Below, piece after piece: positions 1 to 64,000 of a stretch of DNA of 64,000 nucleotides. The notes under the pieces were generated by a model. It made no database searches, was not told the DNA's origin, and saw only the letters and a program-made list of their open reading frames with translations. The stretch spans positions 3,732,501 through 3,796,500 of the forward strand of contig OX638356.1 of the NCBI GenBank assembly GCA_951813395.1. Direction: 5' to 3'. Made by a program: the position numbers and the translations under genes. Numbering within the stretch: position 1 is the first letter of the stretch; each line of letters begins with the position of its first letter. This DNA is from Longimicrobiales bacterium. Lineage in GTDB: Bacteria; Gemmatimonadota; Gemmatimonadetes; Longimicrobiales; Gaopeijiaceae.

Positions 1-699
1 GTCGCACAGCACGAACGGACCCATCGGGTGCCCGCAACCCAGGGTCAACGCGGTGTCGATGTCCTCGACCGAAGCCACCCCGCGCTCCAGTTGCCGGATC
101 GCGTCAAGCATGAACGGGACCAGGAGCAGGTTGACGACGAAGCCGGAGTTGTCCCTGGCCGCGATGGGCACCTTCCCGACCCGCCTGGAGAAGGCCCGCG
201 CCGCCTCGAAGGTTTCGTCGCTGGTCGCGATGGTCCTGACGACCTCGACCAGTTTCATGACCGGCACGGGGTTGAAGAAGTGGATGCCGATGAACCGATC
301 GGGCCGCGAAGTGGCGGCCGCCATGTCGGTCACGGTCAGTGAACTGGTGTTGGACGCGAAGATCGTTCGTTCGGGGCACACGCCGTCGAGGTAGCCGAAC
401 AGATCGTTCTTGGCCTCAAGCGATTCGACAATGGCCTCGATCACCATGTCGCAGTCGGCGAAGTCATCCAGGGAAGTGGTGAAGGCGATGCGCGCGAGAA
501 TCTCGTCGCGCCCGGCTGTATCGAGCTTCCCCTTCGACATGGCCCGCTCGAGCGACTTGTCCACACGGGCGCGCCCTGCGGAGATCGCCTCCGCGTCGAC
601 CTCGCGCACGACCACGTCGCACCCGGCCCGGGCCGCGACTTCCACAATGCCGCTGCCCATGAGTCCGCAACCGGCAACGCCCAATCTCCTGATCTCCAA
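1..699 (-). CDS. 3-hydroxyacyl-CoA dehydrogenase (3-hydroxybutyryl-CoA type), C-terminus cut by window edge
   Basis: This enzyme oxidises 3-hydroxyacyl-CoA to 3-ketoacyl-CoA with NAD in beta-oxidation or butanoate/PHB-type metabolism. The visible 233 codons start with the Rossmann motif GVAGCGLMGSG (GxGxxG, residues 7-17). They continue with NTSSL, with GIHFFNPVPVMKLVEV (catalytic His region) and with the RDNSGFVVN motif. All are diagnostic of this family, which is usually about 285-300 residues, so some 50-60 residues lie beyond base 1. I chose the TTG at 699 because AGGAG sits 8 bases upstream and the Rossmann strand begins right after it. The gene lies 24 bases behind the membrane protein at 724-1572 and in the same direction as the thiolase, which makes the consecutive reaction. 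Family assignment is firm; chain-length specificity is not. Confidence 0.93.
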   Translation of the reverse strand, partial: MEIRRLGVAGCGLMGSGIVEVAARAGCDVVVREVDAEAISAGRARVDKSLERAMSKGKLDTAGRDEILARIAFTTSLDDFADCDMVIEAIVESLEAKNDLFGYLDGVCPERTIFASNTSSLTVTDMAAATSRPDRFIGIHFFNPVPVMKLVEVVRTIATSDETFEAARAFSRRVGKVPIAARDNSGFVVNLLLVPFMLDAIRQLERGVASVEDIDTALTLGCGHPMGPFVLCD

Positions 700-723
700 T
701 TCGGATCTCCTCACTTTGCAGGG

Positions 724-1572
724 TCAGTATTCGTCCTTGCCCATCATCTCGCGGGCCACGCCGTGGAAGTGGCGCCGCACCCATCGCCGCCACGCCGGCG
801 GAGGGGGTTCCAGTCCTCCGTCGCTCTCGAGTCCGTCGAGTATGCCCTCCACCTCCAAGTGTACTTCGCCGAGCCTCCGCTGGAACCCCTGGGCCACCAG
901 ACTGGCCACTACCACCGCGATGGCGACCCCGGCCGCTATGCCGCCCGCGGCCGCCACGGGCAGCGTAGCCACCAGAGCAAGGCCGACGCCGACTCCGACC
1001 CCGGCGGCTGCACCGGCCATCCCGCCGCCCAGCACGGCCCCCGTCCTGTATTTTCCGGCCAGGCCGGGATCGACGACGATGTCCACCTGAGTGGATTCCG
1101 GGCCCATTTCGTCCAGGCGCACCTCCACCATCCGCGACGCTGCCACGTAGTGCTGCCGGGATGTCGAACTGGCCGCCCGCGCCACCCGCGACGCCCAATC
1201 GATGGCGGGACGGTACTGGAGCAGATCCTCCCTTTGGCGCACGCGCTGCAAGAGCTGGCCGCCCACCATGAAGTCGTCCAGTTCGCGGAGGATCCGTGCG
1301 CGCGGCCGCTCCACCGTCCGGCCCGAACGGATCTCGCCGGTCGCCAGGAGTGCCCGCATTCGGCCGCGGCCCGAGCGGAACTCTGCCAGTGCGCTGCGCA
1401 CATGACGATCCGCCAACCCGACTTCACGTCCAATGCGGACCAGCTCGGCCTCCGTGAACTCCTCTTCCGACCCCCCCGGCTCGGCCGCGGCGAGCTCCGA
1501 GGCCCGCCGCATCACTTCGTCGAAGTCGCGCCTCGACAGCGTTGCCTTACCGCTCATTCGCCCATCCGGCAT
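724..1572 (-). CDS. Hypothetical two-helix membrane protein
   Basis: I do not recognise a named family. The 282 residues begin with a charged, helical, soluble part (residues 10-95, rich in Arg/Glu, with FTEAELVRIGREVGL resembling a small helical regulatory motif). A central mixed region follows. Near residues 180-230 there is a glycine/alanine/valine-rich stretch long enough for two membrane passes (AGAAAGVGVGVGLALVATL, then AAGVAIAVVVASLV). A polar amphipathic tail ends the protein. It sits 12 bases after the thiolase stop and 24 bases before the dehydrogenase start, so it is co-transcribed with both. A role in fatty-acid metabolism is not implied by the sequence. The in-frame ATG five codons downstream is a possible alternative start. 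Confidence 0.75.
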   Translation of the reverse strand: MPDGRMSGKATLSRRDFDEVMRRASELAAAEPGGSEEEFTEAELVRIGREVGLADRHVRSALAEFRSGRGRMRALLATGEIRSGRTVERPRARILRELDDFMVGGQLLQRVRQREDLLQYRPAIDWASRVARAASSTSRQHYVAASRMVEVRLDEMGPESTQVDIVVDPGLAGKYRTGAVLGGGMAGAAAGVGVGVGLALVATLPVAAAGGIAAGVAIAVVVASLVAQGFQRRLGEVHLEVEGILDGLESDGGLEPPPPAWRRWVRRHFHGVAREMMGKDEY

Positions 1573-1584
1573 GCCCCGACCCTG

Positions 1585-2790
1585 TCAGTACGCTTCCACC
1601 ACCACGGCTCCACCCTGTCCGCCTCCGATGCAGGCCGCGCCGAGTCCATACCGTACGCCCCGCCGGCGCAGCTCATGAAGCAGATGCAGCGTGATCCTGG
1701 TTCCCGAGGCCGCAAGCGGATGGGTGATTGCGATCGCACCGCCGTCGACGTTCGTGCGTTCGGGATCGAGTCCCAACTCCTTTTCGACGGCCTTGTACTG
1801 GGGCGCAAAGGCCTCGTTCACCTCGACAAGGTCCATGTCGTCCAGGCCCAGTCCGGCGGCGGACAGTGCAGCGCGGGCGGCCGGAGCGGGTCCGATCCCC
1901 ATGATCCTCGGGTCGACGCCGGCGAAACCCCATGACACCAGCCGTCCGATCGGGGACGCCCCGTTCGCCCGGGCCCACCCCCGCTCCGCAAGCACCACCG
2001 ACGCGGAGCCGTCGCCGATGCCGCTGGCGTTTCCCGCCGTGACCAGTCCGTCCTTGCGGAAGTAGGGCCTCAGCCGCCCCAGGCTCTCCATGGTGGTATC
2101 CGGCCGCATGTGCTCGTCGATCGCGAACCGCGACTCGCCCCTGCGCGACTTTACCGTAACCGGCGAGACCTCGGCGTCGTAGCGGCCGGCGTCCCACGCG
2201 GCCTTCGCGCGCCGCTGACTGTTGACGGCAACCTGGTCCGCCTCTTCCCGGGTCACCTCGTACCGGTCCGCGAGTTCTTCGGCGGTCTGCGCCATGCTCA
2301 GGCCGCAGTGCGAGTCCGTAAGGGCCTCCCAGAGCACGTCGTGGAAGCCGTCTGCCGCGGGTCCCAGCCGCAAGCCGCCCCACCTCGCGCCGCGCACGAC
2401 GTGAGGGGCCTGGCTCATGGATTCCGCGCCGCCGCAAAGGGTCACGTCCGCGCCGCCGAGCAGAATCTCCTGGGCACCCGATACCACGGCCTGGAAGCCT
2501 GATCCGCACAGGCGGTTCACCGTGAGGGCGCCGACTTCCTGGGGAACGCCCGCGCGCAGGCCGACGTGCCGGGCGAGATAGATCGCGTCGGCGGAGGTCT
2601 GCAACGCGTTGCCGTAAAAGACGTGGCCCACCTGCGCGGGCTCGATGCCGGCGTCCTGGAGCGCCGCCTCCGCCGACAGAACGCCGAGATCCGTGGCGGT
2701 GAAGTCCTTCAGCGCACCGCCGAAGGTTCCAAAGGGAGTCCGTGTTCCCGAGAGGAAGACGACCTCCGTGTCAAATCCATGAGTCCCCAT
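1585..2790 (-). CDS. Acetyl-CoA C-acyltransferase (thiolase)
   Basis: Thiolases condense two acyl-CoAs or cleave 3-ketoacyl-CoA. This 401-residue protein has the usual family length. The acyl-accepting cysteine is Cys95 in NRLCGSGFQ. The C-terminal motifs are THPLAASG (His357; canonical is GHPxGxSG) and CIGGGQGG (Cys387). GGAESMS and NEAFAPQ are further family signatures. The ATG at 2790 has GGAG seven bases upstream. It is the middle gene of a cassette: thiolase, membrane protein, 3-hydroxyacyl-CoA dehydrogenase. This suggests beta-oxidation or its reversal in acetoacetyl-CoA/3-hydroxybutyryl-CoA formation. The change of GHPxGxSG to THPLAASG is a mild departure from typical biosynthetic thiolases. 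Degradative versus biosynthetic direction cannot be read from sequence. Confidence 0.95.
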   Translation of the reverse strand: MGTHGFDTEVVFLSGTRTPFGTFGGALKDFTATDLGVLSAEAALQDAGIEPAQVGHVFYGNALQTSADAIYLARHVGLRAGVPQEVGALTVNRLCGSGFQAVVSGAQEILLGGADVTLCGGAESMSQAPHVVRGARWGGLRLGPAADGFHDVLWEALTDSHCGLSMAQTAEELADRYEVTREEADQVAVNSQRRAKAAWDAGRYDAEVSPVTVKSRRGESRFAIDEHMRPDTTMESLGRLRPYFRKDGLVTAGNASGIGDGSASVVLAERGWARANGASPIGRLVSWGFAGVDPRIMGIGPAPAARAALSAAGLGLDDMDLVEVNEAFAPQYKAVEKELGLDPERTNVDGGAIAITHPLAASGTRITLHLLHELRRRGVRYGLGAACIGGGQGGAVVVEAY

Positions 2791-2848
2791 CCCTAAACTC
2801 CATGACTGCGTCGATCAAGTCGCCGAAATGCGCGAAACACCGGTAAAC

Positions 2849-3910
2849 CTAACCGGATGCCGTGTGGAGAAGCCGCGCCGCCATCCATCCTCCAACCTCC
2901 CCCGTCGTGGCGGTACCCCCCAGGTCGGGCGTCGTGACGTCCGCCTCGAACGATGCACGAATGCAGTCGTCCACGTCGGCCGCGGCCTCGTCCATGCCGA
3001 GGTGCGCGAATACGAGGCTCACGCAGGCCACCGCAGCCACCGGATTCGCAACACCCTTGCCCGCGATGTCCGGTGCGGATCCATGGACCGGTTCAAACAG
3101 GGCCCAGGACCCCGGGTTGATGTTGCCCGAGGGCGCGAGACCCAGGCCACCGGTCACCTGCGCGGCCAGATCGCTCAGGATGTCGCCGAAGAGGTTCGAG
3201 GTCACCACCACCTCGTAGCGCTGCGGCCGGCGGACCAGGTCCATGGCCATGGCATCGACATACATGGCGTCGCGATCGATGGCCGGGAATTCGCCTCCGA
3301 CCTCGGCGAAGACACGCCGCCACAGTCCCCCTTCGTACGCGAGCACGTTGGCCTTGTCCACCAGCGTGACACTCGTGCGCCCGGTTGCCCATGCATGCTC
3401 GAAGGCGGCCCTGACAATGCGCTCGACGCCCTTGTACGTGTTGAGGCTTTCCTCGATCGCGACCTCGTCCGTCGTACCGGTCTTGAAACTGCCTCCCAGG
3501 CCCGCGTAGAGTCCCTCGGTGTTCTCCCTGAAAAAGACGATGTCGGTGGACGGATCAGGGCGCCGGAGCGGGGACAGGGCCGGCACGAGGAGCTTGCAGG
3601 GTCGGTAGTTGATGTACAGGTCCGCGAAAAACCGCAGGCCGAGCAGGATATCGTGGGCGTGAACGTTGTCGGGGACGCGCGGGTCGCCGAGCGCGCCGAG
3701 AAGCGCCGCATCGTAGTCGCCGACGAGACGGTCGCGGTCTTCGGGAGTCAGCGTCGTGCCGTCGCGCAGGTAGCGGTCCGCGCCGAGATCCCAGTCGTCA
3801 AGGGTGAGGTCAAGACCGTGCTTCTCGGCAGCGGCGCGCATCACCCCGTCCGCCGCGCGCACGACTTCGGGACCGATTCCGTCCCCGGGGATCAGTGCGA
3901 TACGGGCCAC
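2849..3910 (-). CDS. Isocitrate/isopropylmalate dehydrogenase family protein
   Basis: A member of the beta-decarboxylating 2-hydroxyacid dehydrogenases, which oxidise a 2-hydroxyacid and then decarboxylate it with NAD(P) and Mg2+. The first residues ARIALIPGDGIGPEV are the family N-terminus, so I start at the GTG at 3910 (353 residues) although the frame stays open upstream. FRENTEGLYAG near residue 130 replaces the RELTGGIYFG loop of true LeuB and resembles isocitrate, homoisocitrate or tartrate dehydrogenases. The metal-site helix SNLFGDILSDLAAQ and the cofactor motif EPVHGSAPDIAGKG are intact. No leuA, leuC or leuD lies nearby, so the substrate is uncertain. It sits 70 bases behind the zinc-ribbon gene and 58 bases ahead of the thiolase. 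Confidence 0.9.
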   Translation of the reverse strand: MARIALIPGDGIGPEVVRAADGVMRAAAEKHGLDLTLDDWDLGADRYLRDGTTLTPEDRDRLVGDYDAALLGALGDPRVPDNVHAHDILLGLRFFADLYINYRPCKLLVPALSPLRRPDPSTDIVFFRENTEGLYAGLGGSFKTGTTDEVAIEESLNTYKGVERIVRAAFEHAWATGRTSVTLVDKANVLAYEGGLWRRVFAEVGGEFPAIDRDAMYVDAMAMDLVRRPQRYEVVVTSNLFGDILSDLAAQVTGGLGLAPSGNINPGSWALFEPVHGSAPDIAGKGVANPVAAVACVSLVFAHLGMDEAAADVDDCIRASFEADVTTPDLGGTATTGEVGGWMAARLLHTASG

Positions 3911-3980
3911 TGGCGAACGTGCGTGCGTCGGAGCCGGCGCCCTGACAACAGGTCTCCGCCCGATCCGTTCAGACAGACGG

Positions 3981-4355
3981 CTACGGTACTCTCCCGAACA
4001 TGATGTTGCAGCGGGGGCAGAAGAAGTCCTTGCCGCGCCGCACCAGGGGCGGGCCCAGTTCTCCGCGCGGACACATCGGGTCCAGGCCCTCGTCCGCCTG
4101 GATCCTGACCTTGCGCCGCTCTCGCCATGTACTGATTCGCAGAGGCAACTGGTACCGCAGCGCCGATGTCTTGCATTCGAAGAGGACGGTGCTGGTGCCG
4201 TCAGGCTCCGCGCGTACACCGAGGTCCATCAGGAACCCGCCCATGGGGGAGGGCACCTGGCGTCCGCTGCAATGCAAACGCTCCATCTTCTTGACTTCCG
4301 GCAACTCCGCGACGCCGAACCCCACGGGTCCGGGCTTCTTGTCGTCCGCGTCCAA
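3981..4355 (-). CDS. Hypothetical zinc-ribbon protein
   Basis: A 124-residue soluble protein with no family I can name. Its C-terminal 35 residues contain MCPRG, a 15-residue spacer, then CPRCN, which would form a one-sided or treble zinc ribbon. The N-terminal half has a single cysteine (LHCSG) and a predicted beta-rich core (TSTVLFECKTSALRYQLPL). The TTG start at 4355 directly follows the TGA of the upstream hydrolase gene, and GGAGGGG lies four bases before it. The start is therefore well supported and the gene is translationally coupled. The location inside a metabolic operon gives no clear clue to function. Confidence 0.8.
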   Translation of the reverse strand: MDADDKKPGPVGFGVAELPEVKKMERLHCSGRQVPSPMGGFLMDLGVRAEPDGTSTVLFECKTSALRYQLPLRISTWRERRKVRIQADEGLDPMCPRGELGPPLVRRGKDFFCPRCNIMFGRVP

Positions 4356-5456
4356 TCAACCCCTCCGCTCGAACAGGTAGGCCAGGTCGTCGTGGCGGGT
4401 CTCCCCGTCGCTGCACACCGCATACCGGCCGCCGGAATAGATGGCTGCGCCGCCGTATTCGCCGTTCTTGTTGATCGCGTAGTAGTTCACGTTGAAGCTC
4501 GGACGCCCTTCCGCGTTCCGAAGCCGGTCCTCCGTGGTGAAGGTCACGATACGCCGAAGCGCCTCGAGGCACGCGTCGGTCGGTGACATTCCCCCGCGCA
4601 TCAGTTCGACGACCGAGTGCGAGCCGCATGTCTTGATCACCGCCTCGCCACGGCCCGTCGACCCGCACGCGCCGACATCGTTGTCCACGTAGAGGCCGGC
4701 TCCCACGATCGGCGAGTCGCCGACGCGGCCCGGGATCTTGTAGGACAATCCCGAAGTGGTCGTGACGCCCGAGAGATCGCCGTCGGCGTTGATGACGTTG
4801 CAGTTGATCGTTCCCAGCGGGCGCACCCCGTCGTGCGAGTCGAGCAGTGACAGTCCGTAGTCGTCCCCGTCTTCGAAAGGCGGCGCCCTGAGCCCCGATT
4901 CCTCCGGCGTCAGGTAGTCGTCGCTGCTGCTCATCCGGGCCCGCCACTCGATCCATCGGCGCCTGGAACGCTCGGTCAACAGGTCCTCCAGCTGGTGCCC
5001 CATGGACACCGCGAAGCGTTGCGCGCCCTCGCCGACAAGCAACACGTGATCCGTGTACCGCATGACGTCGACAGCCACCCGGGACGGAGTCTTGATGCCC
5101 TCCAGACACGCGACCGCCCCGGCGCCCCTGCTGGGGCCGTGCATTACCGATGAATCGAGCTGCACGACACCGTCCAGGTTCGGGAGACCGCCGAAGCCGA
5201 CGGAGGAGTCGCCGGGATCGCGCTCCACGATGTTCACGCCTTGCACCACCGCATCCAGCGTGTCGCCGCCTTCGCTCACGTTACGGACGGCCGTCGCCAC
5301 GGCCTCGAGTCCGTTTCCGCTCGCCACGGCAACAGGGCTGACCACGCTTCTGCGCACGGCCGGCGCACCGCGCAACGGTTCCGCGGATCCGAGGCCGACT
5401 GCGGCACCAACGCCGACCCCGGCAGAGGTCTTGAGAAAGTCACGGCGACTGGTCAT
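4356..5456 (-). CDS. N4-(beta-N-acetylglucosaminyl)-L-asparaginase family (Ntn hydrolase), Tat signal
   Basis: These enzymes cleave the amide bond between Asn and GlcNAc or act as isoaspartyl/asparagine hydrolases after self-cleavage. Residues 4-9 (RRDFLK) followed by a hydrophobic stretch form a Tat signal, so the product is exported folded. By alignment with the family, Thr216 in PLGTINCN is the predicted autocleavage point and nucleophile, although human AGA has HDT in place of LGT. The downstream signatures VTTTSG and GRVGDSPIVGAG (substrate-binding Arg/Asp) are intact. I prefer the ATG at 5456 because AGGAG lies eight bases upstream; the GTG at 5465 would overlap that ribosome site. Length (366 aa) is normal. 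Peptide or glycoasparagine scavenging is the likely role. Confidence 0.92.
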   Translation of the reverse strand: MTSRRDFLKTSAGVGVGAAVGLGSAEPLRGAPAVRRSVVSPVAVASGNGLEAVATAVRNVSEGGDTLDAVVQGVNIVERDPGDSSVGFGGLPNLDGVVQLDSSVMHGPSRGAGAVACLEGIKTPSRVAVDVMRYTDHVLLVGEGAQRFAVSMGHQLEDLLTERSRRRWIEWRARMSSSDDYLTPEESGLRAPPFEDGDDYGLSLLDSHDGVRPLGTINCNVINADGDLSGVTTTSGLSYKIPGRVGDSPIVGAGLYVDNDVGACGSTGRGEAVIKTCGSHSVVELMRGGMSPTDACLEALRRIVTFTTEDRLRNAEGRPSFNVNYYAINKNGEYGGAAIYSGGRYAVCSDGETRHDDLAYLFERRG

Positions 5457-5503
5457 CGATCGCACTCCTGATGGTAAAGAGGTACTGCGCCTGAGGAATG
5501 TGG

Positions 5504-5797
5504 TCAGGCGTCCCTGGGCTCTCCCAGGATCGCCTCGCCCGGCCCGCCATCCACGGGAGTGTCGGCGGGCTCTTCTCGCCTGAGCCTGGAGATGACAGGC
5601 TTGCAGAACTGCATTCCCACGGCCTTCAGCTCGGAAAGTTCCCTGACGCCCAGATCCGGATACCGCTCCGCCAGGTATTCGATCGTTTCGGTCATCCAGG
5701 AATCCTGATCATCCACGTGCGCCTGCAACACGCCGCAACGATGAATGTGACTGAACAACTCGTCTCGGGCTCGGTCCATCGGTTCTTGCTTCGCCAC
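5504..5797 (-). CDS. Small hypothetical protein (97 aa)
   Basis: No recognised family. The sequence is acidic and helical, with HIHRCGVLQAHVDD near the start and a single later cysteine in GMQFCKPV. The last 25 residues are proline/glycine-rich and probably disordered. A very strong ribosome site (GAGGAGGAG) lies just ahead of the GTG start at 5797, which argues that it is a real gene. It is the first gene of the minus-strand series leading into the aspartylglucosaminidase-type hydrolase, 47 bases upstream of it. It is divergent from the gene at 5951. Confidence 0.75.
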   Translation of the reverse strand: MAKQEPMDRARDELFSHIHRCGVLQAHVDDQDSWMTETIEYLAERYPDLGVRELSELKAVGMQFCKPVISRLRREEPADTPVDGGPGEAILGEPRDA

Positions 5798-5950
5798 TAC
5801 TCCTCCTCATAATTGGTTCATCTTCGCGGGGTCCCGCGAAGGCCCGGGGCCGGCACAGTGGCCCGCAGGCGAAGCCAATAAAGTAGGTGAGAAGTGGATT
5901 ATGGCAAGAAACGAGAACTCGAAGCCGCGTGATTCCGCCGGTCCGGACAC

Positions 5951-6358
5951 GTGAGACTGCTTACTTTCGCCGTCTGCGATCAGGCGGCCGCCACCCCGAA
6001 TGGCAAGCTCGACCTTCACGGAGTCTTCCACGACCTCTATGCCCCGGGCTTTCCGGCGCGCCAGGACCGGATGACTCTTGTCGTGTGCATCGAGTGGGAT
6101 CGTGACGACGAGGGCCTCCATCGCCTGCGCGTCGACATCCGCGGACCCGACGGACGCCCGACCCTTACGGTCGAGGGCGAATCCGAGGTGACGCCGCGCC
6201 CCGCGGAACGGCCGCCGCCACGCACGCAGCTGGTGATGCCGCTGGAGGACGTGGTCTTTCCCGTGCCCGGACGCTACGACTTCGACATAAGGGTCAAGGG
6301 GGAGGTGATGCCGGGTCCGGTCCTCCACCTGGTGCAGGTGCCGCCCGAGACGGCGTGA
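5951..6358 (+). CDS. DUF6941-like conserved protein
   Basis: A 135-residue soluble protein. The opening RLLTFAVCDQAAATPNGKLDLHGVF and the later RQDRMTLVVCIEWDR match a small beta-sandwich family annotated as DUF6941, whose function is unknown. The pattern of alternating strands, a central proline run (PAERPPPRTQ) and a closing GRYDFDIRV strand supports a compact beta fold. The start is GTG at 5951. It stands alone between a divergent gene (5797) and a convergent methyltransferase (6377), so it probably has its own promoter in the 150-base gap, though I could not identify one. Confidence 0.75.
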   Translation: MRLLTFAVCDQAAATPNGKLDLHGVFHDLYAPGFPARQDRMTLVVCIEWDRDDEGLHRLRVDIRGPDGRPTLTVEGESEVTPRPAERPPPRTQLVMPLEDVVFPVPGRYDFDIRVKGEVMPGPVLHLVQVPPETA

Positions 6359-6376
6359 CCGGTGCGGCCGCTGGCC

Positions 6377-6913
6377 TCACGGCAAGGGCAGCCGCAGGGC
6401 GCCCGTCGCCTTGAGCACGAGCAGAATCACTCCGCCGGCCGCTCCCAGGGCGGCCTCGTACTCCCGGTTTCGCATGTAGCGTGCCCGGGAAAAACCTCTC
6501 GTTTCGATTCCGGGACCGGGTGTTGGACGGTACGGCGAAAGTCGCGGAAGGAATCCGGGCACCGAATCGCGATAGTGACGGTAGCCATCCCGGAACCTGG
6601 CCTCAAGGCCCGCCTGCTCGCGCGCCATCAGCGGCCCGTAGACCAGCGCGAAATAGCCGAGAAAGATCACCGCGAACACGGGCCGGGCGCCGGCCACGGC
6701 AGCGCCGATGCCCAGCAGGAAGCTCCCCAGATACAGTGGATTGCGGGTGAAGGCGTAGGGTCCCGAGACCGCGAGTTCCCGGTCCTTCTCCAGGACGCCG
6801 GCGGCCCAGCCGCGAACTGTCAGTCCCGCGAGCACGATGGCCCCGCCGATCCAGATGGACTCGGCGACGGGCCGGGCCATCCAGAAGAACGCGACGCCCA
6901 GGACCCACGCCAA
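6377..6913 (-). CDS. Isoprenylcysteine carboxyl methyltransferase / phospholipid methyltransferase-like membrane protein
   Basis: An integral membrane methyltransferase-like protein with about four hydrophobic helices. The motif GPYAFTRNPLYLG followed later by EARFRDGYRHYRDSVPGFLP is the SAM-binding signature of the ICMT/PEMT/NnrU superfamily. The TTG at 6913 is the conservative start. A CTG at 6946, with AAGG seven bases upstream and 17 bases after the preceding stop, would add 11 residues and complete the first helix. It closes an operon of envelope genes (glycosyltransferase, DUF3108). The substrate could be a lipid or isoprenoid, but sequence does not decide. Confidence 0.82.
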   Translation of the reverse strand: MAWVLGVAFFWMARPVAESIWIGGAIVLAGLTVRGWAAGVLEKDRELAVSGPYAFTRNPLYLGSFLLGIGAAVAGARPVFAVIFLGYFALVYGPLMAREQAGLEARFRDGYRHYRDSVPGFLPRLSPYRPTPGPGIETRGFSRARYMRNREYEAALGAAGGVILLVLKATGALRLPLP

Positions 6914-6962
6914 CCACAGCCGCAGACTGCGCGCGGCGGCTATCAGCGCGGAACCTTCCCCT

Positions 6963-7769
6963 TCACGGCCTTGTCTCCGGCTCGTCGTGCAGAATCTCTT
7001 CGAGATGCATCGTGAGGTTCACGGGCAGAAACGGCATGTCAACCTTCATGTAGACCACCACCCGGCGCTCGTCGTCCGAGAAGTGGATCTCCGCATTCCC
7101 GCCCTCCGAGAAAAGGCCGTCGGTCTGGATGAGGGGCTGCACCACAACCGTGTTGAATTCACCCGCACCCACCTCGCGTCGATCCCTGCCCAGCACATTG
7201 AGCACGATCGGGTTGCCTTCGTCCTTGTAGAACCGGTTGAAGGTGTAGCTCTGGCCCACTTCCAGGGCGAGGGTCCGTGTGAAGTACACGATCGATATGT
7301 CGTCGAGGGGCTCCGGATCGGGGAGCGCCCAGGTCGTATCGTGGTCGATCCTCTGCGCACGGAGCTCCGCGGGGAAGAATTCGTATTCGCGGTAGCGTTC
7401 CCCCTGGTCCTTCACAAAGCGCCTGGCAAACAGCCCCTCGGTGTCGATCCAGGACGTGAAGGTCTCGTCGATGCCGAATCCCAGCACGCTGCCCTTGACG
7501 CGCCACTCGGCCACGTAGGTGGGCATGCCATGAATCGTGTCGATTCCGGCGATGGTCATGTGGGCCTCTCCGACGGAGAAGATGCCGTACTTGACCTTGT
7601 ACCTCAGGTGCTCGCCGGGCGCAAACGGGACACTGACAGCCTCGGGCAACGCCCCGTTGAGCGAGTCTGTCGCCGGCGCCGTCTGGGCGCTGGCTCCCGC
7701 CACCCAGGCGGTCGCGACGACCGCGATCAGCCCCATTCCCGCGGTCAGGTGCAGACTAGCCCGCGCCAT
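6963..7769 (-). CDS. DUF3108 domain-containing exported protein
   Basis: A 268-residue protein with a signal peptide (residues 1-28, ending ASAQ), so periplasmic or outer-membrane associated. The mature part begins FAPGEHLRYKVKYGIFSVGEA and includes a long beta-rich series with REYEFFPAE. These are typical of DUF3108 proteins, a lipoprotein-binding-like beta fold found beside lipid and envelope genes. The ATG at 7769 has GGAG upstream and overlaps the end of the glycosyltransferase gene by 14 bases, which implies coupling; upstream in-frame codons lack signal-peptide character. Context with LpxL-, MsbA- and GT2-type genes suggests envelope assembly, but no activity is known. Confidence 0.88.
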   Translation of the reverse strand: MARASLHLTAGMGLIAVVATAWVAGASAQTAPATDSLNGALPEAVSVPFAPGEHLRYKVKYGIFSVGEAHMTIAGIDTIHGMPTYVAEWRVKGSVLGFGIDETFTSWIDTEGLFARRFVKDQGERYREYEFFPAELRAQRIDHDTTWALPDPEPLDDISIVYFTRTLALEVGQSYTFNRFYKDEGNPIVLNVLGRDRREVGAGEFNTVVVQPLIQTDGLFSEGGNAEIHFSDDERRVVVYMKVDMPFLPVNLTMHLEEILHDEPETRP

Positions 7770-8508
7770 GTCGTTCCGGCTCCAGCCGAGGAGCTCTTCG
7801 CAACCGCAGGATCTCGCGCATTGTCTGCAGGACACGCACCCTCGTGCGGCGCGGCCGCAGGTCGTATCGTCGGGTGAGCGGGACGTGCGCGATCCGGCGC
7901 GCATACGGGGTCAGCACCTTCATCAACTCCGCGTTGGCGGCCCAGCCGTCGGTGCTGACCAGAGGCCGGTCGCCGACTTCCCGTATCGCCTTCCTGACGA
8001 CGATCACCCTGTAGGCCCGGAAGCCGACAAGCCAATCGCCGCCCGAAGTGCCCGACACCATCCGGCCGATCGCCATGCCGCCCAGCCAATGGGCGAAACG
8101 GACGCGGCGGGGCACGTCCGCCACCCCCTTCGAGGACTCTGCCGCCACGATGTCCGCGCCTCCTTCGAAGGTCTTGATGAGCGCGTGGAGGTGCTCCGGG
8201 TGCTCCGTGAAATCGCCCTGCATGGTGACGATCGCGTCGCGCTTCGGGTAGCGCGTCCGGCCGGCGGCCGCCCGCAACAGCTTCTCCATGGCGCGACCGT
8301 ACCCGATGGACCGCCGCTCGGTGAGCACCGTCAGCGGCATCACTCGCCTGTATTTCTCCAGCAGCGCCCTGGTCCCGTCCCTGGAAGCGTCATCGAGCAC
8401 AAGGACGTGGAAGTCGCGCCCCAGTTCTCCCATGACGTGCCGGATCTTCCAGAGCAGTACGCCGATGGTGCGGTCCTCGTCCCTGCAGGGAATACAGATA
8501 TGGATCAT
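7756..8508 (-). CDS. Family 2 glycosyltransferase (DPM1-like)
   Basis: A GT-A fold glycosyltransferase. Visible motifs are MIHICIPCRDEDRTI at the start (nucleotide-binding beta1), VLDDASRDGT (the nucleotide-binding Asp-Asp pair) and AIVTMQGDFTEHPE (the DxD-like position as GDF). The 250-residue length matches dolichol-phosphate-mannose-synthase-like cytosolic enzymes without membrane helices. The C-terminus is Arg-rich. Position between an LpxL-type acyltransferase and a DUF3108 protein suggests transfer of a sugar to a lipid carrier or a lipid A-like molecule. Donor and acceptor are unknown. Confidence 0.9.
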   Translation of the reverse strand: MIHICIPCRDEDRTIGVLLWKIRHVMGELGRDFHVLVLDDASRDGTRALLEKYRRVMPLTVLTERRSIGYGRAMEKLLRAAAGRTRYPKRDAIVTMQGDFTEHPEHLHALIKTFEGGADIVAAESSKGVADVPRRVRFAHWLGGMAIGRMVSGTSGGDWLVGFRAYRVIVVRKAIREVGDRPLVSTDGWAANAELMKVLTPYARRIAHVPLTRRYDLRPRRTRVRVLQTMREILRLRRAPRLEPERHGAG

Positions 8509-8558
8509 GGATTCCGGAGTTCGATGGGATGGTGGAGAATGAATCTACACCAAACGCT

Positions 8559-9476
8559 TCAGGGTGGCGGTGTCTTCCAACGCCTATGATGCCAGAGGTA
8601 CTGGCACGGTTGCTTTCGGACCTGTTCTTCCAGACGGCTCGTGAAGGCCCGGGTCACCGCCCTGACGGCCGCAGCGCGATCCCTCTCCCGCTCCACCTCG
8701 GGGATCGCCTCGATACGCACCTCGTAGCGCGGCCTCCAGCCCGGCAGCCGAATCGCGCAGAATGTGGCCAGCACCACCCCGGCCCGCATGGACAGCACGG
8801 CCGGGCCACGCGCAGTCGACGCGGGCCGCCCGAAGAAGTCCACGAACACCCCCGCCCCCCTCGCGTCCTGGTCGCCCATGAGCCCCACCACCCGGCCCGC
8901 CTTGAGCGACGTCAGCGCCCCGCCCACCGCCTCCCCCCGCGGGATCACGTTGACGCCCAGTCTTTCGCGCGCCCGGGTCAGGTAACGGTCGAAGTGACGA
9001 TTGCGCTGCCGCGCCACCACGATGTCCATCGGAAAGCCGCGCGCCACCACTCCTGCCGCCCCTACCTCCCAGTTGCCCAGGTGCCCGCTCACAACCACGA
9101 TCCCCCGGCCCTCGCGCGCGGCTTTCTCCAGCAGCTCCCGCCCCACCAGACGGGTGCGCTTCAGAATCTCGGCGCGGCTGGCTCCCGCAAGGCGGAACAT
9201 GGCCACGGCCTCGCGCCCGAAGTGCGAATAACAGCGCCGCCCCACGGTGCGCCGCCATCGCCCCGTCGCATCGGGGAACGCCATGCGCAGCTGGGTTGTC
9301 ACCACCCCCCACCGCGGACGCCCCACCCGCGCGGCCACCCAGCCGATCAGCGCTCCGGCGCGGTCGGCCGCCACCGCGGGAACCGCGCCGCACACGGCCG
9401 CCACCGCGCGCAACAGGGCAAACTCGACGCGGTGCCGCAATCTGCGCCTGAACGGCACCGGGTTGGGCGCGCTCAC
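8559..9476 (-). CDS. LpxL/HtrB-type lysophospholipid or lipid A acyltransferase
   Basis: A membrane-associated acyltransferase that adds a secondary acyl chain to a lipid A-like or other lipid acceptor. The catalytic HX4E motif is GHLGNWE (His132, Glu137). The second family block, MGDQDARGAGVFVDFFGRP, contains the expected Gly-Asp-Gln. Length (305 aa) is typical. The GTG at 9476 overlaps the stop of the MsbA-type gene by four bases (GTGA), so the two are translated together. This pairing strongly suggests that acylation and flipping of the same lipid are coupled. Whether the organism makes true lipid A cannot be told from this window. Confidence 0.92.
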   Translation of the reverse strand: MSAPNPVPFRRRLRHRVEFALLRAVAAVCGAVPAVAADRAGALIGWVAARVGRPRWGVVTTQLRMAFPDATGRWRRTVGRRCYSHFGREAVAMFRLAGASRAEILKRTRLVGRELLEKAAREGRGIVVVSGHLGNWEVGAAGVVARGFPMDIVVARQRNRHFDRYLTRARERLGVNVIPRGEAVGGALTSLKAGRVVGLMGDQDARGAGVFVDFFGRPASTARGPAVLSMRAGVVLATFCAIRLPGWRPRYEVRIEAIPEVERERDRAAAVRAVTRAFTSRLEEQVRKQPCQYLWHHRRWKTPPP

Positions 9477-11284
9477 TGGAATTGCAGTTCCCGCAGCCGC
9501 CGGTACAGGCCTCCCTCCTCCATGAGGGCGGCGTGGGTACCCTGCTGCGCTACGCGGCCGCCGTCGACCACGACGATCAGGTCGGCACGCTGAATCGTCG
9601 AGAGGCGGTGCGCGATGACGAAGACCGTGCGTCCCTCCAGGAGCCGTTTCAGCGCCTCCTGCACCAGGCGCTCGGACTGCGTGTCGAGCGCACTCGTCGC
9701 CTCGTCGAGAATCAGGATCGGCGGATTTCGGAGCACGGCCCGCGCGATCGCGATCCGCTGGCGCTGTCCGCTCGAGAGCGTGGTCCCCCGTTCCCCCACG
9801 ACCGTTTCGTAGCCATCCGGCAGACGTCGAATGAAGTCGTGGGCGCGGGCGCTACGCGCCGCGTCCTCGACCTCGCTCGCCGATGCCCCCGGCATCCCGT
9901 AGGCGATGTTGGCGCCCACCGTGTCGTGGAACAGGACCGTATCCTGTGACACCACGCCGAGCCCCCCCCGCAGTGACGCCAGCCGGAATTCCCGCACATC
10001 GGCGCCATCGATCTCGACCGCGCCGCTCAACGGGTCGTAGAAGCGGGCGAGAAGGTCCACGATGGTCGTCTTGCCCGCGCCGCTCGGTCCCACCAATGCC
10101 ACAACCGAGCCGGAGGGCACCCGGAAGTCCACGTCCCGCAGTACCCGGTCACCCGTCCGGTACTCCATGCACACACCTCTGTAGCGCACTTCCCTGACGA
10201 CGCCGGTGAACTCACGGACTCCCTGCCGATCCCGGGTCTCGGCAGGGGCGTCGAGGAACTCGAACACCCGCTCCGCACCCGCCAGGCCGGGTTGAATCAG
10301 CGCGGGCAGCTTGCTCAGGTACTTGACCGGCGAGTACAGGCGCGTGCTGAGCAGGATGAAGCCGAGGAAGGCCGCGCCCGACAGTGTGCCGTCCACCAGG
10401 ACCATGCGGGTCCCGTACCAGAGGAGAATCGCCGTGCCCGCAACCACCAGGAACTCGGTGATCGGGCCCGCCAGCGCCCGCAGACGCACCGTCTGGAGGA
10501 AGGCGTCGAAGTAGGCGCGGGTCAGGTCGCGGAAGCGACGTCGCTCGAGCGGTTCGGCCGACGCGGACTTGACCATGCGGATCGCCGACACGGTCTCCTG
10601 AATATGCGAGCTGACCACGCCCGCCAGATCGAGGACCCGGCGGTCACCGCGCCGGAGGCGACGCACGAGCGGACCCCAGATCACCATGGTGAGCGGGACG
10701 ACGACAAAGGCCGCCGCGGTCAGGCGGGCCGAAATCTCGATCATCCAGTACAGGCACGCCGTGAACTGCAGGACGGCCGCCAACGTCCGCGTGAGTTCGC
10801 TGGTGACCAGGGTGCGCAGCTGCTCCACGTCGTGGGTAAGCCGCGAAACGACCTGGCCCGTGCGCGTCCTCGCGAAAAAGGCGAGGTCCAGGTCGAGGAG
10901 GTGGCCGTACACCCGGTTGCGCAAGTCGCGCGCGACGCCCTGCTCGACGCGCGCGGCGAGGCAGGCGCGCGCGAAGTCGACCGCGTTCTTCAGCGCCACC
11001 AGGACCAGCAGGAAGAGGATGATCCCGCCGACAACCGACTGCGGGTTGCCGTCGAGGTCGACGAAGCGCCCCAGGGTGAACTCGAGTGCCCCCTCCAGCC
11101 GGGCCGACGCCTCGCCCGCGGTCGCGGCCGCGTCGCCCGCGCCGAACACCGCTGCCAGGAACGGGATCAGCACGACGAACGAGAACGCGTCCAGCGCGGA
11201 ATACGCGGCGCTCGCCGCCACCGACAACAGCAGTGCGCCCCGATGCGGGGCCAGGTGGGCGAGAACCCTGCGCCAGGTCGTCAT
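9473..11284 (-). CDS. MsbA-type ABC exporter, fused membrane and ATPase domains
   Basis: A half-transporter of 603 residues with six membrane helices (about 20-320) followed by an ATPase domain. The ATPase has Walker A GPSGAGKT, Q-loop SQDTVLFHDTV, signature LSSGQRQR, Walker B ILILDEATSALD and switch His in FVIAHRLSTI. All catalytic positions are intact. The ATG at 11284 is chosen because upstream in-frame residues are proline-rich and overlap the PorX stop region. It lies 22 bases behind porX and overlaps the LpxL-type gene. Context points to lipid A or glycolipid flipping rather than drug export, though related exporters look similar. Confidence 0.93.
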   Translation of the reverse strand: MTTWRRVLAHLAPHRGALLLSVAASAAYSALDAFSFVVLIPFLAAVFGAGDAAATAGEASARLEGALEFTLGRFVDLDGNPQSVVGGIILFLLVLVALKNAVDFARACLAARVEQGVARDLRNRVYGHLLDLDLAFFARTRTGQVVSRLTHDVEQLRTLVTSELTRTLAAVLQFTACLYWMIEISARLTAAAFVVVPLTMVIWGPLVRRLRRGDRRVLDLAGVVSSHIQETVSAIRMVKSASAEPLERRRFRDLTRAYFDAFLQTVRLRALAGPITEFLVVAGTAILLWYGTRMVLVDGTLSGAAFLGFILLSTRLYSPVKYLSKLPALIQPGLAGAERVFEFLDAPAETRDRQGVREFTGVVREVRYRGVCMEYRTGDRVLRDVDFRVPSGSVVALVGPSGAGKTTIVDLLARFYDPLSGAVEIDGADVREFRLASLRGGLGVVSQDTVLFHDTVGANIAYGMPGASASEVEDAARSARAHDFIRRLPDGYETVVGERGTTLSSGQRQRIAIARAVLRNPPILILDEATSALDTQSERLVQEALKRLLEGRTVFVIAHRLSTIQRADLIVVVDGGRVAQQGTHAALMEEGGLYRRLRELQFQ

Positions 11285-11306
11285 TCTCGGCCCCGGCCGG
11301 CGACCG

Positions 11307-12875
11307 CTATCGGGGTCGGGGCCGCAGCACCGCAATCGGCACGATCATCTCTTCCGGCGATATGCCTCCGTGCAGGAAGGAGTTGCGGTAGCGCCGCTGG
11401 TGTTCGCGCAGCTTGGTGGGGTAGACGAAGAAACAGTCGTCCAACGCGACCATGTAGGTCATCCGGAGGCTCCCGCGCGGCAGCCGCAGGTCCGACGCGC
11501 GCTTTGTCGTGAAGGCCGCGCTCGGATCCTGTGCCCGCAGGTCGTTCCCCATCTTGTAGCGCAGGCTCGTGCTCGCGCCCTTGCGCGCGTACACGGTCGC
11601 GGGACGGCGGCAGTGAATCGACCCGTGGTCGGTGGTCAGCACCACGCGGTGCCCCTGGGCCGCCGCTTCCTTCAGCACGGCGAAGGCCGTCGACCGCTCG
11701 AACCAGGAGCGCGTGAGCTGTCTCAGCGCGGCTTCGTCCTTCGCGACCTCCATCAGAATGGGAGACTCGGAGCGTCCGTGGGTCATCAGATCCACGAAGT
11801 TGAAGACCACGGCGATCACACAGCCTCTGACCCTGGTCGCGGATCTGAGCCGACCCCGCACCTGCGCCTCGTTCCGGTCGGTGAAGACTTTCTCGTAGTG
11901 GACCGGAACGGCGCGTCCCGTGAGTCGGTGCAACTGTTCCCTGAGGAGCTCGTCCTCGAAGGCGTTCAGCGACCCTTCGTCATCCGAGGCATCCCACCAT
12001 TCCGGCCGTGCCCGAGCGATCTCGTCGGGGAACAGCCCTGAGAAGATGGCGTTGCGGGCATAGGGCGTGGCGGTGGGAAGGATCGAGTAGTGATACGCTT
12101 CGTCAACATCGAAAAACTCGCCGATCAGCGGCGAGATGGCGCGCCATTGATCGAGGCGCATGCAGTCCAGAACCACGAAGTAGACCGGATCCTTGCCCAG
12201 CAGGGGAAGCAGGCGTCGCTCCACCACGTCGACCGACAGCTCCGGGCGACCCGCGTTCCCCTTCATCCACCGGGGATACTCGCGCGTTACCCAGCGGCCG
12301 AAGTCATGGCGCAGGTCCTCCTGGAGCGACTCCACCGTCCCGAGGAGACCCGTCTCGCCGGACCTCTCGAGCCCCAGATGCCAGTCGACGAGCTCCTGGT
12401 ACACGCGTGCGAACGCCGAGGGGCTGGATGCCCGCTCGCGCATTCGTGACAGCGTCGGCCACCGGGCGGCAAAATCCTGTGCAGCGCGCTGCTGCTGGAT
12501 GGAGGAGCCCTCCAGGATGCGGGTGACCACGGAAAGCACCTGGCGAGGACTCGTGGGCTTCACCAGGTAGGCCTCCACGTGACGTCCGATCGCCTCGGTC
12601 ATCGTGCGGTCCTCTTCGGACTTCGTCACCATGACCACGCGCGCGTAGGGGTCGTCGCGCCGGATCAGCCTCAGGACCTCCAGGCCTCGGCGGCCCGGCA
12701 TCTGTTCGTCCAGCAGGATCAGGTCGTAGGCGTGACCGCGCAGAAGGGCCAGCGCGTCGTCGCCGTTGGTGATGGCGTCGACATGATAGCCCCTCTGCTG
12801 GAGAAAGAGCAGGTGGGGACGCAGGAGGTCAATCTCGTCGTCCACCCAGAGAATCCGCTTGGCCGCAGGTCGCAT
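11307..12875 (-). CDS. porX: PorX-like response regulator with PglZ phosphatase/phosphodiesterase domain
   Basis: Residues 1-120 are a receiver domain (acidic pocket Asp12-Asp13, phosphoacceptor Asp56, Thr84, Lys106). A helical linker follows, then a PglZ/alkaline-phosphatase-superfamily domain from about residue 205. That domain has VVLDCMRLDQW, ILPTATPYARNA (nucleophile Thr270) and LTTDHGS metal-site motifs. This is the architecture of Bacteroidota PorX, which regulates the type 9 secretion system and whose effector domain cleaves (oligo)nucleotides. The partner kinase PorY is not in the window. Here it leads into an MsbA-LpxL operon, only 22 bases ahead of the exporter. Domain assignment is firm; the link to secretion in this organism is inference. 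Confidence 0.92.
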   Translation of the reverse strand: MRPAAKRILWVDDEIDLLRPHLLFLQQRGYHVDAITNGDDALALLRGHAYDLILLDEQMPGRRGLEVLRLIRRDDPYARVVMVTKSEEDRTMTEAIGRHVEAYLVKPTSPRQVLSVVTRILEGSSIQQQRAAQDFAARWPTLSRMRERASSPSAFARVYQELVDWHLGLERSGETGLLGTVESLQEDLRHDFGRWVTREYPRWMKGNAGRPELSVDVVERRLLPLLGKDPVYFVVLDCMRLDQWRAISPLIGEFFDVDEAYHYSILPTATPYARNAIFSGLFPDEIARARPEWWDASDDEGSLNAFEDELLREQLHRLTGRAVPVHYEKVFTDRNEAQVRGRLRSATRVRGCVIAVVFNFVDLMTHGRSESPILMEVAKDEAALRQLTRSWFERSTAFAVLKEAAAQGHRVVLTTDHGSIHCRRPATVYARKGASTSLRYKMGNDLRAQDPSAAFTTKRASDLRLPRGSLRMTYMVALDDCFFVYPTKLREHQRRYRNSFLHGGISPEEMIVPIAVLRPRPR

Positions 12876-12974
12876 TCCCGGAAGTTAGCACGGCTCGCGC
12901 TCCGCCGCCCTGCAACGGCCGGGGCTCAGGATGCCGCGAGCCATGCCGACCGTCACCCCATGGCTGCCGAATCG

Positions 12975-13589
12975 CTACATGCTGATCGTATAGCGGAACC
13001 ACGCCGCCACGGGGACACCGTTTTGCGTGCCGGGGCGGAAGATCCACTGGGCGGCTTCCCGGATCAGCTGACGGTTGAAGCCCCGGTCCCTGGTAGCCGG
13101 ATCCAGCCGGGTCGAGTCGGCAACGACCTGACCGATCTCGTCCACGAAAACCCATACATCGACCGTTGTCCCACGGAGGCTCCTGTTCGCGGGGGGGATG
13201 ATCATTCCGCGCGGCGTCGGGGGCATCACGCGTCGAAGTCCCTCCTCCGCGGTGCCGCCGTCGCCCGCCCCGTCTCCCGTCTCCAGCCCCGGGGGCCCGG
13301 GCGGGCCGGGCCGCTCTCCCAGGAGCGACGCGATTTCGACGACCGGATCGGTCTCCAGATCGACAACATCCAACTCGATCTCCACGGGCAGCGGAATTGC
13401 CGGGGGCCGGATCGGCCGGGGGGGTGGCGCGACGACGTTGAGGGACTGCATCCCTCCGGCCGCGGCCCGGTCGTCGCCCGCCCTGGGCCCCGCAGCCGCG
13501 AAAGGCGAGGGAGGGATGGGCGGCCCGCCTCCGAACAGCAGCACGGCAAGGTGCAGCAGCAGCGACAGAACCAGGCCACGCCTCCACAT
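12975..13589 (-). CDS. TonB-like energy transducer, short
   Basis: A 204-residue protein with one N-terminal membrane anchor (LVLSLLLHLAVLLFGGG), a proline-rich periplasmic linker (PPIPPSP, APPPRPIRPPAIP) and a C-terminal TonB-like domain. In that domain TTVDVWVFVDEIGQV and REAAQWIFRPGTQNGVPVAAW match the TonB fold. It would connect the inner-membrane proton-driven motor to an outer-membrane receptor. I start at the ATG at 13589, which has AGGAG six bases upstream; an ATG 45 bases further out lacks this. No exbB or exbD genes are visible. It lies 99 bases upstream of porX, in the same direction. Confidence 0.88.
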   Translation of the reverse strand: MWRRGLVLSLLLHLAVLLFGGGPPIPPSPFAAAGPRAGDDRAAAGGMQSLNVVAPPPRPIRPPAIPLPVEIELDVVDLETDPVVEIASLLGERPGPPGPPGLETGDGAGDGGTAEEGLRRVMPPTPRGMIIPPANRSLRGTTVDVWVFVDEIGQVVADSTRLDPATRDRGFNRQLIREAAQWIFRPGTQNGVPVAAWFRYTISM

Positions 13590-13770
13590 CGCCCGCTCCT
13601 GTCGGCGTCGGCTCCTTACGTCGCGAACGTTCATTTCAGCCTGTGTGCAAGGATACGGCCGGTCCTGCCCGGATACGTTCCATACAACCGCGACGGGTGC
13701 GGAGTTTCGCACGCGGCGGCGACCACGCATCTTCCAACGTCCCGTCCCTTCACATAAGGAGAAGCGCTTC

Positions 13771-14562
13771 GTGGACCTCGGACTGAAAGATAGGGCAGCC
13801 CTCGTCACCGGCGCATCGAAGGGACTCGGACGGGCGGTCGCGGAGCGGCTCGCCGGGGAGGGCGCGGACGTAGTGATCAACTCGAGGTCCTCCGGAGCCC
13901 TGGATGCCACGGCCCGCGAGATCGCATGTGACTCGGGCCGCAGAGTCGTGTCCGTTGCCGGCGACGTGGCCGACGAGGCATTCTGCGCACGGCTGGTGGA
14001 GCGCGCGGCCTCCGAATTCGGTCGCCTCGACATCCTGGTCGCCAACGCCGGCGGACCGCCGCCGGGCGGCGTTGACGACTTCACGCCGAAGGCCTACAGA
14101 AAGGCCGTGGACCTCAATCTCATGTCCACGGTCCAGCTTACCCTGGCCGCTCTGCCGGAGATGAGGAAGAATGGCTGGGGGCGAATCGTGGCCATCACCT
14201 CGGTCGCGGTGAAGCAGCCGGTCAGGAACCTTCTGCTGTCCAACACCGCGCGCCCGGGTGTCGTGGGGTTCATCAAGACCATTTCCCGTGATCTGGCCGC
14301 CGAGGGAATTCTCTGCAACGTGGCGGCCCCGGGCTTCGTCCACACCGCGCGGGTCGAGTCCCTTCTCGCCACCCAGGCAGAGGCGCAGGGGACGAGTCGC
14401 GAGGCCGTGCTCGAGGCGATCGCCGCCGACATCCCGGCCGGGCGGATCGGGAGACCGGAGGAGTTTGCAAACGGAGTCGTGTTCCTTGCGTCCGAAGCCG
14501 CGTCCTACATCACCGGACACACCATGCAGATCGATGGCGGGCTCGTGCAGGGGCTGCTATGA
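13771..14562 (+). CDS. SDR-family oxidoreductase lacking the canonical YxxxK pair
   Basis: A 263-residue Rossmann-fold protein with TGASKGLG (residues 13-20), VAGDVAD, NAG (92-94), catalytic-type Ser144 in AITSVAV and the usual C-terminal GHTMQIDGG. At the place of the catalytic Tyr-x-x-x-Lys it has LLLSNTARPGVVGF, so Tyr is replaced by Ser157/Asn158 and Lys by Arg161. Such S-N-x-x-R proteins form a recognised subgroup annotated as 3-oxoacyl-ACP reductase-like; their chemistry is not clear. The GTG at 13771 has AAGGAG upstream. It precedes ctaB by 100 bases on the same strand. NAD(P) binding is likely; reductase activity is uncertain. Confidence 0.9.
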   Translation: MDLGLKDRAALVTGASKGLGRAVAERLAGEGADVVINSRSSGALDATAREIACDSGRRVVSVAGDVADEAFCARLVERAASEFGRLDILVANAGGPPPGGVDDFTPKAYRKAVDLNLMSTVQLTLAALPEMRKNGWGRIVAITSVAVKQPVRNLLLSNTARPGVVGFIKTISRDLAAEGILCNVAAPGFVHTARVESLLATQAEAQGTSREAVLEAIAADIPAGRIGRPEEFANGVVFLASEAASYITGHTMQIDGGLVQGLL

Positions 14563-14662
14563 CGAGGGGGTCTGGCGCGGTGGGCGAACGTCTTCGCAGT
14601 CCGTCGACAAAGCCGCCCGAGCACCGAGAGCGGGGGGAATCTTGTCCACGGGCTGCTCGGCA

Positions 14663-15544
14663 ATGAGCATCGAGGAGCGCATTCAGACGGCCGGGTTCGG
14701 GCGGGCGGGTGCCTACCTGGAGCTGACCAAGCCCGGAATCACGGGATTCGTCGCGCTGACCGCCGCAGCCAGCTACCTGGTGGCGGCGCTGCCCGATGTC
14801 CTCTACTCCGATCTGTTCCACCTCGTGTTGGGGACCGCGCTCAGCACCGCCGGATCGCTTGCCCTGAACCAGTACCTGGAGCGCGCGCCGGACGCCGTCA
14901 TGATCCGGACCCGCGGCCGTCCGGTCCCGTCCGGAAGAATCCCGAAAGCGCACGCCAGATTCTTCGGATGGGCCCTGCTGCTTGCCGGAGTGGGGCACAT
15001 CTGGTTCTGGCTGGGCTGGCTGCCCGCGCTCGTGACGGCGGTGGCGGCTCTTCTCTACGACGCGGTGTACACCCCGCTCAAGCTTCGGTCTCCGCTGGCG
15101 ACGCCGGTTGGGGCGATTCCGGGCGCACTGCCCGCGCTCATAGGCTGGACCGCCCATACCGGCAGCATCGACGCCCGCGGCGTGACCCTCTTCGGCATCC
15201 TGTTCCTCTGGCAACTCATCCATGTTCTGGCCCTCGGCTGGAATCTGCGGACGGACTACGAGCGCGCCGGTTTCCAGCTCATTCCGCCGGGATCGGCAGG
15301 GCTGGTCGCCGGAATGATGGTGGGGTATGCCGCGCTCCTGGCATTGGTGAGCGTTCTGCCCACCGTTCTCGGGATGGTCGGCACCGGATACCTCGGAGCC
15401 GCGATCGTGCTCGGCGCCGGGATGGTTGCGGTTGCCGTGGCGTTCCTGCGCAACCCCACCAGGCGGAACTGCAATCGCGTTTTTCTGGGTTCGCTGCTAT
15501 ATCACCCTCTGCTTCTCGGCACGATGGTCGCCGGGGCCTTCTGA
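14663..15544 (+). CDS. ctaB: Heme o synthase (protoheme IX farnesyltransferase)
   Basis: A UbiA-superfamily prenyltransferase that adds farnesyl to heme b to give heme o for heme-copper oxidases. It has about nine membrane helices over 293 residues. The first metal/diphosphate motif is N69-QYLE73-RAPD77 followed by MIRTRGRPVPSGR. The second is YTPLKLRSPLATPVGAIPGALP, which is specific to CtaB. The first Asp of NxxxD is Glu here. I start at the ATG at 14663; a TTG 21 bases upstream with a GGGGGGA tract is an alternative. No cytochrome oxidase genes are nearby, so it appears detached from its usual cluster. Confidence 0.93.
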   Translation: MSIEERIQTAGFGRAGAYLELTKPGITGFVALTAAASYLVAALPDVLYSDLFHLVLGTALSTAGSLALNQYLERAPDAVMIRTRGRPVPSGRIPKAHARFFGWALLLAGVGHIWFWLGWLPALVTAVAALLYDAVYTPLKLRSPLATPVGAIPGALPALIGWTAHTGSIDARGVTLFGILFLWQLIHVLALGWNLRTDYERAGFQLIPPGSAGLVAGMMVGYAALLALVSVLPTVLGMVGTGYLGAAIVLGAGMVAVAVAFLRNPTRRNCNRVFLGSLLYHPLLLGTMVAGAF

Positions 15545-15568
15545 CGACCCCACGCTCCGGAGGCTGAA

Positions 15569-16768
15569 ATGCTCCAACCATTCGCACCTCCGCGCCAACC
15601 CGCAGCCTTCGTCGGCCCACGCCTGATTGCGGCATGGGCGACCCTGCTCCTGTCAACCACCTGCCTCGAATCCGCCATGGCTCAGCAAACCGCCAGGCCT
15701 CGCGCCCGCGATCTGGGAATCACCGTCGGGATCTTCGAGCCCGGACAGCACAATGCCATCACCGACGTTGGCGGCGTCCTGGTGGGGCACGCGACCCTGA
15801 TCGAAGGCGACGACATCCGCACCGGCGTGACGGCAATCCGGCCACACGGCGGCAACGTGTACTTCGACCGCGTCCCCGCGGCACTCCATGTAGGCAACGG
15901 GTTCGGCAAGCTGCTGGGGGTGACACAGGTGCGGGAACTGGGTGAACTGGAGACGCCCATTCTGCTGACCTGCACGCTGTGCGTGTGGAAGGCGGCCGAC
16001 GCAATGGTCGAATGGGCGCTGGCGATGGAGGGCATGGAGCGGGTCCGGTCCATCAACCCCGTGGTCGGCGAGACGAACGACGGGGGCCTCAACGACATCC
16101 GCAGTCGTCCCATCGCTCCCGGGCACGTCAGGGCGGCGCTCAACGGCGCCACGTCCGGCGCGGTCGAAGAGGGGGCGGTCGGCGCGGGCACGGGAACGTC
16201 GGCGTTCGGCTGGAAGGGGGGGATCGGCACCAGTTCGCGGGTGCTCCCTGCGTCTCTTGGCGGATACACCGTGGGGGTGCTGGTCCAGTCCAACTTCGGC
16301 GGCATCCTGCAGGTCGCCGGGGCGCCGGTCGGCCGGGAGCTCGGTCGATACGCCTTCCGCGACCAGGTGGAGGAACGCGATGCGGAGTCGCAGGGCTCGA
16401 TCATGATGGTCGTGGCGACCGATGCGCCGCTCTCGGAGCGCAACCTCGAACGTCTGGCGAGGCGCGCCGTCATGGGGCTGTCCCGGACCGGTTCCTATGC
16501 GAGCAACGGGTCGGGTGACTACGTGCTGAGCTTCTCCACCGCCCCGAGCGTGCGGCGGCGGCCCGGAGACGAAGTGCGAACGGTCGAGGACCTCGCCAAC
16601 GACCGCATGTCGGCGCTTTTTCAGGCGACGGTGGAATCCACCGAAGAATCGATCTACAACTCGATGTTCAAGGCGGAGACCGTCAGCAGCCGCTTCGGCA
16701 CACGGGAGGCACTCCCGATCGAGGAGACGTTGGAGGTGCTGCGCAGGTACGGCGTGGTTCGGGACTGA
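15569..16768 (+). CDS. P1-family (DmpA-like) aminopeptidase, exported
   Basis: A self-processing N-terminal-nucleophile peptidase related to DmpA/BapA, which release N-terminal D- or L-residues or beta-peptides. A signal peptide covers residues 1-38 (ending AMAQ). Family blocks are HNAITDVGGVLVGHATL, GAVGAGTGTSAFGWKGGIGT and LVQSNFGG. The predicted cleavage is Gly276-Ser277 in QGSIMMVVATDAPL, making Ser277 the nucleophile of the beta subunit. Length is 399. It starts 24 bases after ctaB. With the D-aminoacylase at 16803 and the GGT at 19195 it forms a neighbourhood of enzymes acting on unusual peptides. Confidence 0.93.
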   Translation: MLQPFAPPRQPAAFVGPRLIAAWATLLLSTTCLESAMAQQTARPRARDLGITVGIFEPGQHNAITDVGGVLVGHATLIEGDDIRTGVTAIRPHGGNVYFDRVPAALHVGNGFGKLLGVTQVRELGELETPILLTCTLCVWKAADAMVEWALAMEGMERVRSINPVVGETNDGGLNDIRSRPIAPGHVRAALNGATSGAVEEGAVGAGTGTSAFGWKGGIGTSSRVLPASLGGYTVGVLVQSNFGGILQVAGAPVGRELGRYAFRDQVEERDAESQGSIMMVVATDAPLSERNLERLARRAVMGLSRTGSYASNGSGDYVLSFSTAPSVRRRPGDEVRTVEDLANDRMSALFQATVESTEESIYNSMFKAETVSSRFGTREALPIEETLEVLRRYGVVRD

Positions 16769-16802
16769 GCGCGTTGCAGGCTGCCGCCCGGCCGGCCGGC
16801 GA

Positions 16803-18371
16803 TCACTTCACGAGCACCTGCCCGGCCAGGGCCCCGGTGAACCCCGAGTTGAGGATCGCGGCCTCGCCCCCCACGAACAGGTGGACGACCCCGGATGACA
16901 ACTGGTGCGGCTCGGTGAACGTCGCGTTGTCCTTGAAGTAGTCGGAGAACACCACGAGGTCCGCGACCATGCCCTCCTCGATCCGGCCGCGGTCCGCCAT
17001 CCCCATCACTTCGGCTGGCAGCGCCGTCATGCTCCGCACGGCTGTCTCCAGGGACACCACCTCGTCCTCGAAGACGAACTTCCCGATCTTGCGGGCGAAT
17101 GCCCCATAGGACCGTGGATGCGGCACGCCCACGCCGAACAGGGGAAGTCCGCCGTCCGAAGACGTCATCGTCCATTCCCGGGTCATCAGGGTCAGCAGGT
17201 CCTCCTCGCTCATGTTGAACGAGACGATGGACGGGCCGCCCTGGAGAATGAGTTCGAGTGCGAGGTCGATGGGATCCGCACCCCGTTCCGTCGCAAGATC
17301 GGAGAGCAGGCGTCCTTCGATCGAGGGGTCTTCCGTGAAGCGGCGGAACTGGATCCGGTCCGCGCCGCCCCTGCGAGAGAGGTTCTCGACCATGGCCTCG
17401 CGGATTTGTGCGCCCGTCCCGGGATCCGCGACGCGTTCCGCAAACGCCTCGCTGCCCCCGGCCTGGGACCAGCGCGGGAGCAGCGCCGCCGACAGCCCCG
17501 TCGCTGAGGCCAGATAGGGGTACTGGTCGGCATACACGGCCAACCCCTCGGCCCGCGCGGCCTCGATGCGCTCCACCATCGCCACCGCAGAACCCCAAAC
17601 GGGCGGGCCGAGCGCCTTGATGTGGGTCACGACCCCGGTAATCCCGGCCTGGCGGCTCACGTCGATCACTTCCTCGACCGCGGCCAGCACACCGATCGTG
17701 TAGTTCGATTCATCCCTGATATGGCTCGTGTAGATGCCGTTGAACTCCGCCGCCACACGGGCCAGCTCGATCAGTTCGGAGTTCTCGGAATAGCTGCCGG
17801 GCGTGTAGAACGTGCCCGATGAGAGGCCCCACGCGCCGGCCTCCATCCCGGCCCGGACAAGGGCGCGCATCTCGTCCAGTTCGTCCTCCGTCGGAGCGCG
17901 GTCGTCGCTGGACAGGACCCGCCCGCGCACCGACCCATGACCGACCAGCTGGACGACATTGACCCCGAGACCGTGCTCCTCGAGCCCGGCGCGCTGCTCG
18001 ACGAGGTCGACGGGACCGCCGCCATCCGGGTTCACCACGACCGTGGTCAGGCCCTGGGCGAGGAGCGGCTCGCCGTGACTGAGTTCCCCGGTGGCCAGGC
18101 CGGGTCCCGCGTGAGAGTGCGCATCGATGAATCCCGGCGCTACGTAAAGGCCGCTCACGTCGAGGATGGTCTCTGCGGCAGCGTCGCTCAGGTCGCCCAC
18201 ACGCGCGACGAGACCGTTGCGGATGCCCACATCCGCCACGACCTGGGGAGATCCGGTACCGTCCACGACACGGCCGCCCTGGAGGACGACGTCGTAGGGG
18301 GCGGGAGAGCACGCCGCAAGGATGAGCATGACAAGGGCGGCGGGGGCTGTCATTCCGGCCTGCAGATTCAC
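16803..18371 (-). CDS. N-acyl-D-amino-acid deacylase family amidohydrolase, lipoprotein
   Basis: A metal-dependent amidohydrolase of 522 residues. The opening GTG at 18371 follows GGAGGAA and gives a lipoprotein signal, LVMLILAACS, so the enzyme is probably membrane-anchored outside the cytoplasm. Motifs are YDVVLQGGRVVDGTG, GFIDAHSHAG (the HxH metal pair), HGSVRGRV, IYTSHIRDES and VVTHIKALG. These are the D-aminoacylase/dihydroorotase-like pattern. It removes acyl groups from N-acyl-D-amino acids or related small amides; the exact substrate is unknown. It converges on the P1 peptidase gene with 34 bases between stops. Confidence 0.9.
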   Translation of the reverse strand: MNLQAGMTAPAALVMLILAACSPAPYDVVLQGGRVVDGTGSPQVVADVGIRNGLVARVGDLSDAAAETILDVSGLYVAPGFIDAHSHAGPGLATGELSHGEPLLAQGLTTVVVNPDGGGPVDLVEQRAGLEEHGLGVNVVQLVGHGSVRGRVLSSDDRAPTEDELDEMRALVRAGMEAGAWGLSSGTFYTPGSYSENSELIELARVAAEFNGIYTSHIRDESNYTIGVLAAVEEVIDVSRQAGITGVVTHIKALGPPVWGSAVAMVERIEAARAEGLAVYADQYPYLASATGLSAALLPRWSQAGGSEAFAERVADPGTGAQIREAMVENLSRRGGADRIQFRRFTEDPSIEGRLLSDLATERGADPIDLALELILQGGPSIVSFNMSEEDLLTLMTREWTMTSSDGGLPLFGVGVPHPRSYGAFARKIGKFVFEDEVVSLETAVRSMTALPAEVMGMADRGRIEEGMVADLVVFSDYFKDNATFTEPHQLSSGVVHLFVGGEAAILNSGFTGALAGQVLVK

Positions 18372-18541
18372 GGCATTCCTCCGTTTGGATGCGGACTGGC
18401 GGCTTCCGCGGTGTTGCGCGTGCAAGTTGGAAAGCCATCGGATGTTAGTGGCCCTCCCGGGTGAGACGCCAACCGGGGCGAACGACACGGTTAGATTGTG
18501 CCAAGCGTCACGATGCCGTCCATGTTAGCGGGAACAGCCTC

Positions 18542-19198
18542 ATGAGAAGCCGCTGGATCGCCTTGCCGTTGGCCGCACTCCCCATGCTCGCGGGTCCCAG
18601 CGCCGCCGCACAGGTCACTCTCGGAATCGGAGTGGGCGCCAGCTCATCGGAGTTGATCGTAACCGGCCTGGCAATCGACTCGCAGGAGCCCCGCAGGGGA
18701 ACGGCGCTGTCGGTGTCGGTGGGCGTTCCTGTCTCCGGGCATTTGGGCATCGACTTCGGCGCCGGCTACATTCGGCGCGGCTCCACGTCGACCCTGCTTC
18801 AACTGGGCGACGTGGACTACAGGATCCAGTATCTCCAGTTCTCGGCGCTGGGCAGGGCGAGTGCGCCCGTGATTGGCCAGCGTCTGTCCGTGCACCTCCT
18901 CGCGGGTCCCGCCCTGCGACTGGAGACATCCTGCGAGCGGGAAGCGAGGCTCGTCCTGCATCCGATCACGTTCCTGGTGGAGTGCGACGATCCCGAAGCG
19001 GACTCTCGAACCTCGGCTGTCGACTATGCAATCCTTGGAGGCGCCGGTGCCCACCTTGCCGCCGGATCCCGGCTGGGACTCCGACTGGATTTCATCTACT
19101 CACGTGGAATCCGGTCCTTCTTCGAGAGCGAAATGGAGACCACCGCCAGGAACCGCGCCCTCACACTCCGGGCCGGGCTGGACCTTCGAATCGGCTAG
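18542..19198 (+). CDS. Exported beta-barrel-like protein, probably outer membrane
   Basis: A 218-residue protein with a clear signal peptide (residues 1-22, ending AAAQ). Alternating hydrophobic/polar strands follow, such as GHLGIDFGAGYIRRG and LGLRLDFIYSRGIR. The closing strand LTLRAGLDLRIG is consistent with a small outer-membrane barrel (porin/OmpA-like 'outer membrane beta-barrel' class). Two cysteines (SCERE and VECDD) may form a loop disulfide. Its stop overlaps the stop of the convergent ggt by three bases. The ATG at 18542 is the only start preceding a good signal peptide. Function unknown. Confidence 0.78.
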   Translation: MRSRWIALPLAALPMLAGPSAAAQVTLGIGVGASSSELIVTGLAIDSQEPRRGTALSVSVGVPVSGHLGIDFGAGYIRRGSTSTLLQLGDVDYRIQYLQFSALGRASAPVIGQRLSVHLLAGPALRLETSCEREARLVLHPITFLVECDDPEADSRTSAVDYAILGGAGAHLAAGSRLGLRLDFIYSRGIRSFFESEMETTARNRALTLRAGLDLRIG

Positions 19199-20901
19199 CT
19201 GGCACCCGGCACGATCGCCGCACCCTCCCAGTCGGGATCCGCCACCCCCACCTTCTCGCCCGTATCGCCGTTTACCCAGATGCCGTGGATCCGCCCGAAG
19301 GCTCCCGCCCGCTCGACCTCCTGGACCTCCATGCCCCACGACTCGACCTCGGCAACCACCTCGGGCGACCATCCGATCCCGGGTGACGTCTCCATGGCGA
19401 TGCCCCCGTCGATCGGATGCACCCGGGCCGCGGCCAGCGCATCGGGGAGGCTCATGCCCTGGTCGACGACGCGCAGCACGGCCTGCACCACCGCCGAGAT
19501 GATCCTCGCGCCGCCCGCCGCGCCGAGGACCAGCACGGGCTCGCCGTCCCTCACGACCATCAACGGAGAGATACTGGAGCGCGCCCGCTCGCCGGGCTCC
19601 ATGTAGCCCAGATAGCCGCCCAGCGTGGCCGCGTAGAGGAAACCCAGCCCAGGCGTCGCCACCTTGGAACCGAGATTCGGACCGATGGTTTGGGTCAGCG
19701 AAACGTACATGCCGGCGCCATCGGCCGCAGACAGGTGGGTCGTGTGCCCGTGCGTCGGCCCCCAGCCCGCGTCGTCCCAATCCGCCGCGGCCACGCGCAC
19801 AGCGGCGTCGGACGGGTATCCCGCAGCTGCAGCCGCCCGGCGTACCGCGCCCGGGACCGCCAGTTCGGCCGCCATGTCCGCTGCCCAGCTCTTGGCCGTC
19901 ATGAAGGCCAGGTCGCCGGCCCCGCTTCGGCGCGCTGCAGCGCGCTCCGAGAACGCCTGGGCCACGGCCGCGCCCACGAGACCGGCCCAGCTGTCGTGAT
20001 CGAGGGCTCCCATGTCAAAATTCTCGAGGATTTGCAGGATTCCGATCGTAACCGAGCCGGAAGCCGGGATGTCCGTGCCCACCAGGTCATGGCCGCGGTA
20101 GCTCCCACGCACTACGCTGGCGTCGACCGCCTGGTAGTCCGCCAGGGACCGGGAGGTCACGGCGCCTCCGTGCAGCTCCATGTCCGCCACGATTCGCTCC
20201 GCGATCGAACCCCGGTAGAACGCATCGGCGCCGCCCTGGGCAATGACGCGCAGGGTCGCAGCGAGGTCCGGCTGGACGAAGAGGTCCCCGGCGGCGCGGG
20301 CCTCACCGCTCGGCGTCAGGAAATGGGCGCGCGATCCCTCGAATTCCGCGAGCTGGCCGGCGCCCGCATCATGACGCGCCGCTTCGCCCGGAAGGAGCCG
20401 GAACCCCTCCTCGGCCAGGGCGATCGCGGGCGCCATCACCTCTTCCAGCGGCAGCGTGCCATGCTCGCGCAGGAGCTTCGTAAGCCCGGCCACGGCGCCC
20501 GGTACTCCCACGGTGGGGTACCCGTAGGACGCCTGCGGCGCGGTCTCCGGATCGTACGTCGAAGGGGCCTGGGTGGTCGCGTCGATCCCTGCGAAAGTCC
20601 CGTCCGGCATCCGCAACAGGATCTGGGTTCGGCCCCCGACGCTGTTCATCGAGGGCTCGACGACCGATACGGCAAAAGCCGCAGCCACCGCCGCGTCCGC
20701 GGCATTCCCTCCAGCCCGGAGCATCTTCGCCCCGGCCTCCGCCGCCAGCGGCTGTGCCGCAACCACAACGCCATCCGCCGAGGACGCCACCTGCGGCGCC
20801 AGGGCGTCCTCTCCATCCGGGCCGCTGTCCGCAGGCGTGCAGTTCCACACCGCCAGCACGATGGCCGCGCCGACAGCGCGCCAGTGTTTCCGGTCATGCA
20901 T
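19195..20901 (-). CDS. ggt: Gamma-glutamyltransferase, lipoprotein-type
   Basis: An Ntn hydrolase that cleaves the gamma-glutamyl bond of glutathione and related compounds after self-processing. The nucleophile is Thr387 in HGHTTHLSAADG (canonical TTHxSVxD). GGNAADAAVA near residue 64 and PLMVVRDGEPVLVLGAAGG are the other family blocks. The N-terminus LAVWNC (Cys21) suggests a lipobox, so the enzyme is probably anchored outside the inner membrane. I prefer the ATG at 20901: GGGAG lies eight bases upstream and the codon overlaps the previous stop as TGATG. An ATG at 20916 is the alternative. Third gene of a coupled operon with DUF3179 and a barrel-like protein. Confidence 0.93.
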   Translation of the reverse strand: MHDRKHWRAVGAAIVLAVWNCTPADSGPDGEDALAPQVASSADGVVVAAQPLAAEAGAKMLRAGGNAADAAVAAAFAVSVVEPSMNSVGGRTQILLRMPDGTFAGIDATTQAPSTYDPETAPQASYGYPTVGVPGAVAGLTKLLREHGTLPLEEVMAPAIALAEEGFRLLPGEAARHDAGAGQLAEFEGSRAHFLTPSGEARAAGDLFVQPDLAATLRVIAQGGADAFYRGSIAERIVADMELHGGAVTSRSLADYQAVDASVVRGSYRGHDLVGTDIPASGSVTIGILQILENFDMGALDHDSWAGLVGAAVAQAFSERAAARRSGAGDLAFMTAKSWAADMAAELAVPGAVRRAAAAAGYPSDAAVRVAAADWDDAGWGPTHGHTTHLSAADGAGMYVSLTQTIGPNLGSKVATPGLGFLYAATLGGYLGYMEPGERARSSISPLMVVRDGEPVLVLGAAGGARIISAVVQAVLRVVDQGMSLPDALAAARVHPIDGGIAMETSPGIGWSPEVVAEVESWGMEVQEVERAGAFGRIHGIWVNGDTGEKVGVADPDWEGAAIVPGAS

Positions 20902-21752
20902 CAGAAGGGCTCCCATCTGCTGAAGTACTGTGCCATCAAGGCCGTGCCCGCAGGCAGGCTGCGCCCCAGGAGCGCAAAGCGCGCTCCCAGTTCGAACGCT
21001 CCGGGACCGACATCATACAGCACGGAGGGCTGGACCTGCACGAGTTCCCGCTGGAAGCCGGGGATAGGGATTCCCTCCGTGACGCCCGCAGCTCCGTCCC
21101 ATCCGTCCACCGCCAGCCTGTATCCGATCCGGCCCACCCGTCCCCCGAGCTGAACGAAGTAGAAGACCTCGTTCCCGAAATCCTTCCTCGATTCGGTGTT
21201 CTCTTCGCGCCAACGATATCCTGCCCAGCCGGACACGTACAGGGAGCGTGGCCAGAACGAGTGACCCAGTTCGGCCATCACCTCCCAGTCTCTTTGCCCG
21301 TCTCCAAGCGGGATGACCTCCGCGTCGACATCGAACTCCCCCAGCGGGATCTTCGTGCCGCCACGGATCGCAAACGGCAGTGAGGAGTTCAACCACGCAA
21401 GCGGTGCGACCCGCAGCCACATGCGGGTGTCCCCGAACCCGGTCGAAACCCGCCGGCCGCCGATGTCGTCGTACCGCAGGCGGCTGAACGAGAACTGGGT
21501 CCAGAGGTCGACGCCGTGAACGAGCCCGACCGCCGTGGTGAGAAACGAGGAGGTCGCAACCGCGTGGCCTTCGCCGAAGAACGAACGAAGCTCGCCGCCC
21601 GTCCCGAAGTGCTCGCGCGTGTCCTGGTGGTAGATGGCCAACGCCAGCCAGCCCTTGCCCGGAGGCTCGACCCACTGAGGCGATGCGCTCCGGGCGCCGG
21701 CCGCGACAAGCGCCAGCGCCAGCAGCGTTGGCGCCACGCGCGCAGCGATCAC
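20901..21752 (-). CDS. Exported beta-barrel-like protein (transporter/MetA-pathway-phenol-like fold)
   Basis: A 283-residue protein with a signal peptide (residues 1-25) and a regular series of amphipathic strands, including GWLALAIYHQDTREHFGTGG, SLYVSGWAGYRWREE and EVFYFVQLGGRVGRIGYRLAV. It ends in the aromatic-terminated MAQYFSRWEPF, as outer-membrane barrels do. It resembles outer-membrane proteins of the phenol-degradation/meta-pathway type, though I cannot name a family with confidence. The GTG at 21752 overlaps the DUF3179 stop (GTGA), and its own stop overlaps the ggt start, so all three are translated in series. Confidence 0.78.
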   Translation of the reverse strand: MIAARVAPTLLALALVAAGARSASPQWVEPPGKGWLALAIYHQDTREHFGTGGELRSFFGEGHAVATSSFLTTAVGLVHGVDLWTQFSFSRLRYDDIGGRRVSTGFGDTRMWLRVAPLAWLNSSLPFAIRGGTKIPLGEFDVDAEVIPLGDGQRDWEVMAELGHSFWPRSLYVSGWAGYRWREENTESRKDFGNEVFYFVQLGGRVGRIGYRLAVDGWDGAAGVTEGIPIPGFQRELVQVQPSVLYDVGPGAFELGARFALLGRSLPAGTALMAQYFSRWEPF

Positions 21753-22849
21753 TCCACTATCAGTTCCGTGCCAGGATGGAACCCGGCCCACGCAAGCCAG
21801 AATGCGACATAGGCCTCGGGTATCCCGGCGAGATGTCCGCCCTCGAGAGGCCCGGATACCGCCTCGCCGGCCACATTCCAGGCCGAGCCCGTCTCGTTGT
21901 CCACTATCGCGTCGTTCTCCATGCGGAAGGTAAGCCGCTGTTCCCCCACTACCGGCCGAACGGCAATGGCCGCGAACCTGTCCGCGTCCCACAACACGGC
22001 CGCCGGCTCTCCCCCATAATGGAATTCGTGGACCCAGGCCGTGCCGCGAGCCTCCATCGCGTGGAACGGAAACGCCATGGGGTCGCTGCCGCCGCTCGCC
22101 GGCAACCCCAGGACCCGTTCCTTGGGTGGACGCCGGTCGTCTTCGCGCGGAATCGGAAATCCGAGGTAGTCGGGGTTGTCGGGGTTCTCGTATGCGTTTC
22201 CGTACGGGTTCACGCTGTATTGGTCGGCGTCGAGCGGGTCCACGCCCACGACCGTGGAGCCCGTGAACAGATCCTGCCAGCCGGCCCACGTCATCTCCAC
22301 CACCGGATGGCGCGTCAGCGCCTGACCCGCCCGCGATCCGCACGCGGCGGCCCCGCGCATCTGCGGCCACAGCGAGTCCTCCGTGTTTCGGTCGTACATG
22401 ATCAGGTTGGCCTGGAACAGCAGCCCGGAAACCCCGAATTCCGCTCCGTCCACCGATGACCGGTCGAAGGCCAGCGCCGACCCCGTCAAGGGGCAGTAGG
22501 TGACGGCGACCTCCTCGGAGCCACGGCTCAGGTTCACGATCTCGTGGCGGTACATGATGTTGTGCGGGATGGCAAGCCACTCGCCGTCCAGCAAGACGCC
22601 GATAACTCGCGAATCGCCGCTCATGTACGTGGTCGCCACCTCGTCCTCGACCGGCACGAACGGCGGGTCGGTGAGCGCCGGAATGCCGTCGCGGCCGACC
22701 CCTCCGTCGGCGAGATAGACCGGATTGAGATCACCGCACGCCAGATCTTCGGGGATGAAGCCAACCCGCACGTCCCCCTCGCAGGCCACTATCGGGATGA
22801 CGAGTGCAACGGCCAGGGCCGTGCCTTGGCCATATTGAAAGCGCGACAT
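21749..22849 (-). CDS. DUF3179 domain-containing lipoprotein
   Basis: A 366-residue protein with a lipoprotein signal (IPIVACEGD). The DUF3179 hallmarks are present: GDSRVIGVLLDGEWLAIPHN, VAVTYCPLTGSALAF with its conserved Cys, LLFQANLIMYDRNTEDSLWPQ, and the closing FWLAWAGFHPGTE. The family is widespread and of unknown function, and often carries the conserved Cys and Asn/Asp residues seen here. The ATG at 22849 has a perfect GGAGG six bases upstream. It leads a three-gene operon with a barrel-like protein and gamma-glutamyltransferase. Only 24 bases separate it from the divergent start at 22874. Confidence 0.92.
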   Translation of the reverse strand: MSRFQYGQGTALAVALVIPIVACEGDVRVGFIPEDLACGDLNPVYLADGGVGRDGIPALTDPPFVPVEDEVATTYMSGDSRVIGVLLDGEWLAIPHNIMYRHEIVNLSRGSEEVAVTYCPLTGSALAFDRSSVDGAEFGVSGLLFQANLIMYDRNTEDSLWPQMRGAAACGSRAGQALTRHPVVEMTWAGWQDLFTGSTVVGVDPLDADQYSVNPYGNAYENPDNPDYLGFPIPREDDRRPPKERVLGLPASGGSDPMAFPFHAMEARGTAWVHEFHYGGEPAAVLWDADRFAAIAVRPVVGEQRLTFRMENDAIVDNETGSAWNVAGEAVSGPLEGGHLAGIPEAYVAFWLAWAGFHPGTELIVE

Positions 22850-22873
22850 CCAAAACCTCCTGGACCGGAGCCC

Positions 22874-24601
22874 ATGCCAACTGGAACGGAAGACGACCTT
22901 CGACGGACCCTGCGCCGCATCGATGGACGCAGCTACCCCGCATACCGGGATCTGAAGGGCAACTGGCGCCTTCCTCTCTACACTCTCGCGGTTCGCCGGG
23001 TCCAAGGCGACCCCTTTGCGGCTCCCAGCAGCCTCGCGGTCATCCTCGATCCCGCCGCGGCGGGGTTCGAGGCCGCCGCCTTTTCCACGCCATCACGGCG
23101 CGTTGGCCTTTCCTGCCTCCTCGCGCGCACCTTTGCGGCGGCGGCCCGGGGCACGCGCGGCAGGCGCGCGGGGAGCGGCAAGAGCGGCGAAATCGGGATG
23201 GCCGATCCGGGACAGGTGGTCCTCGCCAACACGGCCGTCGTCGTCGGCAACAACGGCGCCGTCGAGGCGCGCTTCACGGTCGGCCTCCCCGCAGCGGGTC
23301 GCCGTGTCCTCGGCCGCGCCGCCGAGCGCCTCCTGCTGGATACCCTCCCCGCCCTGATCGAGCGTTCCCTCCCGGCCCGCGCCCACCCACCCGCGGACAT
23401 CGCCCGCCACGTGGAGGCCAACGAGGACGCGGACTTCCTGCGCGGCCAGCTCGATGCACGCGCCCTCGTGGCGTTCCTCGCCGACGGCTCCCTGCTCCCG
23501 CGACGGAGCGGCGTGGACGACCGCCCCCTGGCGGGCGACCGGGCCACGCGCTTCGAGTCCCCGCCCAGCCTCCGCGTCACCCTGGAGCGCGCCAACGGTC
23601 CGCCCGTCGCCGGAATGGGGATACCGCGCGGCGTGACCCTGCTTGTCGGCGGCGGCTACCACGGCAAATCCACCGTACTGGACGCAATCGCGCGGGGCGT
23701 CTACAACCACCGGCCCGGCGACGGGCGCGAGCTTGTCGTCACCGACCCCACCGCGGTGAGGGTCCAGGCCGAGGACGGCCGTTCGGTCTCGGGCGTAGAC
23801 ATCTCACCGTTCATCGGCACGCTGCCGGGTGGTCAGGACACCACGGCCTTCTCCACCCCGAACGCCTCCGGCTCGACCAGCCAGGCCGCCGCAATCGTCG
23901 AGGCGCTGGAAGCCGGCTCACGGCTTCTGCTGATCGACGAGGACACCGCCGCCACCAATTTCATGATTCGGGACCGGCGCATGCAGGCGCTGGTGAAGAG
24001 CGACGACGAACCCATCACCCCGTTCATCGACCGGGTGCGGAGCCTTCACGAGGACACCGGAACCAGCACGGTGCTCGTGATCGGCGGTTCGGGGGACTAC
24101 CTCGACGTGGCCGACCGCGTACTCGCCATGATCCGCTACCGGCCGCACGACGTGTCCCGGGCCGCGCAGGACGTCGCGGCCACCCATCCAACCGGCCGCC
24201 TCGCCTCCAGCCACAGCGTCGTCTGGCCCTCGCGGCACCGTTTCCCGGACCCTCGGTCGATCAGCCCCCGCCGGGGACGCAGGGCGCGGTACATCAAGGT
24301 CCGTGACCGTCGCACGGTGGACTTCGGAAGTGACCGCATCGAGCTTGCCGGAGTCCGTCAGATCGTCTCCCGCTCCCAGACACGGGCGATTGCGCTGGCG
24401 ATCGGTCATGCGCGAAAGTTCATGGGCGAAGGGATGGCCCTGGAGGACATCCTGGAGTCGCTTGGCGAATCGCTGGATCGCCGCGGCCTCGACGTTCTGG
24501 ATTCGGACCGCCGCGGAGACCTGGCCGTTCCACGCATACAGGACATCGCGGCCGCTCTGGGTCGGCTGCGAACCCTCACCCTGATTGGAGCCGGAAAGTG
24601 A
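22874..24601 (+). CDS. ABC-class P-loop ATPase (PF09818-like)
   Basis: A 575-residue soluble protein of the 'predicted ATPase of the ABC class' family. The N-terminal part (LRRTLRRIDGRSYPAYRDLKGNW) is the family's opening domain. Walker A is GGGYHGKST near residue 260, followed by a signature-like SGSTSQAA and a Walker B LLLIDEDTAATNFMIRD around residues 350-365. A third block carries VLVIGGSGDYLDVAD. No membrane segments are visible. The role of this family is not established. The ATG at 22874 has CGGAG upstream. It is coupled to the M16 peptidase gene by a GTGA overlap. Confidence 0.88.
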   Translation: MPTGTEDDLRRTLRRIDGRSYPAYRDLKGNWRLPLYTLAVRRVQGDPFAAPSSLAVILDPAAAGFEAAAFSTPSRRVGLSCLLARTFAAAARGTRGRRAGSGKSGEIGMADPGQVVLANTAVVVGNNGAVEARFTVGLPAAGRRVLGRAAERLLLDTLPALIERSLPARAHPPADIARHVEANEDADFLRGQLDARALVAFLADGSLLPRRSGVDDRPLAGDRATRFESPPSLRVTLERANGPPVAGMGIPRGVTLLVGGGYHGKSTVLDAIARGVYNHRPGDGRELVVTDPTAVRVQAEDGRSVSGVDISPFIGTLPGGQDTTAFSTPNASGSTSQAAAIVEALEAGSRLLLIDEDTAATNFMIRDRRMQALVKSDDEPITPFIDRVRSLHEDTGTSTVLVIGGSGDYLDVADRVLAMIRYRPHDVSRAAQDVAATHPTGRLASSHSVVWPSRHRFPDPRSISPRRGRRARYIKVRDRRTVDFGSDRIELAGVRQIVSRSQTRAIALAIGHARKFMGEGMALEDILESLGESLDRRGLDVLDSDRRGDLAVPRIQDIAAALGRLRTLTLIGAGK

Positions 24602-27414
24602 ACCGTTCGAAGTGCCCATTCCCCCGCCCCCCCATGCAGTCCCCGCGATCGCCCTCCCCCGGCGTGCCCTCCACCGGACTTGTCCTCGTCCAGACCCTCC
24701 TGTCCCTGGCCATTCTCCTCCCGGCGACCGCCTCCGCGCAGGAGCCGGAGCGCGTCGCGAGCGTCGAGGGCATCACCGAGTACCGTCTCGACAACGGCCT
24801 GAGGGTCCTCCTGTTCCCGGATCAGAGCGCGCCCCAGACGACCGTCAACATCACCTACTTCGTCGGGTCCCGTCACGAGGGATACGGCGAGACCGGGATG
24901 GCCCACCTGCTGGAGCACATGGTCTTCAAGGGAACGCCCAACCACCCGGACATCCCCCAGGAACTGACCGAACGGGGCGCACAGCCCAACGGCACGACCT
25001 GGCTGGACCGCACCAACTACTTCGAGACCTTCCCGGCGTCGTCCGACAACCTCGAGTGGGCGCTCGACCTGGAATCGGATCGGATGGTCAATTCCTTCAT
25101 CGCGGCCGAGGATCTCGAGTCGGAGATGACGGTGGTGCGAAACGAATGGGAGTCCGGCGAAAACAGTCCGTTTGCGGTGCTCTCCAAGCGCATGAACTCC
25201 ATCGCCTACCTGTGGCACAACTACGGAAACTCGACCATCGGCGCCCGGGCCGACCTGGAAAACGTACCGATCGAGCGCCTGCAGGCCTTCTACCGGAAGT
25301 ACTACCAGCCCGACAACGCCCAGCTCGTGATCGCGGGCCAGTTCGACACGGACGAGGCGCTGGCGCTGGTGGTCGAGAAGTTCGGCGCCATCCCGCGCCC
25401 GGAGCGGACCGGCAACATGCGTATCTACCCCACCTATACCGCAGAACCCGTACAGGACGGAGAGCGGATGGTCACCCTGCGCCGCAGCGGCGACACGAAG
25501 CTTGTCTCACACCTCTATCACGTTCCCGCCGGTTATCACGAAGACTTCGCGGCCGTGGATCTCCTGGCGTGGGCGCTCGGCAACCAGCCTTCGGGCCGGC
25601 TGTACCAGGCACTCGTCGAAACCGGACTCGCCGCCTCGATCAGCGCCGGTGCCGGCCAGCGGCGGGAGCCGGGAACGCTGACGACGCTGGCGGTTGTGCG
25701 CGACGACGGCTCCGAGCAGGAAGTGGCTGCCGCGATGGCTGCTGCGATTCAGGAGGTGCTCACCCGCCCGATCACCGGCGAAGAGGTGGAACGGGCGCGG
25801 GCGGCCCGCCTCGCCTCCATCGACCGCCTCTTCAACGACTCGCGCGCCATCGCGCTGCAGATGAGCGAATGGGGGGCGATGGGCGACTGGAGGCTGTTCT
25901 TCGTCCACCGCGACCGTCTGCGCGACGTCGCGGCCGAGGAAGTCCAGCGCGTGGCGGTCAGCTATCTCAAGCCCTCCAACCGCACCGTCGGATTCTTCAT
26001 TCCGGACGACAATCCGGATCGCGCCGAGATCCCGGTGGCCCCCGACGTGGCCTCTGTCGTGGACGACTACCAGGGGGACGAGGCGGTGGCCGAGGGCGAG
26101 GCCTTCGATCCGTCGCCCGAAAACATCGACCGCCGGACCACGGCCAGCGAGTTCGAGAGTGGAATGGAGATCGCCCTGCTCCCCAAGGAGACGCGGGGTG
26201 AGACGGTCGTGGCTTCGGTGTCGCTCAGGTTCGGAAACGAGGAAGCGCTTACTGGCCGGGGATCCGCCGGGTCGCTCGCCGCCGCAATGCTCATGCGCGG
26301 CACCGTGAATCGCACGCGACAGGAAATCCAGGACGAGATGAACCGGCTCCAGGCCCGGGTCTCCGTGGGCGGCAGCGGCGCAAGCGTAGCTGGGCGCGTA
26401 CAGGCCACTCGCGAGAACTTCCCCGACGCCCTCCGGCTCCTCACCGAGGTCCTCCGCGAGCCCTCGTTCCCCGAGGACGAGTTCGAGACCCTGAAGGAGG
26501 AGCAGCTCGCGCTGATGGAGAGCCAGAGGTCGGAGCCTCAGATCCGGGCGATGCTGGCGCTGCAGCGTCACCTGAGTCCTCGCGAGCCCGGTCATCCCCA
26601 GTACGTGGCTACGATGGAAGAGACGATTGCGGAAATCGAGACGCTGACCCTGGACGAAGTCAGGGACTTCCACGAGAGCTTCTACGGGACGGGCGCCGCC
26701 ACCATGTCGGTCGTCGGTGACTTCGCCGAGGACGACGCCCTCCGGATCGTCCGTGAAGGCCTCGGCGATTGGGTCGCACCCGTGACCTTCGCGCGGATCG
26801 ACCGGGATTTTGTGGATATTGCCCCCGGGGACTTCGAGATCGAGACGCCCGACAAGGCCAACGCGGTCTTCTTTGCGGCCCAGACCCTTCCCATCACCGA
26901 CAGTCATGAAGACGTGGCCGCCCTGACCATGGCCAACTACCTGCTGGGCGGAGGATTCCTCAATTCCCGGCTCGCCACACGAATCCGGCAGGAGGAAGGC
27001 CTCAGCTACGGCGTCGCCTCCCAGTTGATCTTCCACCCCATCGACGCGGCCGGTCAGTTCCTGGGGTTCGCCATCTACGCTCCGGAGAATCGCGACAAGG
27101 TCGAGGCGGCGTTTCTCGAAGAGGTCCACAGGATTCTGGACGAGGGCTTCACCGAAGAGGAGGTGACCGCGGGCATCCAGGGCTACCTGCAGAACGCGAG
27201 CCTGCGGCGGGCGCAGGACCCGGGGCTGGCAGCCATGCTGAGCAACAACCTGTACTTTGGCCGCACCATGGCATGGCAGGCCGAACAGGAAGACGCGATC
27301 CGGTCGCTGACCACGGAGCAGATCAATGCCGCCGTGCGCCGCTGGATCGATCCGGCGAAGATGACCTTCGTGAAAGCGGGGGACTTCGCCAAGGCCGCGC
27401 GAGTGATCCCGTGA
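24598..27414 (+). CDS. M16-family zinc metallopeptidase, two tandem units, exported
   Basis: A 938-residue secreted peptidase made of two M16 units (pitrilysin/insulinase fold). A signal peptide spans roughly residues 25-48. The active unit has the inverted zinc motif HLLEH (His103, Glu106, His107) in MAHLLEHMVFKGT, with the distal zinc Glu in VVRNEWESGENSP. The second unit, from about residue 520, has LRFGNEEALTGRG and SLAAAMLMRGT but no HxxEH, as expected for the non-catalytic half. The GTG at 24598 overlaps the ATPase stop (GTGA). Likely degrades small peptides in the periplasm. Confidence 0.94.
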   Translation: MNRSKCPFPRPPMQSPRSPSPGVPSTGLVLVQTLLSLAILLPATASAQEPERVASVEGITEYRLDNGLRVLLFPDQSAPQTTVNITYFVGSRHEGYGETGMAHLLEHMVFKGTPNHPDIPQELTERGAQPNGTTWLDRTNYFETFPASSDNLEWALDLESDRMVNSFIAAEDLESEMTVVRNEWESGENSPFAVLSKRMNSIAYLWHNYGNSTIGARADLENVPIERLQAFYRKYYQPDNAQLVIAGQFDTDEALALVVEKFGAIPRPERTGNMRIYPTYTAEPVQDGERMVTLRRSGDTKLVSHLYHVPAGYHEDFAAVDLLAWALGNQPSGRLYQALVETGLAASISAGAGQRREPGTLTTLAVVRDDGSEQEVAAAMAAAIQEVLTRPITGEEVERARAARLASIDRLFNDSRAIALQMSEWGAMGDWRLFFVHRDRLRDVAAEEVQRVAVSYLKPSNRTVGFFIPDDNPDRAEIPVAPDVASVVDDYQGDEAVAEGEAFDPSPENIDRRTTASEFESGMEIALLPKETRGETVVASVSLRFGNEEALTGRGSAGSLAAAMLMRGTVNRTRQEIQDEMNRLQARVSVGGSGASVAGRVQATRENFPDALRLLTEVLREPSFPEDEFETLKEEQLALMESQRSEPQIRAMLALQRHLSPREPGHPQYVATMEETIAEIETLTLDEVRDFHESFYGTGAATMSVVGDFAEDDALRIVREGLGDWVAPVTFARIDRDFVDIAPGDFEIETPDKANAVFFAAQTLPITDSHEDVAALTMANYLLGGGFLNSRLATRIRQEEGLSYGVASQLIFHPIDAAGQFLGFAIYAPENRDKVEAAFLEEVHRILDEGFTEEEVTAGIQGYLQNASLRRAQDPGLAAMLSNNLYFGRTMAWQAEQEDAIRSLTTEQINAAVRRWIDPAKMTFVKAGDFAKAARVIP

Positions 27415-27436
27415 CCTGGACTTTGTCCACAGGCTG

Positions 27437-27622
27437 CTACTCCAGGTGACCGGCCTCCTCCAGCAACTCGCGAAGCCTGGCCTCTCTGTCCGGGAGCGCC
27501 GTCCTGGCAATCGCGCGCGCCAGTCGGATTCGCTCCTCCTTGTTCACCTTGTCGAGCACTGAAATCGGAGTTCCATACCGCAACAGAATACGCTTGGCGT
27601 CGATCGCCACCGAATCTTCCAC
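27437..27622 (-). CDS. Small conserved-looking helical protein (61 aa)
   Basis: A short gene with an unusually good ribosome site, AAGGAGG six bases before the GTG at 27622. The product is mostly charged helix (AKRILLRYGTPISVLDKVNKEERIRL) and ends in REARLRELLEEAGHLE, which suggests a small coiled or adaptor protein. No family is recognised. It is convergent with the M16 gene (23 bases between stops) and divergent from the DtxR-type regulator. Being so short, it may be missed by gene callers. Confidence 0.65.
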   Translation of the reverse strand: MEDSVAIDAKRILLRYGTPISVLDKVNKEERIRLARAIARTALPDREARLRELLEEAGHLE

Positions 27623-27753
27623 GCGAACCTCCTTACGGGACGACAACAGCAGACACGTCGGGAATATCGCCGTTTCCGGCAACGCGTGCCAAACAGGTGC
27701 ACGTCGCCGCGTCCCGCTGTCCGCCGGGCGTTTCGACCCATTATCTTCTCGCC

Positions 27754-28434
27754 ATGACATTTCCCGTGCTTTCCCGCTCCGTCGAGGACTATCTGAAGGC
27801 GGTGTATTCCCTGAACGAACGGGGGAAGGCGGCCGGGACGAACGAGCTGGCACGGGCGCTGGAGATTCAGCCCGCGTCCGTCAGCGGCATGATCCGGCGG
27901 CTGGCCGAAGACGGGCTTCTCCAGCACGAGCCGTACCGGGGTGTGCGCCTCACCCGGCAGGGCCACCGCGAGGCGCTCAAGGTCCTGAGGCGGCACAGGA
28001 TCATCGAGGCGTTTCTGGTGCAGCGCCTCGGGTACCCCTGGGACGATGTCCACGAGGAGGCCGAGCGCCTGGAGCACGCCGCATCCGACACGCTCATCGA
28101 TCGCATGGCAGACGCGCTCGGAAACCCGACGACGGATCCTCACGGGGCGCCCATACCCACCAGGAGCGGCCGGATTGATCACCCTCCCGGCCGTTCTCTG
28201 GACGAGGTGCCGCCGGGCACACGGGTCCTGGTCCGGTCGGTTCCGGACGGCAATCGCGAGCGTCTGCGTTATTGCAAGTCGGTCGGACTGGTGCCGGGCG
28301 CGCGGGTCACGGTCGCGGACGTCGACGCCGACGGCGACTGCGTCGCGGTGGCCATCGGCGCCGGGACCGACCCCGTGTGGATCGAGGGCACGGTCGCGCA
28401 GCGCGTGACGGTCTCGGAGTCGCCGCGGCCCTGA
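27754..28434 (+). CDS. DtxR-family metal-dependent transcriptional regulator
   Basis: A 226-residue iron- or manganese-sensing repressor. Residues 8-65 are the winged helix (SVEDYLKAVYSLNE, TNELARALEIQPASVSGMIRRLAEDGLL). Residues 66-140 are the dimerisation and metal-binding domain with EEAERLEHAASD and DPHGAPIP, which supply the conserved metal ligands. Residues 150-226 form the C-terminal FeoA/SH3-like domain. I start at the ATG at 27754, since upstream in-frame residues do not belong to the family. No metal transporter gene is adjacent. It lies nine bases ahead of the D-cysteine desulfhydrase-like gene. Fe versus Mn selectivity is not decided here. Confidence 0.93.
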   Translation: MTFPVLSRSVEDYLKAVYSLNERGKAAGTNELARALEIQPASVSGMIRRLAEDGLLQHEPYRGVRLTRQGHREALKVLRRHRIIEAFLVQRLGYPWDDVHEEAERLEHAASDTLIDRMADALGNPTTDPHGAPIPTRSGRIDHPPGRSLDEVPPGTRVLVRSVPDGNRERLRYCKSVGLVPGARVTVADVDADGDCVAVAIGAGTDPVWIEGTVAQRVTVSESPRP

Positions 28435-28443
28435 CGGAATCGC

Positions 28444-29451
28444 GTGCGTCAGAGCTTCCCGTCCGAGCCGGCGTTGACTCGTCTGGGCGCGATCCCCCGA
28501 ACCGAGCTCGCCAGCGTTCCCACACCGCTGCTCGCGGCCCCGTCACTCGCCGCGCACCTGGGTGCGGGCGTGCGGATCTCCGTCAAGGCCGACGACCGCA
28601 CGGGGCTCGGGTTGGGTGGCAACAAGGTCCGCAAGCTGGAATACGAACTGGCCCCCGAGCGACTTCGGGGTGTGACGGAACTGGTCACGTCGGGTGGGCC
28701 GCACTCCAATCATTGCCGTGTCGTGGCGGCCGCGGCCGCCCAACTCGGGCTGCGGTGCACCCTGGTCATCAACGGGCAGCCCGAGGACCCGACGCGCGGG
28801 AACGCCTGCCTTCACCGGCTTCTGGGCGCGAGCATCGTGACCGTCCCGGAGCGCCAGGACCGCGATCCCGCAACCGAGGAGGAGGCCCGCCGCATTGGCG
28901 CGGCCGGAGGCAGGGCGCTGGTGGTTCCCCTGGGCGCATCGACCCCGAGAGGCGCGCTGGGCTACGTGCATGCGGCGGTGGAGATGCACCGGCAGCTCGA
29001 CTCGCGGGCCCGCGTCTGGATCTTCGTGTGCACCTCTTCGGGCGGCACGCTCGGCGGCCTGATTCTCGGGTGCGCGCTGCTGGGCTGGCCCGTGCGCCTG
29101 GTCGGGGTGAGCGCCGACGAACCCGCCGCAGAGGCAAAGGACAAGGCGGTCGGTCTGGCGCTGGACGCAGCCCGTCTGCTCGGCGGCAAGGAGATCGGCG
29201 ACAGCGTTCGCACACTTGCCGACAGCGTGGTGACGACGGACGATTTCGTCGGTGCCGGCTATGGTGCGGCAACCCCCGCAGGGGACGAGGCGGCGCGGAT
29301 CTTCGGTGCCCGCACGGGTCTGATTCTCGACCCGGTCTACACCGCCAAGGCGGCCGCCGCGATGATCGAATGGTTCAGGCGAGGGCGCGTGCCCACGTCC
29401 GACCGGGTCGTCTTCGTACACACCGGGGGACATCCGGCCCTGTTCCGGTGA
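28444..29451 (+). CDS. D-cysteine desulfhydrase / ACC deaminase-like PLP enzyme
   Basis: A fold-type II PLP enzyme of 335 residues. The PLP lysine is Lys61 in GLGGNKVRKLEYEL. SGGPHSNHCR is the phosphate/substrate loop, and CTSSGGTLGGL binds the PLP phosphate. This pattern is shared by D-cysteine desulfhydrase, which yields pyruvate, sulfide and ammonia, and by 1-aminocyclopropane-1-carboxylate deaminase. The neighbourhood of D-amino-acid-related hydrolases makes the D-cysteine or another D-amino acid reading attractive but unproven. GTG start at 28444, nine bases after the DtxR gene; the ribosome site is weak. Confidence 0.9.
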   Translation: MRQSFPSEPALTRLGAIPRTELASVPTPLLAAPSLAAHLGAGVRISVKADDRTGLGLGGNKVRKLEYELAPERLRGVTELVTSGGPHSNHCRVVAAAAAQLGLRCTLVINGQPEDPTRGNACLHRLLGASIVTVPERQDRDPATEEEARRIGAAGGRALVVPLGASTPRGALGYVHAAVEMHRQLDSRARVWIFVCTSSGGTLGGLILGCALLGWPVRLVGVSADEPAAEAKDKAVGLALDAARLLGGKEIGDSVRTLADSVVTTDDFVGAGYGAATPAGDEAARIFGARTGLILDPVYTAKAAAAMIEWFRRGRVPTSDRVVFVHTGGHPALFR

Positions 29452-29464
29452 CTCGCCCCGGGCG

Positions 29465-30787
29465 TCACATCTGCGACGGTTCCAGCGACAGCAGCCGGAC
29501 CACGCGAACGGTCTGAACGTCCATTTCGTCGGATTCGATGTAGGCCATCAACCCGTCGGGTCCGAATCCGTCCGGAATACGGAGGCCATCGGCGGCCAGG
29601 GTGCCCATGTAGCGCCCATCCGGAGTCAGAACGTCCGTCGGCCCCTCTCCATCGCCCCCGGCGCCGGTGCGCGCAATCCAGATGCGGTCCCGGCGATCGA
29701 CCGCCATTTCGGCGATTACGGGAATCTCCTGCGCAAAGACCATCGACTCGACCTGAGCGAGCATCATCTCCCGCATCTGCTCCTGGAAGCCCTCGTCGAT
29801 GGCAAACGGCGCCACGCGTCCCACGATGCGCAAACGGGGGCCGCTTCCGGACGATTCGCTGAACGTTTCGCGGCGGCGCGCCCTCTCCGCTTCCATGATG
29901 GCGTCTGTCACGGCCTCGGGCGCGATCGGGCGGCCGACGCTTCCGGTCACCGTCCCGTCCCGCTCGATCAGCTTGACCTCGTACGCGGTGGAGTCCGCCA
30001 CCACCACACGCCCGTCGGAAAGGACGCCGACGTGCAGTCCCGGATCGAAGGCACGCATCCTGCTGAATCGCAATTCCACGGTGCGCCGACCCTGCCCGTC
30101 GTTCCCCGACACCTCGTCCTCCGCCTCGGTAGGCGGAAGGTTCCAGGCATGGTAGAGAACCGTCTTGTCGGATCCATCGAGCGAGAAAACGTCGATGGGG
30201 CGGCGAGGATCCTCTTCCTCTCCGTCGCCAGCCGTCGCCTCGCCGGGCGCACCCGTCCGGATCCGGGGGCCGCCGGACGACACCAGGCGTCCGTCCGGCA
30301 GCGGAAGGAGCATCGACCCCGGCGCGCCCCGCGACAGGTCGACCGGCACGCTTCGGACGAACTCGCCACGCTCGTCGAAGATCTCGAAGGCGCCGGGCAG
30401 ACTGAAGTCGTAGACCACGAAACTGCCGTCGTCCAGAGCCGCTGCCGCCGTGGGGTTGCTGAATTCACCGGGCCCGTCGCCCGGCGTGCCGATCGTGCGC
30501 AAGTGGTCGCCGTCGGGACCGATCACGACGACGCGGCGAGCGCCCTCGTCGACGACGTAAAGGTTGCCGCCGGAATCGAAGACGGCCCCGGCGATCATGC
30601 CGAAGGTCTCCCAATCCTCACCCGCAAGGGCGCCGGCGGTGAAAACCTCCTCTGTCGCCGCTACCAGGGGGATATCGACGGCGGAGTCCCCGGTGTCGGG
30701 TCCCGATTCGCCACAGGCGAGCGGGGAGAGGCAGAGCAGCGCGAGGGCCGGGTGGGGTTGTCGCAAAAGGCGCAGAGGGTCGTGCAT
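29465..30787 (-). CDS. 6-bladed beta-propeller lipoprotein (NHL-like)
   Basis: A 440-residue lipoprotein; the signal ends LSPLACGES with the lipidated Cys at about residue 25. The mature part has repeated propeller units such as GNLYVVDEGARRVVVIGPDGDHLRTIGTPGDGPGEF, SFVVYDFSLPGAFEIFDERGEFV and GRVVVADSTAYEVKLIERDG. These are typical of 6-bladed beta-propeller proteins abundant in Gemmatimonadota and Bacteroidota. The domain probably binds a protein or glycan on the cell surface. The ATG at 30787 is chosen because it immediately precedes the lipoprotein signal. It diverges from the S9 peptidase with 175 bases between starts. Confidence 0.87.
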   Translation of the reverse strand: MHDPLRLLRQPHPALALLCLSPLACGESGPDTGDSAVDIPLVAATEEVFTAGALAGEDWETFGMIAGAVFDSGGNLYVVDEGARRVVVIGPDGDHLRTIGTPGDGPGEFSNPTAAAALDDGSFVVYDFSLPGAFEIFDERGEFVRSVPVDLSRGAPGSMLLPLPDGRLVSSGGPRIRTGAPGEATAGDGEEEDPRRPIDVFSLDGSDKTVLYHAWNLPPTEAEDEVSGNDGQGRRTVELRFSRMRAFDPGLHVGVLSDGRVVVADSTAYEVKLIERDGTVTGSVGRPIAPEAVTDAIMEAERARRRETFSESSGSGPRLRIVGRVAPFAIDEGFQEQMREMMLAQVESMVFAQEIPVIAEMAVDRRDRIWIARTGAGGDGEGPTDVLTPDGRYMGTLAADGLRIPDGFGPDGLMAYIESDEMDVQTVRVVRLLSLEPSQM

Positions 30788-30962
30788 CGCAGCCAGGCCT
30801 GTGGCTCGAGGACAGTCGGGCACTCGGACAATCGGATGCCCGCGGCAACGCCATGGTTGCCCGACGCCGGGCGGCTTTCCACAACCGGCACCGGTGCATA
30901 CCTTCATCTCCCTACAAAAAAGGCCAAACGAACAGCCCTACGCCACACCGCAGGAGGAACCC

Positions 30963-32996
30963 ATGGCCAGATCCACCCTGCGAGGACTGCTGCTCCTCGC
31001 CCTCGTCCCCCTAACGATCCCAACGGCCCTCTCAGCCCAGAACGAACCCGACGGGACGCTCAGGCTCGAGACCTATCTCGACTGGGAATGGGTGGCCAAC
31101 CCCCAGATCTCCCCGGACGGCAGCCAGATCATCTACACGCACAGCTGGGTGGACAAGCAGAACGACCGTCGCAGTTCGTCGATCTACATCATGGACGCGG
31201 ACGGGAGCAGGAGGCGCGTGCTCGTGGAGGACGGATCCTCTCCGAAGTGGTCGCCTTCCGGCGATCGGATCCTGTATACCGCGGAGGGCGATCCCGAAGG
31301 GACGCAGGTCTTCGTTCGCTGGATGGACGACGAAGGGCTCGCGACCCAGGTCACGCACGTCGAAAACGCACCCGGCAACGTGGAGTGGTCTCCTGACGGA
31401 ACGCAGATCGCCTTCACGATGTCGGTGGATTCGGACAACCCCTGGCCCATCAGTCTGCCCGGGCGGCCCGAGGGCGCCAGCTGGACCGAGGGGCCCAAGG
31501 TGGTCGACAGGCTCGTCTATCGGCGCGACCGTCGCGGCTATATCGACGAGGGCTACTCGCACCTCTTCGTCGTCCCGGCCGACGGCGGCACGGCTCGCCA
31601 GCTCACCGACGGCGACTGGAATCACAACGGGGTTGCGTGGACACCCGACGGGGCGGAAATCCTCTTCACCTCGCTCCGCGTCGAAGACGCCGACCACGAA
31701 TGGCGCCAGTCCGACATCTATTCGGTCGCGGTGGCCGGCGGGGCGATCACCCGCCTGACGGATCGCTCGGGTCCGGACGGCTCACCCGTGCCCTCGCCGG
31801 ACGGCAGTCTCATCGTCTACACCGGCAACGATCTGACCACCGATACCTACATCACGCGCAGGATCTACGTCATGAACCGCGACGGTTCGAATTCGCGGAT
31901 GATCAGCGAGGGGTTCGACCGGCAGGCGTCGGGCATGATCTGGGCCCAGGACAACAGCGGCGTGTACATGACCGTGAGGAGCGAGGGAACCAGCAATCTC
32001 TACTTCGCATCGGTGGATGGAGGCGTCAGGCAGCTCACCGAGGGCAACCACATGTTGAGTGTCGCGTCGATCGCGTCGGGAATGGCCGTGGGGACGCTGT
32101 CCGACTATCACCAGCCCGGCGACGTGGTGGCCTTCGCCCTCAACAGCCCCGACAGAATCACCCGGTTGACCGACGTGAACTCGGACGTCCTGGCCGGCGT
32201 GACGCTGGGCGACGTAGAGGAAGTGTGGTACAAGTCGGTCGAGGACTACGACATCCAGGGGTGGATCATCAAGCCGCCCGACTTCGATCCGTCGAACCAG
32301 TACCCTCTGATCCTCGCGATCCACGGCGGACCCCACGGCATGTACAACGTGGGCTTCAACTTCGGCTGGCAGAACCACGCCGCCAACGGGTACGTGGTGC
32401 TGTACACGAACCCCCGGGGCTCGTCGGGCTACGGCAGCGCTTTCGGCAACTCGATCAAGAACGCGTACCCCGGCAAGGACTTCGATGACCTGATGGCGGG
32501 CGTGGACCTGTTGGTCGACCGGGGCTACATCGACGAGCAGAACATGTTCGTGTACGGCTGCTCCGGTGGCGGGGTGCTGACCTCGTGGGTCGTCGGCCAC
32601 ACGGACCGCTTCGCGGCGGCCTCGGCGAACTGCCCGGTGACAAACTGGCTTTCCTTCGTCGGCACCACCGACGGCGCCTCATGGTACCGGAACTTCGAGA
32701 AATTCCCGTGGGAGGATCCCTCCGAACACCTGCGCCGCTCGCCGCTCATGTACGTGGGGAACGTGACTACGCCCACCATGCTCATGACTGGTGAGGGCGA
32801 TCTGCGGACCCCGATGCCCCAGACCGAGGAATACTACCAGGCGCTGAGGGTCCTGAAGGTCCCCACCGCGATGATCCGCTTCAAGAACGAGTGGCACGGC
32901 ACCAGCTCGACTCCCTCGAACTTCCTGCGGACCCACATCTACCTGCGCGAGTGGTTCGAAAAGCACAGAAGGGGAGGACGGGTGACGGACCAGTAG
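30963..32996 (+). CDS. S9-family serine peptidase (prolyl oligopeptidase/acylaminoacyl type), exported
   Basis: A 677-residue secreted peptidase. A signal peptide (residues 1-24) is followed by a TolB/WD-like propeller (about 45-400) with repeated SPDGSQIIYT, SPDGTQIAFT and TPDGAEILFTS blades, then an alpha/beta-hydrolase domain. The nucleophile is Ser534 in YGCSGGG (the usual form is GGSYGG). The Asp is in MTGEGDLRTPMPQ and the His is His645 in NEWHGTSS. AGGAGG at about 30951 precedes the ATG at 30963. Likely digests peptides in the periplasm or outside the cell. Confidence 0.93.
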   Translation: MARSTLRGLLLLALVPLTIPTALSAQNEPDGTLRLETYLDWEWVANPQISPDGSQIIYTHSWVDKQNDRRSSSIYIMDADGSRRRVLVEDGSSPKWSPSGDRILYTAEGDPEGTQVFVRWMDDEGLATQVTHVENAPGNVEWSPDGTQIAFTMSVDSDNPWPISLPGRPEGASWTEGPKVVDRLVYRRDRRGYIDEGYSHLFVVPADGGTARQLTDGDWNHNGVAWTPDGAEILFTSLRVEDADHEWRQSDIYSVAVAGGAITRLTDRSGPDGSPVPSPDGSLIVYTGNDLTTDTYITRRIYVMNRDGSNSRMISEGFDRQASGMIWAQDNSGVYMTVRSEGTSNLYFASVDGGVRQLTEGNHMLSVASIASGMAVGTLSDYHQPGDVVAFALNSPDRITRLTDVNSDVLAGVTLGDVEEVWYKSVEDYDIQGWIIKPPDFDPSNQYPLILAIHGGPHGMYNVGFNFGWQNHAANGYVVLYTNPRGSSGYGSAFGNSIKNAYPGKDFDDLMAGVDLLVDRGYIDEQNMFVYGCSGGGVLTSWVVGHTDRFAAASANCPVTNWLSFVGTTDGASWYRNFEKFPWEDPSEHLRRSPLMYVGNVTTPTMLMTGEGDLRTPMPQTEEYYQALRVLKVPTAMIRFKNEWHGTSSTPSNFLRTHIYLREWFEKHRRGGRVTDQ

Positions 32997-33118
32997 TCCC
33001 CCGGTCCTCGCACGAGGTACCGAGCGCCCTCGCTGGAACGGGAATCCGGTTCCGGCGGGGGCGTTCCGCGGTTGTGGTGCGTGGCCGGCGCCTTGTGTGC
33101 GTGGCGCGCGTGGTGCGC

Positions 33119-33523
33119 CTATCGCGCCGCGTAGATTCCCACCTTGAGGGGCGGGTCGACCCACCAGTGGAAATGGAAGCGGTTCTCGCCCTCCACGACC
33201 ACCGCCTCACGCCGCTCCCGCGTCTTGGGCCAGTCGTCGCGCCCGTTGTGGACGACCAGGACCTGCCCCGGTTCCAGCCTCGCGACCCACTGCCCGAGCG
33301 CGCGCTCCAGGCTGCGCAAAAGGTCCCTTTCCGCGTGCCGCTGCACTTCGGCGTCGGCGTCCGCTCCGATTTCGCCCGTCTCCAGCACCTCGTAGCGGGC
33401 ATCGAAATCGGCAGCGGGGATCGAAAGGACACGGTCGCGCATGAAGCCGATCTCGTTGATCGCCGTCGGATTGAAGTTCGTCTCGACGCTGTGGTATGCG
33501 TTGCCGTATCTCCGCAGAATCAT
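33119..33523 (-). CDS. Hypothetical protein (134 aa) coupled to a DEAD-box helicase
   Basis: No family recognised. The protein begins MILRRYGNAYHSVETNFNPTAINEIGF, continues with a charged helix (EVQRHAERDLLRSLERALGQW) and ends with short strands VLVVHNGRDDWPKTRERREAVVVEG and FHFHWWVDPPLKVG. It is soluble and has no cysteines. The ATG at 33523 overlaps the helicase stop as ATGA, so it is translated from the same message. The regular composition and coupling support a real gene. A role in RNA metabolism would be guilt by association only. Confidence 0.75.
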   Translation of the reverse strand: MILRRYGNAYHSVETNFNPTAINEIGFMRDRVLSIPAADFDARYEVLETGEIGADADAEVQRHAERDLLRSLERALGQWVARLEPGQVLVVHNGRDDWPKTRERREAVVVEGENRFHFHWWVDPPLKVGIYAAR

Positions 33524-34869
33524 TGCTTTCGTCCCGGTGTGTCATGGCTCAGGAGCGCGGCCAGTTCGTCGGGATCGAGACGCTTGCCCGCCTGGCTGCC
33601 CATGCCGCGCCCCGAGCGCGTGCGCTTGCGCGCGGGTTCCCGCCGCGCCATTGCAGCCCCGCCGGCAAAGTCGAAATCGGGGTGGTGCACCTTGTCGAGC
33701 CTGCGTTCCAACTGGTGTTCCAGCGTACGGAAGGCCCCGAGGTCCGCCGCCGTGACGAACGTGACGGCCTCGCCGGTCGCGCCCGCCCTGCCCGTGCGGC
33801 CGGTGCGGTGCACGTAGTCGCCGGGGTCCCGGGGAACGTCGTAGTTCACCACGTGTGAGATCCCCTCGATATCGAGTCCGCGCTGCGCGATATCGGTCGC
33901 GACCAGCACCCTGACCTCGCCCGCGGTGAAACGGTCGATCGCACGGGTGCGATGGCGCATGTGCCGGTCCGAATGGATCACGTCGGAAGAGATGCGGGCA
34001 CCGTCCAGCCGCGACTTGAGGGTGTCGGCGCCGATCTTGGTCCGGGTGAAGACGAGCACCTGGTCCCAGCCCGGCTGACCGAGCAGATGAATCAGCAGGT
34101 CCGGCTTCCTGTCGGGGCGAACCGAGTACGCGATCTCGGAAATGCCCTGGGCCAGCGTGCCCGAAGGGGTCACCTCGACCCAGGCGGGATCCCTGGTCAT
34201 GCGCAGCGCCAGATCGTGGACCGCGTTGGGCATCGTGGCCGAGAAAAGAAGGGTCTGCGGCCGCTTGCCCAGACCGCGCACCACGTCTTCGATCTGGGGG
34301 CGGAATCCCATGTCGAGCATCCGGTCGGCCTCGTCCAGAATCAGGAATCGCACGCCCTTCAGGTTCGCCGTTCCGCGCTTCTGCAGGTCGATCAGCCGGC
34401 CGGGCGTGGCGACGATGACTTCATCTCCGCGCTTGAAGGCCTTGACCTGGGGCTCGTAGGAAACGCCTCCGCATACCACGGTCCCACGAATGCCCGTGCC
34501 CAGCGACAGCGCCTCGGTGTCTTCACAGACCTGGTGCGCCAGCTCGCGGGTGGGGCACAGGACCAGCACCTGAAGTCCCTCACCCTCGGTCAGTCTCTCC
34601 AACGCGGGCAGCATGAACGCACCGGTCTTGCCTGTGCCGGTGCGCGCGATGCCGACGACGTCTCTTCCGCCCATGACCAGGGGGATTGCCTGCCGCTGAA
34701 TGGACGTCGGCTGCGTCCAGCCCTGGGCTTCCACCGCGGCCATGCGCGTTTCCGAAAGGCCGAAGCCCGAGAATCCTGTTGATTCGGTCAAATGCTGTTT
34801 CTTGATGGCCCGCGCGTCCTGTTGCCGCCGGTTGCCGTCCGGTTGGAGGATCCGCGCCAGGCGCTTCAT
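33520..34869 (-). CDS. DEAD-box RNA helicase (RhlE-like), catalytically complete
   Basis: A 449-residue ATP-dependent RNA helicase. The motifs are the Q motif (GWTQPTSIQRQAIP), motif I ARTGTGKT (Lys81), Ia PTRELA, II LDEAD, III SAT, IV VLVFTRT, V ATDIAQRGLDI and VI HRTGRTGR. The C-terminus is basic (RREPARKRTRSGRG), as in RhlE-type proteins. The ATG at 34869 is the best available start but lacks a clear ribosome site; a TTG 26 codons in is possible. Only 27 bases separate it from the divergent phosphatase. It serves as an internal control for the degenerate relative at 38587. Confidence 0.94.
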   Translation of the reverse strand: MKRLARILQPDGNRRQQDARAIKKQHLTESTGFSGFGLSETRMAAVEAQGWTQPTSIQRQAIPLVMGGRDVVGIARTGTGKTGAFMLPALERLTEGEGLQVLVLCPTRELAHQVCEDTEALSLGTGIRGTVVCGGVSYEPQVKAFKRGDEVIVATPGRLIDLQKRGTANLKGVRFLILDEADRMLDMGFRPQIEDVVRGLGKRPQTLLFSATMPNAVHDLALRMTRDPAWVEVTPSGTLAQGISEIAYSVRPDRKPDLLIHLLGQPGWDQVLVFTRTKIGADTLKSRLDGARISSDVIHSDRHMRHRTRAIDRFTAGEVRVLVATDIAQRGLDIEGISHVVNYDVPRDPGDYVHRTGRTGRAGATGEAVTFVTAADLGAFRTLEHQLERRLDKVHHPDFDFAGGAAMARREPARKRTRSGRGMGSQAGKRLDPDELAALLSHDTPGRKQ

Positions 34870-34896
34870 TCCCCGACCAATGTAATACCTTCAGGA

Positions 34897-35454
34897 ATGT
34901 CCGACTCCACAACCGACTCCCGGACCTCGGTTCTCTTCGTGTGCCTCGGCAACATCTGCCGCTCGCCACTGGCCGAGGGGATCTTCAGGCACCAGGCGGA
35001 GCTCCGGGGGCTGGCGGGCCGCTTCGAGGTCGATTCCGCGGGCACGGGCGCGTACCATGCCGGCGAGCCTCCCGACTCCCGCTCCGTCGCCGTGGCGGCG
35101 TCCCGGGGCGTTCGCCTTACCGGGACCGCTCGCCAGGTTGTCATGGACGACTTCGAACGCTTCGACCTGATCGTGGCCATGGACGAGAGCAATCAGCGCT
35201 CCCTGGACCGGCTGCGAGACGGAGGGGCGCGCCGGGACAGCGGGCGTCCGCAACGCGGCCGCGGCGGCGCAACACCTCGTGGCGACCGGAATCGGGCCCG
35301 CATCGTCATGATGCGCGACTACGACCCCTGTGGCGGCGATCCGGACGTGCCCGATCCCTATTACGGGGGTGCGGGAGGCTTCGAACGGGTCCACCGCATA
35401 CTGGAGCGGGCCTGCGGCGGGCTGCTTGACGAACTGGCCGGATCGAAGCGCTGA
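34897..35454 (+). CDS. Low-molecular-weight protein tyrosine phosphatase-like, with Arg/Gly-rich insertion
   Basis: A 185-residue phosphatase, longer than the usual 150-160. The P-loop is VCLGNICRS (Cys16, Arg22, CX5R). The general acid is Asp153 in DVPDPYYGG. Residues 109-136 (GGARRDSGRPQRGRGG and onward) are an Arg/Gly-rich insertion not typical of the family. Members paired with fructosamine kinases act on phosphorylated Amadori products of sugar-modified proteins (ribulosamine 5-phosphate). The remnant directly downstream suggests this one belonged to such a pair. The ATG at 34897 is supported by family alignment; its ribosome site is weak. Confidence 0.92.
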   Translation: MSDSTTDSRTSVLFVCLGNICRSPLAEGIFRHQAELRGLAGRFEVDSAGTGAYHAGEPPDSRSVAVAASRGVRLTGTARQVVMDDFERFDLIVAMDESNQRSLDRLRDGGARRDSGRPQRGRGGATPRGDRNRARIVMMRDYDPCGGDPDVPDPYYGGAGGFERVHRILERACGGLLDELAGSKR

Positions 35455-35469
35455 GGTTGTGCGGCAGCG

Positions 35470-35586
35470 GTGATCGAGGCCGTACTGGAGCTCTATCCGC
35501 TCCTCGTTCACGCACGGCTCTTCGGAGGGGGGTACGTGGCGTCGGTGGCGAGGGCGGCACAGGCGGTGCTCGACGCACGCGCCTGA
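35470..35586 (+). pseudogene. C-terminal remnant of a fructosamine/ribulosamine kinase
   Basis: Directly after the phosphatase stop and in the same frame there are 39 codons reading VIEAVLELYPLLVHARLFGG, then GYVASVARAAQAVLDARA and a stop. The LYxLLxHxxLFGGxYxxS pattern is what I know from the very C-terminus of fructosamine-3-kinase-family proteins, which are about 290 residues. Nothing else of the kinase, including its APH-like catalytic loop, is visible. The gene therefore appears to have been deleted down to its tail. Kinase and low-molecular-weight phosphatase genes are commonly adjacent and overlapping, which fits the position. A chance match over such a short stretch cannot be excluded. 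Confidence 0.55.
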
Positions 35587-35602
35587 CCGGGCTGGCTGGC
35601 TG

Positions 35603-36304
35603 CTACCGACGCACCGCGAGCAACAGGCCGTCGCCGACGGGCAGGATCGTGGCGTCGAACCGGGCGTCGGCCGAGACGACGCGGTTGAAGCGGTGGAGCT
35701 GCGCCGCCAGTTCGTCGGAATCGGGTTGCAGCACCCTGCCCGCCCAGAATGCGTTGTCGGCCAGGAGCAGCCCTCCCGGCCTGAGAAGGGTCGCCGCCAC
35801 TTCGAGGTACGTGGTGTAGCGCTCCTTGTCAGCGTCCAGGAAGACCACATCGAACGACCCGTCGGGCTCCAGCTCGGACATCACCGCCACCGCGTCTCCG
35901 ACGCGTATGTCGACCCGGTCGCTCACGCCCGCCGCCGCGACCGACCTGCGCGCGACCGCCGCATGGTCCGCGTTGATCTCGATCGTGGTCAGTCGGCCAT
36001 GCGGAGGGAGCGCCCGCGCGATCCAGACGGCCGAGTACCCTGCCAGGGTGCCCACCTCCAGGACGCGACGCGCGCCCGCCGCCCGGACCAGCACCTGAAC
36101 CGCGCGCGCGGTGGCGGGCGGGAGCTGGATCCGGGGCATCCCGGCCTCGTCCGCACGGCGACGTATCTCGCGCAGCACGGCATCTTCGCCCGCAAAGTGG
36201 CGCTGCACGTACAGATCGAGCGCGTCGTGGTCGAGTTCCGAGGGCTCCGGCGCGCCCGAAGGAACGCGTTCGGCCCGCTCGGCGGAATCGTAGCGCCCGC
36301 TCAC
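35603..36304 (-). CDS. SAM-dependent O-methyltransferase (caffeoyl-CoA/catechol OMT-like)
   Basis: A class I methyltransferase of 233 residues. SAM-binding motif I is VLEVGTLAGYSAVWIA, followed by TIEINADHAAVARR and DVVFLDADKERY (metal and catechol site), then GGLLLADNAFWAGRV. These are characteristic of the cation-dependent O-methyltransferase 3 family. The GTG at 36304 overlaps the aminotransferase stop (GTGA), and upstream in-frame residues lack family similarity, so I take this start. The methyl acceptor is unknown. Co-translation with a class I aminotransferase suggests a small-molecule pathway, possibly an aromatic compound. Confidence 0.9.
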   Translation of the reverse strand: MSGRYDSAERAERVPSGAPEPSELDHDALDLYVQRHFAGEDAVLREIRRRADEAGMPRIQLPPATARAVQVLVRAAGARRVLEVGTLAGYSAVWIARALPPHGRLTTIEINADHAAVARRSVAAAGVSDRVDIRVGDAVAVMSELEPDGSFDVVFLDADKERYTTYLEVAATLLRPGGLLLADNAFWAGRVLQPDSDELAAQLHRFNRVVSADARFDATILPVGDGLLLAVRR

Positions 36305-37491
36305 CGCCGGGACAGCACCCGCGCCATGCGCCGCACGCCCTCTTCGATCTCCTCGTCCGAACACGCCGTGCTCATGCGCGCGTATCGCGCGTCACCGAAC
36401 GCCTCGCCCGGCACGATCGCCACGCCCGCCTCCTCCAGGACGCGGGTGCACACATCGCCCGCGCACGTCACCTCGTCGTCGAAGAGGCCGTCCACGCGAA
36501 AGTACAGGTAGAATGCGCCTCCCGGGCGGATATACGCACACCCCGGGAGGAGTTCGTCGAAGAGGCGCGCCACCAGGTCCCGACGGCGACGGAACGCGGC
36601 CACCATGCGGTCCCGGTCGCGCACCCCCTCTTCGCCGCGCGTCAGGCCCTTCAGTGCGGCGATCTGGGAGGGGGTGGCCGCGTTCAGGGACACGTGGCTC
36701 TGCAACGCCGACATCCTGGCGGCCAGCTCGCGCGTCGTGTAGGAGAAGCCGACCCGCCACCCCGTCATGGCAAAGGCCTTCGACATCCCGTTCGTCACGA
36801 CCAGGTCCCCCACGCGATCCGGGTCGAGGTCCAGCGCGCCCGGCGCCTTCCCACCGTCGCCGTAGTGGATCTCCTGGTAGATCTCGTCGGATATCAGGGT
36901 GATGCCACGTCCCCCCGCCCACTCCGCGATCGCGGCCAGTTCGGACTTCGAGTAGACGGCCCCGGTCGGGTTCGAGGGCGACGACAGGATCAGTCCCTTC
37001 GCGTTCGCGGTGGCGGCCGCCTCCAGGTCGTCGGGCGTCAGCAGGAAGTCGCGGCCCTCGCTCCCCATCACGGGCACCGAGTCGGCTCTGGCCAGGGTCA
37101 CCATCTCGGGATAGGACGTCCAGTACGGCGATCCGATGAGCACTTCGTCGCCCGGCCCGAACAGACAGAAACACGCGTTGAACAGAGACTGCTTCGCCCC
37201 CGCCGAGATCACCACGCGCGCGGGATCGGCCGGGTAGTCCGTTCCGGCGGTCATGTATTCGGCCGCGGCGGCGCGCAGCTCCGGGAGACCCGCCGCGGGG
37301 GTGTACCGCGTACGTCCCTGGCGAATGCCATCGATCCCCGCCCCGGCGACCGCCTCGGGGGTGCGGAAGTCGGGCTCCCCCGCGCTCAGGTTGATGATGT
37401 CCCGCCCCTCGGCCGCCAGCTTCTTCGCCAGCGTGCTCACTGCAACGGTGGCAGAGGGCCGCAGCTTCGCGATGTTTTCGGAGTAGGTCAT
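36301..37491 (-). CDS. Class I PLP-dependent aminotransferase (aspartate aminotransferase-like)
   Basis: A 396-residue fold-type I aminotransferase. The PLP lysine is Lys238 in NGMSKAFAMTGWRVG. Asn175 is in SSPSNPTGAV, Asp202 and Tyr205 are in SDEIYQEI, and the substrate-carboxylate Arg is near the C-terminus in ARMSTACS. This motif set matches the 1-alpha/1-gamma aspartate aminotransferase group (AspC/AspB-like). The ATG at 37491 begins with family-typical sequence but has no clear ribosome site. It overlaps the O-methyltransferase gene by four bases. Amino-donor preference is not decided by sequence. Confidence 0.93.
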   Translation of the reverse strand: MTYSENIAKLRPSATVAVSTLAKKLAAEGRDIINLSAGEPDFRTPEAVAGAGIDGIRQGRTRYTPAAGLPELRAAAAEYMTAGTDYPADPARVVISAGAKQSLFNACFCLFGPGDEVLIGSPYWTSYPEMVTLARADSVPVMGSEGRDFLLTPDDLEAAATANAKGLILSSPSNPTGAVYSKSELAAIAEWAGGRGITLISDEIYQEIHYGDGGKAPGALDLDPDRVGDLVVTNGMSKAFAMTGWRVGFSYTTRELAARMSALQSHVSLNAATPSQIAALKGLTRGEEGVRDRDRMVAAFRRRRDLVARLFDELLPGCAYIRPGGAFYLYFRVDGLFDDEVTCAGDVCTRVLEEAGVAIVPGEAFGDARYARMSTACSDEEIEEGVRRMARVLSRR

Positions 37492-37618
37492 GGGTTAGTC
37501 TTATGATCCCCGCTGAGGAAGAATGACGACGAAATGAAGCTCCACCCGCGCACGTCCGACAATCGGCACACCCATGTGCGTTGGCAACCCCGGCCACGCT
37601 GACCGTCGGCCCCGCAAA

Positions 37619-38227
37619 ATGGCCACCCGAACGCGCGTCTTTTTCTTCGACTTCACCGATCCCGGATCGTACCTCGCCAGTCATCTCCTGGACGAGGGAG
37701 GCGTCGCCGGCCGCTGGGAGTGGCGCGGCCTCGAGCTGCGGCCTCCCCCCCGGGCGCTCGTCGATCCGACCGATCCGGACTGGCGGTCCTACCATGCGCT
37801 GATCGCCGACAGCGCGGGCAAGCGGGGCCTCCCGATGAGTACGCCACGGTTCGTTCCCTGGACCCGCAAGGCCCATGAACTCGCCGAGTTCGCCCGCGAG
37901 CAGGATTGTTACCAGGCCGTCAAGCGCACACTGTTCGAAGCCCACTTTGTCGACCGAACGGACATCGGGCGGATAGATTTGCTGGTCGAGATCGCGGGCG
38001 CGGCCGGGCTGGACCGTTCCGGCGCCAGGGCGGCGCTGGACGTCGATCGCCATGCCGCGACCGTGTTGCGGCACAGGGAACTTGCGAAGAAGTGGGACGT
38101 GGAGGAGGTTCCGGCGGTCGTGCACGGAACGCGGCGAATCGAAGGATTGAAGTCGCCCGCGCGGCTGTTGGAGTGGACGCGCCGGGTCGGGATCGAACGG
38201 ATTGCAGAGCAAGAGGAGCGACAGTAG
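37619..38227 (+). CDS. DsbA-like thioredoxin-fold protein without CxxC (HCCA isomerase/GST-kappa-like)
   Basis: A 202-residue thioredoxin-fold protein with an inserted helical domain. Where DsbA has CPxC this protein has FFDFTDPGSYLAS. That resembles the FDFSSPYSYLA loop of 2-hydroxychromene-2-carboxylate isomerase and GST-kappa, in which a Ser/Thr contacts glutathione. The cis-proline loop EEVPAVVHGTRRIEG is present. It is therefore unlikely to be a disulfide oxidoreductase. No signal peptide is seen, so it is cytoplasmic. The ATG at 37619 is favoured over an upstream in-frame start by family alignment. It lies four bases ahead of the next small gene. Confidence 0.87.
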   Translation: MATRTRVFFFDFTDPGSYLASHLLDEGGVAGRWEWRGLELRPPPRALVDPTDPDWRSYHALIADSAGKRGLPMSTPRFVPWTRKAHELAEFAREQDCYQAVKRTLFEAHFVDRTDIGRIDLLVEIAGAAGLDRSGARAALDVDRHAATVLRHRELAKKWDVEEVPAVVHGTRRIEGLKSPARLLEWTRRVGIERIAEQEERQ

Positions 38228-38231
38228 AGCA

Positions 38232-38543
38232 ATGGCGGGATACGAGCGCAAAACGGCACTGGCACCGGCGGAAGTGCTGCAAAAGGCCGAGGAGTGGCTG
38301 CCGGACTACATCGGTCTGAAGCGGTCGAAGCACACGTCCCACGGGGCCACCTACACGGGCGAAGAGGGGACGGTCGTCCTGAGAGCCCACCGGCACGGCC
38401 CGTTTACCGACGTCACCGCTCGCACCGACCGGCTCCGGACCTCGCGCATGGACTACGAGGTCCAGCGCTTCCTGAACTGTCTGCCGTATGAATACGGCGA
38501 CGCGGGGGGCCCTGGCTCCGGCGATCCGGGCAGGCCGGAGTGA
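38232..38543 (+). CDS. Hypothetical protein (103 aa)
   Basis: An unrecognised soluble protein. It begins MAGYERKTALAPAEVLQKAEEWLPDYIGL (helical) and continues with short beta strands TYTGEEGTVVLRAHRHG and FTDVTARTDRLR. It has a single cysteine in RFLNCLPYEYG and a Gly/Pro tail. It could be a small START-like or dodecin-size domain, but I see no diagnostic motif. It starts four bases after the stop of the thioredoxin-fold gene, so it is co-transcribed. It precedes the degenerate helicase by 43 bases. Confidence 0.72.
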   Translation: MAGYERKTALAPAEVLQKAEEWLPDYIGLKRSKHTSHGATYTGEEGTVVLRAHRHGPFTDVTARTDRLRTSRMDYEVQRFLNCLPYEYGDAGGPGSGDPGRPE

Positions 38544-38586
38544 CCGAAACCACGCCGTGCGCCCCGGCGCAGCGCAGTTGAGCACC

Positions 38587-40278
38587 ATGGCGAGCCCCGT
38601 CTCCTTCGACGAATTGCCGCTCGGTCCCGAGACCGTGGCCGCGCTCGCGGCCGAGGGGATCGAGACGCCTACGCCCTTTCAGGCCGCAGCCATCCCCGTC
38701 ATTGCGCGCGGCAACGATCTGCTCGGCCGGGCGGGTCCCGGCAGCGGCACGATGGTGGCCTACGCCGCCCCCCTGATCGAGCGTCTCGAAGGGGGCGCGG
38801 GCTCCCCCGTCTGCCTCGTCCTGTGCACGGGCCGGCGCCAGGCCACCGAACTAGCGCGTTCGCTCGCACGCCTGTGCGAAGTGGCCGGCATCCGTGTCGC
38901 CGCCCTGACCGACCGGTGGAACCTTCCCGAACGGGCAGACATCCTGGTGCTGCCCGCCGACCGCTTCCGAGCCGCGTACGACGGGACCATCGCACCGCAG
39001 CGCCTCAAGGCGGTTGTCTTCCACGACGGCGACGGGGTCGTCGCCAGTGTCGCCGCGGACCAACTGGAAGCCTTTCTCGGAAGCTTGCCCGGCGACTGCC
39101 AGCGCATAGTGTGCGGCTTGCCGTTCGGACCCGCGCTGCACTCGCTCGCAAAGCGGTTTGCGCGGCGCGCGGTCAGCGTCCCGCCACGTCCACGGCCCGG
39201 CACCCGGGCCGACCGCCCCCCGGCCGGCCCGAAGCGGGAACGCCACGCAGCCGCCAGCGACCAAATCCGCTCCCTGCAGGTGGTGGTGACCGCCGACAAC
39301 CGCGCCGAAGCCGTGCTCGACCAGGCCGCCGAGCTGCTTCAGGGCCCGGTGCGTCACGTGCTGGTGTACACGGCTTCGGCCGATCAGGCGGCCGACCTGG
39401 GCGACTTCCTCGCAACACACGGCTACCTGCCCGGACCACCGGGCGACGAGTCCGTGCCGGTGTGGGTCTCGCCCGGCGAGGACGCGGCCGCGAGGGAAGC
39501 CCTGGATGCCGCAACCGATCCCGCCGCCGTCGCAACGCTGTCGGCGTCGGTGCCCCCCGGAGCCGAAATCGCCGCGATTCGTCACGGGGCCGGCGGTCCA
39601 GCCCGCGTGCTGTCGGAGATTCGCGAGCTCGCGCACCTGAAGGACGTGGCCGCAGAAGCGGGCCTTGCCCTGAAACGGTTGCGGCCGGAGCGCCCACCAC
39701 GCGTCTCGACGGCGCTGGACAAGTTGGGCGACGACCTTCACGAAGCGGCGCGGGCCGCGGAGATTGCGCCGTACTACCTGCTCGTCGAGTCGCTTCTGGA
39801 CCGCTTTTCGGCGGCCGAGGTTGCCGCGGCAGCTCTTTTATTGCTCGACCGCAAGACGTCGAAGAAGGACACGTCCGCCGTGGGGGCCGGCAGTGGCGCG
39901 GCCCCGGAGAGCTGGGTCAGGCTGTTCGTGTCGGCGGGGCAGCGGGACGAGGTCGGGCCGCGCGAGTTGCTCGGAGCACTCACCAATCAGTCCGGCGTAC
40001 CGGGCAACCGGGTCGGCAGAATCGACGTGCGCGAAAGCCATTCCCTGATCGAGGTGCGCAAGGGAGACGCGAAAGCGGTGATCTCGGCGCTGAACGGCAC
40101 CACGCTGGGCGGACGCAGCCTGCGCGTCGACTACGACCGCGCGAAGGACAGACGGCCTGCCGGCGGAGGCCGCCCGCCCCAGGGGAATCGGCGCCCGGTC
40201 AGGCCGCCATTTCGTCCCGGCGGCGGCGGAACATCCGGTAAAGGAAGTAGCCGGCCGCGACGAACAGACCGATCTTGA
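38587..40278 (+). CDS. Degenerate DEAD-box protein with intact DbpA-type RNA-binding domain
   Basis: A 563-residue DEAD-box descendant. The Q motif region is kept (ETPTPFQAAAIPVI). Motif I is changed from AxTGxGKT to AGPGSGTM (residues 49-56; the ATP-binding Lys is now Thr55). Motif II, DEAD, is replaced by FHDGDG (about 145-150). No SAT, and no HRxGRxGR motif VI, are visible. Residues 441-520 are a well-preserved DbpA C-terminal RNA-binding fold (VRLFVSAGQRDEVGPRELLG, GNRVGRIDVRESHSLIEV, LNGTTLGGRSLRVDYDRA), followed by a basic RGG-like tail. It probably binds structured or ribosomal RNA without unwinding it. Its 3' end overlaps the gene at 40199 by 80 bases. Confidence 0.85.
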   Translation: MASPVSFDELPLGPETVAALAAEGIETPTPFQAAAIPVIARGNDLLGRAGPGSGTMVAYAAPLIERLEGGAGSPVCLVLCTGRRQATELARSLARLCEVAGIRVAALTDRWNLPERADILVLPADRFRAAYDGTIAPQRLKAVVFHDGDGVVASVAADQLEAFLGSLPGDCQRIVCGLPFGPALHSLAKRFARRAVSVPPRPRPGTRADRPPAGPKRERHAAASDQIRSLQVVVTADNRAEAVLDQAAELLQGPVRHVLVYTASADQAADLGDFLATHGYLPGPPGDESVPVWVSPGEDAAAREALDAATDPAAVATLSASVPPGAEIAAIRHGAGGPARVLSEIRELAHLKDVAAEAGLALKRLRPERPPRVSTALDKLGDDLHEAARAAEIAPYYLLVESLLDRFSAAEVAAAALLLLDRKTSKKDTSAVGAGSGAAPESWVRLFVSAGQRDEVGPRELLGALTNQSGVPGNRVGRIDVRESHSLIEVRKGDAKAVISALNGTTLGGRSLRVDYDRAKDRRPAGGGRPPQGNRRPVRPPFRPGGGGTSGKGSSRPRRTDRS

Positions 40279-40405
40279 AGGCCATGGCCATGAAGCCGAA
40301 CAACATCCCGAGCAGGGGAATCGCGGCCGCCATGAGCAGCTTCAACAACACCACGCTCACGGCCCCCGTGACCGCGACTGCGCCCAAAGTCCTCACCATC
40401 TGCAT
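40199..40405 (-). CDS. Small two-helix membrane protein (68 aa)
   Basis: A short integral membrane protein with two hydrophobic segments, AVAVTGAVSVVLLKLLMAAA and GMLFGFMAMAFKIGLFVAAG, and a positively charged tail YRMFRRRRDEMAA. Upstream of the ATG at 40405 lie AGAGGAG and a closer AGGAA, so translation is plausible. It overlaps the 3' end of the degenerate helicase gene tail-to-tail by 80 bases. Antisense high-GC frames often look open, but the strong membrane pattern and ribosome site favour a real gene. Confidence 0.68.
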   Translation of the reverse strand: MQMVRTLGAVAVTGAVSVVLLKLLMAAAIPLLGMLFGFMAMAFKIGLFVAAGYFLYRMFRRRRDEMAA

Positions 40406-40526
40406 TTCCTGATCTCCTCTATTGCCGGGGCCGCCCCGCGCTCACTGCGCGTCGGCCCTTGCGATACACTGTTCTCGGTCCGCCCAGCCCTTGTCAACCC
40501 GGTATTGCTCCGGGCTGCGCGTCTCC

Positions 40527-42941
40527 CTACCGCCTGAACCGGTAGGAAAGTTTCACGAAGACGCCCTCGGCTTCGGGACGGATGTCACGGAAGCGGAACG
40601 CCTCCATGTCCTCCATCCGGCGCGTGTATCCGATGAAGAACACCGTACCCGGGGTTGGCTCGTAGCTCAGCAGCGCCTCGATCGAGAAGTCGTTCGACTC
40701 CGACGCTCCCCCAAAGCACGCGCTGTCCGAACAGAGCGACAGCTCCCGCCCGGCCAGCGGACTGAGGAGCACGTCCCGCCGCTGGCTTCCGTATTCCACG
40801 ATGCCCCGAATGAAAAGCGCACGGTTGAACTGGTACTGCGCCCGGGCCCGCGGGATCGTGGCCCTCGAATAGACGGATCCATCGCGCTTCCGGAAGAGGC
40901 TGGTGTGCCTGACGCCCACTTCGCCACTGAGGTTCGCCGTGGGGAAGAAATTCAGGCCGGCGTCGCCCGACCAGGAATCCGCCAGGTCGACCGGCGTGTC
41001 CGTCGTGAACTCGAAGAGCGGCGACTCGGAACGCGTGAACCGGATGGTTCCGCGCACCCGGTCGAACGAGTTGATCCACAGGAACACCGTCCCAGAATTC
41101 AGGCCCTGAAAAAGCGACTGGTTGGGGTAGAAGGGCTCGTAGTGTCCGCCCGGACCCAGGACGTAGAGCCCCCGGTAGTCCTCCTGCCCGACCGAGAAGT
41201 ACGTTCGCGAGAAGTTGCCGAAGATCGTGATGTTCCGGCGAAACGAGACGCTCCCGCCCAGCCGGACCCGCTGCTCCTCCGGCCGGGAAAAGTCCCAGAA
41301 GTCGTCGTGATCCCAGAATCCCTCGGTTTCGATGCTCGGACCCCAGCGCTCGATCAGGTCCCCCGGCCGGCCGCGGAAGTTGTAGCTGACGCGCGACCTG
41401 ACCTGCGCTGCCCCGTTCCGCCGAATGAAGCCGCTGCCCGCAACGAAATCGTTGCTCAGGTCCTGCAGACCGAGGTCGAACTGGAGATTCCGTCCGGAAC
41501 GGGCCAGCTGCATCGAGAACAGCCCGCCGTGAGCAGCGTCCGGTTCACCGTCCGCCGTACGGCTGCCCGCGGCCATCAGCGTAACCGTGTACCGGTCCCT
41601 GATCTGGAACCGTCCGTCCACGCCCGCGACCCGGTTGAACCGGTTCCCGTGATACGTGCGGTCCGTGTATACCATGCCGACGTTGGAGGTGGTGCCGAGA
41701 TCACGCCGCAGCCGGAAGATGTTGACGACCGGATTTGCAGTGCCGTCCAGGTTGTCGGGGTCGCCGACTTCGTCGACCGCGCCCAGGTATCCGGCGTTGA
41801 AGCTTCCGATCTTGCCCTGCAGCTTGGCGCCCGCCACCGGATTGATGATCGAGCGCGTGTACACGAGCTGCTGTGGGAGCCGGAAGATCTCGGTGCCCTC
41901 GAGGAAGAACGGGCGCTTCTCGCGCAGGAAGAGGGCAAAACGCTCGTTGACCGCAATCTGGCCGGCGTCGGCTTCGACCTGCGAGAAGTCCGGGTTGTAG
42001 GTCCCGTCCAGGGTCAGGTTGGAGGTGATCCCATAGGTCAGATTGAGGCCGAAGTCGCCGTCCACTCCGCTGCGCTGGAGCCCGCCGGTGTCGCTGTCGT
42101 ACGTCCCCTGTCTTGACAGCGTCTGCACCGGATTGATCTCGAGGAACAGTCCGGGATCGAGTTCGCGCAGACCGGTGAGCCTGCCGAACTGCTCCATCTT
42201 GTTGGCGATGTTGGCGGTCACCGGAGCCCAGGACTCGGTGTAGCCGTTGCGCGCGATCCTGCGCTCGATCTGAAGTCCCCAGTCCTGCAACGGCGCCTCG
42301 CGGAAGCGTATGCTCTTCAGCGGCAACTTCACCTCGACCGCATAGCCCCAATCGTGGAGCCTGCCGTCCGAATCCCATACGAAATCGGGATTCCAGTCGA
42401 TGGGTGCACCGAACCGGCGTTCCCGGCCACCGCCGCCCCCGACGACCCAGAGTCCGTCCTGCTGAACGCCGTACGGATTGACCATGATGACGTAGCCCCG
42501 CCGACGGTCGTTGAACGTGTCCACGATGAACCGCACGTAGTCGTCGGAAAAGCCGAACGAGTCGCGGTCCCCAAGCGTGGCGCGGACGCCGCCCTCCATG
42601 TCGTCGTACGCCTTGACGGCGAAGTAGATCGCGTCGTCCGTGATCAGCACGCGCGCTTCCGTGCGCTGGGTCGCGGGCACGCCTTCGACCGGGTCGAACT
42701 GGGTGAAGCCAGTGAGAACCGCGGCGCTCTCCCAGGCGGCCTCGTCGATCTCGCCATCGATGGAGATATCGGCTTCCGCCACCCAGGGGTTCGGTACGTC
42801 CAGCTGCCCCGCGCTGCCATCGTAGACGACGGCTTCGGCCGGGTCGCCCGCGCCGCGGCCGGGAGCGTTGTCGTGGCGGAGCGCAGCGTCCTGCCCCGCT
42901 GCCGCCGTTGCGACGGTCATCGTCGCCAGAAGTGCTATCAT
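40527..42941 (-). CDS. DUF5916 / CBM9-type outer-membrane protein
   Basis: An 804-residue exported protein. After a signal peptide (MIALLATMTVATAAAG) comes a carbohydrate-binding family 9-like domain (about 45-240; EADISIDGEIDEAAWESA, FAVKAYDDM, VKLPLKSIRF). It is followed by a DUF5916 beta-barrel-like region rich in aromatic strands and ending KLSYRFRR. The segment VNERFALFLREKRPFFLEGTEIF is a signature of this family. Such proteins are frequent in Gemmatimonadota and Bacteroidota and may bind or import glycans. The ATG at 42941 is chosen at the signal peptide; an upstream in-frame start at 43004 lacks one. Confidence 0.9.
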   Translation of the reverse strand: MIALLATMTVATAAAGQDAALRHDNAPGRGAGDPAEAVVYDGSAGQLDVPNPWVAEADISIDGEIDEAAWESAAVLTGFTQFDPVEGVPATQRTEARVLITDDAIYFAVKAYDDMEGGVRATLGDRDSFGFSDDYVRFIVDTFNDRRRGYVIMVNPYGVQQDGLWVVGGGGGRERRFGAPIDWNPDFVWDSDGRLHDWGYAVEVKLPLKSIRFREAPLQDWGLQIERRIARNGYTESWAPVTANIANKMEQFGRLTGLRELDPGLFLEINPVQTLSRQGTYDSDTGGLQRSGVDGDFGLNLTYGITSNLTLDGTYNPDFSQVEADAGQIAVNERFALFLREKRPFFLEGTEIFRLPQQLVYTRSIINPVAGAKLQGKIGSFNAGYLGAVDEVGDPDNLDGTANPVVNIFRLRRDLGTTSNVGMVYTDRTYHGNRFNRVAGVDGRFQIRDRYTVTLMAAGSRTADGEPDAAHGGLFSMQLARSGRNLQFDLGLQDLSNDFVAGSGFIRRNGAAQVRSRVSYNFRGRPGDLIERWGPSIETEGFWDHDDFWDFSRPEEQRVRLGGSVSFRRNITIFGNFSRTYFSVGQEDYRGLYVLGPGGHYEPFYPNQSLFQGLNSGTVFLWINSFDRVRGTIRFTRSESPLFEFTTDTPVDLADSWSGDAGLNFFPTANLSGEVGVRHTSLFRKRDGSVYSRATIPRARAQYQFNRALFIRGIVEYGSQRRDVLLSPLAGRELSLCSDSACFGGASESNDFSIEALLSYEPTPGTVFFIGYTRRMEDMEAFRFRDIRPEAEGVFVKLSYRFRR

Positions 42942-43074
42942 CGATTCGTGAATCTTCCGCCCGAACGGGGATGGGAGATGGTGGGTCCGGGAGCGCCAGG
43001 TCAACGACGAAGTTGGCGGACGAGGTTCGCGCTACCAGACCCGGAGGACACTCCGGCCGCGGATACCGTTGAAG

Positions 43075-43275
43075 ATGGATCAATTCCGGAATCGCGAAAA
43101 GCGAGCGCTGCTTCGGATGGTCGCCGGCGGCAAGGAGAATCCGGCGTGCCCGCGTTGCGGCGGGCGCTGTTCGGTGATCCGCACCGGGACGCGGGAGGAC
43201 GTCTCCTACGTCAGGGACAGGGTCGTGATCCGGTGTTCCGGCTGCACGCGGACCCTGGCCCTGGAGGCCGGGTAA
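43075..43275 (+). CDS. Small zinc-ribbon protein (66 aa)
   Basis: A small protein with a helical basic start (MDQFRNREKRALLRMVAGG) and a four-cysteine zinc ribbon made of CPRCGGRC and RCSGC, separated by about 23 residues. This would fold around one zinc ion. Proteins like this often bind nucleic acids or partner proteins, but no specific family is evident. A TTG two codons upstream (43069) is an alternative start. It diverges from the DUF5916 gene and precedes the PorV-like gene by 85 bases, a gap containing a CGGAGG/CCTCCG inverted repeat around 43305-43340. Confidence 0.7.
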   Translation: MDQFRNREKRALLRMVAGGKENPACPRCGGRCSVIRTGTREDVSYVRDRVVIRCSGCTRTLALEAG

Positions 43276-43360
43276 CTCGACGGGCGCGGCGATTGACGGC
43301 CGGGGCCGGAGGTCCCCACAGTTGACGCCTCCGATTCTCGAAACGCAGAGATAATCAATC

Positions 43361-44317
43361 GTGTGCCACGACCATCGAATGGGGTTCGCTGCCGCCGGCC
43401 TGACCCTCGTCGTCCTCGCGTCCTGGAATGGGCCGCTACGGGCCCAGGACACAACCGGCGGGGACCCCGTTGGGGGCCCGCTCGTCCTCGAGTTGTCCAC
43501 GAGCACCCGGGCCACGGGACTCGGCGGGGCGTTCTGGACCGGGGAAGGAGCGAACGCGGTCCTTCATCACCCGGCCCTGATCGCCGGCGAGGGCTTCGGC
43601 GGCTCCCAGACGAGGATCGGCGGGGCCACGCACCTCGCGCTGAGTGGAAGCGGGGCCTGGCTGGGGGGCACCGTCGCGGCCGGCGTCTCCTTCCTGGAGT
43701 ACGGCACCCCAGCCGAATCGCCGCTGGCGCTTCCCCGCGAGGCGGCCGCCCTGATCGGCGGCGGCCACAAGTCCGCTTCCGAGTACGTGGCGGCGCTGGG
43801 CTTTGCCGACGAGGTGCTCAGCGTGGACGTGGGGGTGGCGGCCAAGCTGGTCGGGCAGCGCCTGGGCGGACTGGCAGGCAACACGGTGGCGATGGATATC
43901 GGCGTGGCGAAGTCGATCGGGCGTGTGATCGCGGCTCTGACCGTGCAGAACCTGGGACGCGGGCTGAAGGTGGGCCGCTACGAGGTGCCGCTGGCGCGCC
44001 GCGTGGTGGTGGGCGCCGGAACGGCCGGGCGGGCGCCGGTGGGGCCGCTCGACATCGGCGGTGCGTTTCAGGTCGCGCGCGAGGGCGACGGCGAAATCGT
44101 GCCGGGTGCGGGACTGGAGATCGCGTGGTGGCCGGTGCAGCGCCGGATCTTCATCGTGCGGATCGGGGCGATCCGGGTGGCGGATGAGCACAGCTCGCCG
44201 CTCACGTTCGGCTTCGGGTTCGAGGGCGACCGCATCCGGATCGACTACGCGCAGCGCGACTACGGCTACGAGGATCTCGGGGCGTTGTCGCACAGCATCG
44301 GGATTGCGTTCAGGTAG
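43361..44317 (+). CDS. PorV/PorQ-like outer-membrane protein
   Basis: A 318-residue exported beta-barrel-like protein. The signal peptide ends GPLRAQ at residue 29. The mature start LELSTSTRATGLGGAFWTGE followed by ANAVLHHPALIAG matches the PorV/PorQ/UPF0164 family, whose hallmark is SxRaxGxGGAfxA...NPA. Strands continue to the terminal ALSHSIGIAFR. In Bacteroidota, PorV is part of the type 9 secretion attachment complex; related proteins also occur outside that system. The GTG at 43361 gives the longer signal peptide; the ATG at 43379 is possible. Together with the PorX gene this hints at a type 9-like export route. Confidence 0.82.
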   Translation: MCHDHRMGFAAAGLTLVVLASWNGPLRAQDTTGGDPVGGPLVLELSTSTRATGLGGAFWTGEGANAVLHHPALIAGEGFGGSQTRIGGATHLALSGSGAWLGGTVAAGVSFLEYGTPAESPLALPREAAALIGGGHKSASEYVAALGFADEVLSVDVGVAAKLVGQRLGGLAGNTVAMDIGVAKSIGRVIAALTVQNLGRGLKVGRYEVPLARRVVVGAGTAGRAPVGPLDIGGAFQVAREGDGEIVPGAGLEIAWWPVQRRIFIVRIGAIRVADEHSSPLTFGFGFEGDRIRIDYAQRDYGYEDLGALSHSIGIAFR

Positions 44318-44366
44318 GGGTGCGGTCGGCGGGCACGATCCCGCTGCGGCACGCTGGACGGCCCGC

Positions 44367-46349
44367 TCACCCCCGCGGCACGCGCGCCGCCCGGAACCCC
44401 GGGTGGAGTTGTGCCAGGCCAACGTCATCCACCACCACGGTACCCGCCCCGGTTCCTTCGAAGACCAGCGCCACCGCACGGAGCGCCGCCGGGTCGAAAG
44501 CGGGGTTGTCGGCCGCAAAGTCACCCAGCGGGATGGAAAAGTGCTGCAGCACCAGCTCCCAGGGGTTGGCGAAGCGGTTGTCCTCCAGGTCGCTGCGACG
44601 CAGGACGCGGATCGTGAGCGGTCGGCGCAACGGGCCGTAGTCGGTGAGGCTCACCCGCGCGGTATCGCCGTCCGCGTCGATCGCCGCGACGGTCAGCTCC
44701 AATGGCGGTTTCTCCTCGTCGCCGTCGCCATCTCCCCGACGGTCCCTGTCGGCTTCGGCTTCCGGGCGGTCACGGTCGCCCTCATCCCCCTCCCCCGAGT
44801 CCGGATTCCTGCGCGGCCCCGGCTCCTCGTCGAGGGCGCCCATGTGCATCTCGAGGGTGGTCTCGGCGCCGACGGCCCACTCCTGCGAAAGTCCGGCGGG
44901 CAGGGCAATGGTGAAAACGGACGGTGGGGCGGGCTCGTCGGAACCCCGGTAGCTGTTGTTCCAGCCCAGCCACACCGCCTGGTTGACCTGCGAGGACGAG
45001 GTGGTCGGGCGGTTGCTGGAACGGAGGTCCAGGCGGCCCTCGCGCCAGGTACTGAAGTCGGCCCCGTGGAGGGTCACCCCGGCGACCGATCCCGTGGTGA
45101 CGTCGATGTCCTCCTCGAAGTCGGCCAGGGGGCGGAACGACGAGTCCATGAACCGCGTGATGTACATCGTTTTCGGCAGCCACCCGCCCGCCACGCGGTG
45201 GTCGCGGAACAGGGGGCGGTAGCGGTCGTCGTCCTTCAGCGTGATGTCCAGGAACGCCGAGACGAAGACGCGGCCGAACTCGCGCTGGTCCTCGGGCGGG
45301 AGCAGCCCGCGGAGTTCGAGGATGCGGGGGCTGCGCGGGCCGTTGTCGTGCGCGCCCCATACGGTGTTCCACTGCCCGTGGTTGGCCCGGTAGACGTACA
45401 CGGCCGATTTGAACATGCCGCTGCCCGGTCCGCGCGTGAACCGCACCCGGTTGAAGAGCCGCAGTCCGTGGAAGCTCGTCACGTCGCCGTCGTGCGAGCC
45501 GTGGAACACGAGGTAGTTGATGTCGCTGAGCGGGGCGCGCTGGTCGGCGGGCAGGTACTGTCCGTCCACGGGAGCGATCGAGATGACCGACTTGATGTCG
45601 AACCCGAAGTCGAATTCGAGGGACGCGTCGTCCGGGTAGCGGGTCAGGCGGTTGAACGCGGCCGCGAGCGCCACGGCCTCGCCGCCCCGGGAATGGCCGA
45701 TGAGCCCGATGTTGCGCATGTCCACCCGGCCGTGGAAGGGTCCGTCCGGATCCTCGTTGAAGCGCCGCCAGGCCTGCAGGTGCTTGAGCAGCAGCCAGCC
45801 GCGCCCGTCGTTCTCCTGGCGGATGCCGCCGTTGATGAAGTTCATGTCCACCGACGCGAGGATATGGCCGCGGCTGGCCAGGAGCTCGCCCAGCCAGTCG
45901 TACCCGGGATCCGAGAAGTCGCGCATGTTGTGGTTGCCGTGCACGACCAGGACGAGCGGATGCGGGCCGGGGTCGTCGGGGTACCAGACGCGCGCGTTGA
46001 TGGGGAAGCTGTCGGGCGAGAAGCCCCAGTAGCTGTTCCGGGACTCCGCCGAGGCACCGAGGCTGACCAGCTTTGAGGCGTCGACGGTCTCGGTTACGAT
46101 CGTCACCGAGTCGCGGTACTCGGGGCGGTTCCTGTCCGTGCCGCTGCCGTAATAGAGGGTAAGCACGTCGTGGGGGCCGGGGAGCGCGGGGTTGGGCTGG
46201 TCGAGGTGGTGGCCGGACAGGACGGTGGCCGCGTCCGAGGGGCTGAGTTCGAGCGAGCCGGCGCATGCGGTCGCGAGGGCGACGGCGACGGCGACGGCGG
46301 CGGGCGTGACGGCGTGAAGTCTCGTGGCGGCATGTCTCATGCGGGGCAT
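44367..46349 (-). CDS. Large exported alpha/beta hydrolase with acidic linker (esterase/lipase-like)
   Basis: A 660-residue protein with a lipoprotein-like N-terminus (ALATACAGS). Its alpha/beta-hydrolase domain has the nucleophile in IGLIGHSRGGEA, an oxyanion HGNHNM region (VLVVHGNHN), the Asp in FHGSHDGD and a His in YRANHGQWN, as in PET-hydrolase- and chlorophyllase-like families. A C-terminal beta-sandwich domain follows a very acidic and basic low-complexity linker (GDEGDRDRPEAEADRDRRGD). Start choice is between ATGs at 46349 and 46340; I use 46349. It diverges from the APC transporter. The substrate is unknown. Confidence 0.8.
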   Translation of the reverse strand: MPRMRHAATRLHAVTPAAVAVAVALATACAGSLELSPSDAATVLSGHHLDQPNPALPGPHDVLTLYYGSGTDRNRPEYRDSVTIVTETVDASKLVSLGASAESRNSYWGFSPDSFPINARVWYPDDPGPHPLVLVVHGNHNMRDFSDPGYDWLGELLASRGHILASVDMNFINGGIRQENDGRGWLLLKHLQAWRRFNEDPDGPFHGRVDMRNIGLIGHSRGGEAVALAAAFNRLTRYPDDASLEFDFGFDIKSVISIAPVDGQYLPADQRAPLSDINYLVFHGSHDGDVTSFHGLRLFNRVRFTRGPGSGMFKSAVYVYRANHGQWNTVWGAHDNGPRSPRILELRGLLPPEDQREFGRVFVSAFLDITLKDDDRYRPLFRDHRVAGGWLPKTMYITRFMDSSFRPLADFEEDIDVTTGSVAGVTLHGADFSTWREGRLDLRSSNRPTTSSSQVNQAVWLGWNNSYRGSDEPAPPSVFTIALPAGLSQEWAVGAETTLEMHMGALDEEPGPRRNPDSGEGDEGDRDRPEAEADRDRRGDGDGDEEKPPLELTVAAIDADGDTARVSLTDYGPLRRPLTIRVLRRSDLEDNRFANPWELVLQHFSIPLGDFAADNPAFDPAALRAVALVFEGTGAGTVVVDDVGLAQLHPGFRAARVPRG

Positions 46350-46452
46350 ACTCGGGGAGATTCGCCCGTTGAGCAAGCGCCCGGCTATCGTATGGGAGGC
46401 GAACCATCACCACGCAGAGTCCGGCCATCCCCCACCACCGGCGACGGCAGCC

Positions 46453-48582
46453 ATGGCGACACTCAAGCGCGAACTCGGGCTGTTCGACGTGTACGCGATC
46501 GCGACCGGCGCCACGCTGAGTTCCGGTTTCTTCCTGCTGCCCGGTCTCGCGGCGGCGCAGGCCGGAAGCGCAATCCCCTTCGCGTACCTGCTGGCGGGTC
46601 TCGTGCTCCTGCCGGGCATCCTCAGCATGGCGGAGCTGGCGACCGCAATGCCGCGGGCGGGGGGGATCTATTACTTCCTCGACCGCAGCATGGGCCAGCG
46701 GGTGGGGGCGATCGGCGGCTTCGGCACCTGGACCACGCTGACGCTCAAGTCCGCGTTCGCTCTGGTCGGCCTCGGTGCCTACCTGCGAGTCTACTTTCCC
46801 GATGCGCCCGCCGGTCCGATCGCCTTCGCCTTCGCATCGGGCTTCGCCGCCGTAAACCTCTTCGGCGCGAAGGCGACGAGCGCCGTGCAGCGCGTCCTGA
46901 CCGTGGTGCTTCTGGCCATGCTCGGCTGGCTGATCGGCACCGGCGTAACCGCGGTGGACCCGCGAGCCTTCGAAGGCGCATTCGACCTGGGCACGTCACC
47001 GTTCTTCGCCACCGTGGGACTGGTGATCGTGTCCTACATGGGGCTCACCCACGTGGCCTCGGTCTCGGAAGAGGTGAAGAATCCGGACCGCAACCTCGCG
47101 CTGGGCATTCTGCTGGCCTTCGCGACGGTGCTGCTCGTGTACGTGCTCGGCACCTGGGCGATGGTGGGGGCGGTCGGTGTCGAGGCGCTCTCCGCCGGAG
47201 ACGGCGACCTGGCTCCCGCGGCATCGATGGCCAGGGTCGTCGCGGGCCCCGCCGGAGAGGCCGTCATGACCGTGGCCGCCATCCTCGCCTTCGTTTCCGT
47301 GGGCAACGCCGGGGTCCTGTCGGCGAGCCGCTATCCGCTGGCCATGAGCCGCGATCACGTGCTGCCGGCGGCGCTGCGCCGTATCAGCCGCTGGGGGACA
47401 CCCTGGGTGGCCGTCCTGGCCACGGTCGGTCTGATCGTACTGTGGCTGATGCTCTTCGATCCATCGGGCATCGCGAAGCTCGCGAGCGCCTTCCAGCTCA
47501 TCATGTTCGCGCTGGCGTGCCTGGCAGTGATCGTCATGCGCGAAAGCGGCCTCGCGCCCTACGACCCGGGCTTCCGCGCCCCCTTCTACCCCTGGGTTCA
47601 GATCGTGGGCATCGTCATCCCGCTCCCGCTGATCGTCCAGATGGGCTGGATGGCCACCCTCCTCAGCGTCGTTTTCGTGGCCTTCGGCATCCTCTGGTAC
47701 AGCATCTACGCCCGCGACCATGTCCGCCGCGAGGGCGCTATCTACCACGTCTTCGAGCGGCTGGGGCAGCAGCGCAACCAGGGGCTGGAGCGCGAGCTGC
47801 GCCAGATTCTGAAGGAGAAGGGCGTGCGCGACGCCGACCCCTTCGAGGAGCTCATCGCGTCCTCGGATGTTCTGGACTACGGGAGCGCCGTTCCCTTCTC
47901 GAGGCTGATGGATCGTGCGTCGCAGGCGCTTTCCCAACAGTTGGGGGTGAGCGCCGACGTCCTGGCGCAGGGACTTCTGGAAGGCGTCGGCACCGGTCTC
48001 ACGCCGATGTCCCAGGGCGTCGTCCTGCCGCACCTGCACCTGGACTCCATCCGCAGGCCGCGCATGGTCCTCGCTCGCGTTCGCGGAGGCATCGAGATCG
48101 ACACCGGCGAGCCCGACGTACCACCGGCCGAGGACGAGCTCATCCAGGCCGCCTTCTTCCTCGCGAGCCCCGCAGCCGACCACGGCCGCCATCTGCGCAC
48201 CCTGGCCCAGATCGCGGGCCGCGTGGACGACGAGAGCTTCCTCACCGAGTGGCTCGAGGCCGAAGACAACCTGGAACTGCGCGAGGTCATGCTGCGCGAT
48301 GAACGCATGTTGATCGTGGAGGTGCTGTCAGAGGGGGCGAGCAGCACCTTGGCGGGGATGACGATTGCGGAGATGGCGTTGCCCAAGAGCACGCTCGCGG
48401 CGATGATCCGGCGCCGCGGACAGCTGGTCGTCCCTCACGACGACACCGTGGTCGAGCACGGCGACCGTCTGACGATCCTCGGCTCCCCCCGCGACATTAT
48501 CGACCTGCGGCACCGCTACGACGTGCACGCGACGACCGTGCCGCGCTGGTGGCGCGGCAGAAGGCAGGGACGGGCGCAATGA
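46453..48582 (+). CDS. APC-family amino acid permease fused to EIIA-like and TrkA_C-like domains
   Basis: A 709-residue transporter. Residues 1-430 form about 12 membrane helices with the APC signature (GATLSSGFFLLPGLAAAQAG; VSEEVKNPDRNLA). Residues about 470-640 resemble the PTS EIIA (fructose/mannitol) fold, with LLEGVGTGLTPMSQGVVLPHLHL carrying His527 near the expected phospho-His. Residues about 640-700 resemble a TrkA_C/RCK_C ligand-binding domain (MTIAEMALPKSTLAAMI, VEHGDRLTILGSPRDI). Both tails are cytoplasmic regulatory modules. The ATG at 46453 fits the family start. Overlaps the DUF72 gene by four bases. Confidence 0.88.
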   Translation: MATLKRELGLFDVYAIATGATLSSGFFLLPGLAAAQAGSAIPFAYLLAGLVLLPGILSMAELATAMPRAGGIYYFLDRSMGQRVGAIGGFGTWTTLTLKSAFALVGLGAYLRVYFPDAPAGPIAFAFASGFAAVNLFGAKATSAVQRVLTVVLLAMLGWLIGTGVTAVDPRAFEGAFDLGTSPFFATVGLVIVSYMGLTHVASVSEEVKNPDRNLALGILLAFATVLLVYVLGTWAMVGAVGVEALSAGDGDLAPAASMARVVAGPAGEAVMTVAAILAFVSVGNAGVLSASRYPLAMSRDHVLPAALRRISRWGTPWVAVLATVGLIVLWLMLFDPSGIAKLASAFQLIMFALACLAVIVMRESGLAPYDPGFRAPFYPWVQIVGIVIPLPLIVQMGWMATLLSVVFVAFGILWYSIYARDHVRREGAIYHVFERLGQQRNQGLERELRQILKEKGVRDADPFEELIASSDVLDYGSAVPFSRLMDRASQALSQQLGVSADVLAQGLLEGVGTGLTPMSQGVVLPHLHLDSIRRPRMVLARVRGGIEIDTGEPDVPPAEDELIQAAFFLASPAADHGRHLRTLAQIAGRVDDESFLTEWLEAEDNLELREVMLRDERMLIVEVLSEGASSTLAGMTIAEMALPKSTLAAMIRRRGQLVVPHDDTVVEHGDRLTILGSPRDIIDLRHRYDVHATTVPRWWRGRRQGRAQ

Positions 48583-49307
48583 GACTCTGGACCGGCACCA
48601 GCGGCTTCTCCTACAAGGAGTGGAAGGGCAGCTTCTACCCCGAAAAGCTGCCGGCCAACAAGATGCTGGCCTACTACTCTCGCCGGCTCGGCAGCGTCGA
48701 GATCAACAACACCTTCTACCGCCTGCCTCGAGCCGAGTTGCTCGAAAAGTGGGCCGCGCAGGTGCCGGACGACTTCGCTTTCGTCCTGAAGGCGAGCAGA
48801 AGGATCACCCACATGAAGCGCCTCAAGGACGCCGGCGATCCTCTGGAATACCTGGTCACGACCGCGGTGGGAGCATTGGGACCCCGGCTCGGCCCCATCC
48901 TCTTCCAGTTGCCTCCGTACCTGCGCGCCGACGTGGAGCGCCTCAGCGACTTCCTGGCGCTCCTCTCCGAGGGTGTGGGAGCGCCCGTGGGCTTCCGCGC
49001 CGCGTTCGAGTTCCGCCACGCGAGCTGGTTCAGCGACCAGGTCTACCAGGCGCTGGCCGATCACGGCGCCGCGCTCGTCACCGCCGACACCGGGGAAGGC
49101 GAAGCTCCCGTCGTGGCGACCGCCTCGTTCGGCTATGCACGACTGCGGCGTCCGGGCTACACCGAGGCAGAACTGCGCGATTGGGCCGAGGCGCTACGCC
49201 AACCCGCATGGACCGACGTCTTCGTCTTCTTCAAGCACGAGGACGCGGGCGCGGGGCCGAAGATGGCGGCAGGCTTCGGGGACCTGTGGCAGCCCACCGA
49301 CGCTTGA
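48579..49307 (+). CDS. DUF72 domain-containing protein
   Basis: A 242-residue TIM-barrel-like protein of the YecE/DUF72 family. The opening RLWTGTSGFSYKEWKGSFYP and VEINNTFYRLP are definitive for it. FEFRHASWF and VFVFFKHEDAGAG, with the catalytic-looking acidic and aromatic residues, are also present. The family has no established function. The ATG at 48579 overlaps the transporter's stop as ATGA, implying co-translation. In other bacteria DUF72 genes lie beside varied metabolic genes, so context does not settle its job. It is followed by msrP 85 bases later. Confidence 0.94.
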   Translation: MRLWTGTSGFSYKEWKGSFYPEKLPANKMLAYYSRRLGSVEINNTFYRLPRAELLEKWAAQVPDDFAFVLKASRRITHMKRLKDAGDPLEYLVTTAVGALGPRLGPILFQLPPYLRADVERLSDFLALLSEGVGAPVGFRAAFEFRHASWFSDQVYQALADHGAALVTADTGEGEAPVVATASFGYARLRRPGYTEAELRDWAEALRQPAWTDVFVFFKHEDAGAGPKMAAGFGDLWQPTDA

Positions 49308-49392
49308 CACACCCGCAACCCGGGACCGAACATCCACCTGCGGTGTATCCCGATGCCGTGCAGGAACGCCCGCCAGTCCAGCAGGAGCCCCC

Positions 49393-50322
49393 ATGATCAT
49401 CAAGGTCACGAAGAACAGCGACATTCCGTCCTCCGAGATCACCTCCGAGTCGGTCTACATCAACCGCCGCAAGTTTCTCGGGGCTTCGGCCGGAATCGGC
49501 GCCGCGACATTCCTGGGCGCGGGCAAGGCGCAAGCGGCGACCCAGGACGACGAGCCCAACACCTGGGAAGAGATCACCAGCTACAACAACTTCTACGAAT
49601 TCGGGACCGGCAAGGACGATCCGTCGAAGTACGCCCCGAGCCGGCTTGTCACGGATCCGTGGACGGTGAAGGTGGACGGACTCTGCAACAACCCCGCCGA
49701 CTACCACCTGGAGGACTTCATCAAGCCCTCCACGATCGAGGACCGCACCTACCGGCTGCGCTGCGTGGAGGCGTGGTCGATGGTCGTGCCGTGGCGGGGC
49801 TTCCCGCTGATGGACGTGATCAACCGGGCGGACCCCACAGCCGCCGCGAAGTACGTCGCCTTCGAGACGCTGTGGGATCCGGTGCAGATGCCCGAGCGCA
49901 GCTGGCGTCCGCGGATCGACTGGCCGTACCGCGAGGGACTTCGCCTGGACGAGGCCAGGAACCCCCTCTCCCTGCTCGTCACCGGCCTCTACGGCAAGGA
50001 TCTGCCCGCCCAGAACGGGGCCCCGCTACGGCTGGCCGTGCCGTGGAAGTACGGATTCAAGAGCATCAAGTCGATCGTCCGCATCACCTTTACCGAGGAT
50101 CAGCCGCCCACGACCTGGGCCACGCAGACCCCGCGCGAGTACGGGTTCTATTCCAACGTGAACCCCGACGTTGACCACCCCAGGTGGAGCCAGAAGACGG
50201 AGAAGCGGATTGACAGCAGCAGGCTGTTCGGGTCGCGCCGGATCGACACGCAGTTCCTGAACGGCTACGCCGACGAGGTGGCGCACCTGTACGAAGGGAT
50301 GGACCTCCGGAAGAACTTCTGA
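49393..50322 (+). CDS. msrP: Protein-methionine-sulfoxide reductase catalytic subunit MsrP
   Basis: A periplasmic molybdopterin enzyme that repairs methionine sulfoxide in envelope proteins. A Tat signal covers residues 23-50 (NRRKFLG, then a hydrophobic run). The Mo-ligand is Cys124 in YRLRCVEAWSMVVPWRG. LVTDPWTVKVDG and DPVQMPERSWRPRIDWPYREGL are diagnostic MsrP (YedY) blocks. Length (309 aa) is normal. AGGAG precedes the ATG at 49393. It is followed two bases later by msrQ, the membrane heme partner that feeds electrons. The pair then runs into a Bat-like locus. Confidence 0.96.
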   Translation: MIIKVTKNSDIPSSEITSESVYINRRKFLGASAGIGAATFLGAGKAQAATQDDEPNTWEEITSYNNFYEFGTGKDDPSKYAPSRLVTDPWTVKVDGLCNNPADYHLEDFIKPSTIEDRTYRLRCVEAWSMVVPWRGFPLMDVINRADPTAAAKYVAFETLWDPVQMPERSWRPRIDWPYREGLRLDEARNPLSLLVTGLYGKDLPAQNGAPLRLAVPWKYGFKSIKSIVRITFTEDQPPTTWATQTPREYGFYSNVNPDVDHPRWSQKTEKRIDSSRLFGSRRIDTQFLNGYADEVAHLYEGMDLRKNF

Positions 50323-50324
50323 CG

Positions 50325-50954
50325 GTGGAGGCGAAGCCCGCCAACCCGAAGCGCCGGATCCTCCTCGCCAAGGCCGCCATCTGGCTGATCGGCCTGGCTC
50401 CGCCCGTCTGGCTGACCACCGCCCTCTTCCGGCGCACGCTCGGGATCAACCCGGTCGAGACGATCATCCTGGTGGAGGGACGCTGGACCCTCGTCTTTCT
50501 GCTCGCCACGCTGGCGGTGACGCCCATCCGCCGCCTGACCGGCTGGAACCGGATCGTGCAGCTGCGGCGGCTGCTGGGCCTGTTCGCGTTCTTCCACGCC
50601 TGCGTCCACTTCCTGTCGTACGTGGGGATCGACCACCTCTTCGCACTCTCGATCATCGTCGAGGACGTCCTGGAGCGGCGCTACATCACGGCCGGCTTCA
50701 CGGCGCTGGTCCTCCTGGTCCCCCTGGCGGTCACCTCCACGAAGGGATGGATCCGGCGCCTGGGCAAACGCTGGCAGCGGCTGCACCGTCTATCTTACGT
50801 TGCGGCATCGCTGGGTGTCCTCCACTTCTATTGGAAGGTCAAGGCGGACACCTTCTGGCCGCTGGTGGCGGCGGTCACGCTGGCGGGGCTGTTCGCGGTC
50901 CGGCTGGCCTACAGGCGGACGCCGCGTGGCCGTTTTTCAGGGAGGACAGGGTGA
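50325..50954 (+). CDS. msrQ: Heme-containing membrane subunit MsrQ
   Basis: The membrane electron-transfer partner of MsrP. The 209 residues contain about five to six helices. Conserved histidines sit in FAFFHACVHFLSY and RLHRLSYVAASLGVLHFYW, which bind heme in the ferric-reductase-like family. It passes electrons from quinones or flavins to MsrP in the periplasm. GTG start at 50325, two bases after the MsrP stop. Its stop overlaps the start of the DUF4159 gene (GTGA at 50951-50954), so MsrPQ and the following locus share one message. Confidence 0.94.
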   Translation: MEAKPANPKRRILLAKAAIWLIGLAPPVWLTTALFRRTLGINPVETIILVEGRWTLVFLLATLAVTPIRRLTGWNRIVQLRRLLGLFAFFHACVHFLSYVGIDHLFALSIIVEDVLERRYITAGFTALVLLVPLAVTSTKGWIRRLGKRWQRLHRLSYVAASLGVLHFYWKVKADTFWPLVAAVTLAGLFAVRLAYRRTPRGRFSGRTG

Positions 50955-51910
50955 AGCTGGCACGTTCGACATCGCCTGAGCGGGCGCGTTCGCGACGGAC
51001 CGCCGCCGTGCTCGTCGGCGTGCTGGTTCCGGGCGGGATGCTGGCCGCGCTTCTGGCCGCGCCGGGACGCGATGGCGGCACCGAACCCCGTCTCGCCGCG
51101 CACGTCCCGGCGGTCGTCTCCCCGTCCCGCGGGCCCCATTTCGTCGCCCCGATGCCCGCCAGCCCGGCCGCAAACGCCGAGGTCGCCCTCACCTCAACCC
51201 CACTCCCCACGGCCGGCCTCAACCCCGCTCAACGCCCGCCTCCCGAGTGGCACGAGTTCTACTTCACCCGGGCCGCGTACAACAGCTACTCCGGCTGGGG
51301 ACGCCGCTCCCGCTCCTGGGCCACCGACTATCCCAAGTCCGACCGGCAGTTCCTGACCGTACTGCAGCGGCTCACCAACCTCGACGCCTTCAGCTACGAG
51401 AACGCTGTCCTGCTGACCGACGAGAACATCCGCCGCTACCCGTTCCTCTACGCCCTCGAAGTGGGGTACATGAGCCTTTCGCCCGGGGAGATCGAGGGCC
51501 TCCGCAACTACCTCAAGGCCGGCGGGTTCCTCGTCATCGACGACTTCTGGGGAACACGGGAGTGGGCCCAGTTCGAGTACCAGATGAGCCTCGTGTTCCC
51601 GAACCACCCCATCATCGATCTCGATCTCGATCACCCTGTCTTCAGCACCTTCTACGACATCGACGAGATCCTCCAGGTCCCCGCCTACGGGCGCGGGCGG
51701 TGGGGCGGCGGGACCAGCGAACGGGACGGGTACGTGCCCTACGTGAAGGGCATCCTGGACGACGATGGCCGGCTGATGGTCATCATAAACTGGAACACCG
51801 ACCTGGGTGACGCCTGGGAGTGGGCGGAGCGTCACGATTACCCGCTCCAGTACTCCACGTTCGCGTTCCAGATGGGCGTCAACATGATCATCTACGCGAT
51901 GAGTCACTGA
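50951..51910 (+). CDS. DUF4159 domain-containing exported protein (copy 1)
   Basis: A 319-residue protein with an N-terminal membrane anchor or signal (VLVGVLVPGGMLAALLAA) and a Pro-rich spacer. Its C-terminal DUF4159 domain (about residues 95-319) has HEFYFTRAAYNSYSG, a DYPKSDRQFLTVLQRLT block, GGFLVIDDFWGTREW and LMVIINWNTDLGDAWEW, ending VNMIIYAM. This fold is glutamine-amidotransferase-like without the catalytic Cys. The GTG at 50951 has GGAGG upstream and overlaps msrQ. A paralogue lies at 61675. DUF4159 is usually found with MoxR, DUF58 and BatA-type proteins, as here. Confidence 0.92.
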   Translation: MKLARSTSPERARSRRTAAVLVGVLVPGGMLAALLAAPGRDGGTEPRLAAHVPAVVSPSRGPHFVAPMPASPAANAEVALTSTPLPTAGLNPAQRPPPEWHEFYFTRAAYNSYSGWGRRSRSWATDYPKSDRQFLTVLQRLTNLDAFSYENAVLLTDENIRRYPFLYALEVGYMSLSPGEIEGLRNYLKAGGFLVIDDFWGTREWAQFEYQMSLVFPNHPIIDLDLDHPVFSTFYDIDEILQVPAYGRGRWGGGTSERDGYVPYVKGILDDDGRLMVIINWNTDLGDAWEWAERHDYPLQYSTFAFQMGVNMIIYAMSH

Positions 51911-51914
51911 GCAT

Positions 51915-54239
51915 ATGAGCAGCTTTTTCGAATTCCTCTTCAAGTACCGGCCCGTGCTGTACCAGGAGGGCGACTTCACCTTCCTGTCGCCGTGGCCGGT
52001 GGCGATCGCCGGCGCCCTCGCCGCGCTTCTCGCCGTGCCGGCGGTGCTCAGCTATGCCCGCACGCGCGCCAGGAGCAGCGCGGCCGACCGCTGGGTGCTG
52101 GGGGCGCTGCGCGGCGCCGCCTTCCTGATCCTCTTCTTCATCGTGATGCAGCCCGGACTCATCCTGACTTCGGTCGTGCCCCAGCGCAACTTCCTGGCCG
52201 TCCTCGTCGACGACTCCCGCAGCATGACCATCGACGACCGCGACGGAACCTCCCGCGCCGACAAGGCGGCCGGGCTCCTCGACCCCGAGGGGGAACTGGT
52301 CACCGCGCTGAGCGACGACTTCGCGCTCCGCTACTTCCGCTTTTCCTCAGCGACCGCGCGGGTGAGCGGCGTGGACGCACTCTCGTACGACGGCAGCCAG
52401 ACCCGGGTCGGCGAAGCGCTCGTGCAGGCCCGCGACGAGCTGCAGGGGGTCCCGCTTTCCGGCATCGTGGTCGTCTCGGACGGCGGCGACAACACCGACG
52501 AGGCCATCGGCGAGGCGCTGCTGCCGCTGCGGGCGGCGTCGGTGCCGGTGTTCACGGTCGGGCTGGGGGACGACGAGATGGATGCCGACGTGCAGACCAG
52601 CCGCGCGGACGTGCCGGGGCAGGCGCTGACCGGAACGTCGATGGTCGTCAACGTGACGGTGGAGGCGAGGGGCTACGCGGGACGGACGGTGCCGATCACC
52701 GTCGAGGACATGGGACGGATCGTGACCAGCGAGGAGGTCGTGCTGCCCGACGACGGCCAGACCCTGGTCGCCCCGATCGCCATCACCCTCGAGACCGCCG
52801 GCGCGCGCGAACTGACCTTCCGGATTCCCGGGCAGCCCGGTGAGCGGGTCCTGCAGAACAACGAACTGCACGCGGTCGTCCATGTACGCGACCGCACCGA
52901 AAAGATCCTCTACTTCGAGGGCGAACCCCGCCACGAGGTCGCGTTCCTGCTGCGCGCGATCCAGACCGACGAGAACCTGCAGGTGGTGCTGCTCCAGCGC
53001 ACCGCCGAGAACAAGTTCTTCCGCCGCAACCTGGACGACCCTCTGGAGCTCGTGGAAGGCTTCCCGACCACCCGCGAGGAGCTCTACGGCTACCGCGCGC
53101 TCGTCCTGGGGTCCGTCGAAGCCAGCTTCTTCACCCACGACCAGCTCGACATGATCGCCGACTTCGTGAGTTCCCGGGGCGGCACGCTGCTCATGCTGGG
53201 GGGCCGCCGGGCGTTCACCGAGGGGGGCTACAAGGGCACGCCGCTCGAGGACGTCCTCCCGGTCGTGCTCGGCGAACCCACCGGCACCACGCCCACCGAG
53301 AGGCTCGTCTTCGTCAAGGTCGCACCCACGCCCGCCGGCGCGAATCACCCCGTGACCCGGATCGAGGGGTCGGTGGAGGAGTCGGGGGCCCGTTGGGATT
53401 CGCTGCCGCCCGTGTCGACGACCAACATCCTGACCGGGTTGAAGGCGGGGGCTACCGAGCTCTTGCGCGGAACCGTGGTCGAGGACCCCATGGCCGCGGG
53501 TGCCGACGCGGAATTCGCGGCCGATGTGGGCGACCGGACCGTGATGGCCTTCCAGCGCTACGGCAAGGGACGTTCGGTGGTGCTGGCCGTGCAGGACACG
53601 TGGCTGTGGCAGATGGACCACACCGTCGCGCTGGAGGACCAGAGCCACGAGAACTTCTGGAAGCAGTTGCTGCGCTGGCTGGTCGCCGAGACCCCCGACC
53701 CTGTGGAAGCCGCGCCGACCCGCGAATCCGTCGAGGCCGGCGAGCCGGTGACTCTCGAGGCCACCGTCCTGGACGAGGGATTCGTGGAAGTGAACGGCGC
53801 CAGCGTGACCGCGCGCATCACCAACCCCGCCGGAGAGGCGCGCGAGATGCCCATGGAGTGGTCCGTCACGGAGGACGGCCGCTACAGCGCGACGTTCACA
53901 CCCGAAATGGACGGCATCTTCGAGGTGTCGGTGCAGGCGGGCCGGGACACCGTGACCCTGGGCGGATCCGAGACCGGCGTCCGCGTGGCCCCGGGCCTTG
54001 AGGAGTTCCGCGACCCGCATCAGCGCCGCAGTCTCATGGAACGGATCGCGGACGAGACCGGCGGACGCTACTACACCCTGGACACCGCGAGCCGCCTGCC
54101 GGAGGATCTGCAGTTCACGGGGGGAGGCGTCACGGTCACCGAGGAAAGGGACCTGTGGGACATGCCGGCGCTCTTCCTGCTGCTGGCGGGACTGCTTGGC
54201 GCGGAGTGGGGCTACCGACGGAAGCGGGGGATGGCGTGA
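51915..54239 (+). CDS. VWA / glutamine-amidotransferase-like membrane protein of a Bat-type locus
   Basis: A 774-residue membrane protein. Two N-terminal helices (residues about 29-48 and 62-80) precede a von Willebrand A-like domain with MIDAS DDSRS (Asp99, Ser101, Ser103) and VVSDGGDNTDEA. A beta-sandwich middle follows. A class I glutamine-amidotransferase-like domain (about 330-560; VLGSVEASFFTHDQLDMIADFV, RGGTLLMLGGRRAF) lacks the nucleophilic Cys motif. A C-terminal helix with a basic tail anchors it (MPALFLLLAGLLGAEWGY). This matches BatA/BatB-like proteins in MoxR loci. Start at the ATG at 51915, four bases after the previous stop. Confidence 0.9.
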   Translation: MSSFFEFLFKYRPVLYQEGDFTFLSPWPVAIAGALAALLAVPAVLSYARTRARSSAADRWVLGALRGAAFLILFFIVMQPGLILTSVVPQRNFLAVLVDDSRSMTIDDRDGTSRADKAAGLLDPEGELVTALSDDFALRYFRFSSATARVSGVDALSYDGSQTRVGEALVQARDELQGVPLSGIVVVSDGGDNTDEAIGEALLPLRAASVPVFTVGLGDDEMDADVQTSRADVPGQALTGTSMVVNVTVEARGYAGRTVPITVEDMGRIVTSEEVVLPDDGQTLVAPIAITLETAGARELTFRIPGQPGERVLQNNELHAVVHVRDRTEKILYFEGEPRHEVAFLLRAIQTDENLQVVLLQRTAENKFFRRNLDDPLELVEGFPTTREELYGYRALVLGSVEASFFTHDQLDMIADFVSSRGGTLLMLGGRRAFTEGGYKGTPLEDVLPVVLGEPTGTTPTERLVFVKVAPTPAGANHPVTRIEGSVEESGARWDSLPPVSTTNILTGLKAGATELLRGTVVEDPMAAGADAEFAADVGDRTVMAFQRYGKGRSVVLAVQDTWLWQMDHTVALEDQSHENFWKQLLRWLVAETPDPVEAAPTRESVEAGEPVTLEATVLDEGFVEVNGASVTARITNPAGEAREMPMEWSVTEDGRYSATFTPEMDGIFEVSVQAGRDTVTLGGSETGVRVAPGLEEFRDPHQRRSLMERIADETGGRYYTLDTASRLPEDLQFTGGGVTVTEERDLWDMPALFLLLAGLLGAEWGYRRKRGMA

Positions 54240-55237
54240 ACCGTGGTGCGTGGCTGGCGGGCGCCGCGCTGGGCATCGCCGCCCTTCTTCCGCCTGCTCT
54301 TCATGCCCAGAACACGCACGTGCTCCTGATCTCGGGGCTGGGCGGCGACCCCGAGTACACGGAGGCGTTTCACGGCTGGCTCAGCCGCTTTGCGGATGCG
54401 GCGACGGAGCAGCACGGCGTGCCCGCCGCGAGGATCACGTACCTCGGCGAGAGGACCGAACTGGATCCCACGCGGATCCGCGCGCGGTCGACCGGCGACA
54501 ACATCCGGACGGTCCTGGCGGAGCTGGGCGGGTCAATGGCGCCGCGGGACGAGCTCGTCGTCCTGCTGGCGGGACACGGAACGTTCCGCGACGGGACCGC
54601 GCGCTTCAACATCCCCGGCCCCGACCTGACCCCCGACGAGTGGAGCGCGATGCTCTCGGGTCTCGGCGACCGGCGGGTGACATTCGTCAACACCGCAAGC
54701 GCTTCGGGTCCGTTCATCGAGGCCCTCTCGGGCCCGAACCGCACGATCATCACGGCCACGCGCACCGGCCGGGAACGCAACCTGACCCGCTTCGGGCTCC
54801 ACTTTGTCGACGCGTTCGCCAACGAGGGCGCCGACGTGGACCGGGACGCGCGCATCTCGATGCTGGAGGCGTTCGGCTATGCGCTGCGCGAGGTTGAGCG
54901 CCAGTACGAGGGCGACAACCAGCTGCTCACCGAGCACGCGATGCTGGACGACAACGGCGACGGCGAGGGGAGCCGCGACCTGGACGACTTCGACGGGGAC
55001 GGGGCGCTGGCGCGCACGGTATTCCTGAGTTCGGTGGCAGGGGGGGCCGGCGAAGCGGCTGTGCCGCCGGCGCTGAGGGCCCTGTACGAGGAAAAGGCCG
55101 AGATCGAGGCGCGGATCGCGGAACTGCGCCGGGTCAAGGCGCAACTGCCGATCGAGCGGTACGAAGACGAGCTCGAGGCGCTGCTGGTCGAGCTGGCGCT
55201 CAAGAACCGGGAGATCAGGGCGGCGGAGGGCAGCTGA
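54236..55237 (+). CDS. Caspase-fold (C13/C14-like) exported protein lacking the expected catalytic Cys
   Basis: A 333-residue exported protein (signal about 1-25, ending LHAQ). The fold opens with HVLLISGLGGDPEYTEAFHGW. The His motif is LLAGHGTF (His114). At the Cys motif, where active relatives have D-x-C-x-SG, this protein has FVNTASASGPF (residues about 150-160), so there is Ser in place of Cys. The block ITATRTGRERN matches the family. A coiled-coil-like tail (EEKAEIEARIAELRR) ends the protein. It may be an inactive binding module in the Bat-type complex. The GTG at 54236 overlaps the previous stop (GTGA). Confidence 0.84.
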   Translation: MNRGAWLAGAALGIAALLPPALHAQNTHVLLISGLGGDPEYTEAFHGWLSRFADAATEQHGVPAARITYLGERTELDPTRIRARSTGDNIRTVLAELGGSMAPRDELVVLLAGHGTFRDGTARFNIPGPDLTPDEWSAMLSGLGDRRVTFVNTASASGPFIEALSGPNRTIITATRTGRERNLTRFGLHFVDAFANEGADVDRDARISMLEAFGYALREVERQYEGDNQLLTEHAMLDDNGDGEGSRDLDDFDGDGALARTVFLSSVAGGAGEAAVPPALRALYEEKAEIEARIAELRRVKAQLPIERYEDELEALLVELALKNREIRAAEGS

Positions 55238-55295
55238 ACGGGCTGTGACCGGAGTAGGGGCGAGGTCGGTCCGGTCGCGCAGGCATTGGCAGTGC

Positions 55296-55324
55296 GGGGG
55301 CGGGCAGCGGGCGGGTGGGGCGGG
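55296..55324 (+). repeat. G-tract cluster, possible G-quadruplex
   Basis: Runs of five, three, three, three, four and three guanines occur within 29 bases, spaced by one to four bases. The pattern satisfies the usual G-quadruplex rule on the + strand. It lies 60-90 bases after the stop of the caspase-fold gene and inside a 457-base region without a gene (55238-55694). That region also holds a repeat copy (55429-55467) and the possible left part of the IS110 element. Confidence 0.5.
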
Positions 55325-55428
55325 TGGAGCGAGCGAGCGGGCAGGCGGGCGAGCGGGCGTCGAGCGGACGGAGCGTTGGGCGGGCTGCCCGGTTGAGCCG
55401 ACCGGTCGGGCTGCCCAATCGGGAGCGC

Positions 55429-55467
55429 CCATTCGAGCATGCCGGTGTCCCGGGATTTGCCGCGGAA
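55429..55467 (-). repeat. Left copy of 39-bp inverted repeat with peptide-like pattern (RFRGKSRDTGM-x-EW)
   Basis: Read on the minus strand, this copy matches the copy at 58683-58721 at 34 of 39 positions. Both read TTCCGCGGCAAATCC, then GGGACAC, GGCATG and GAATGG. The differences (CGG/AGG Arg, ACC/ACG Thr) are synonymous in the frame reading RGKSRDTGM. The pair lies in inverted orientation outside the IS110 and HNH genes. It appears to be a dispersed repeat or gene remnant rather than a transposon end. Confidence 0.7.
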
Positions 55468-55499
55468 CCTCCATGGCCCTTCTGGCCACCCCATAGTCT

Positions 55500-55694
55500 G
55501 GAAACTAAGCTGGAGTCTGGGGACAGAGGTCGTAAGCGTTTCTGGTGCATTGAAAGCCCGACGCGGAACCTGACCTGGGCGTTCCGAGGGACCCCGTAGT
55601 GCTGACCGGCCCGAGCGGCCGCAATCGCGTATAGGAAATTCGACAACCATGAACGCCCTCCCCGATCCACTGGAGCCCGTGAAAGGAGGCGGGA
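55500..55694 (+). ncRNA. Candidate bridge RNA region upstream of the IS110 transposase
   Basis: Some IS110 elements encode a structured bridge RNA in the left non-coding end, upstream of the transposase. Here about 195 gene-free bases contain a perfect hairpin CGGAAC/GTTCCG (55564-55569 with 55581-55586, an 11-base loop) and a second, CGGCC/GGCCG (55607-55611 with 55617-55621). A promoter was not identified. The structure and position are suggestive only; the alternative is that the RNA is encoded downstream (56928-57160). Confidence 0.3.
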
Positions 55695-56927
55695 ATGGAT
55701 GTCATGATCGAACGGTGCGCGGGCCTCGACGTGCACAAGAAGACCGTGGTGGCGTGCGTTCGTACGCCGGGCAGGGAGGTGGCCGGCCGGCACAAGGCTG
55801 TCCGCACGTTCGCGACGACGCTGGCGGGACTGGAGGCGCTCCGGGAGTGGCTTCGGGGCAACGGCGTGACCCATGTGGCGATGGAGTCGACGGGCGTGTA
55901 CTGGAGGCCGGTCTACGTCGTGCTTGAGGACGACTTCGAGCTGTTGCTCGTCAACGCCCGCCACATCAAGCACGTTCCGGGGAGGAAGACGGATGTCCGT
56001 GATTGCGAGTGGGTCGCGCGGCTGCTGGAGTGCGGCCTGCTCAGAGGGAGCTTCGTTCCGCCGCCGGAGATCCGCGATCTGCGAGACCTGACCCGTCTGC
56101 GGAAGTCGCTGATCGGCGAGCGGAGCCGCCAGATCAACCGGGTGGCGAAGACGCTCGAGATGGCCAACATCAAGCTGGGCTCGGTCGTGACGGACATCAT
56201 GGGGAAGACGGGGCGGGGGATCCTGGATGCTCTGGCGGCAGGCGTCGAAGCCCCGGAAGCGCTCGCCCGGCTGGCACAGGGGTCGCTGAAGAAGAAGCGC
56301 AAGGAGCTGGCCGAAGCTACCGCCGGCCGGATGACGGAACACTACCGCTTCATGCTGGGCCGGCATCTCCGGCTGATCGACGAGCTGTCGCAGCACATCG
56401 ACGAACTCGACGCCCGCATCGAGGAGCGTACGCGCCCTTTTTCACGGGCTGTTGACATCATCGAGAGCATGCCGGGTATCGCGCAGCGTGCCGCCCAGAC
56501 GATTCTGGCCGAGATCGGGCCGGACATGACGTGCTTCCCGACAGCCGGGCACCTGGCTTCCTGGGCCCGGGTCTGTCCGGGCAACCACGAGAGCGCCGGA
56601 AAGCGCAAGTCCGTGTCCACCGGCAAGGGCAATGCCTGGCTGCGCGCGACGCTTGGACAGGTGGCGTGGTCGGCGGCACGGACCCGGGGCAGCTATTACT
56701 CGGCGCTCTACCATCGCCATAAGGCTCGAGGCGGCCCCCGAAAGGCCATCTCGGTCGTGCAACACGCCATTCTGGTGGCACTCTGGCACATGCTCTCGAC
56801 GGGTGCGTCGCACGAAGATCTGGGCGACGATTTCTTCCTCCGGCGCGACAAGGAGCGCCGCCGCCGCTATCACATGCGCCAACTCCACAAGCTCGGATAC
56901 ACGGTGGAAGCTGCAGCCGCGGCGTGA
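55695..56927 (+). CDS. IS110-family transposase (DEDD, with transposase_20 domain)
   Basis: A 410-residue RNA-guided-type recombinase with a RuvC-like N-terminal domain. It has Asp12 in GLDVHKK, Glu64 in AMESTGVYW, and Asp100 and Asp103 in GRKTDVRDCEW. A coiled-coil linker is followed by the transposase_20 domain (SMPGIAQRAAQTILAEIG, LASWARVCPGNHESAGKRK), where Ser300 is at the expected nucleophile region. All catalytic positions look intact. AAAGGAGG precedes the ATG at 55695. It interrupts a Bat-type operon. The 410-residue length is complete, so the element may be active. Confidence 0.95.
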   Translation: MDVMIERCAGLDVHKKTVVACVRTPGREVAGRHKAVRTFATTLAGLEALREWLRGNGVTHVAMESTGVYWRPVYVVLEDDFELLLVNARHIKHVPGRKTDVRDCEWVARLLECGLLRGSFVPPPEIRDLRDLTRLRKSLIGERSRQINRVAKTLEMANIKLGSVVTDIMGKTGRGILDALAAGVEAPEALARLAQGSLKKKRKELAEATAGRMTEHYRFMLGRHLRLIDELSQHIDELDARIEERTRPFSRAVDIIESMPGIAQRAAQTILAEIGPDMTCFPTAGHLASWARVCPGNHESAGKRKSVSTGKGNAWLRATLGQVAWSAARTRGSYYSALYHRHKARGGPRKAISVVQHAILVALWHMLSTGASHEDLGDDFFLRRDKERRRRYHMRQLHKLGYTVEAAAAA

Positions 56928-57339
56928 ATCTGCTCTCAGAGGTCGCCAATACCACAACCCGTTCCTGTATCATGGGTTACACTTGATCCAAGACCGATAG
57001 GTTTCATAGGAAACGTGCGAGGTGGGCGGTCCGCCGGACCACCTGCCCGCCGGCCGGTTCTCAAGCCAACGCCTGTCCCAAAATGCGGGAACGCAGTCCC
57101 ATCCTGCTATGGACAGGTTCTGAAAAGGCGGTCTCGGCGAGGTCCCGGACCTCTGCCACAATGGCCGCCAGGGGCCGCAGGAAGCCCCGAGCGGGCCGAT
57201 CGGCGGTGCGCGACCCATTCGAGCCGTCCCGAGGCGAGTTTTCGCGGCCTGGGCCAATACAGAGAGCCGAAAACCGGTAGTTAACTTATGGGGACAAATG
57301 CTAACCCTTTGCCGGACTGCTACTTGGAGGAGAATTGAA
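56928..57339. other. Gene-free region with several inverted repeats between transposase and HNH gene
   Basis: No convincing gene is present in these 412 bases. The first half is rich in dyads: AGGTGG/CCACCT (57020-57025 with 57039-57044); CCTGTCC/GGACAGG (57072-57078 with 57111-57117), which encloses a small TGCG-GGAA-CGCA hairpin (57084-57095); and GAGGTCC-C-GGACCTC (57139-57153). This is where the right end of the IS110 element, or an RNA, could lie. The second half shows nothing clear. GGAGGAG just before 57340 is the HNH gene's ribosome site. Confidence 0.5.
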
Positions 57340-58605
57340 TTGACCATCGCCCAACTTGGCGAGCGCATCGTCGAACTCGCCGCACGGATCAACATCGCCA
57401 CCTACGAGATGCTCACCCTCATCGCCGAGTTCGACCGTCGCGAGGGGTGGGCCGACGCCTTCAACTCGTGCGCCGAGTGGCTCGCCTGGAGCACCGGACG
57501 CACGATCGGCACCTGCCGCGAGAACGTGCGCGTCGCCCACGCGCTACAGGACCTGCCCAAGACCTCGGCCGAGATGGAGGCCGGGCGGCTGTCCTACACC
57601 AAGGTGCGGGCGATCACCCGGGTGGCCACGAAGGCAACGGAAGGTGAACTGCTCGAATTGGCCGACAAGGGCTCGGCCGCAGAGCTCGAACGGATGGTGC
57701 GCGGATGGCGGCACCTGTCGCGCGACGGCGAGTTGACGGCCGAAGAGGTGCGGCACCAGCGGCGCGCGTTCTCGGTGGTGATCGATGCCGACGGGACGTA
57801 CGTGGTGCGCGGAAGGCTCGAGCCCGAGGCGGGGGCCGTGCTGATGCGGGCGATCGAGGCCGCAACGGACGCGCTGTACCGGGGCGAGGACCCCGGGGCG
57901 CGGCCGACGAGCCGCCAGCGCAGGGCCGATGCGGCGGGACTGGTGGCCGAGCGGGCGCTGGCGGCGGGGCTGAAAGCGGCGCACAGCGGCACGCGGGCCG
58001 AGCGGTACCAGGTGACGGTGCATGCCGAGATGAGCACGCTGGAGGAGCGCGGCGAGGGGGGCCGGTCGGAGGTCGACGGGGTGCGGGTGAGCGCGGAGAC
58101 GTCGCGGCGCATGGCGTGCGATGCGTCGCTGGTGCAAATGCTGCACCGGGAGGGGAAGGTAGTCAGCGTGGGGCGGAAGACGCGGACCATCCCGCCGCAC
58201 ATCCGCCGCGCGCTCGAGGAGCGGGACCGGGGCTGCCGGTATCCGGGCTGCGGCGGCCGGTTCACGGAGGCGCATCATGTCAGGCACTGGGCCGACGGCG
58301 GGGAGACGAGTCTGGCGAACACGGTGCTGCTCTGCCGGCGGCACCACCGGCTGGTGCACGAAGGGCGGGTGCGGATGGCGCTCGACGCGAAGGGCCAGGC
58401 GGTGTTCTTCACGCGCGGTGGCAAGATGCTCGGGAGCGTGCCGCCGCCGGTGAACGAGCCGAAGCTGACGCCCGCGCTGCCCCCCGCCCCACCACTTCGG
58501 CCCGGGCAGATGTACAACGGCGCGGCGCGGTTGGCGGCCGGGGCGGTTCCCTGGGAAGTCGAGGCCGCGGCACGGGAGGCCATCGAGGCAGGCGCTGGCG
58601 GGTGA
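57340..58605 (+). CDS. DUF222 / HNH endonuclease (13E12 repeat family)
   Basis: A 421-residue protein with an N-terminal DUF222 helical domain (about 1-260; YEMLTLIAEFDRREGW, AGRLSYTKVRAITRVA) and a C-terminal HNH nuclease (CRYPGCGGRFTEAHHVRHWADGG, then LLCRRHHRLVHEG). The HNH has its zinc cysteines and the catalytic HH pair. The Pro-rich tail is probably disordered. GGAGGAG and spacing favour the TTG at 57340; an ATG at 57298 lacks a ribosome site. The family is common in actinobacteria and is associated with mobile DNA. Here it sits next to an IS110 element inside the interrupted operon. Confidence 0.9.
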   Translation: MTIAQLGERIVELAARINIATYEMLTLIAEFDRREGWADAFNSCAEWLAWSTGRTIGTCRENVRVAHALQDLPKTSAEMEAGRLSYTKVRAITRVATKATEGELLELADKGSAAELERMVRGWRHLSRDGELTAEEVRHQRRAFSVVIDADGTYVVRGRLEPEAGAVLMRAIEAATDALYRGEDPGARPTSRQRRADAAGLVAERALAAGLKAAHSGTRAERYQVTVHAEMSTLEERGEGGRSEVDGVRVSAETSRRMACDASLVQMLHREGKVVSVGRKTRTIPPHIRRALEERDRGCRYPGCGGRFTEAHHVRHWADGGETSLANTVLLCRRHHRLVHEGRVRMALDAKGQAVFFTRGGKMLGSVPPPVNEPKLTPALPPAPPLRPGQMYNGAARLAAGAVPWEVEAAAREAIEAGAGG

Positions 58606-58682
58606 GAGTCCGGCACGGGAGGCGGTTGAGGGGGCTGTGGAGGGGTGAGCGGCCTCGATCACTCCCGGCTCACCGCCCACGT

Positions 58683-58721
58683 TTCCGCGGCAAATCCAGG
58701 GACACGGGCATGTCGGAATGG
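58683..58721 (+). repeat. Right copy of 39-bp inverted repeat with peptide-like pattern
   Basis: The plus-strand partner of 55429-55467 (34 of 39 bases the same). Its frame reads RFRGKSRDTGMSEW, against RFRGKSRDTGMLEW in the left copy. Three codons change without altering the amino acid (one Thr, two Arg), which suggests selection on a peptide before the copies decayed. Confidence 0.7.
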
Positions 58722-58749
58722 GACACCGGCCACCCGGACCACAACGAGC

Positions 58750-58798
58750 GCGGACGGCCTGGCCTGGCAGACGGTGCCGCGGGCGGACGGCCTGGCCT
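58750..58798 (+). repeat. 16-bp direct repeat, 33-bp period
   Basis: GCGGACGGCCTGGCCT occurs at 58750-58765 and again at 58783-58798. The 33-base spacing equals 11 codons, and in the frame of the RGKSRDTGM remnant it repeats GRPGL. It continues the coding-like character of the right repeat region. Confidence 0.65.
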
Positions 58799-58987
58799 CC
58801 CGCGGAAGCACGAGAGGGCCTGCCTCGCGCCCGCCGCCTTTCCGGTCGCTCGGCTACCAGCGGCAGATCGGGTCCAATGCCTTCACTGCGAGGCCCAGCG
58901 CTTCGAACTCGCGCTCCCGCGGCGGGCGGGACGACCCCGAAGCGCCTCCACATTGGCAACCACCGGCCGACCGTTACACCTTTGGGG

Positions 58988-61678
58988 ATGATCCATGCCC
59001 CGATTCCGGACCGGGGGCGCCCCTCCCGGTTGACGCCCATCGTGCTGCTCGCGCTGCATTGGCTGGCGGCGGGCGCGACCTCGGTCGCTGCCCAGGAAGC
59101 CGCCGACCTTTCCGCCCTCCGAGCGGGCCGCTATGACGAGGCAGTCCGCACACTCCGCCCCCAGGCGGTCGATGGCAACGGGTCCGCTCTGGCCGGCTGG
59201 GTGGCCGCGCTCCGCGAGACCGGCGACTACGAGAACGCCGTTCGGGCTGCCGAGCGAGGCGTGGATCTGGAGGTCGCGGGGGCCCACGCACTCCTCGGCG
59301 CCGCCCTGCTGGAACTCGGCAGAATCTCCGACGCCCGTGCCGCGCTCGAATCCGGCGCCCTCGCCCCCGGCGAATCCGGTGCCCTCGCCCGCGTCGAACT
59401 CGGAATCCTCGAATACCGCTACGGCGACCGCGACCGGGCGCGCGCCCTCTTCGACGGCTTCATCGACTACTACAACAGCGCTGCCAGCCTCACGGCGGCC
59501 GAACTCACGGCCGTCGGACGAGCGCTGGTCCAGCTCTCGCGCTGGAACTACGAATACGCCCACGACGCCCTGACCGCCCTGGACGAGGCCATCGCGGCCG
59601 GTCCGCTCGACCACACGGCGCAGCTGGCCGTCGGCGACCTCTTCCTGGAGCGCTACGACGCGAGACAGGCCGCCGGCGCCTTCCAGGAGGTCCTTGGCGA
59701 GAACCCCGCACACCCGGGCGCTCTCCTCGGACTGGCCCGCGTGGCCAGGCTGGAAGGCGGCGGCAACCCCGGGGCCGCGCTGGAGAGCGCCCTGGAAACG
59801 AACCCGCGTCTGGCGGAGGCCCGCATCCTTCTGGCGCGCACCGGCCTGCTGGACGGGAGCCGGGACCAGGCGCTGGAGCAGGTCGACGGGGTGCTACAAA
59901 CCAACCCGGCAAACCTGGAGGCCCTCGGGACGCGGGCGGCCATTCTTCACCTGGCGCGGGACGACGAGGGACTGCGCGCCGTGATGGGGCGGATCCACGC
60001 GTTGACCGACGCGCCCACCGCGCCCCTCATCGTGCTCTCCGAACTCTCCGCCGACCACCGCAAGTACGAGGACGCGCTGAACTTCGCCCAACAGGCCACC
60101 GACGCCGATCCGGCCAGCTGGACCGGATGGGGGCTCATGGGACTCAACCAGGTCCGCCTGGGCCGCGTAGACGAGGGGCGCACGAACCTGGAAAGGGCGT
60201 TCGCAGGCGACCCCTTCAACCTCTGGTTCAAGAACACCCTGGACCTTCTGGACACGTTCTCCGAGTATCGCATCGTCGAGACGCCGCACTTCCGGCTCGT
60301 TTTGCACGAATCCGAGGCCGACCTGCTCGCGCCATTCATGGAAGCGGTGGCCGAACGCGCGTACGCCGAGATGTCGCGCCGCTACGAGTACGCGCCCGAA
60401 GAGCCCATTCGGGTCGAGGTCTACCCCCGGCACGCCGACTTCTCGGTGCGCACGGTCGGCCTGGTCGGCATCGGGGCGCTCGGCGTGAGCTTCGGGCCCG
60501 CGCTGGCCATCGACTCGCCGGCCGCGCGGACGCGGGGCGACTTCAACTGGGCGTCGACGCTGTGGCACGAGATCGCCCACTCGTTCCACATCGCCGTATC
60601 CGACAGCGAGGTGCCCCGCTGGTTCTCGGAGGGGCTGGCGGTCCACGAGCAGCGCAAGGCCGGAGGCCGAGGCTGGGGGCACCAGGCGGGCGTGAGCTTC
60701 GTGCGCTCGTTGGCGTCGGGCGAGATGCGCCCGGTCAGCCAGCTGGACAAGGGGTTTTCGAGCCCGCGGCACCCCGGCGAGGTGAGTGACAGCTACTACC
60801 AGGCGTCGCTGGTGTTCGAGCTGGTGGAGGAGCGGCACGGCTTCCCCGCCATCGTCGACATGCTCCGTGCGTACCGTGACGGCGCGAGTAACGAGGAAGC
60901 GTTCCAGAGGGCGCTGGGCGTGCGTCTGGAGGACTTCGACTCCGACTTCGAGAGCTTCGTGAACGAACGCTTCTCGGCAGCGGTCGCCTCGGTGGGCGGC
61001 GAGGGACCCGAGATGGTTGCGTCGGCCGTTCCGCTCGCGGTCCCCGACGTCGCCACGCTCGAGGCCGCGGTGACGCGCGATCCGCGCCGCTTCGTGCCCC
61101 GCATGGCCCTCGGGCAGGCCCTCTTCCGGGAGGGTCGCGGCGCCGATGCGGCGGAGCACTTCGAGGCCGCGCTCGAGCTGTTCCCCCAGTACGGCGGGCC
61201 GGACGGCGCGCACTGGTTCCTGGGGCGCATCCGCGCGGAACAGGGCGACACGGACGCCGCCATCGCGCACTACCGGGCTCTCCTAGCGCTGAACGAGAGC
61301 CACTACGACGCGCGGCTGGCGCTCGGGGGGTTGCTCGTGGGGGACGGGGGCGGCCCAGCGGACGACGCGGCGGCGGCCGAGGTCCTTCGTGAGCTGGCGC
61401 ACATTCACCCGTACGAGATCGAGGACCACGAGCGCCTGGCCGCGCTGATGGAGAGCACCGGCGACCTCGAGGGCGCGGTCGCGGAGCGCCGTGCCGTCGT
61501 CGCGCTGGCCCCGGTCGACCTGGCGGGGGCGCACTTCCGGCTGGCCCGGGCACTGCATCGGAGCGGCGACGCCGCCGGGGCGCGCAGCGCGGTCCTCGCG
61601 GCGCTCGAGATCGCGCCCAACTACGAAGAGGCGCTCGATCTGCTGCTGGAGCTGCGCCGCGGGAGGCCGGGCCGGTGA
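58988..61678 (+). CDS. TPR protein with gluzincin-type (peptidase MA-like) metalloprotease domain, exported
   Basis: An 896-residue exported protein with a signal peptide (LTPIVLLALHWLAAGA, ending VAAQ). TPR repeats cover about residues 40-430 and again the last 200 (for example AGRYDEAVRTLRPQ and AEHFEAALELFPQYGG). Between them is a gluzincin domain with HEIAH (His527, Glu528, His531) in TLWHEIAHSFH, and WFSEGLAVHEQ, which supplies the third zinc ligand. The Zn site is complete. Start at the ATG at 58988 is supported by the signal peptide. Its stop overlaps the start of the second DUF4159 gene (GTGA), so it belongs to the same locus. Confidence 0.88.
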   Translation: MIHAPIPDRGRPSRLTPIVLLALHWLAAGATSVAAQEAADLSALRAGRYDEAVRTLRPQAVDGNGSALAGWVAALRETGDYENAVRAAERGVDLEVAGAHALLGAALLELGRISDARAALESGALAPGESGALARVELGILEYRYGDRDRARALFDGFIDYYNSAASLTAAELTAVGRALVQLSRWNYEYAHDALTALDEAIAAGPLDHTAQLAVGDLFLERYDARQAAGAFQEVLGENPAHPGALLGLARVARLEGGGNPGAALESALETNPRLAEARILLARTGLLDGSRDQALEQVDGVLQTNPANLEALGTRAAILHLARDDEGLRAVMGRIHALTDAPTAPLIVLSELSADHRKYEDALNFAQQATDADPASWTGWGLMGLNQVRLGRVDEGRTNLERAFAGDPFNLWFKNTLDLLDTFSEYRIVETPHFRLVLHESEADLLAPFMEAVAERAYAEMSRRYEYAPEEPIRVEVYPRHADFSVRTVGLVGIGALGVSFGPALAIDSPAARTRGDFNWASTLWHEIAHSFHIAVSDSEVPRWFSEGLAVHEQRKAGGRGWGHQAGVSFVRSLASGEMRPVSQLDKGFSSPRHPGEVSDSYYQASLVFELVEERHGFPAIVDMLRAYRDGASNEEAFQRALGVRLEDFDSDFESFVNERFSAAVASVGGEGPEMVASAVPLAVPDVATLEAAVTRDPRRFVPRMALGQALFREGRGADAAEHFEAALELFPQYGGPDGAHWFLGRIRAEQGDTDAAIAHYRALLALNESHYDARLALGGLLVGDGGGPADDAAAAEVLRELAHIHPYEIEDHERLAALMESTGDLEGAVAERRAVVALAPVDLAGAHFRLARALHRSGDAAGARSAVLAALEIAPNYEEALDLLLELRRGRPGR

Positions 61679-62505
61679 AACGGGAGACCCGCGCGATGGG
61701 CGCGATCATGGTGCTCGCGACGGCCCTGGCGACCCTTTCCCTCGCCGCCGCGGCCCTTCACGAGCCGCACCGCGCCGAGCACACGGCGGCACCGGAGCCG
61801 GCGCTCTTATCCTCCCTACAGGAATTCCCCAGGGTCTCCTACGACGGCAGCTACACATTTGTGCGCGTGCGCTTCAACAGCTTTCGCGGAAGGGGTTTCG
61901 GGCGCGGATTCGGGCGTGGCGGCGGACCGGGGTGGGCTCACGACTATCCGTACGCCGACGAGAACTTCATCAAGATCCTGGACGAGGTGACCCTGCTGGG
62001 CCCGAACACCGAGGGCACCAATATTGTCGACGCGGACGACCCGGATCTGCACCGCCATCCGATTGCGTACGTCTCCGAGCCCGGGGAGTGGGCGCCCACG
62101 CAGGCCGAGGTCGACAACCTGGCCGGGTACCTGGGGAAGGGCGGTTTTCTCATTCTGGACGACTTCCGCAGCGATCGCGAGTGGCGCAACGTGGAAGCGA
62201 TCTTCAACGCCATCCTTCCGGGGCACCGCTTCCGGCTGCTGGAGCTGGAGGAGCCGATCTTCAACGCATTTTTTCAGATCGAGACGCTGGACCTGCCGCC
62301 CCCGACCTTCGGCCAGTACCGTCCGGTGTTTCTGGGGCTCCACGAGAACGACGACCCGGACGGGCGCCTCATGGTCATCGCCAACTTCAACAACGACATC
62401 GGGGACTACTGGGAGTACTCCGACAGGGGGTACTTTCCCATCGACCTGTCTAACGAAGCGTACAAGTTCGGTGTCAACTATGTGATCTATGCGATGAACC
62501 GGTAG
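61675..62505 (+). CDS. DUF4159 domain-containing exported protein (copy 2)
   Basis: A 276-residue protein with an N-terminal signal (MVLATALATLSLAAAA) and a DUF4159 domain. It shares with copy 1 (50951-51910) the blocks DYPYADENFIKILDEVT, GGFLILDDFRSDREW, LMVIANFNNDIGDYWEY and the closing VNYVIYAMNR. A Gly/Arg-rich segment (FRGRGFGRGFGRGGG) precedes the core. The GTG at 61675 overlaps the TPR-protease stop. Two paralogues in one operon suggest a duplicated subunit. Function unknown; associated with MoxR/DUF58 systems. Confidence 0.92.
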   Translation: MKRETRAMGAIMVLATALATLSLAAAALHEPHRAEHTAAPEPALLSSLQEFPRVSYDGSYTFVRVRFNSFRGRGFGRGFGRGGGPGWAHDYPYADENFIKILDEVTLLGPNTEGTNIVDADDPDLHRHPIAYVSEPGEWAPTQAEVDNLAGYLGKGGFLILDDFRSDREWRNVEAIFNAILPGHRFRLLELEEPIFNAFFQIETLDLPPPTFGQYRPVFLGLHENDDPDGRLMVIANFNNDIGDYWEYSDRGYFPIDLSNEAYKFGVNYVIYAMNR

Positions 62506-62649
62506 CGGCACGATGGCGCACCCTGCTCCGGGTATCCGGTCACCGCCCCACCGATTACGTTTGTTTCCCACGGCACCGCACGAACGGAGCACGCCCATCC
62601 GCGGACCCCGGACGTCCGGCCGATTCCTCACCTACACCACCCGCTGCCC

Positions 62650-63678
62650 GTGAACGAAACCCCGCAAGCCGCAACCGAACCCCAGGCCGACGTGGCCCTC
62701 GCCCACCGCATCCAGGAGGGACGCGAGAAGATCCTCTCCGAGGTCCGCAAGATCATCATCGGCCAGGACGAAGCGGTCGACCAGGTGCTGCTGACCCTTT
62801 TCGTGGGCGGCAACAGCCTGCTGGTGGGGGTGCCGGGACTGGCCAAAACGCTGCTGATCCACACCGTCGCCCGGGTGCTCGACCTGGACTTTTCGCGCAT
62901 CCAGTTCACTCCGGACCTGATGCCGTCGGACATCACCGGCACCGACATCATCCAGCAGCGCGAGGACGGCAGCCGCGCACTCGAGTTCGCCGCGGGACCG
63001 ATATTCGCGAACGTCGTCCTGGCCGACGAGATCAACCGTACGCCGCCGAAAACCCAGGCCGCGCTCCTGGAGGCCATGCAGGAACACAGCGTCACCGTGC
63101 AGGCCAACACGTACGAGCTCGATCCTCCGTTCTACGTCTTCGCCACGCAGAACCCGATCGAGCTCGAGGGGACCTACCCGCTGCCCGAAGCGCAGCTGGA
63201 CCGGTTCATGTTCCACATCCGCATGGACCACCTTGAGGAGGACGAGGAGATGGAGGTCGTGCGGGAAACCACCGACGAGGTCGAGCCGGAGCTGACCGCG
63301 GTGGTGTCGAAGGCCGACATGATCGCTTTCCAGGACCTGGTGCGGCGCGTGCCGGTGGCCGAACCGGTGATGCGCTACGCCGTGAACCTGGTACGCGCGA
63401 GCCGGCCGAATCCGAACGGGAGCCATGACTTCGTCAAGAAGTGGGTGTCGTATGGGGCCAGCGTGCGCGCGGCGCAGTACCTGATCCTCGGCGGGAAGGC
63501 GCGCGCGCTCACCCAGGGCCGCCTGACGGTCAGCTTCGACGACATCCGCGCACTGGCGCTGCCCGTGATGCGCCACCGCATCCTGACGAACTTCCACGCC
63601 GAATCGGAGGGACGCACCACGGAAGAACTGGTCGCGATGCTCCTCGAAGCGGTGCCGGTCCCGCAGTCCGGAATGTAG
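62650..63678 (+). CDS. MoxR-family AAA+ ATPase
   Basis: A 342-residue cytosolic AAA+ ATPase that acts as a chaperone for partner membrane and VWA proteins. Walker A is GVPGLAKT (Lys66), Walker B VVLADEINRTPP, sensor 1 FATQNPIE, and the Arg finger lies in QLDRFMFHI. Both domains are complete. GTG start at 62650, 144 bases after the previous stop; no ribosome site is obvious. MoxR plus DUF58 plus VWA proteins form a recognised envelope-related module (Bat/aerotolerance type). Confidence 0.95.
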   Translation: MNETPQAATEPQADVALAHRIQEGREKILSEVRKIIIGQDEAVDQVLLTLFVGGNSLLVGVPGLAKTLLIHTVARVLDLDFSRIQFTPDLMPSDITGTDIIQQREDGSRALEFAAGPIFANVVLADEINRTPPKTQAALLEAMQEHSVTVQANTYELDPPFYVFATQNPIELEGTYPLPEAQLDRFMFHIRMDHLEEDEEMEVVRETTDEVEPELTAVVSKADMIAFQDLVRRVPVAEPVMRYAVNLVRASRPNPNGSHDFVKKWVSYGASVRAAQYLILGGKARALTQGRLTVSFDDIRALALPVMRHRILTNFHAESEGRTTEELVAMLLEAVPVPQSGM

Positions 63679-63732
63679 GGAGCGTCGTGTGATCGGCCCG
63701 GCCGCCATCGCGCCTCCGGCGTCCGCAGCGCC

Positions 63733-64000
63733 GTGACCGCCGCGTCGCCCGCGTCCAGAACCTCCTTCCTGGACCCCACGGTCCTGGCGAGGATCGACAA
63801 CCTGGGGTTGCTCGCGCGCACCGTCGTGGACGGGTTTCTGCAGGGGATCCACCGTTCGCCGTACCTGGGCGTGAGCATGGACTTCGCGGAGCACAGGCCG
63901 TACATGCCGGGCGACGACATCCGGAAGATCGACTGGCGGCTCTATGCGCGCACCGACCGGTTCCACATCAAGCAGTTCGAGGCGGAGACGAACGCCGATG
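63733..64000 (+). CDS. DUF58 domain-containing protein, C-terminus beyond window
   Basis: The first 89 codons of a DUF58 protein, the usual partner of MoxR. The opening FLDPTVLARIDNLGLLARTVVDGFLQG and SPYLGVSMDFAEHRPYMPGDDIRKIDWRLYARTDRFHIKQF are family-defining; DDIRKIDWRLYAR is the DUF58 core. The GTG at 63733 starts 55 bases after moxR; nothing argues for an earlier start. The rest lies outside the window, and BatA-like genes may follow. Confidence 0.93.
   Translation, partial: MTAASPASRTSFLDPTVLARIDNLGLLARTVVDGFLQGIHRSPYLGVSMDFAEHRPYMPGDDIRKIDWRLYARTDRFHIKQFEAETNAD

Follow-up and report, generated by a model that had tools for sequence, protein, structure and literature searches.

A DEAD-box pseudohelicase lineage with a conserved DbpA-type RNA-binding domain in Gemmatimonadota

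The window analyzed here, a stretch of 64,000 nucleotides from a Longimicrobiales bacterium (GCA_951813395.1, contig OX638356.1, positions 3,732,501 to 3,796,500), contains a gene whose product has the fold of a DEAD-box helicase without its catalytic residues. With the helicase fold kept, the catalytic residues lost and the gene under selection across its clade, this protein is a pseudohelicase. Sequence comparison places it in a selected pseudohelicase lineage that appears class-wide in Gemmatimonadota, and the protein is probably a functional dead helicase that binds RNA and not the product of a decaying gene. With moderate confidence, we favor the view that it is an ATPase-dead DEAD-box protein, an ancient DbpA/DeaD paralogue that may serve as an ATP-independent factor for RNA, perhaps 23S rRNA.

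The initial annotation had reported an open frame of 563 codons, and this frame is present with an in-frame ATG. Its product consists, in order, of a pseudo-RecA1 domain, a linker, a pseudo-RecA2 domain, a helical domain, a DbpA-type RNA-binding domain (RBD) and a basic tail (Table 1). The same annotation had described a motif I without its Lys and a motif II that has lost DEAD, and AGPGSGTM and FHDGDG are indeed read at these sites. Its further claim that motif VI is absent is correct for the GRxGR arginine finger, which is missing, but the site is not deleted and carries an [R]RH sequence. In this protein the position reads IRHGAGGPA, with no HRxGRxGR, and H333 occupies the place of motif VI in 104 of 106 sequences from families f1–f3. 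The Q motif is present, and its residues F7 and Q32 are near-invariant. We infer from the lost catalytic residues that the protein lacks ATPase activity.

Table 1. Features of the pseudohelicase gene and its neighborhood (positions are those of the window).
Feature	Coordinates	Strand	Evidence or remarks
Pseudohelicase CDS, 563 aa	38587..40278	+	ORF/translation, Pfam, AlphaFold2, orthologues
Pseudo-RecA1, residues 5–200	38599..39186	+	VIA-align, dN/dS 0.18, position counts
Degenerate motif I (Walker A), AGPGSGTM	38731..38754	+	Lys to Thr (T55); P-loop glycines kept
Degenerate motif II, FHDGDG instead of DEAD	39019..39036	+	HDG fixed in 20/20 genus sequences
Disordered interdomain linker, residues 201–228	39187..39270	+	pLDDT 57–73; dN/dS ~0.98
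Pseudo-RecA2, residues 229–367, without motifs V and VI	39271..39687	+	Pfam, AlphaFold2, dN/dS, VIA-align
Three-helix domain, residues 371–431, where Hera/DeaD have their dimerization domain	39697..39879	+	AlphaFold2 helices
DbpA-type RNA-binding domain, residues 443–516	39913..40134	+	PF03880; phmmer to 7bbb, 2g0c/3moj
Guanine-contact motif V476-G477-R478-I479	40012..40023	+	Aligned with Hera V461–V464, YxiN I436–I439
Disordered basic Gly/Pro/Arg tail	40141..40275	+	13 R/K, 2 D/E in 45 residues
Conserved 103-aa protein directly upstream, likely same operon	38232..38543	+	Relatives aligned
DsbA-like thioredoxin-fold gene, conserved neighbor	37574..38227	+	Pfam, synteny
Probable aminotransferase, conserved neighbor	36301..37491	-	Synteny; named by its sequence alone
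Intact RhlE-like DEAD-box helicase, syntenic neighbor and contrast	33520..34869	-	Pfam, NCBIfam, dN/dS 0.126

Profile searches reflect this uneven preservation. The DEAD domain is weak (35.9 bits, residues 29–174) and Helicase_C (PF00271) gives no Pfam match in the pseudohelicase, while PF03880 scores 75.3 bits over residues 445–514 against a cut-off of 25.6, which bears out the earlier description of a preserved C-terminal DbpA RNA-binding fold. The best NCBIfam match is DbpA, with a score (98.6 bits) that lies far below the 524-bit equivalog cut-off. The normal DEAD-box gene noted about 4 kb away is the RhlE-like helicase, which lies about 3.7 kb off and scores 162 for DEAD and 103 for Helicase_C. 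Among the PF00270 matches of the genome, this RhlE-like gene stands far above the others, and the pseudohelicase is the only PF03880 protein in its genome.

The AlphaFold2 model, built from 74 sequences (mean pLDDT 85.8, pTM 0.69), predicts two RecA-like domains, three helices, the RBD and a disordered tail. Both RecA-like domains have pLDDT values mostly above 90 and align with DEAD-box cores at Z 24–28 (VIA-align), and the pseudo-RecA1 domain matches the DEAD-box RecA1 domain of 5gju with Z 28 and 1.9 A over 195 residues. The PDB sequence nearest to pseudo-RecA1 is the RecA1 domain of Hera, and the top Foldseek match of the whole model is E. coli DbpA (7pli, E 3.7e-22). Sequence searches with phmmer match the RBD to E. 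coli DbpA (7bbb) and B. subtilis YxiN (2g0c/3moj). The three-helix domain scores 15.6 bits against PF25399 in this protein and 23.3 in a relative (L263), the cut-off being 23.

Among 196 related genomes searched, 109 of 116 from the bacterium's own family gave a match with E < 1e-30, and orthologues were also present in two further families of the order and, within the class, in family f9. Assembly or frameshift error can be rejected as the source of the altered motifs, since separate MAGs and complete genomes have the same gene. In a wider genome collection, the relatives are labeled almost only Gemmatimonadota, and those named are MAGs from sponge, marine, soda-lake and soil sources, the habitats being judged from isolate names. 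Three MAGs labeled Gammaproteobacteria (L143, L150 and L155) also carry the gene with the Gemmatimonadota gene order; their sequences fall within the Gemmatimonadota family, and the labels look wrong. The gene and any other DbpA-RBD protein went undetected in one genome of the same genus (G010; 2.8 Mb, 96% complete), and the pseudohelicase is therefore not strictly essential. In genome G187, the orthologue (L262:1802-2587) is an open frame of only 262 aa, possibly because of a sequencing frameshift.

Across these species the motif changes are conserved and intact motifs I and II are absent from the family's orthologues, as the initial annotation had anticipated for a gene under selection. In the alignment, none of 84 own-family sequences carries the Walker Lys, and the DEAD Glu is missing from all of the roughly 108 sequences compared. 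The genus sequences (n=20) have T, A or I at the Walker Lys position and HDG at motif II in every case, and the other 64 own-family sequences have T, A, L, V or I for the Lys and mostly VVDGA or VVDQA for DEAD. Median pairwise dN/dS (NG86) among 16 genus orthologues is 0.18 for RecA1, 0.23 for RecA2, 0.22 for the helical domain and 0.15 for the RBD; the linker serves as a near-neutral internal control, and the intact rhlE nearby gives the value listed in Table 1. Although dS is near 1 for many of these genus pairs, close relatives with dS of 0.47–0.48 over the gene (L112–L114) give the same picture, with dN/dS of about 0.17. The loss of key catalytic motifs is what a decaying pseudogene, still open by chance, would display, but the chance that this gene is one is close to nil: the folded domains are constrained against a linker near 1, the gene is retained throughout most of the family and its gene order is conserved. 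Constraint and breadth of conservation thus refute decay, and the absence of pseudogene-like erosion agrees with the earlier prediction. That prediction had also called the protein neofunctionalized; selection is borne out, but an old paralogue that underwent sub-functionalization accounts for the findings just as well.

Within the class, 177 of 198 genomes encode PF03880 proteins; none was seen in five f11 genomes, from the other class of the phylum that was sampled. Those fetched are of two types, one intact (AATGTGKT, LDEADEML, HRIGRxGR) and one degenerate, and both are found together in some genomes of f1, f3 and f7. Among the 59 positive f1 genomes, 9 carry a second copy, which reads as intact in eight cases and is a fragment in one; most own-family genomes, including that of the window, have the degenerate copy only. 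A profile of the degenerate core also matches degenerate proteins of f4, f6, f7 and f10, whose core is more eroded, in some cases with the Q motif and P-loop lost entirely, and these members still keep an RBD motif resembling PGDLVGAITGExxxxxxQIGRID. In a tree rooted with RhlE, a branch with an SH-aLRT of 100 sets the 37 degenerate rows apart; the long branches call for caution, and composition is skewed in some rows. The degenerate proteins are thus placed in one clade, separate from the intact DeaD/DbpA-type paralogue. The long-branched, skewed rows would also be expected if an active paralogue had degenerated several times independently and the products had been joined artificially in the tree. 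We regard this as very improbable, given that the own family groups with f2 and f3 with support and in line with taxonomy, that genomes of f1, f3 and f7 contain an active copy beside a degenerate one, with the two types in different clades, and that upstream neighbors are common to f1–f3.

The order in which the motifs were lost can be read from the outer families. A GxGKT sequence is kept in 12 of the 20 f2/f3 sequences with a residue at this position and in most f9 members. These Lys-bearing members typically have VVDGAS in place of DEAD, and motif II therefore appears to have been lost before motif I. A degenerate f4 protein (L251:764-2563, minus strand) has the letters DEAD and no Walker lysine, so the order was not one and the same everywhere. 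The glycines G52 and G54 of the P-loop are, like F7 and Q32, near-invariant through f1, f2, f3 and f9, even where Lys, Glu and motif VI are lost. Together with the Walker Lys of f3 and most f9 members, this would suit a residual switch in which an adenine nucleotide binds the Q motif and the P-loop glycines and, unhydrolyzed, toggles the binding of RNA or of a partner. Such a switch seems improbable to us, as the Q motif has also been lost in f4, f6 and f7, and the invariant residues may be structural.

The RBD provides the main indication of function. Structural work on related domains has shown that guanine is read through V461-G462-V464 in Hera and I436-G437-I439 in YxiN (PMC3695512), and V476, G477 and I479 of the pseudohelicase align with these residues. 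Among 109 sequences from f1–f3 and f9, G477 is invariant and residue 478 is always R or K; in the intact paralogues this position is A, S, G, T or E, and once K. The conserved RBD and its guanine-contact residues suggest that the pseudohelicase binds RNA. Target specificity is not transferable from the known proteins, because the specificity lysine K427 of YxiN aligns with N467 and because Hera does not read the hairpin-92 loop (PMC3695512). In E. coli, the RRM of DbpA binds hairpin 92 of 23S rRNA and thereby recruits DbpA (PMC7973409). As the RBD is DbpA-like, 23S rRNA would be the leading candidate target, with the chances standing about even, and by analogy an action on 23S rRNA, as initially proposed, is plausible. 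A dominant-negative mutant of E. coli DbpA is described as blocking 50S assembly (Sharpe Elles 2009, cited in PMC7973409), which implies weaker binding, a different site or another mode of release for the pseudohelicase.

The gene neighborhood offers a second view of function. Throughout the family, the gene order is rhlE(-), a phosphatase-like gene(+), in some cases a methyltransferase gene(-), the aminotransferase(-), the DsbA-like gene(+), the 103-aa ORF(+) and the pseudohelicase(+). The 103-aa ORF, often together with the DsbA-like gene, is still present upstream in many loci of f2 and f3, sometimes farther off; in others no neighbor was recognized. The 103-aa protein is 61–91% identical to the window copy in 49 aligned relatives, and its gene is usually separated from the pseudohelicase by no more than 30 nt, with several overlapping. 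This spacing suggests co-translation, and the two genes likely form one operon. Profile and PDB searches returned no known family and no PDB match for the 103-aa protein; its predicted small alpha/beta fold gives weak, mixed Foldseek matches (best 2zfd_B, E 7e-4) and has a weak KA1-like similarity.

These neighbors are relevant to a further alternative, in which the ATPase-dead RNA binder has a non-ribosomal target, either as a regulator of mRNA or sRNA or as a degradosome-type scaffold with RhlE and the 103-aa protein. The rhlE synteny in the family and the tight operon would fit such a role, as would Hera, which has a related RBD, recognizes GGGPyr sequences and is believed not to be specific to the ribosome (PMC3695512). 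We consider this a serious though less probable alternative: RBDs of the pseudo-lineage score best against DbpA (NCBIfam), and the synteny may only mirror slow change in gene order, and none is seen in outer-family loci, whose flanks are shorter.

For the favored ATP-independent RNA factor, we envisage a lineage that would have split from DbpA/DeaD-type helicases and lost first the DEAD glutamate and later the Walker lysine. Its RecA-like domains would stay folded under purifying selection and act as a scaffold with no ATPase or unwinding cycle, while the RBD and basic tail would bind RNA. The likeliest ligand would be a single-stranded segment or a loop with G in it, of which the hairpin-92 region of 23S rRNA is an example. 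Working without ATP hydrolysis, the protein could assist 50S assembly as a chaperone or placeholder, or could sit on RNA as a platform for partners, among which the 103-aa operon protein or RhlE are perhaps candidates. Against this favored role, the neighboring genes are not ribosome-assembly genes, and a dead DbpA occupying the same site would have to leave it by another route. A broader proposal, which we consider unlikely, is that most of Gemmatimonadetes uses an ATP-hydrolysis-free, DbpA-derived factor for ribosome assembly or general RNA functions, possibly still gated by adenine nucleotides through the Q motif, and that several lineages discarded the active paralogue.

To our knowledge, few pseudohelicases have been documented, and our literature search, partial in its coverage, found none among bacterial DEAD-box proteins. 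E. coli DbpA and B. subtilis YxiN share the RecA1-RecA2-RBD order and the V/I-G-x-I guanine contact with the pseudohelicase, which differs in lacking the Walker Lys, DEAD and motif VI and in adding the helical domain and basic tail. Thermus Hera likewise has a helical domain between RecA2 and the RBD, and the position of its K463 is Arg or Lys in the pseudohelicase lineage; Hera differs in being an active ATPase and helicase, and the match to PF25399, the dimerization domain, is below cut-off in the pseudohelicase and just above it in relative L263. Yeast Utp25, a ribosome-assembly factor, is a conserved and functional protein with a DEAD-box-like fold that has also lost its motifs, but it is eukaryotic, has no DbpA RBD and belongs to the small-subunit processome, and the dispensability of its motifs was proven by mutation (PMC9539457). 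PriA of Deinococcus offers a bacterial case in which helicase motifs were lost throughout a lineage while the protein still binds nucleic acid, although that of D. radiodurans is a DNA replication-restart protein of an unrelated subfamily whose loss of ATPase activity was measured (PMC4504706). The lineage described here combines a stepwise loss, of DEAD, then the Walker Lys and then, in some families, most RecA1 motifs, with a constant RBD. Such a lineage makes it possible to ask which tasks a DEAD-box scaffold performs when it does not use ATP, and whether the motor is required at all for a DbpA-like role in 50S assembly.

A 68-aa ORF with a hydrophobic stretch runs on the opposite strand (40199-40405, minus strand) and covers the final 80 nt of the pseudohelicase gene; the tail that it covers is conserved in some members of the genus.
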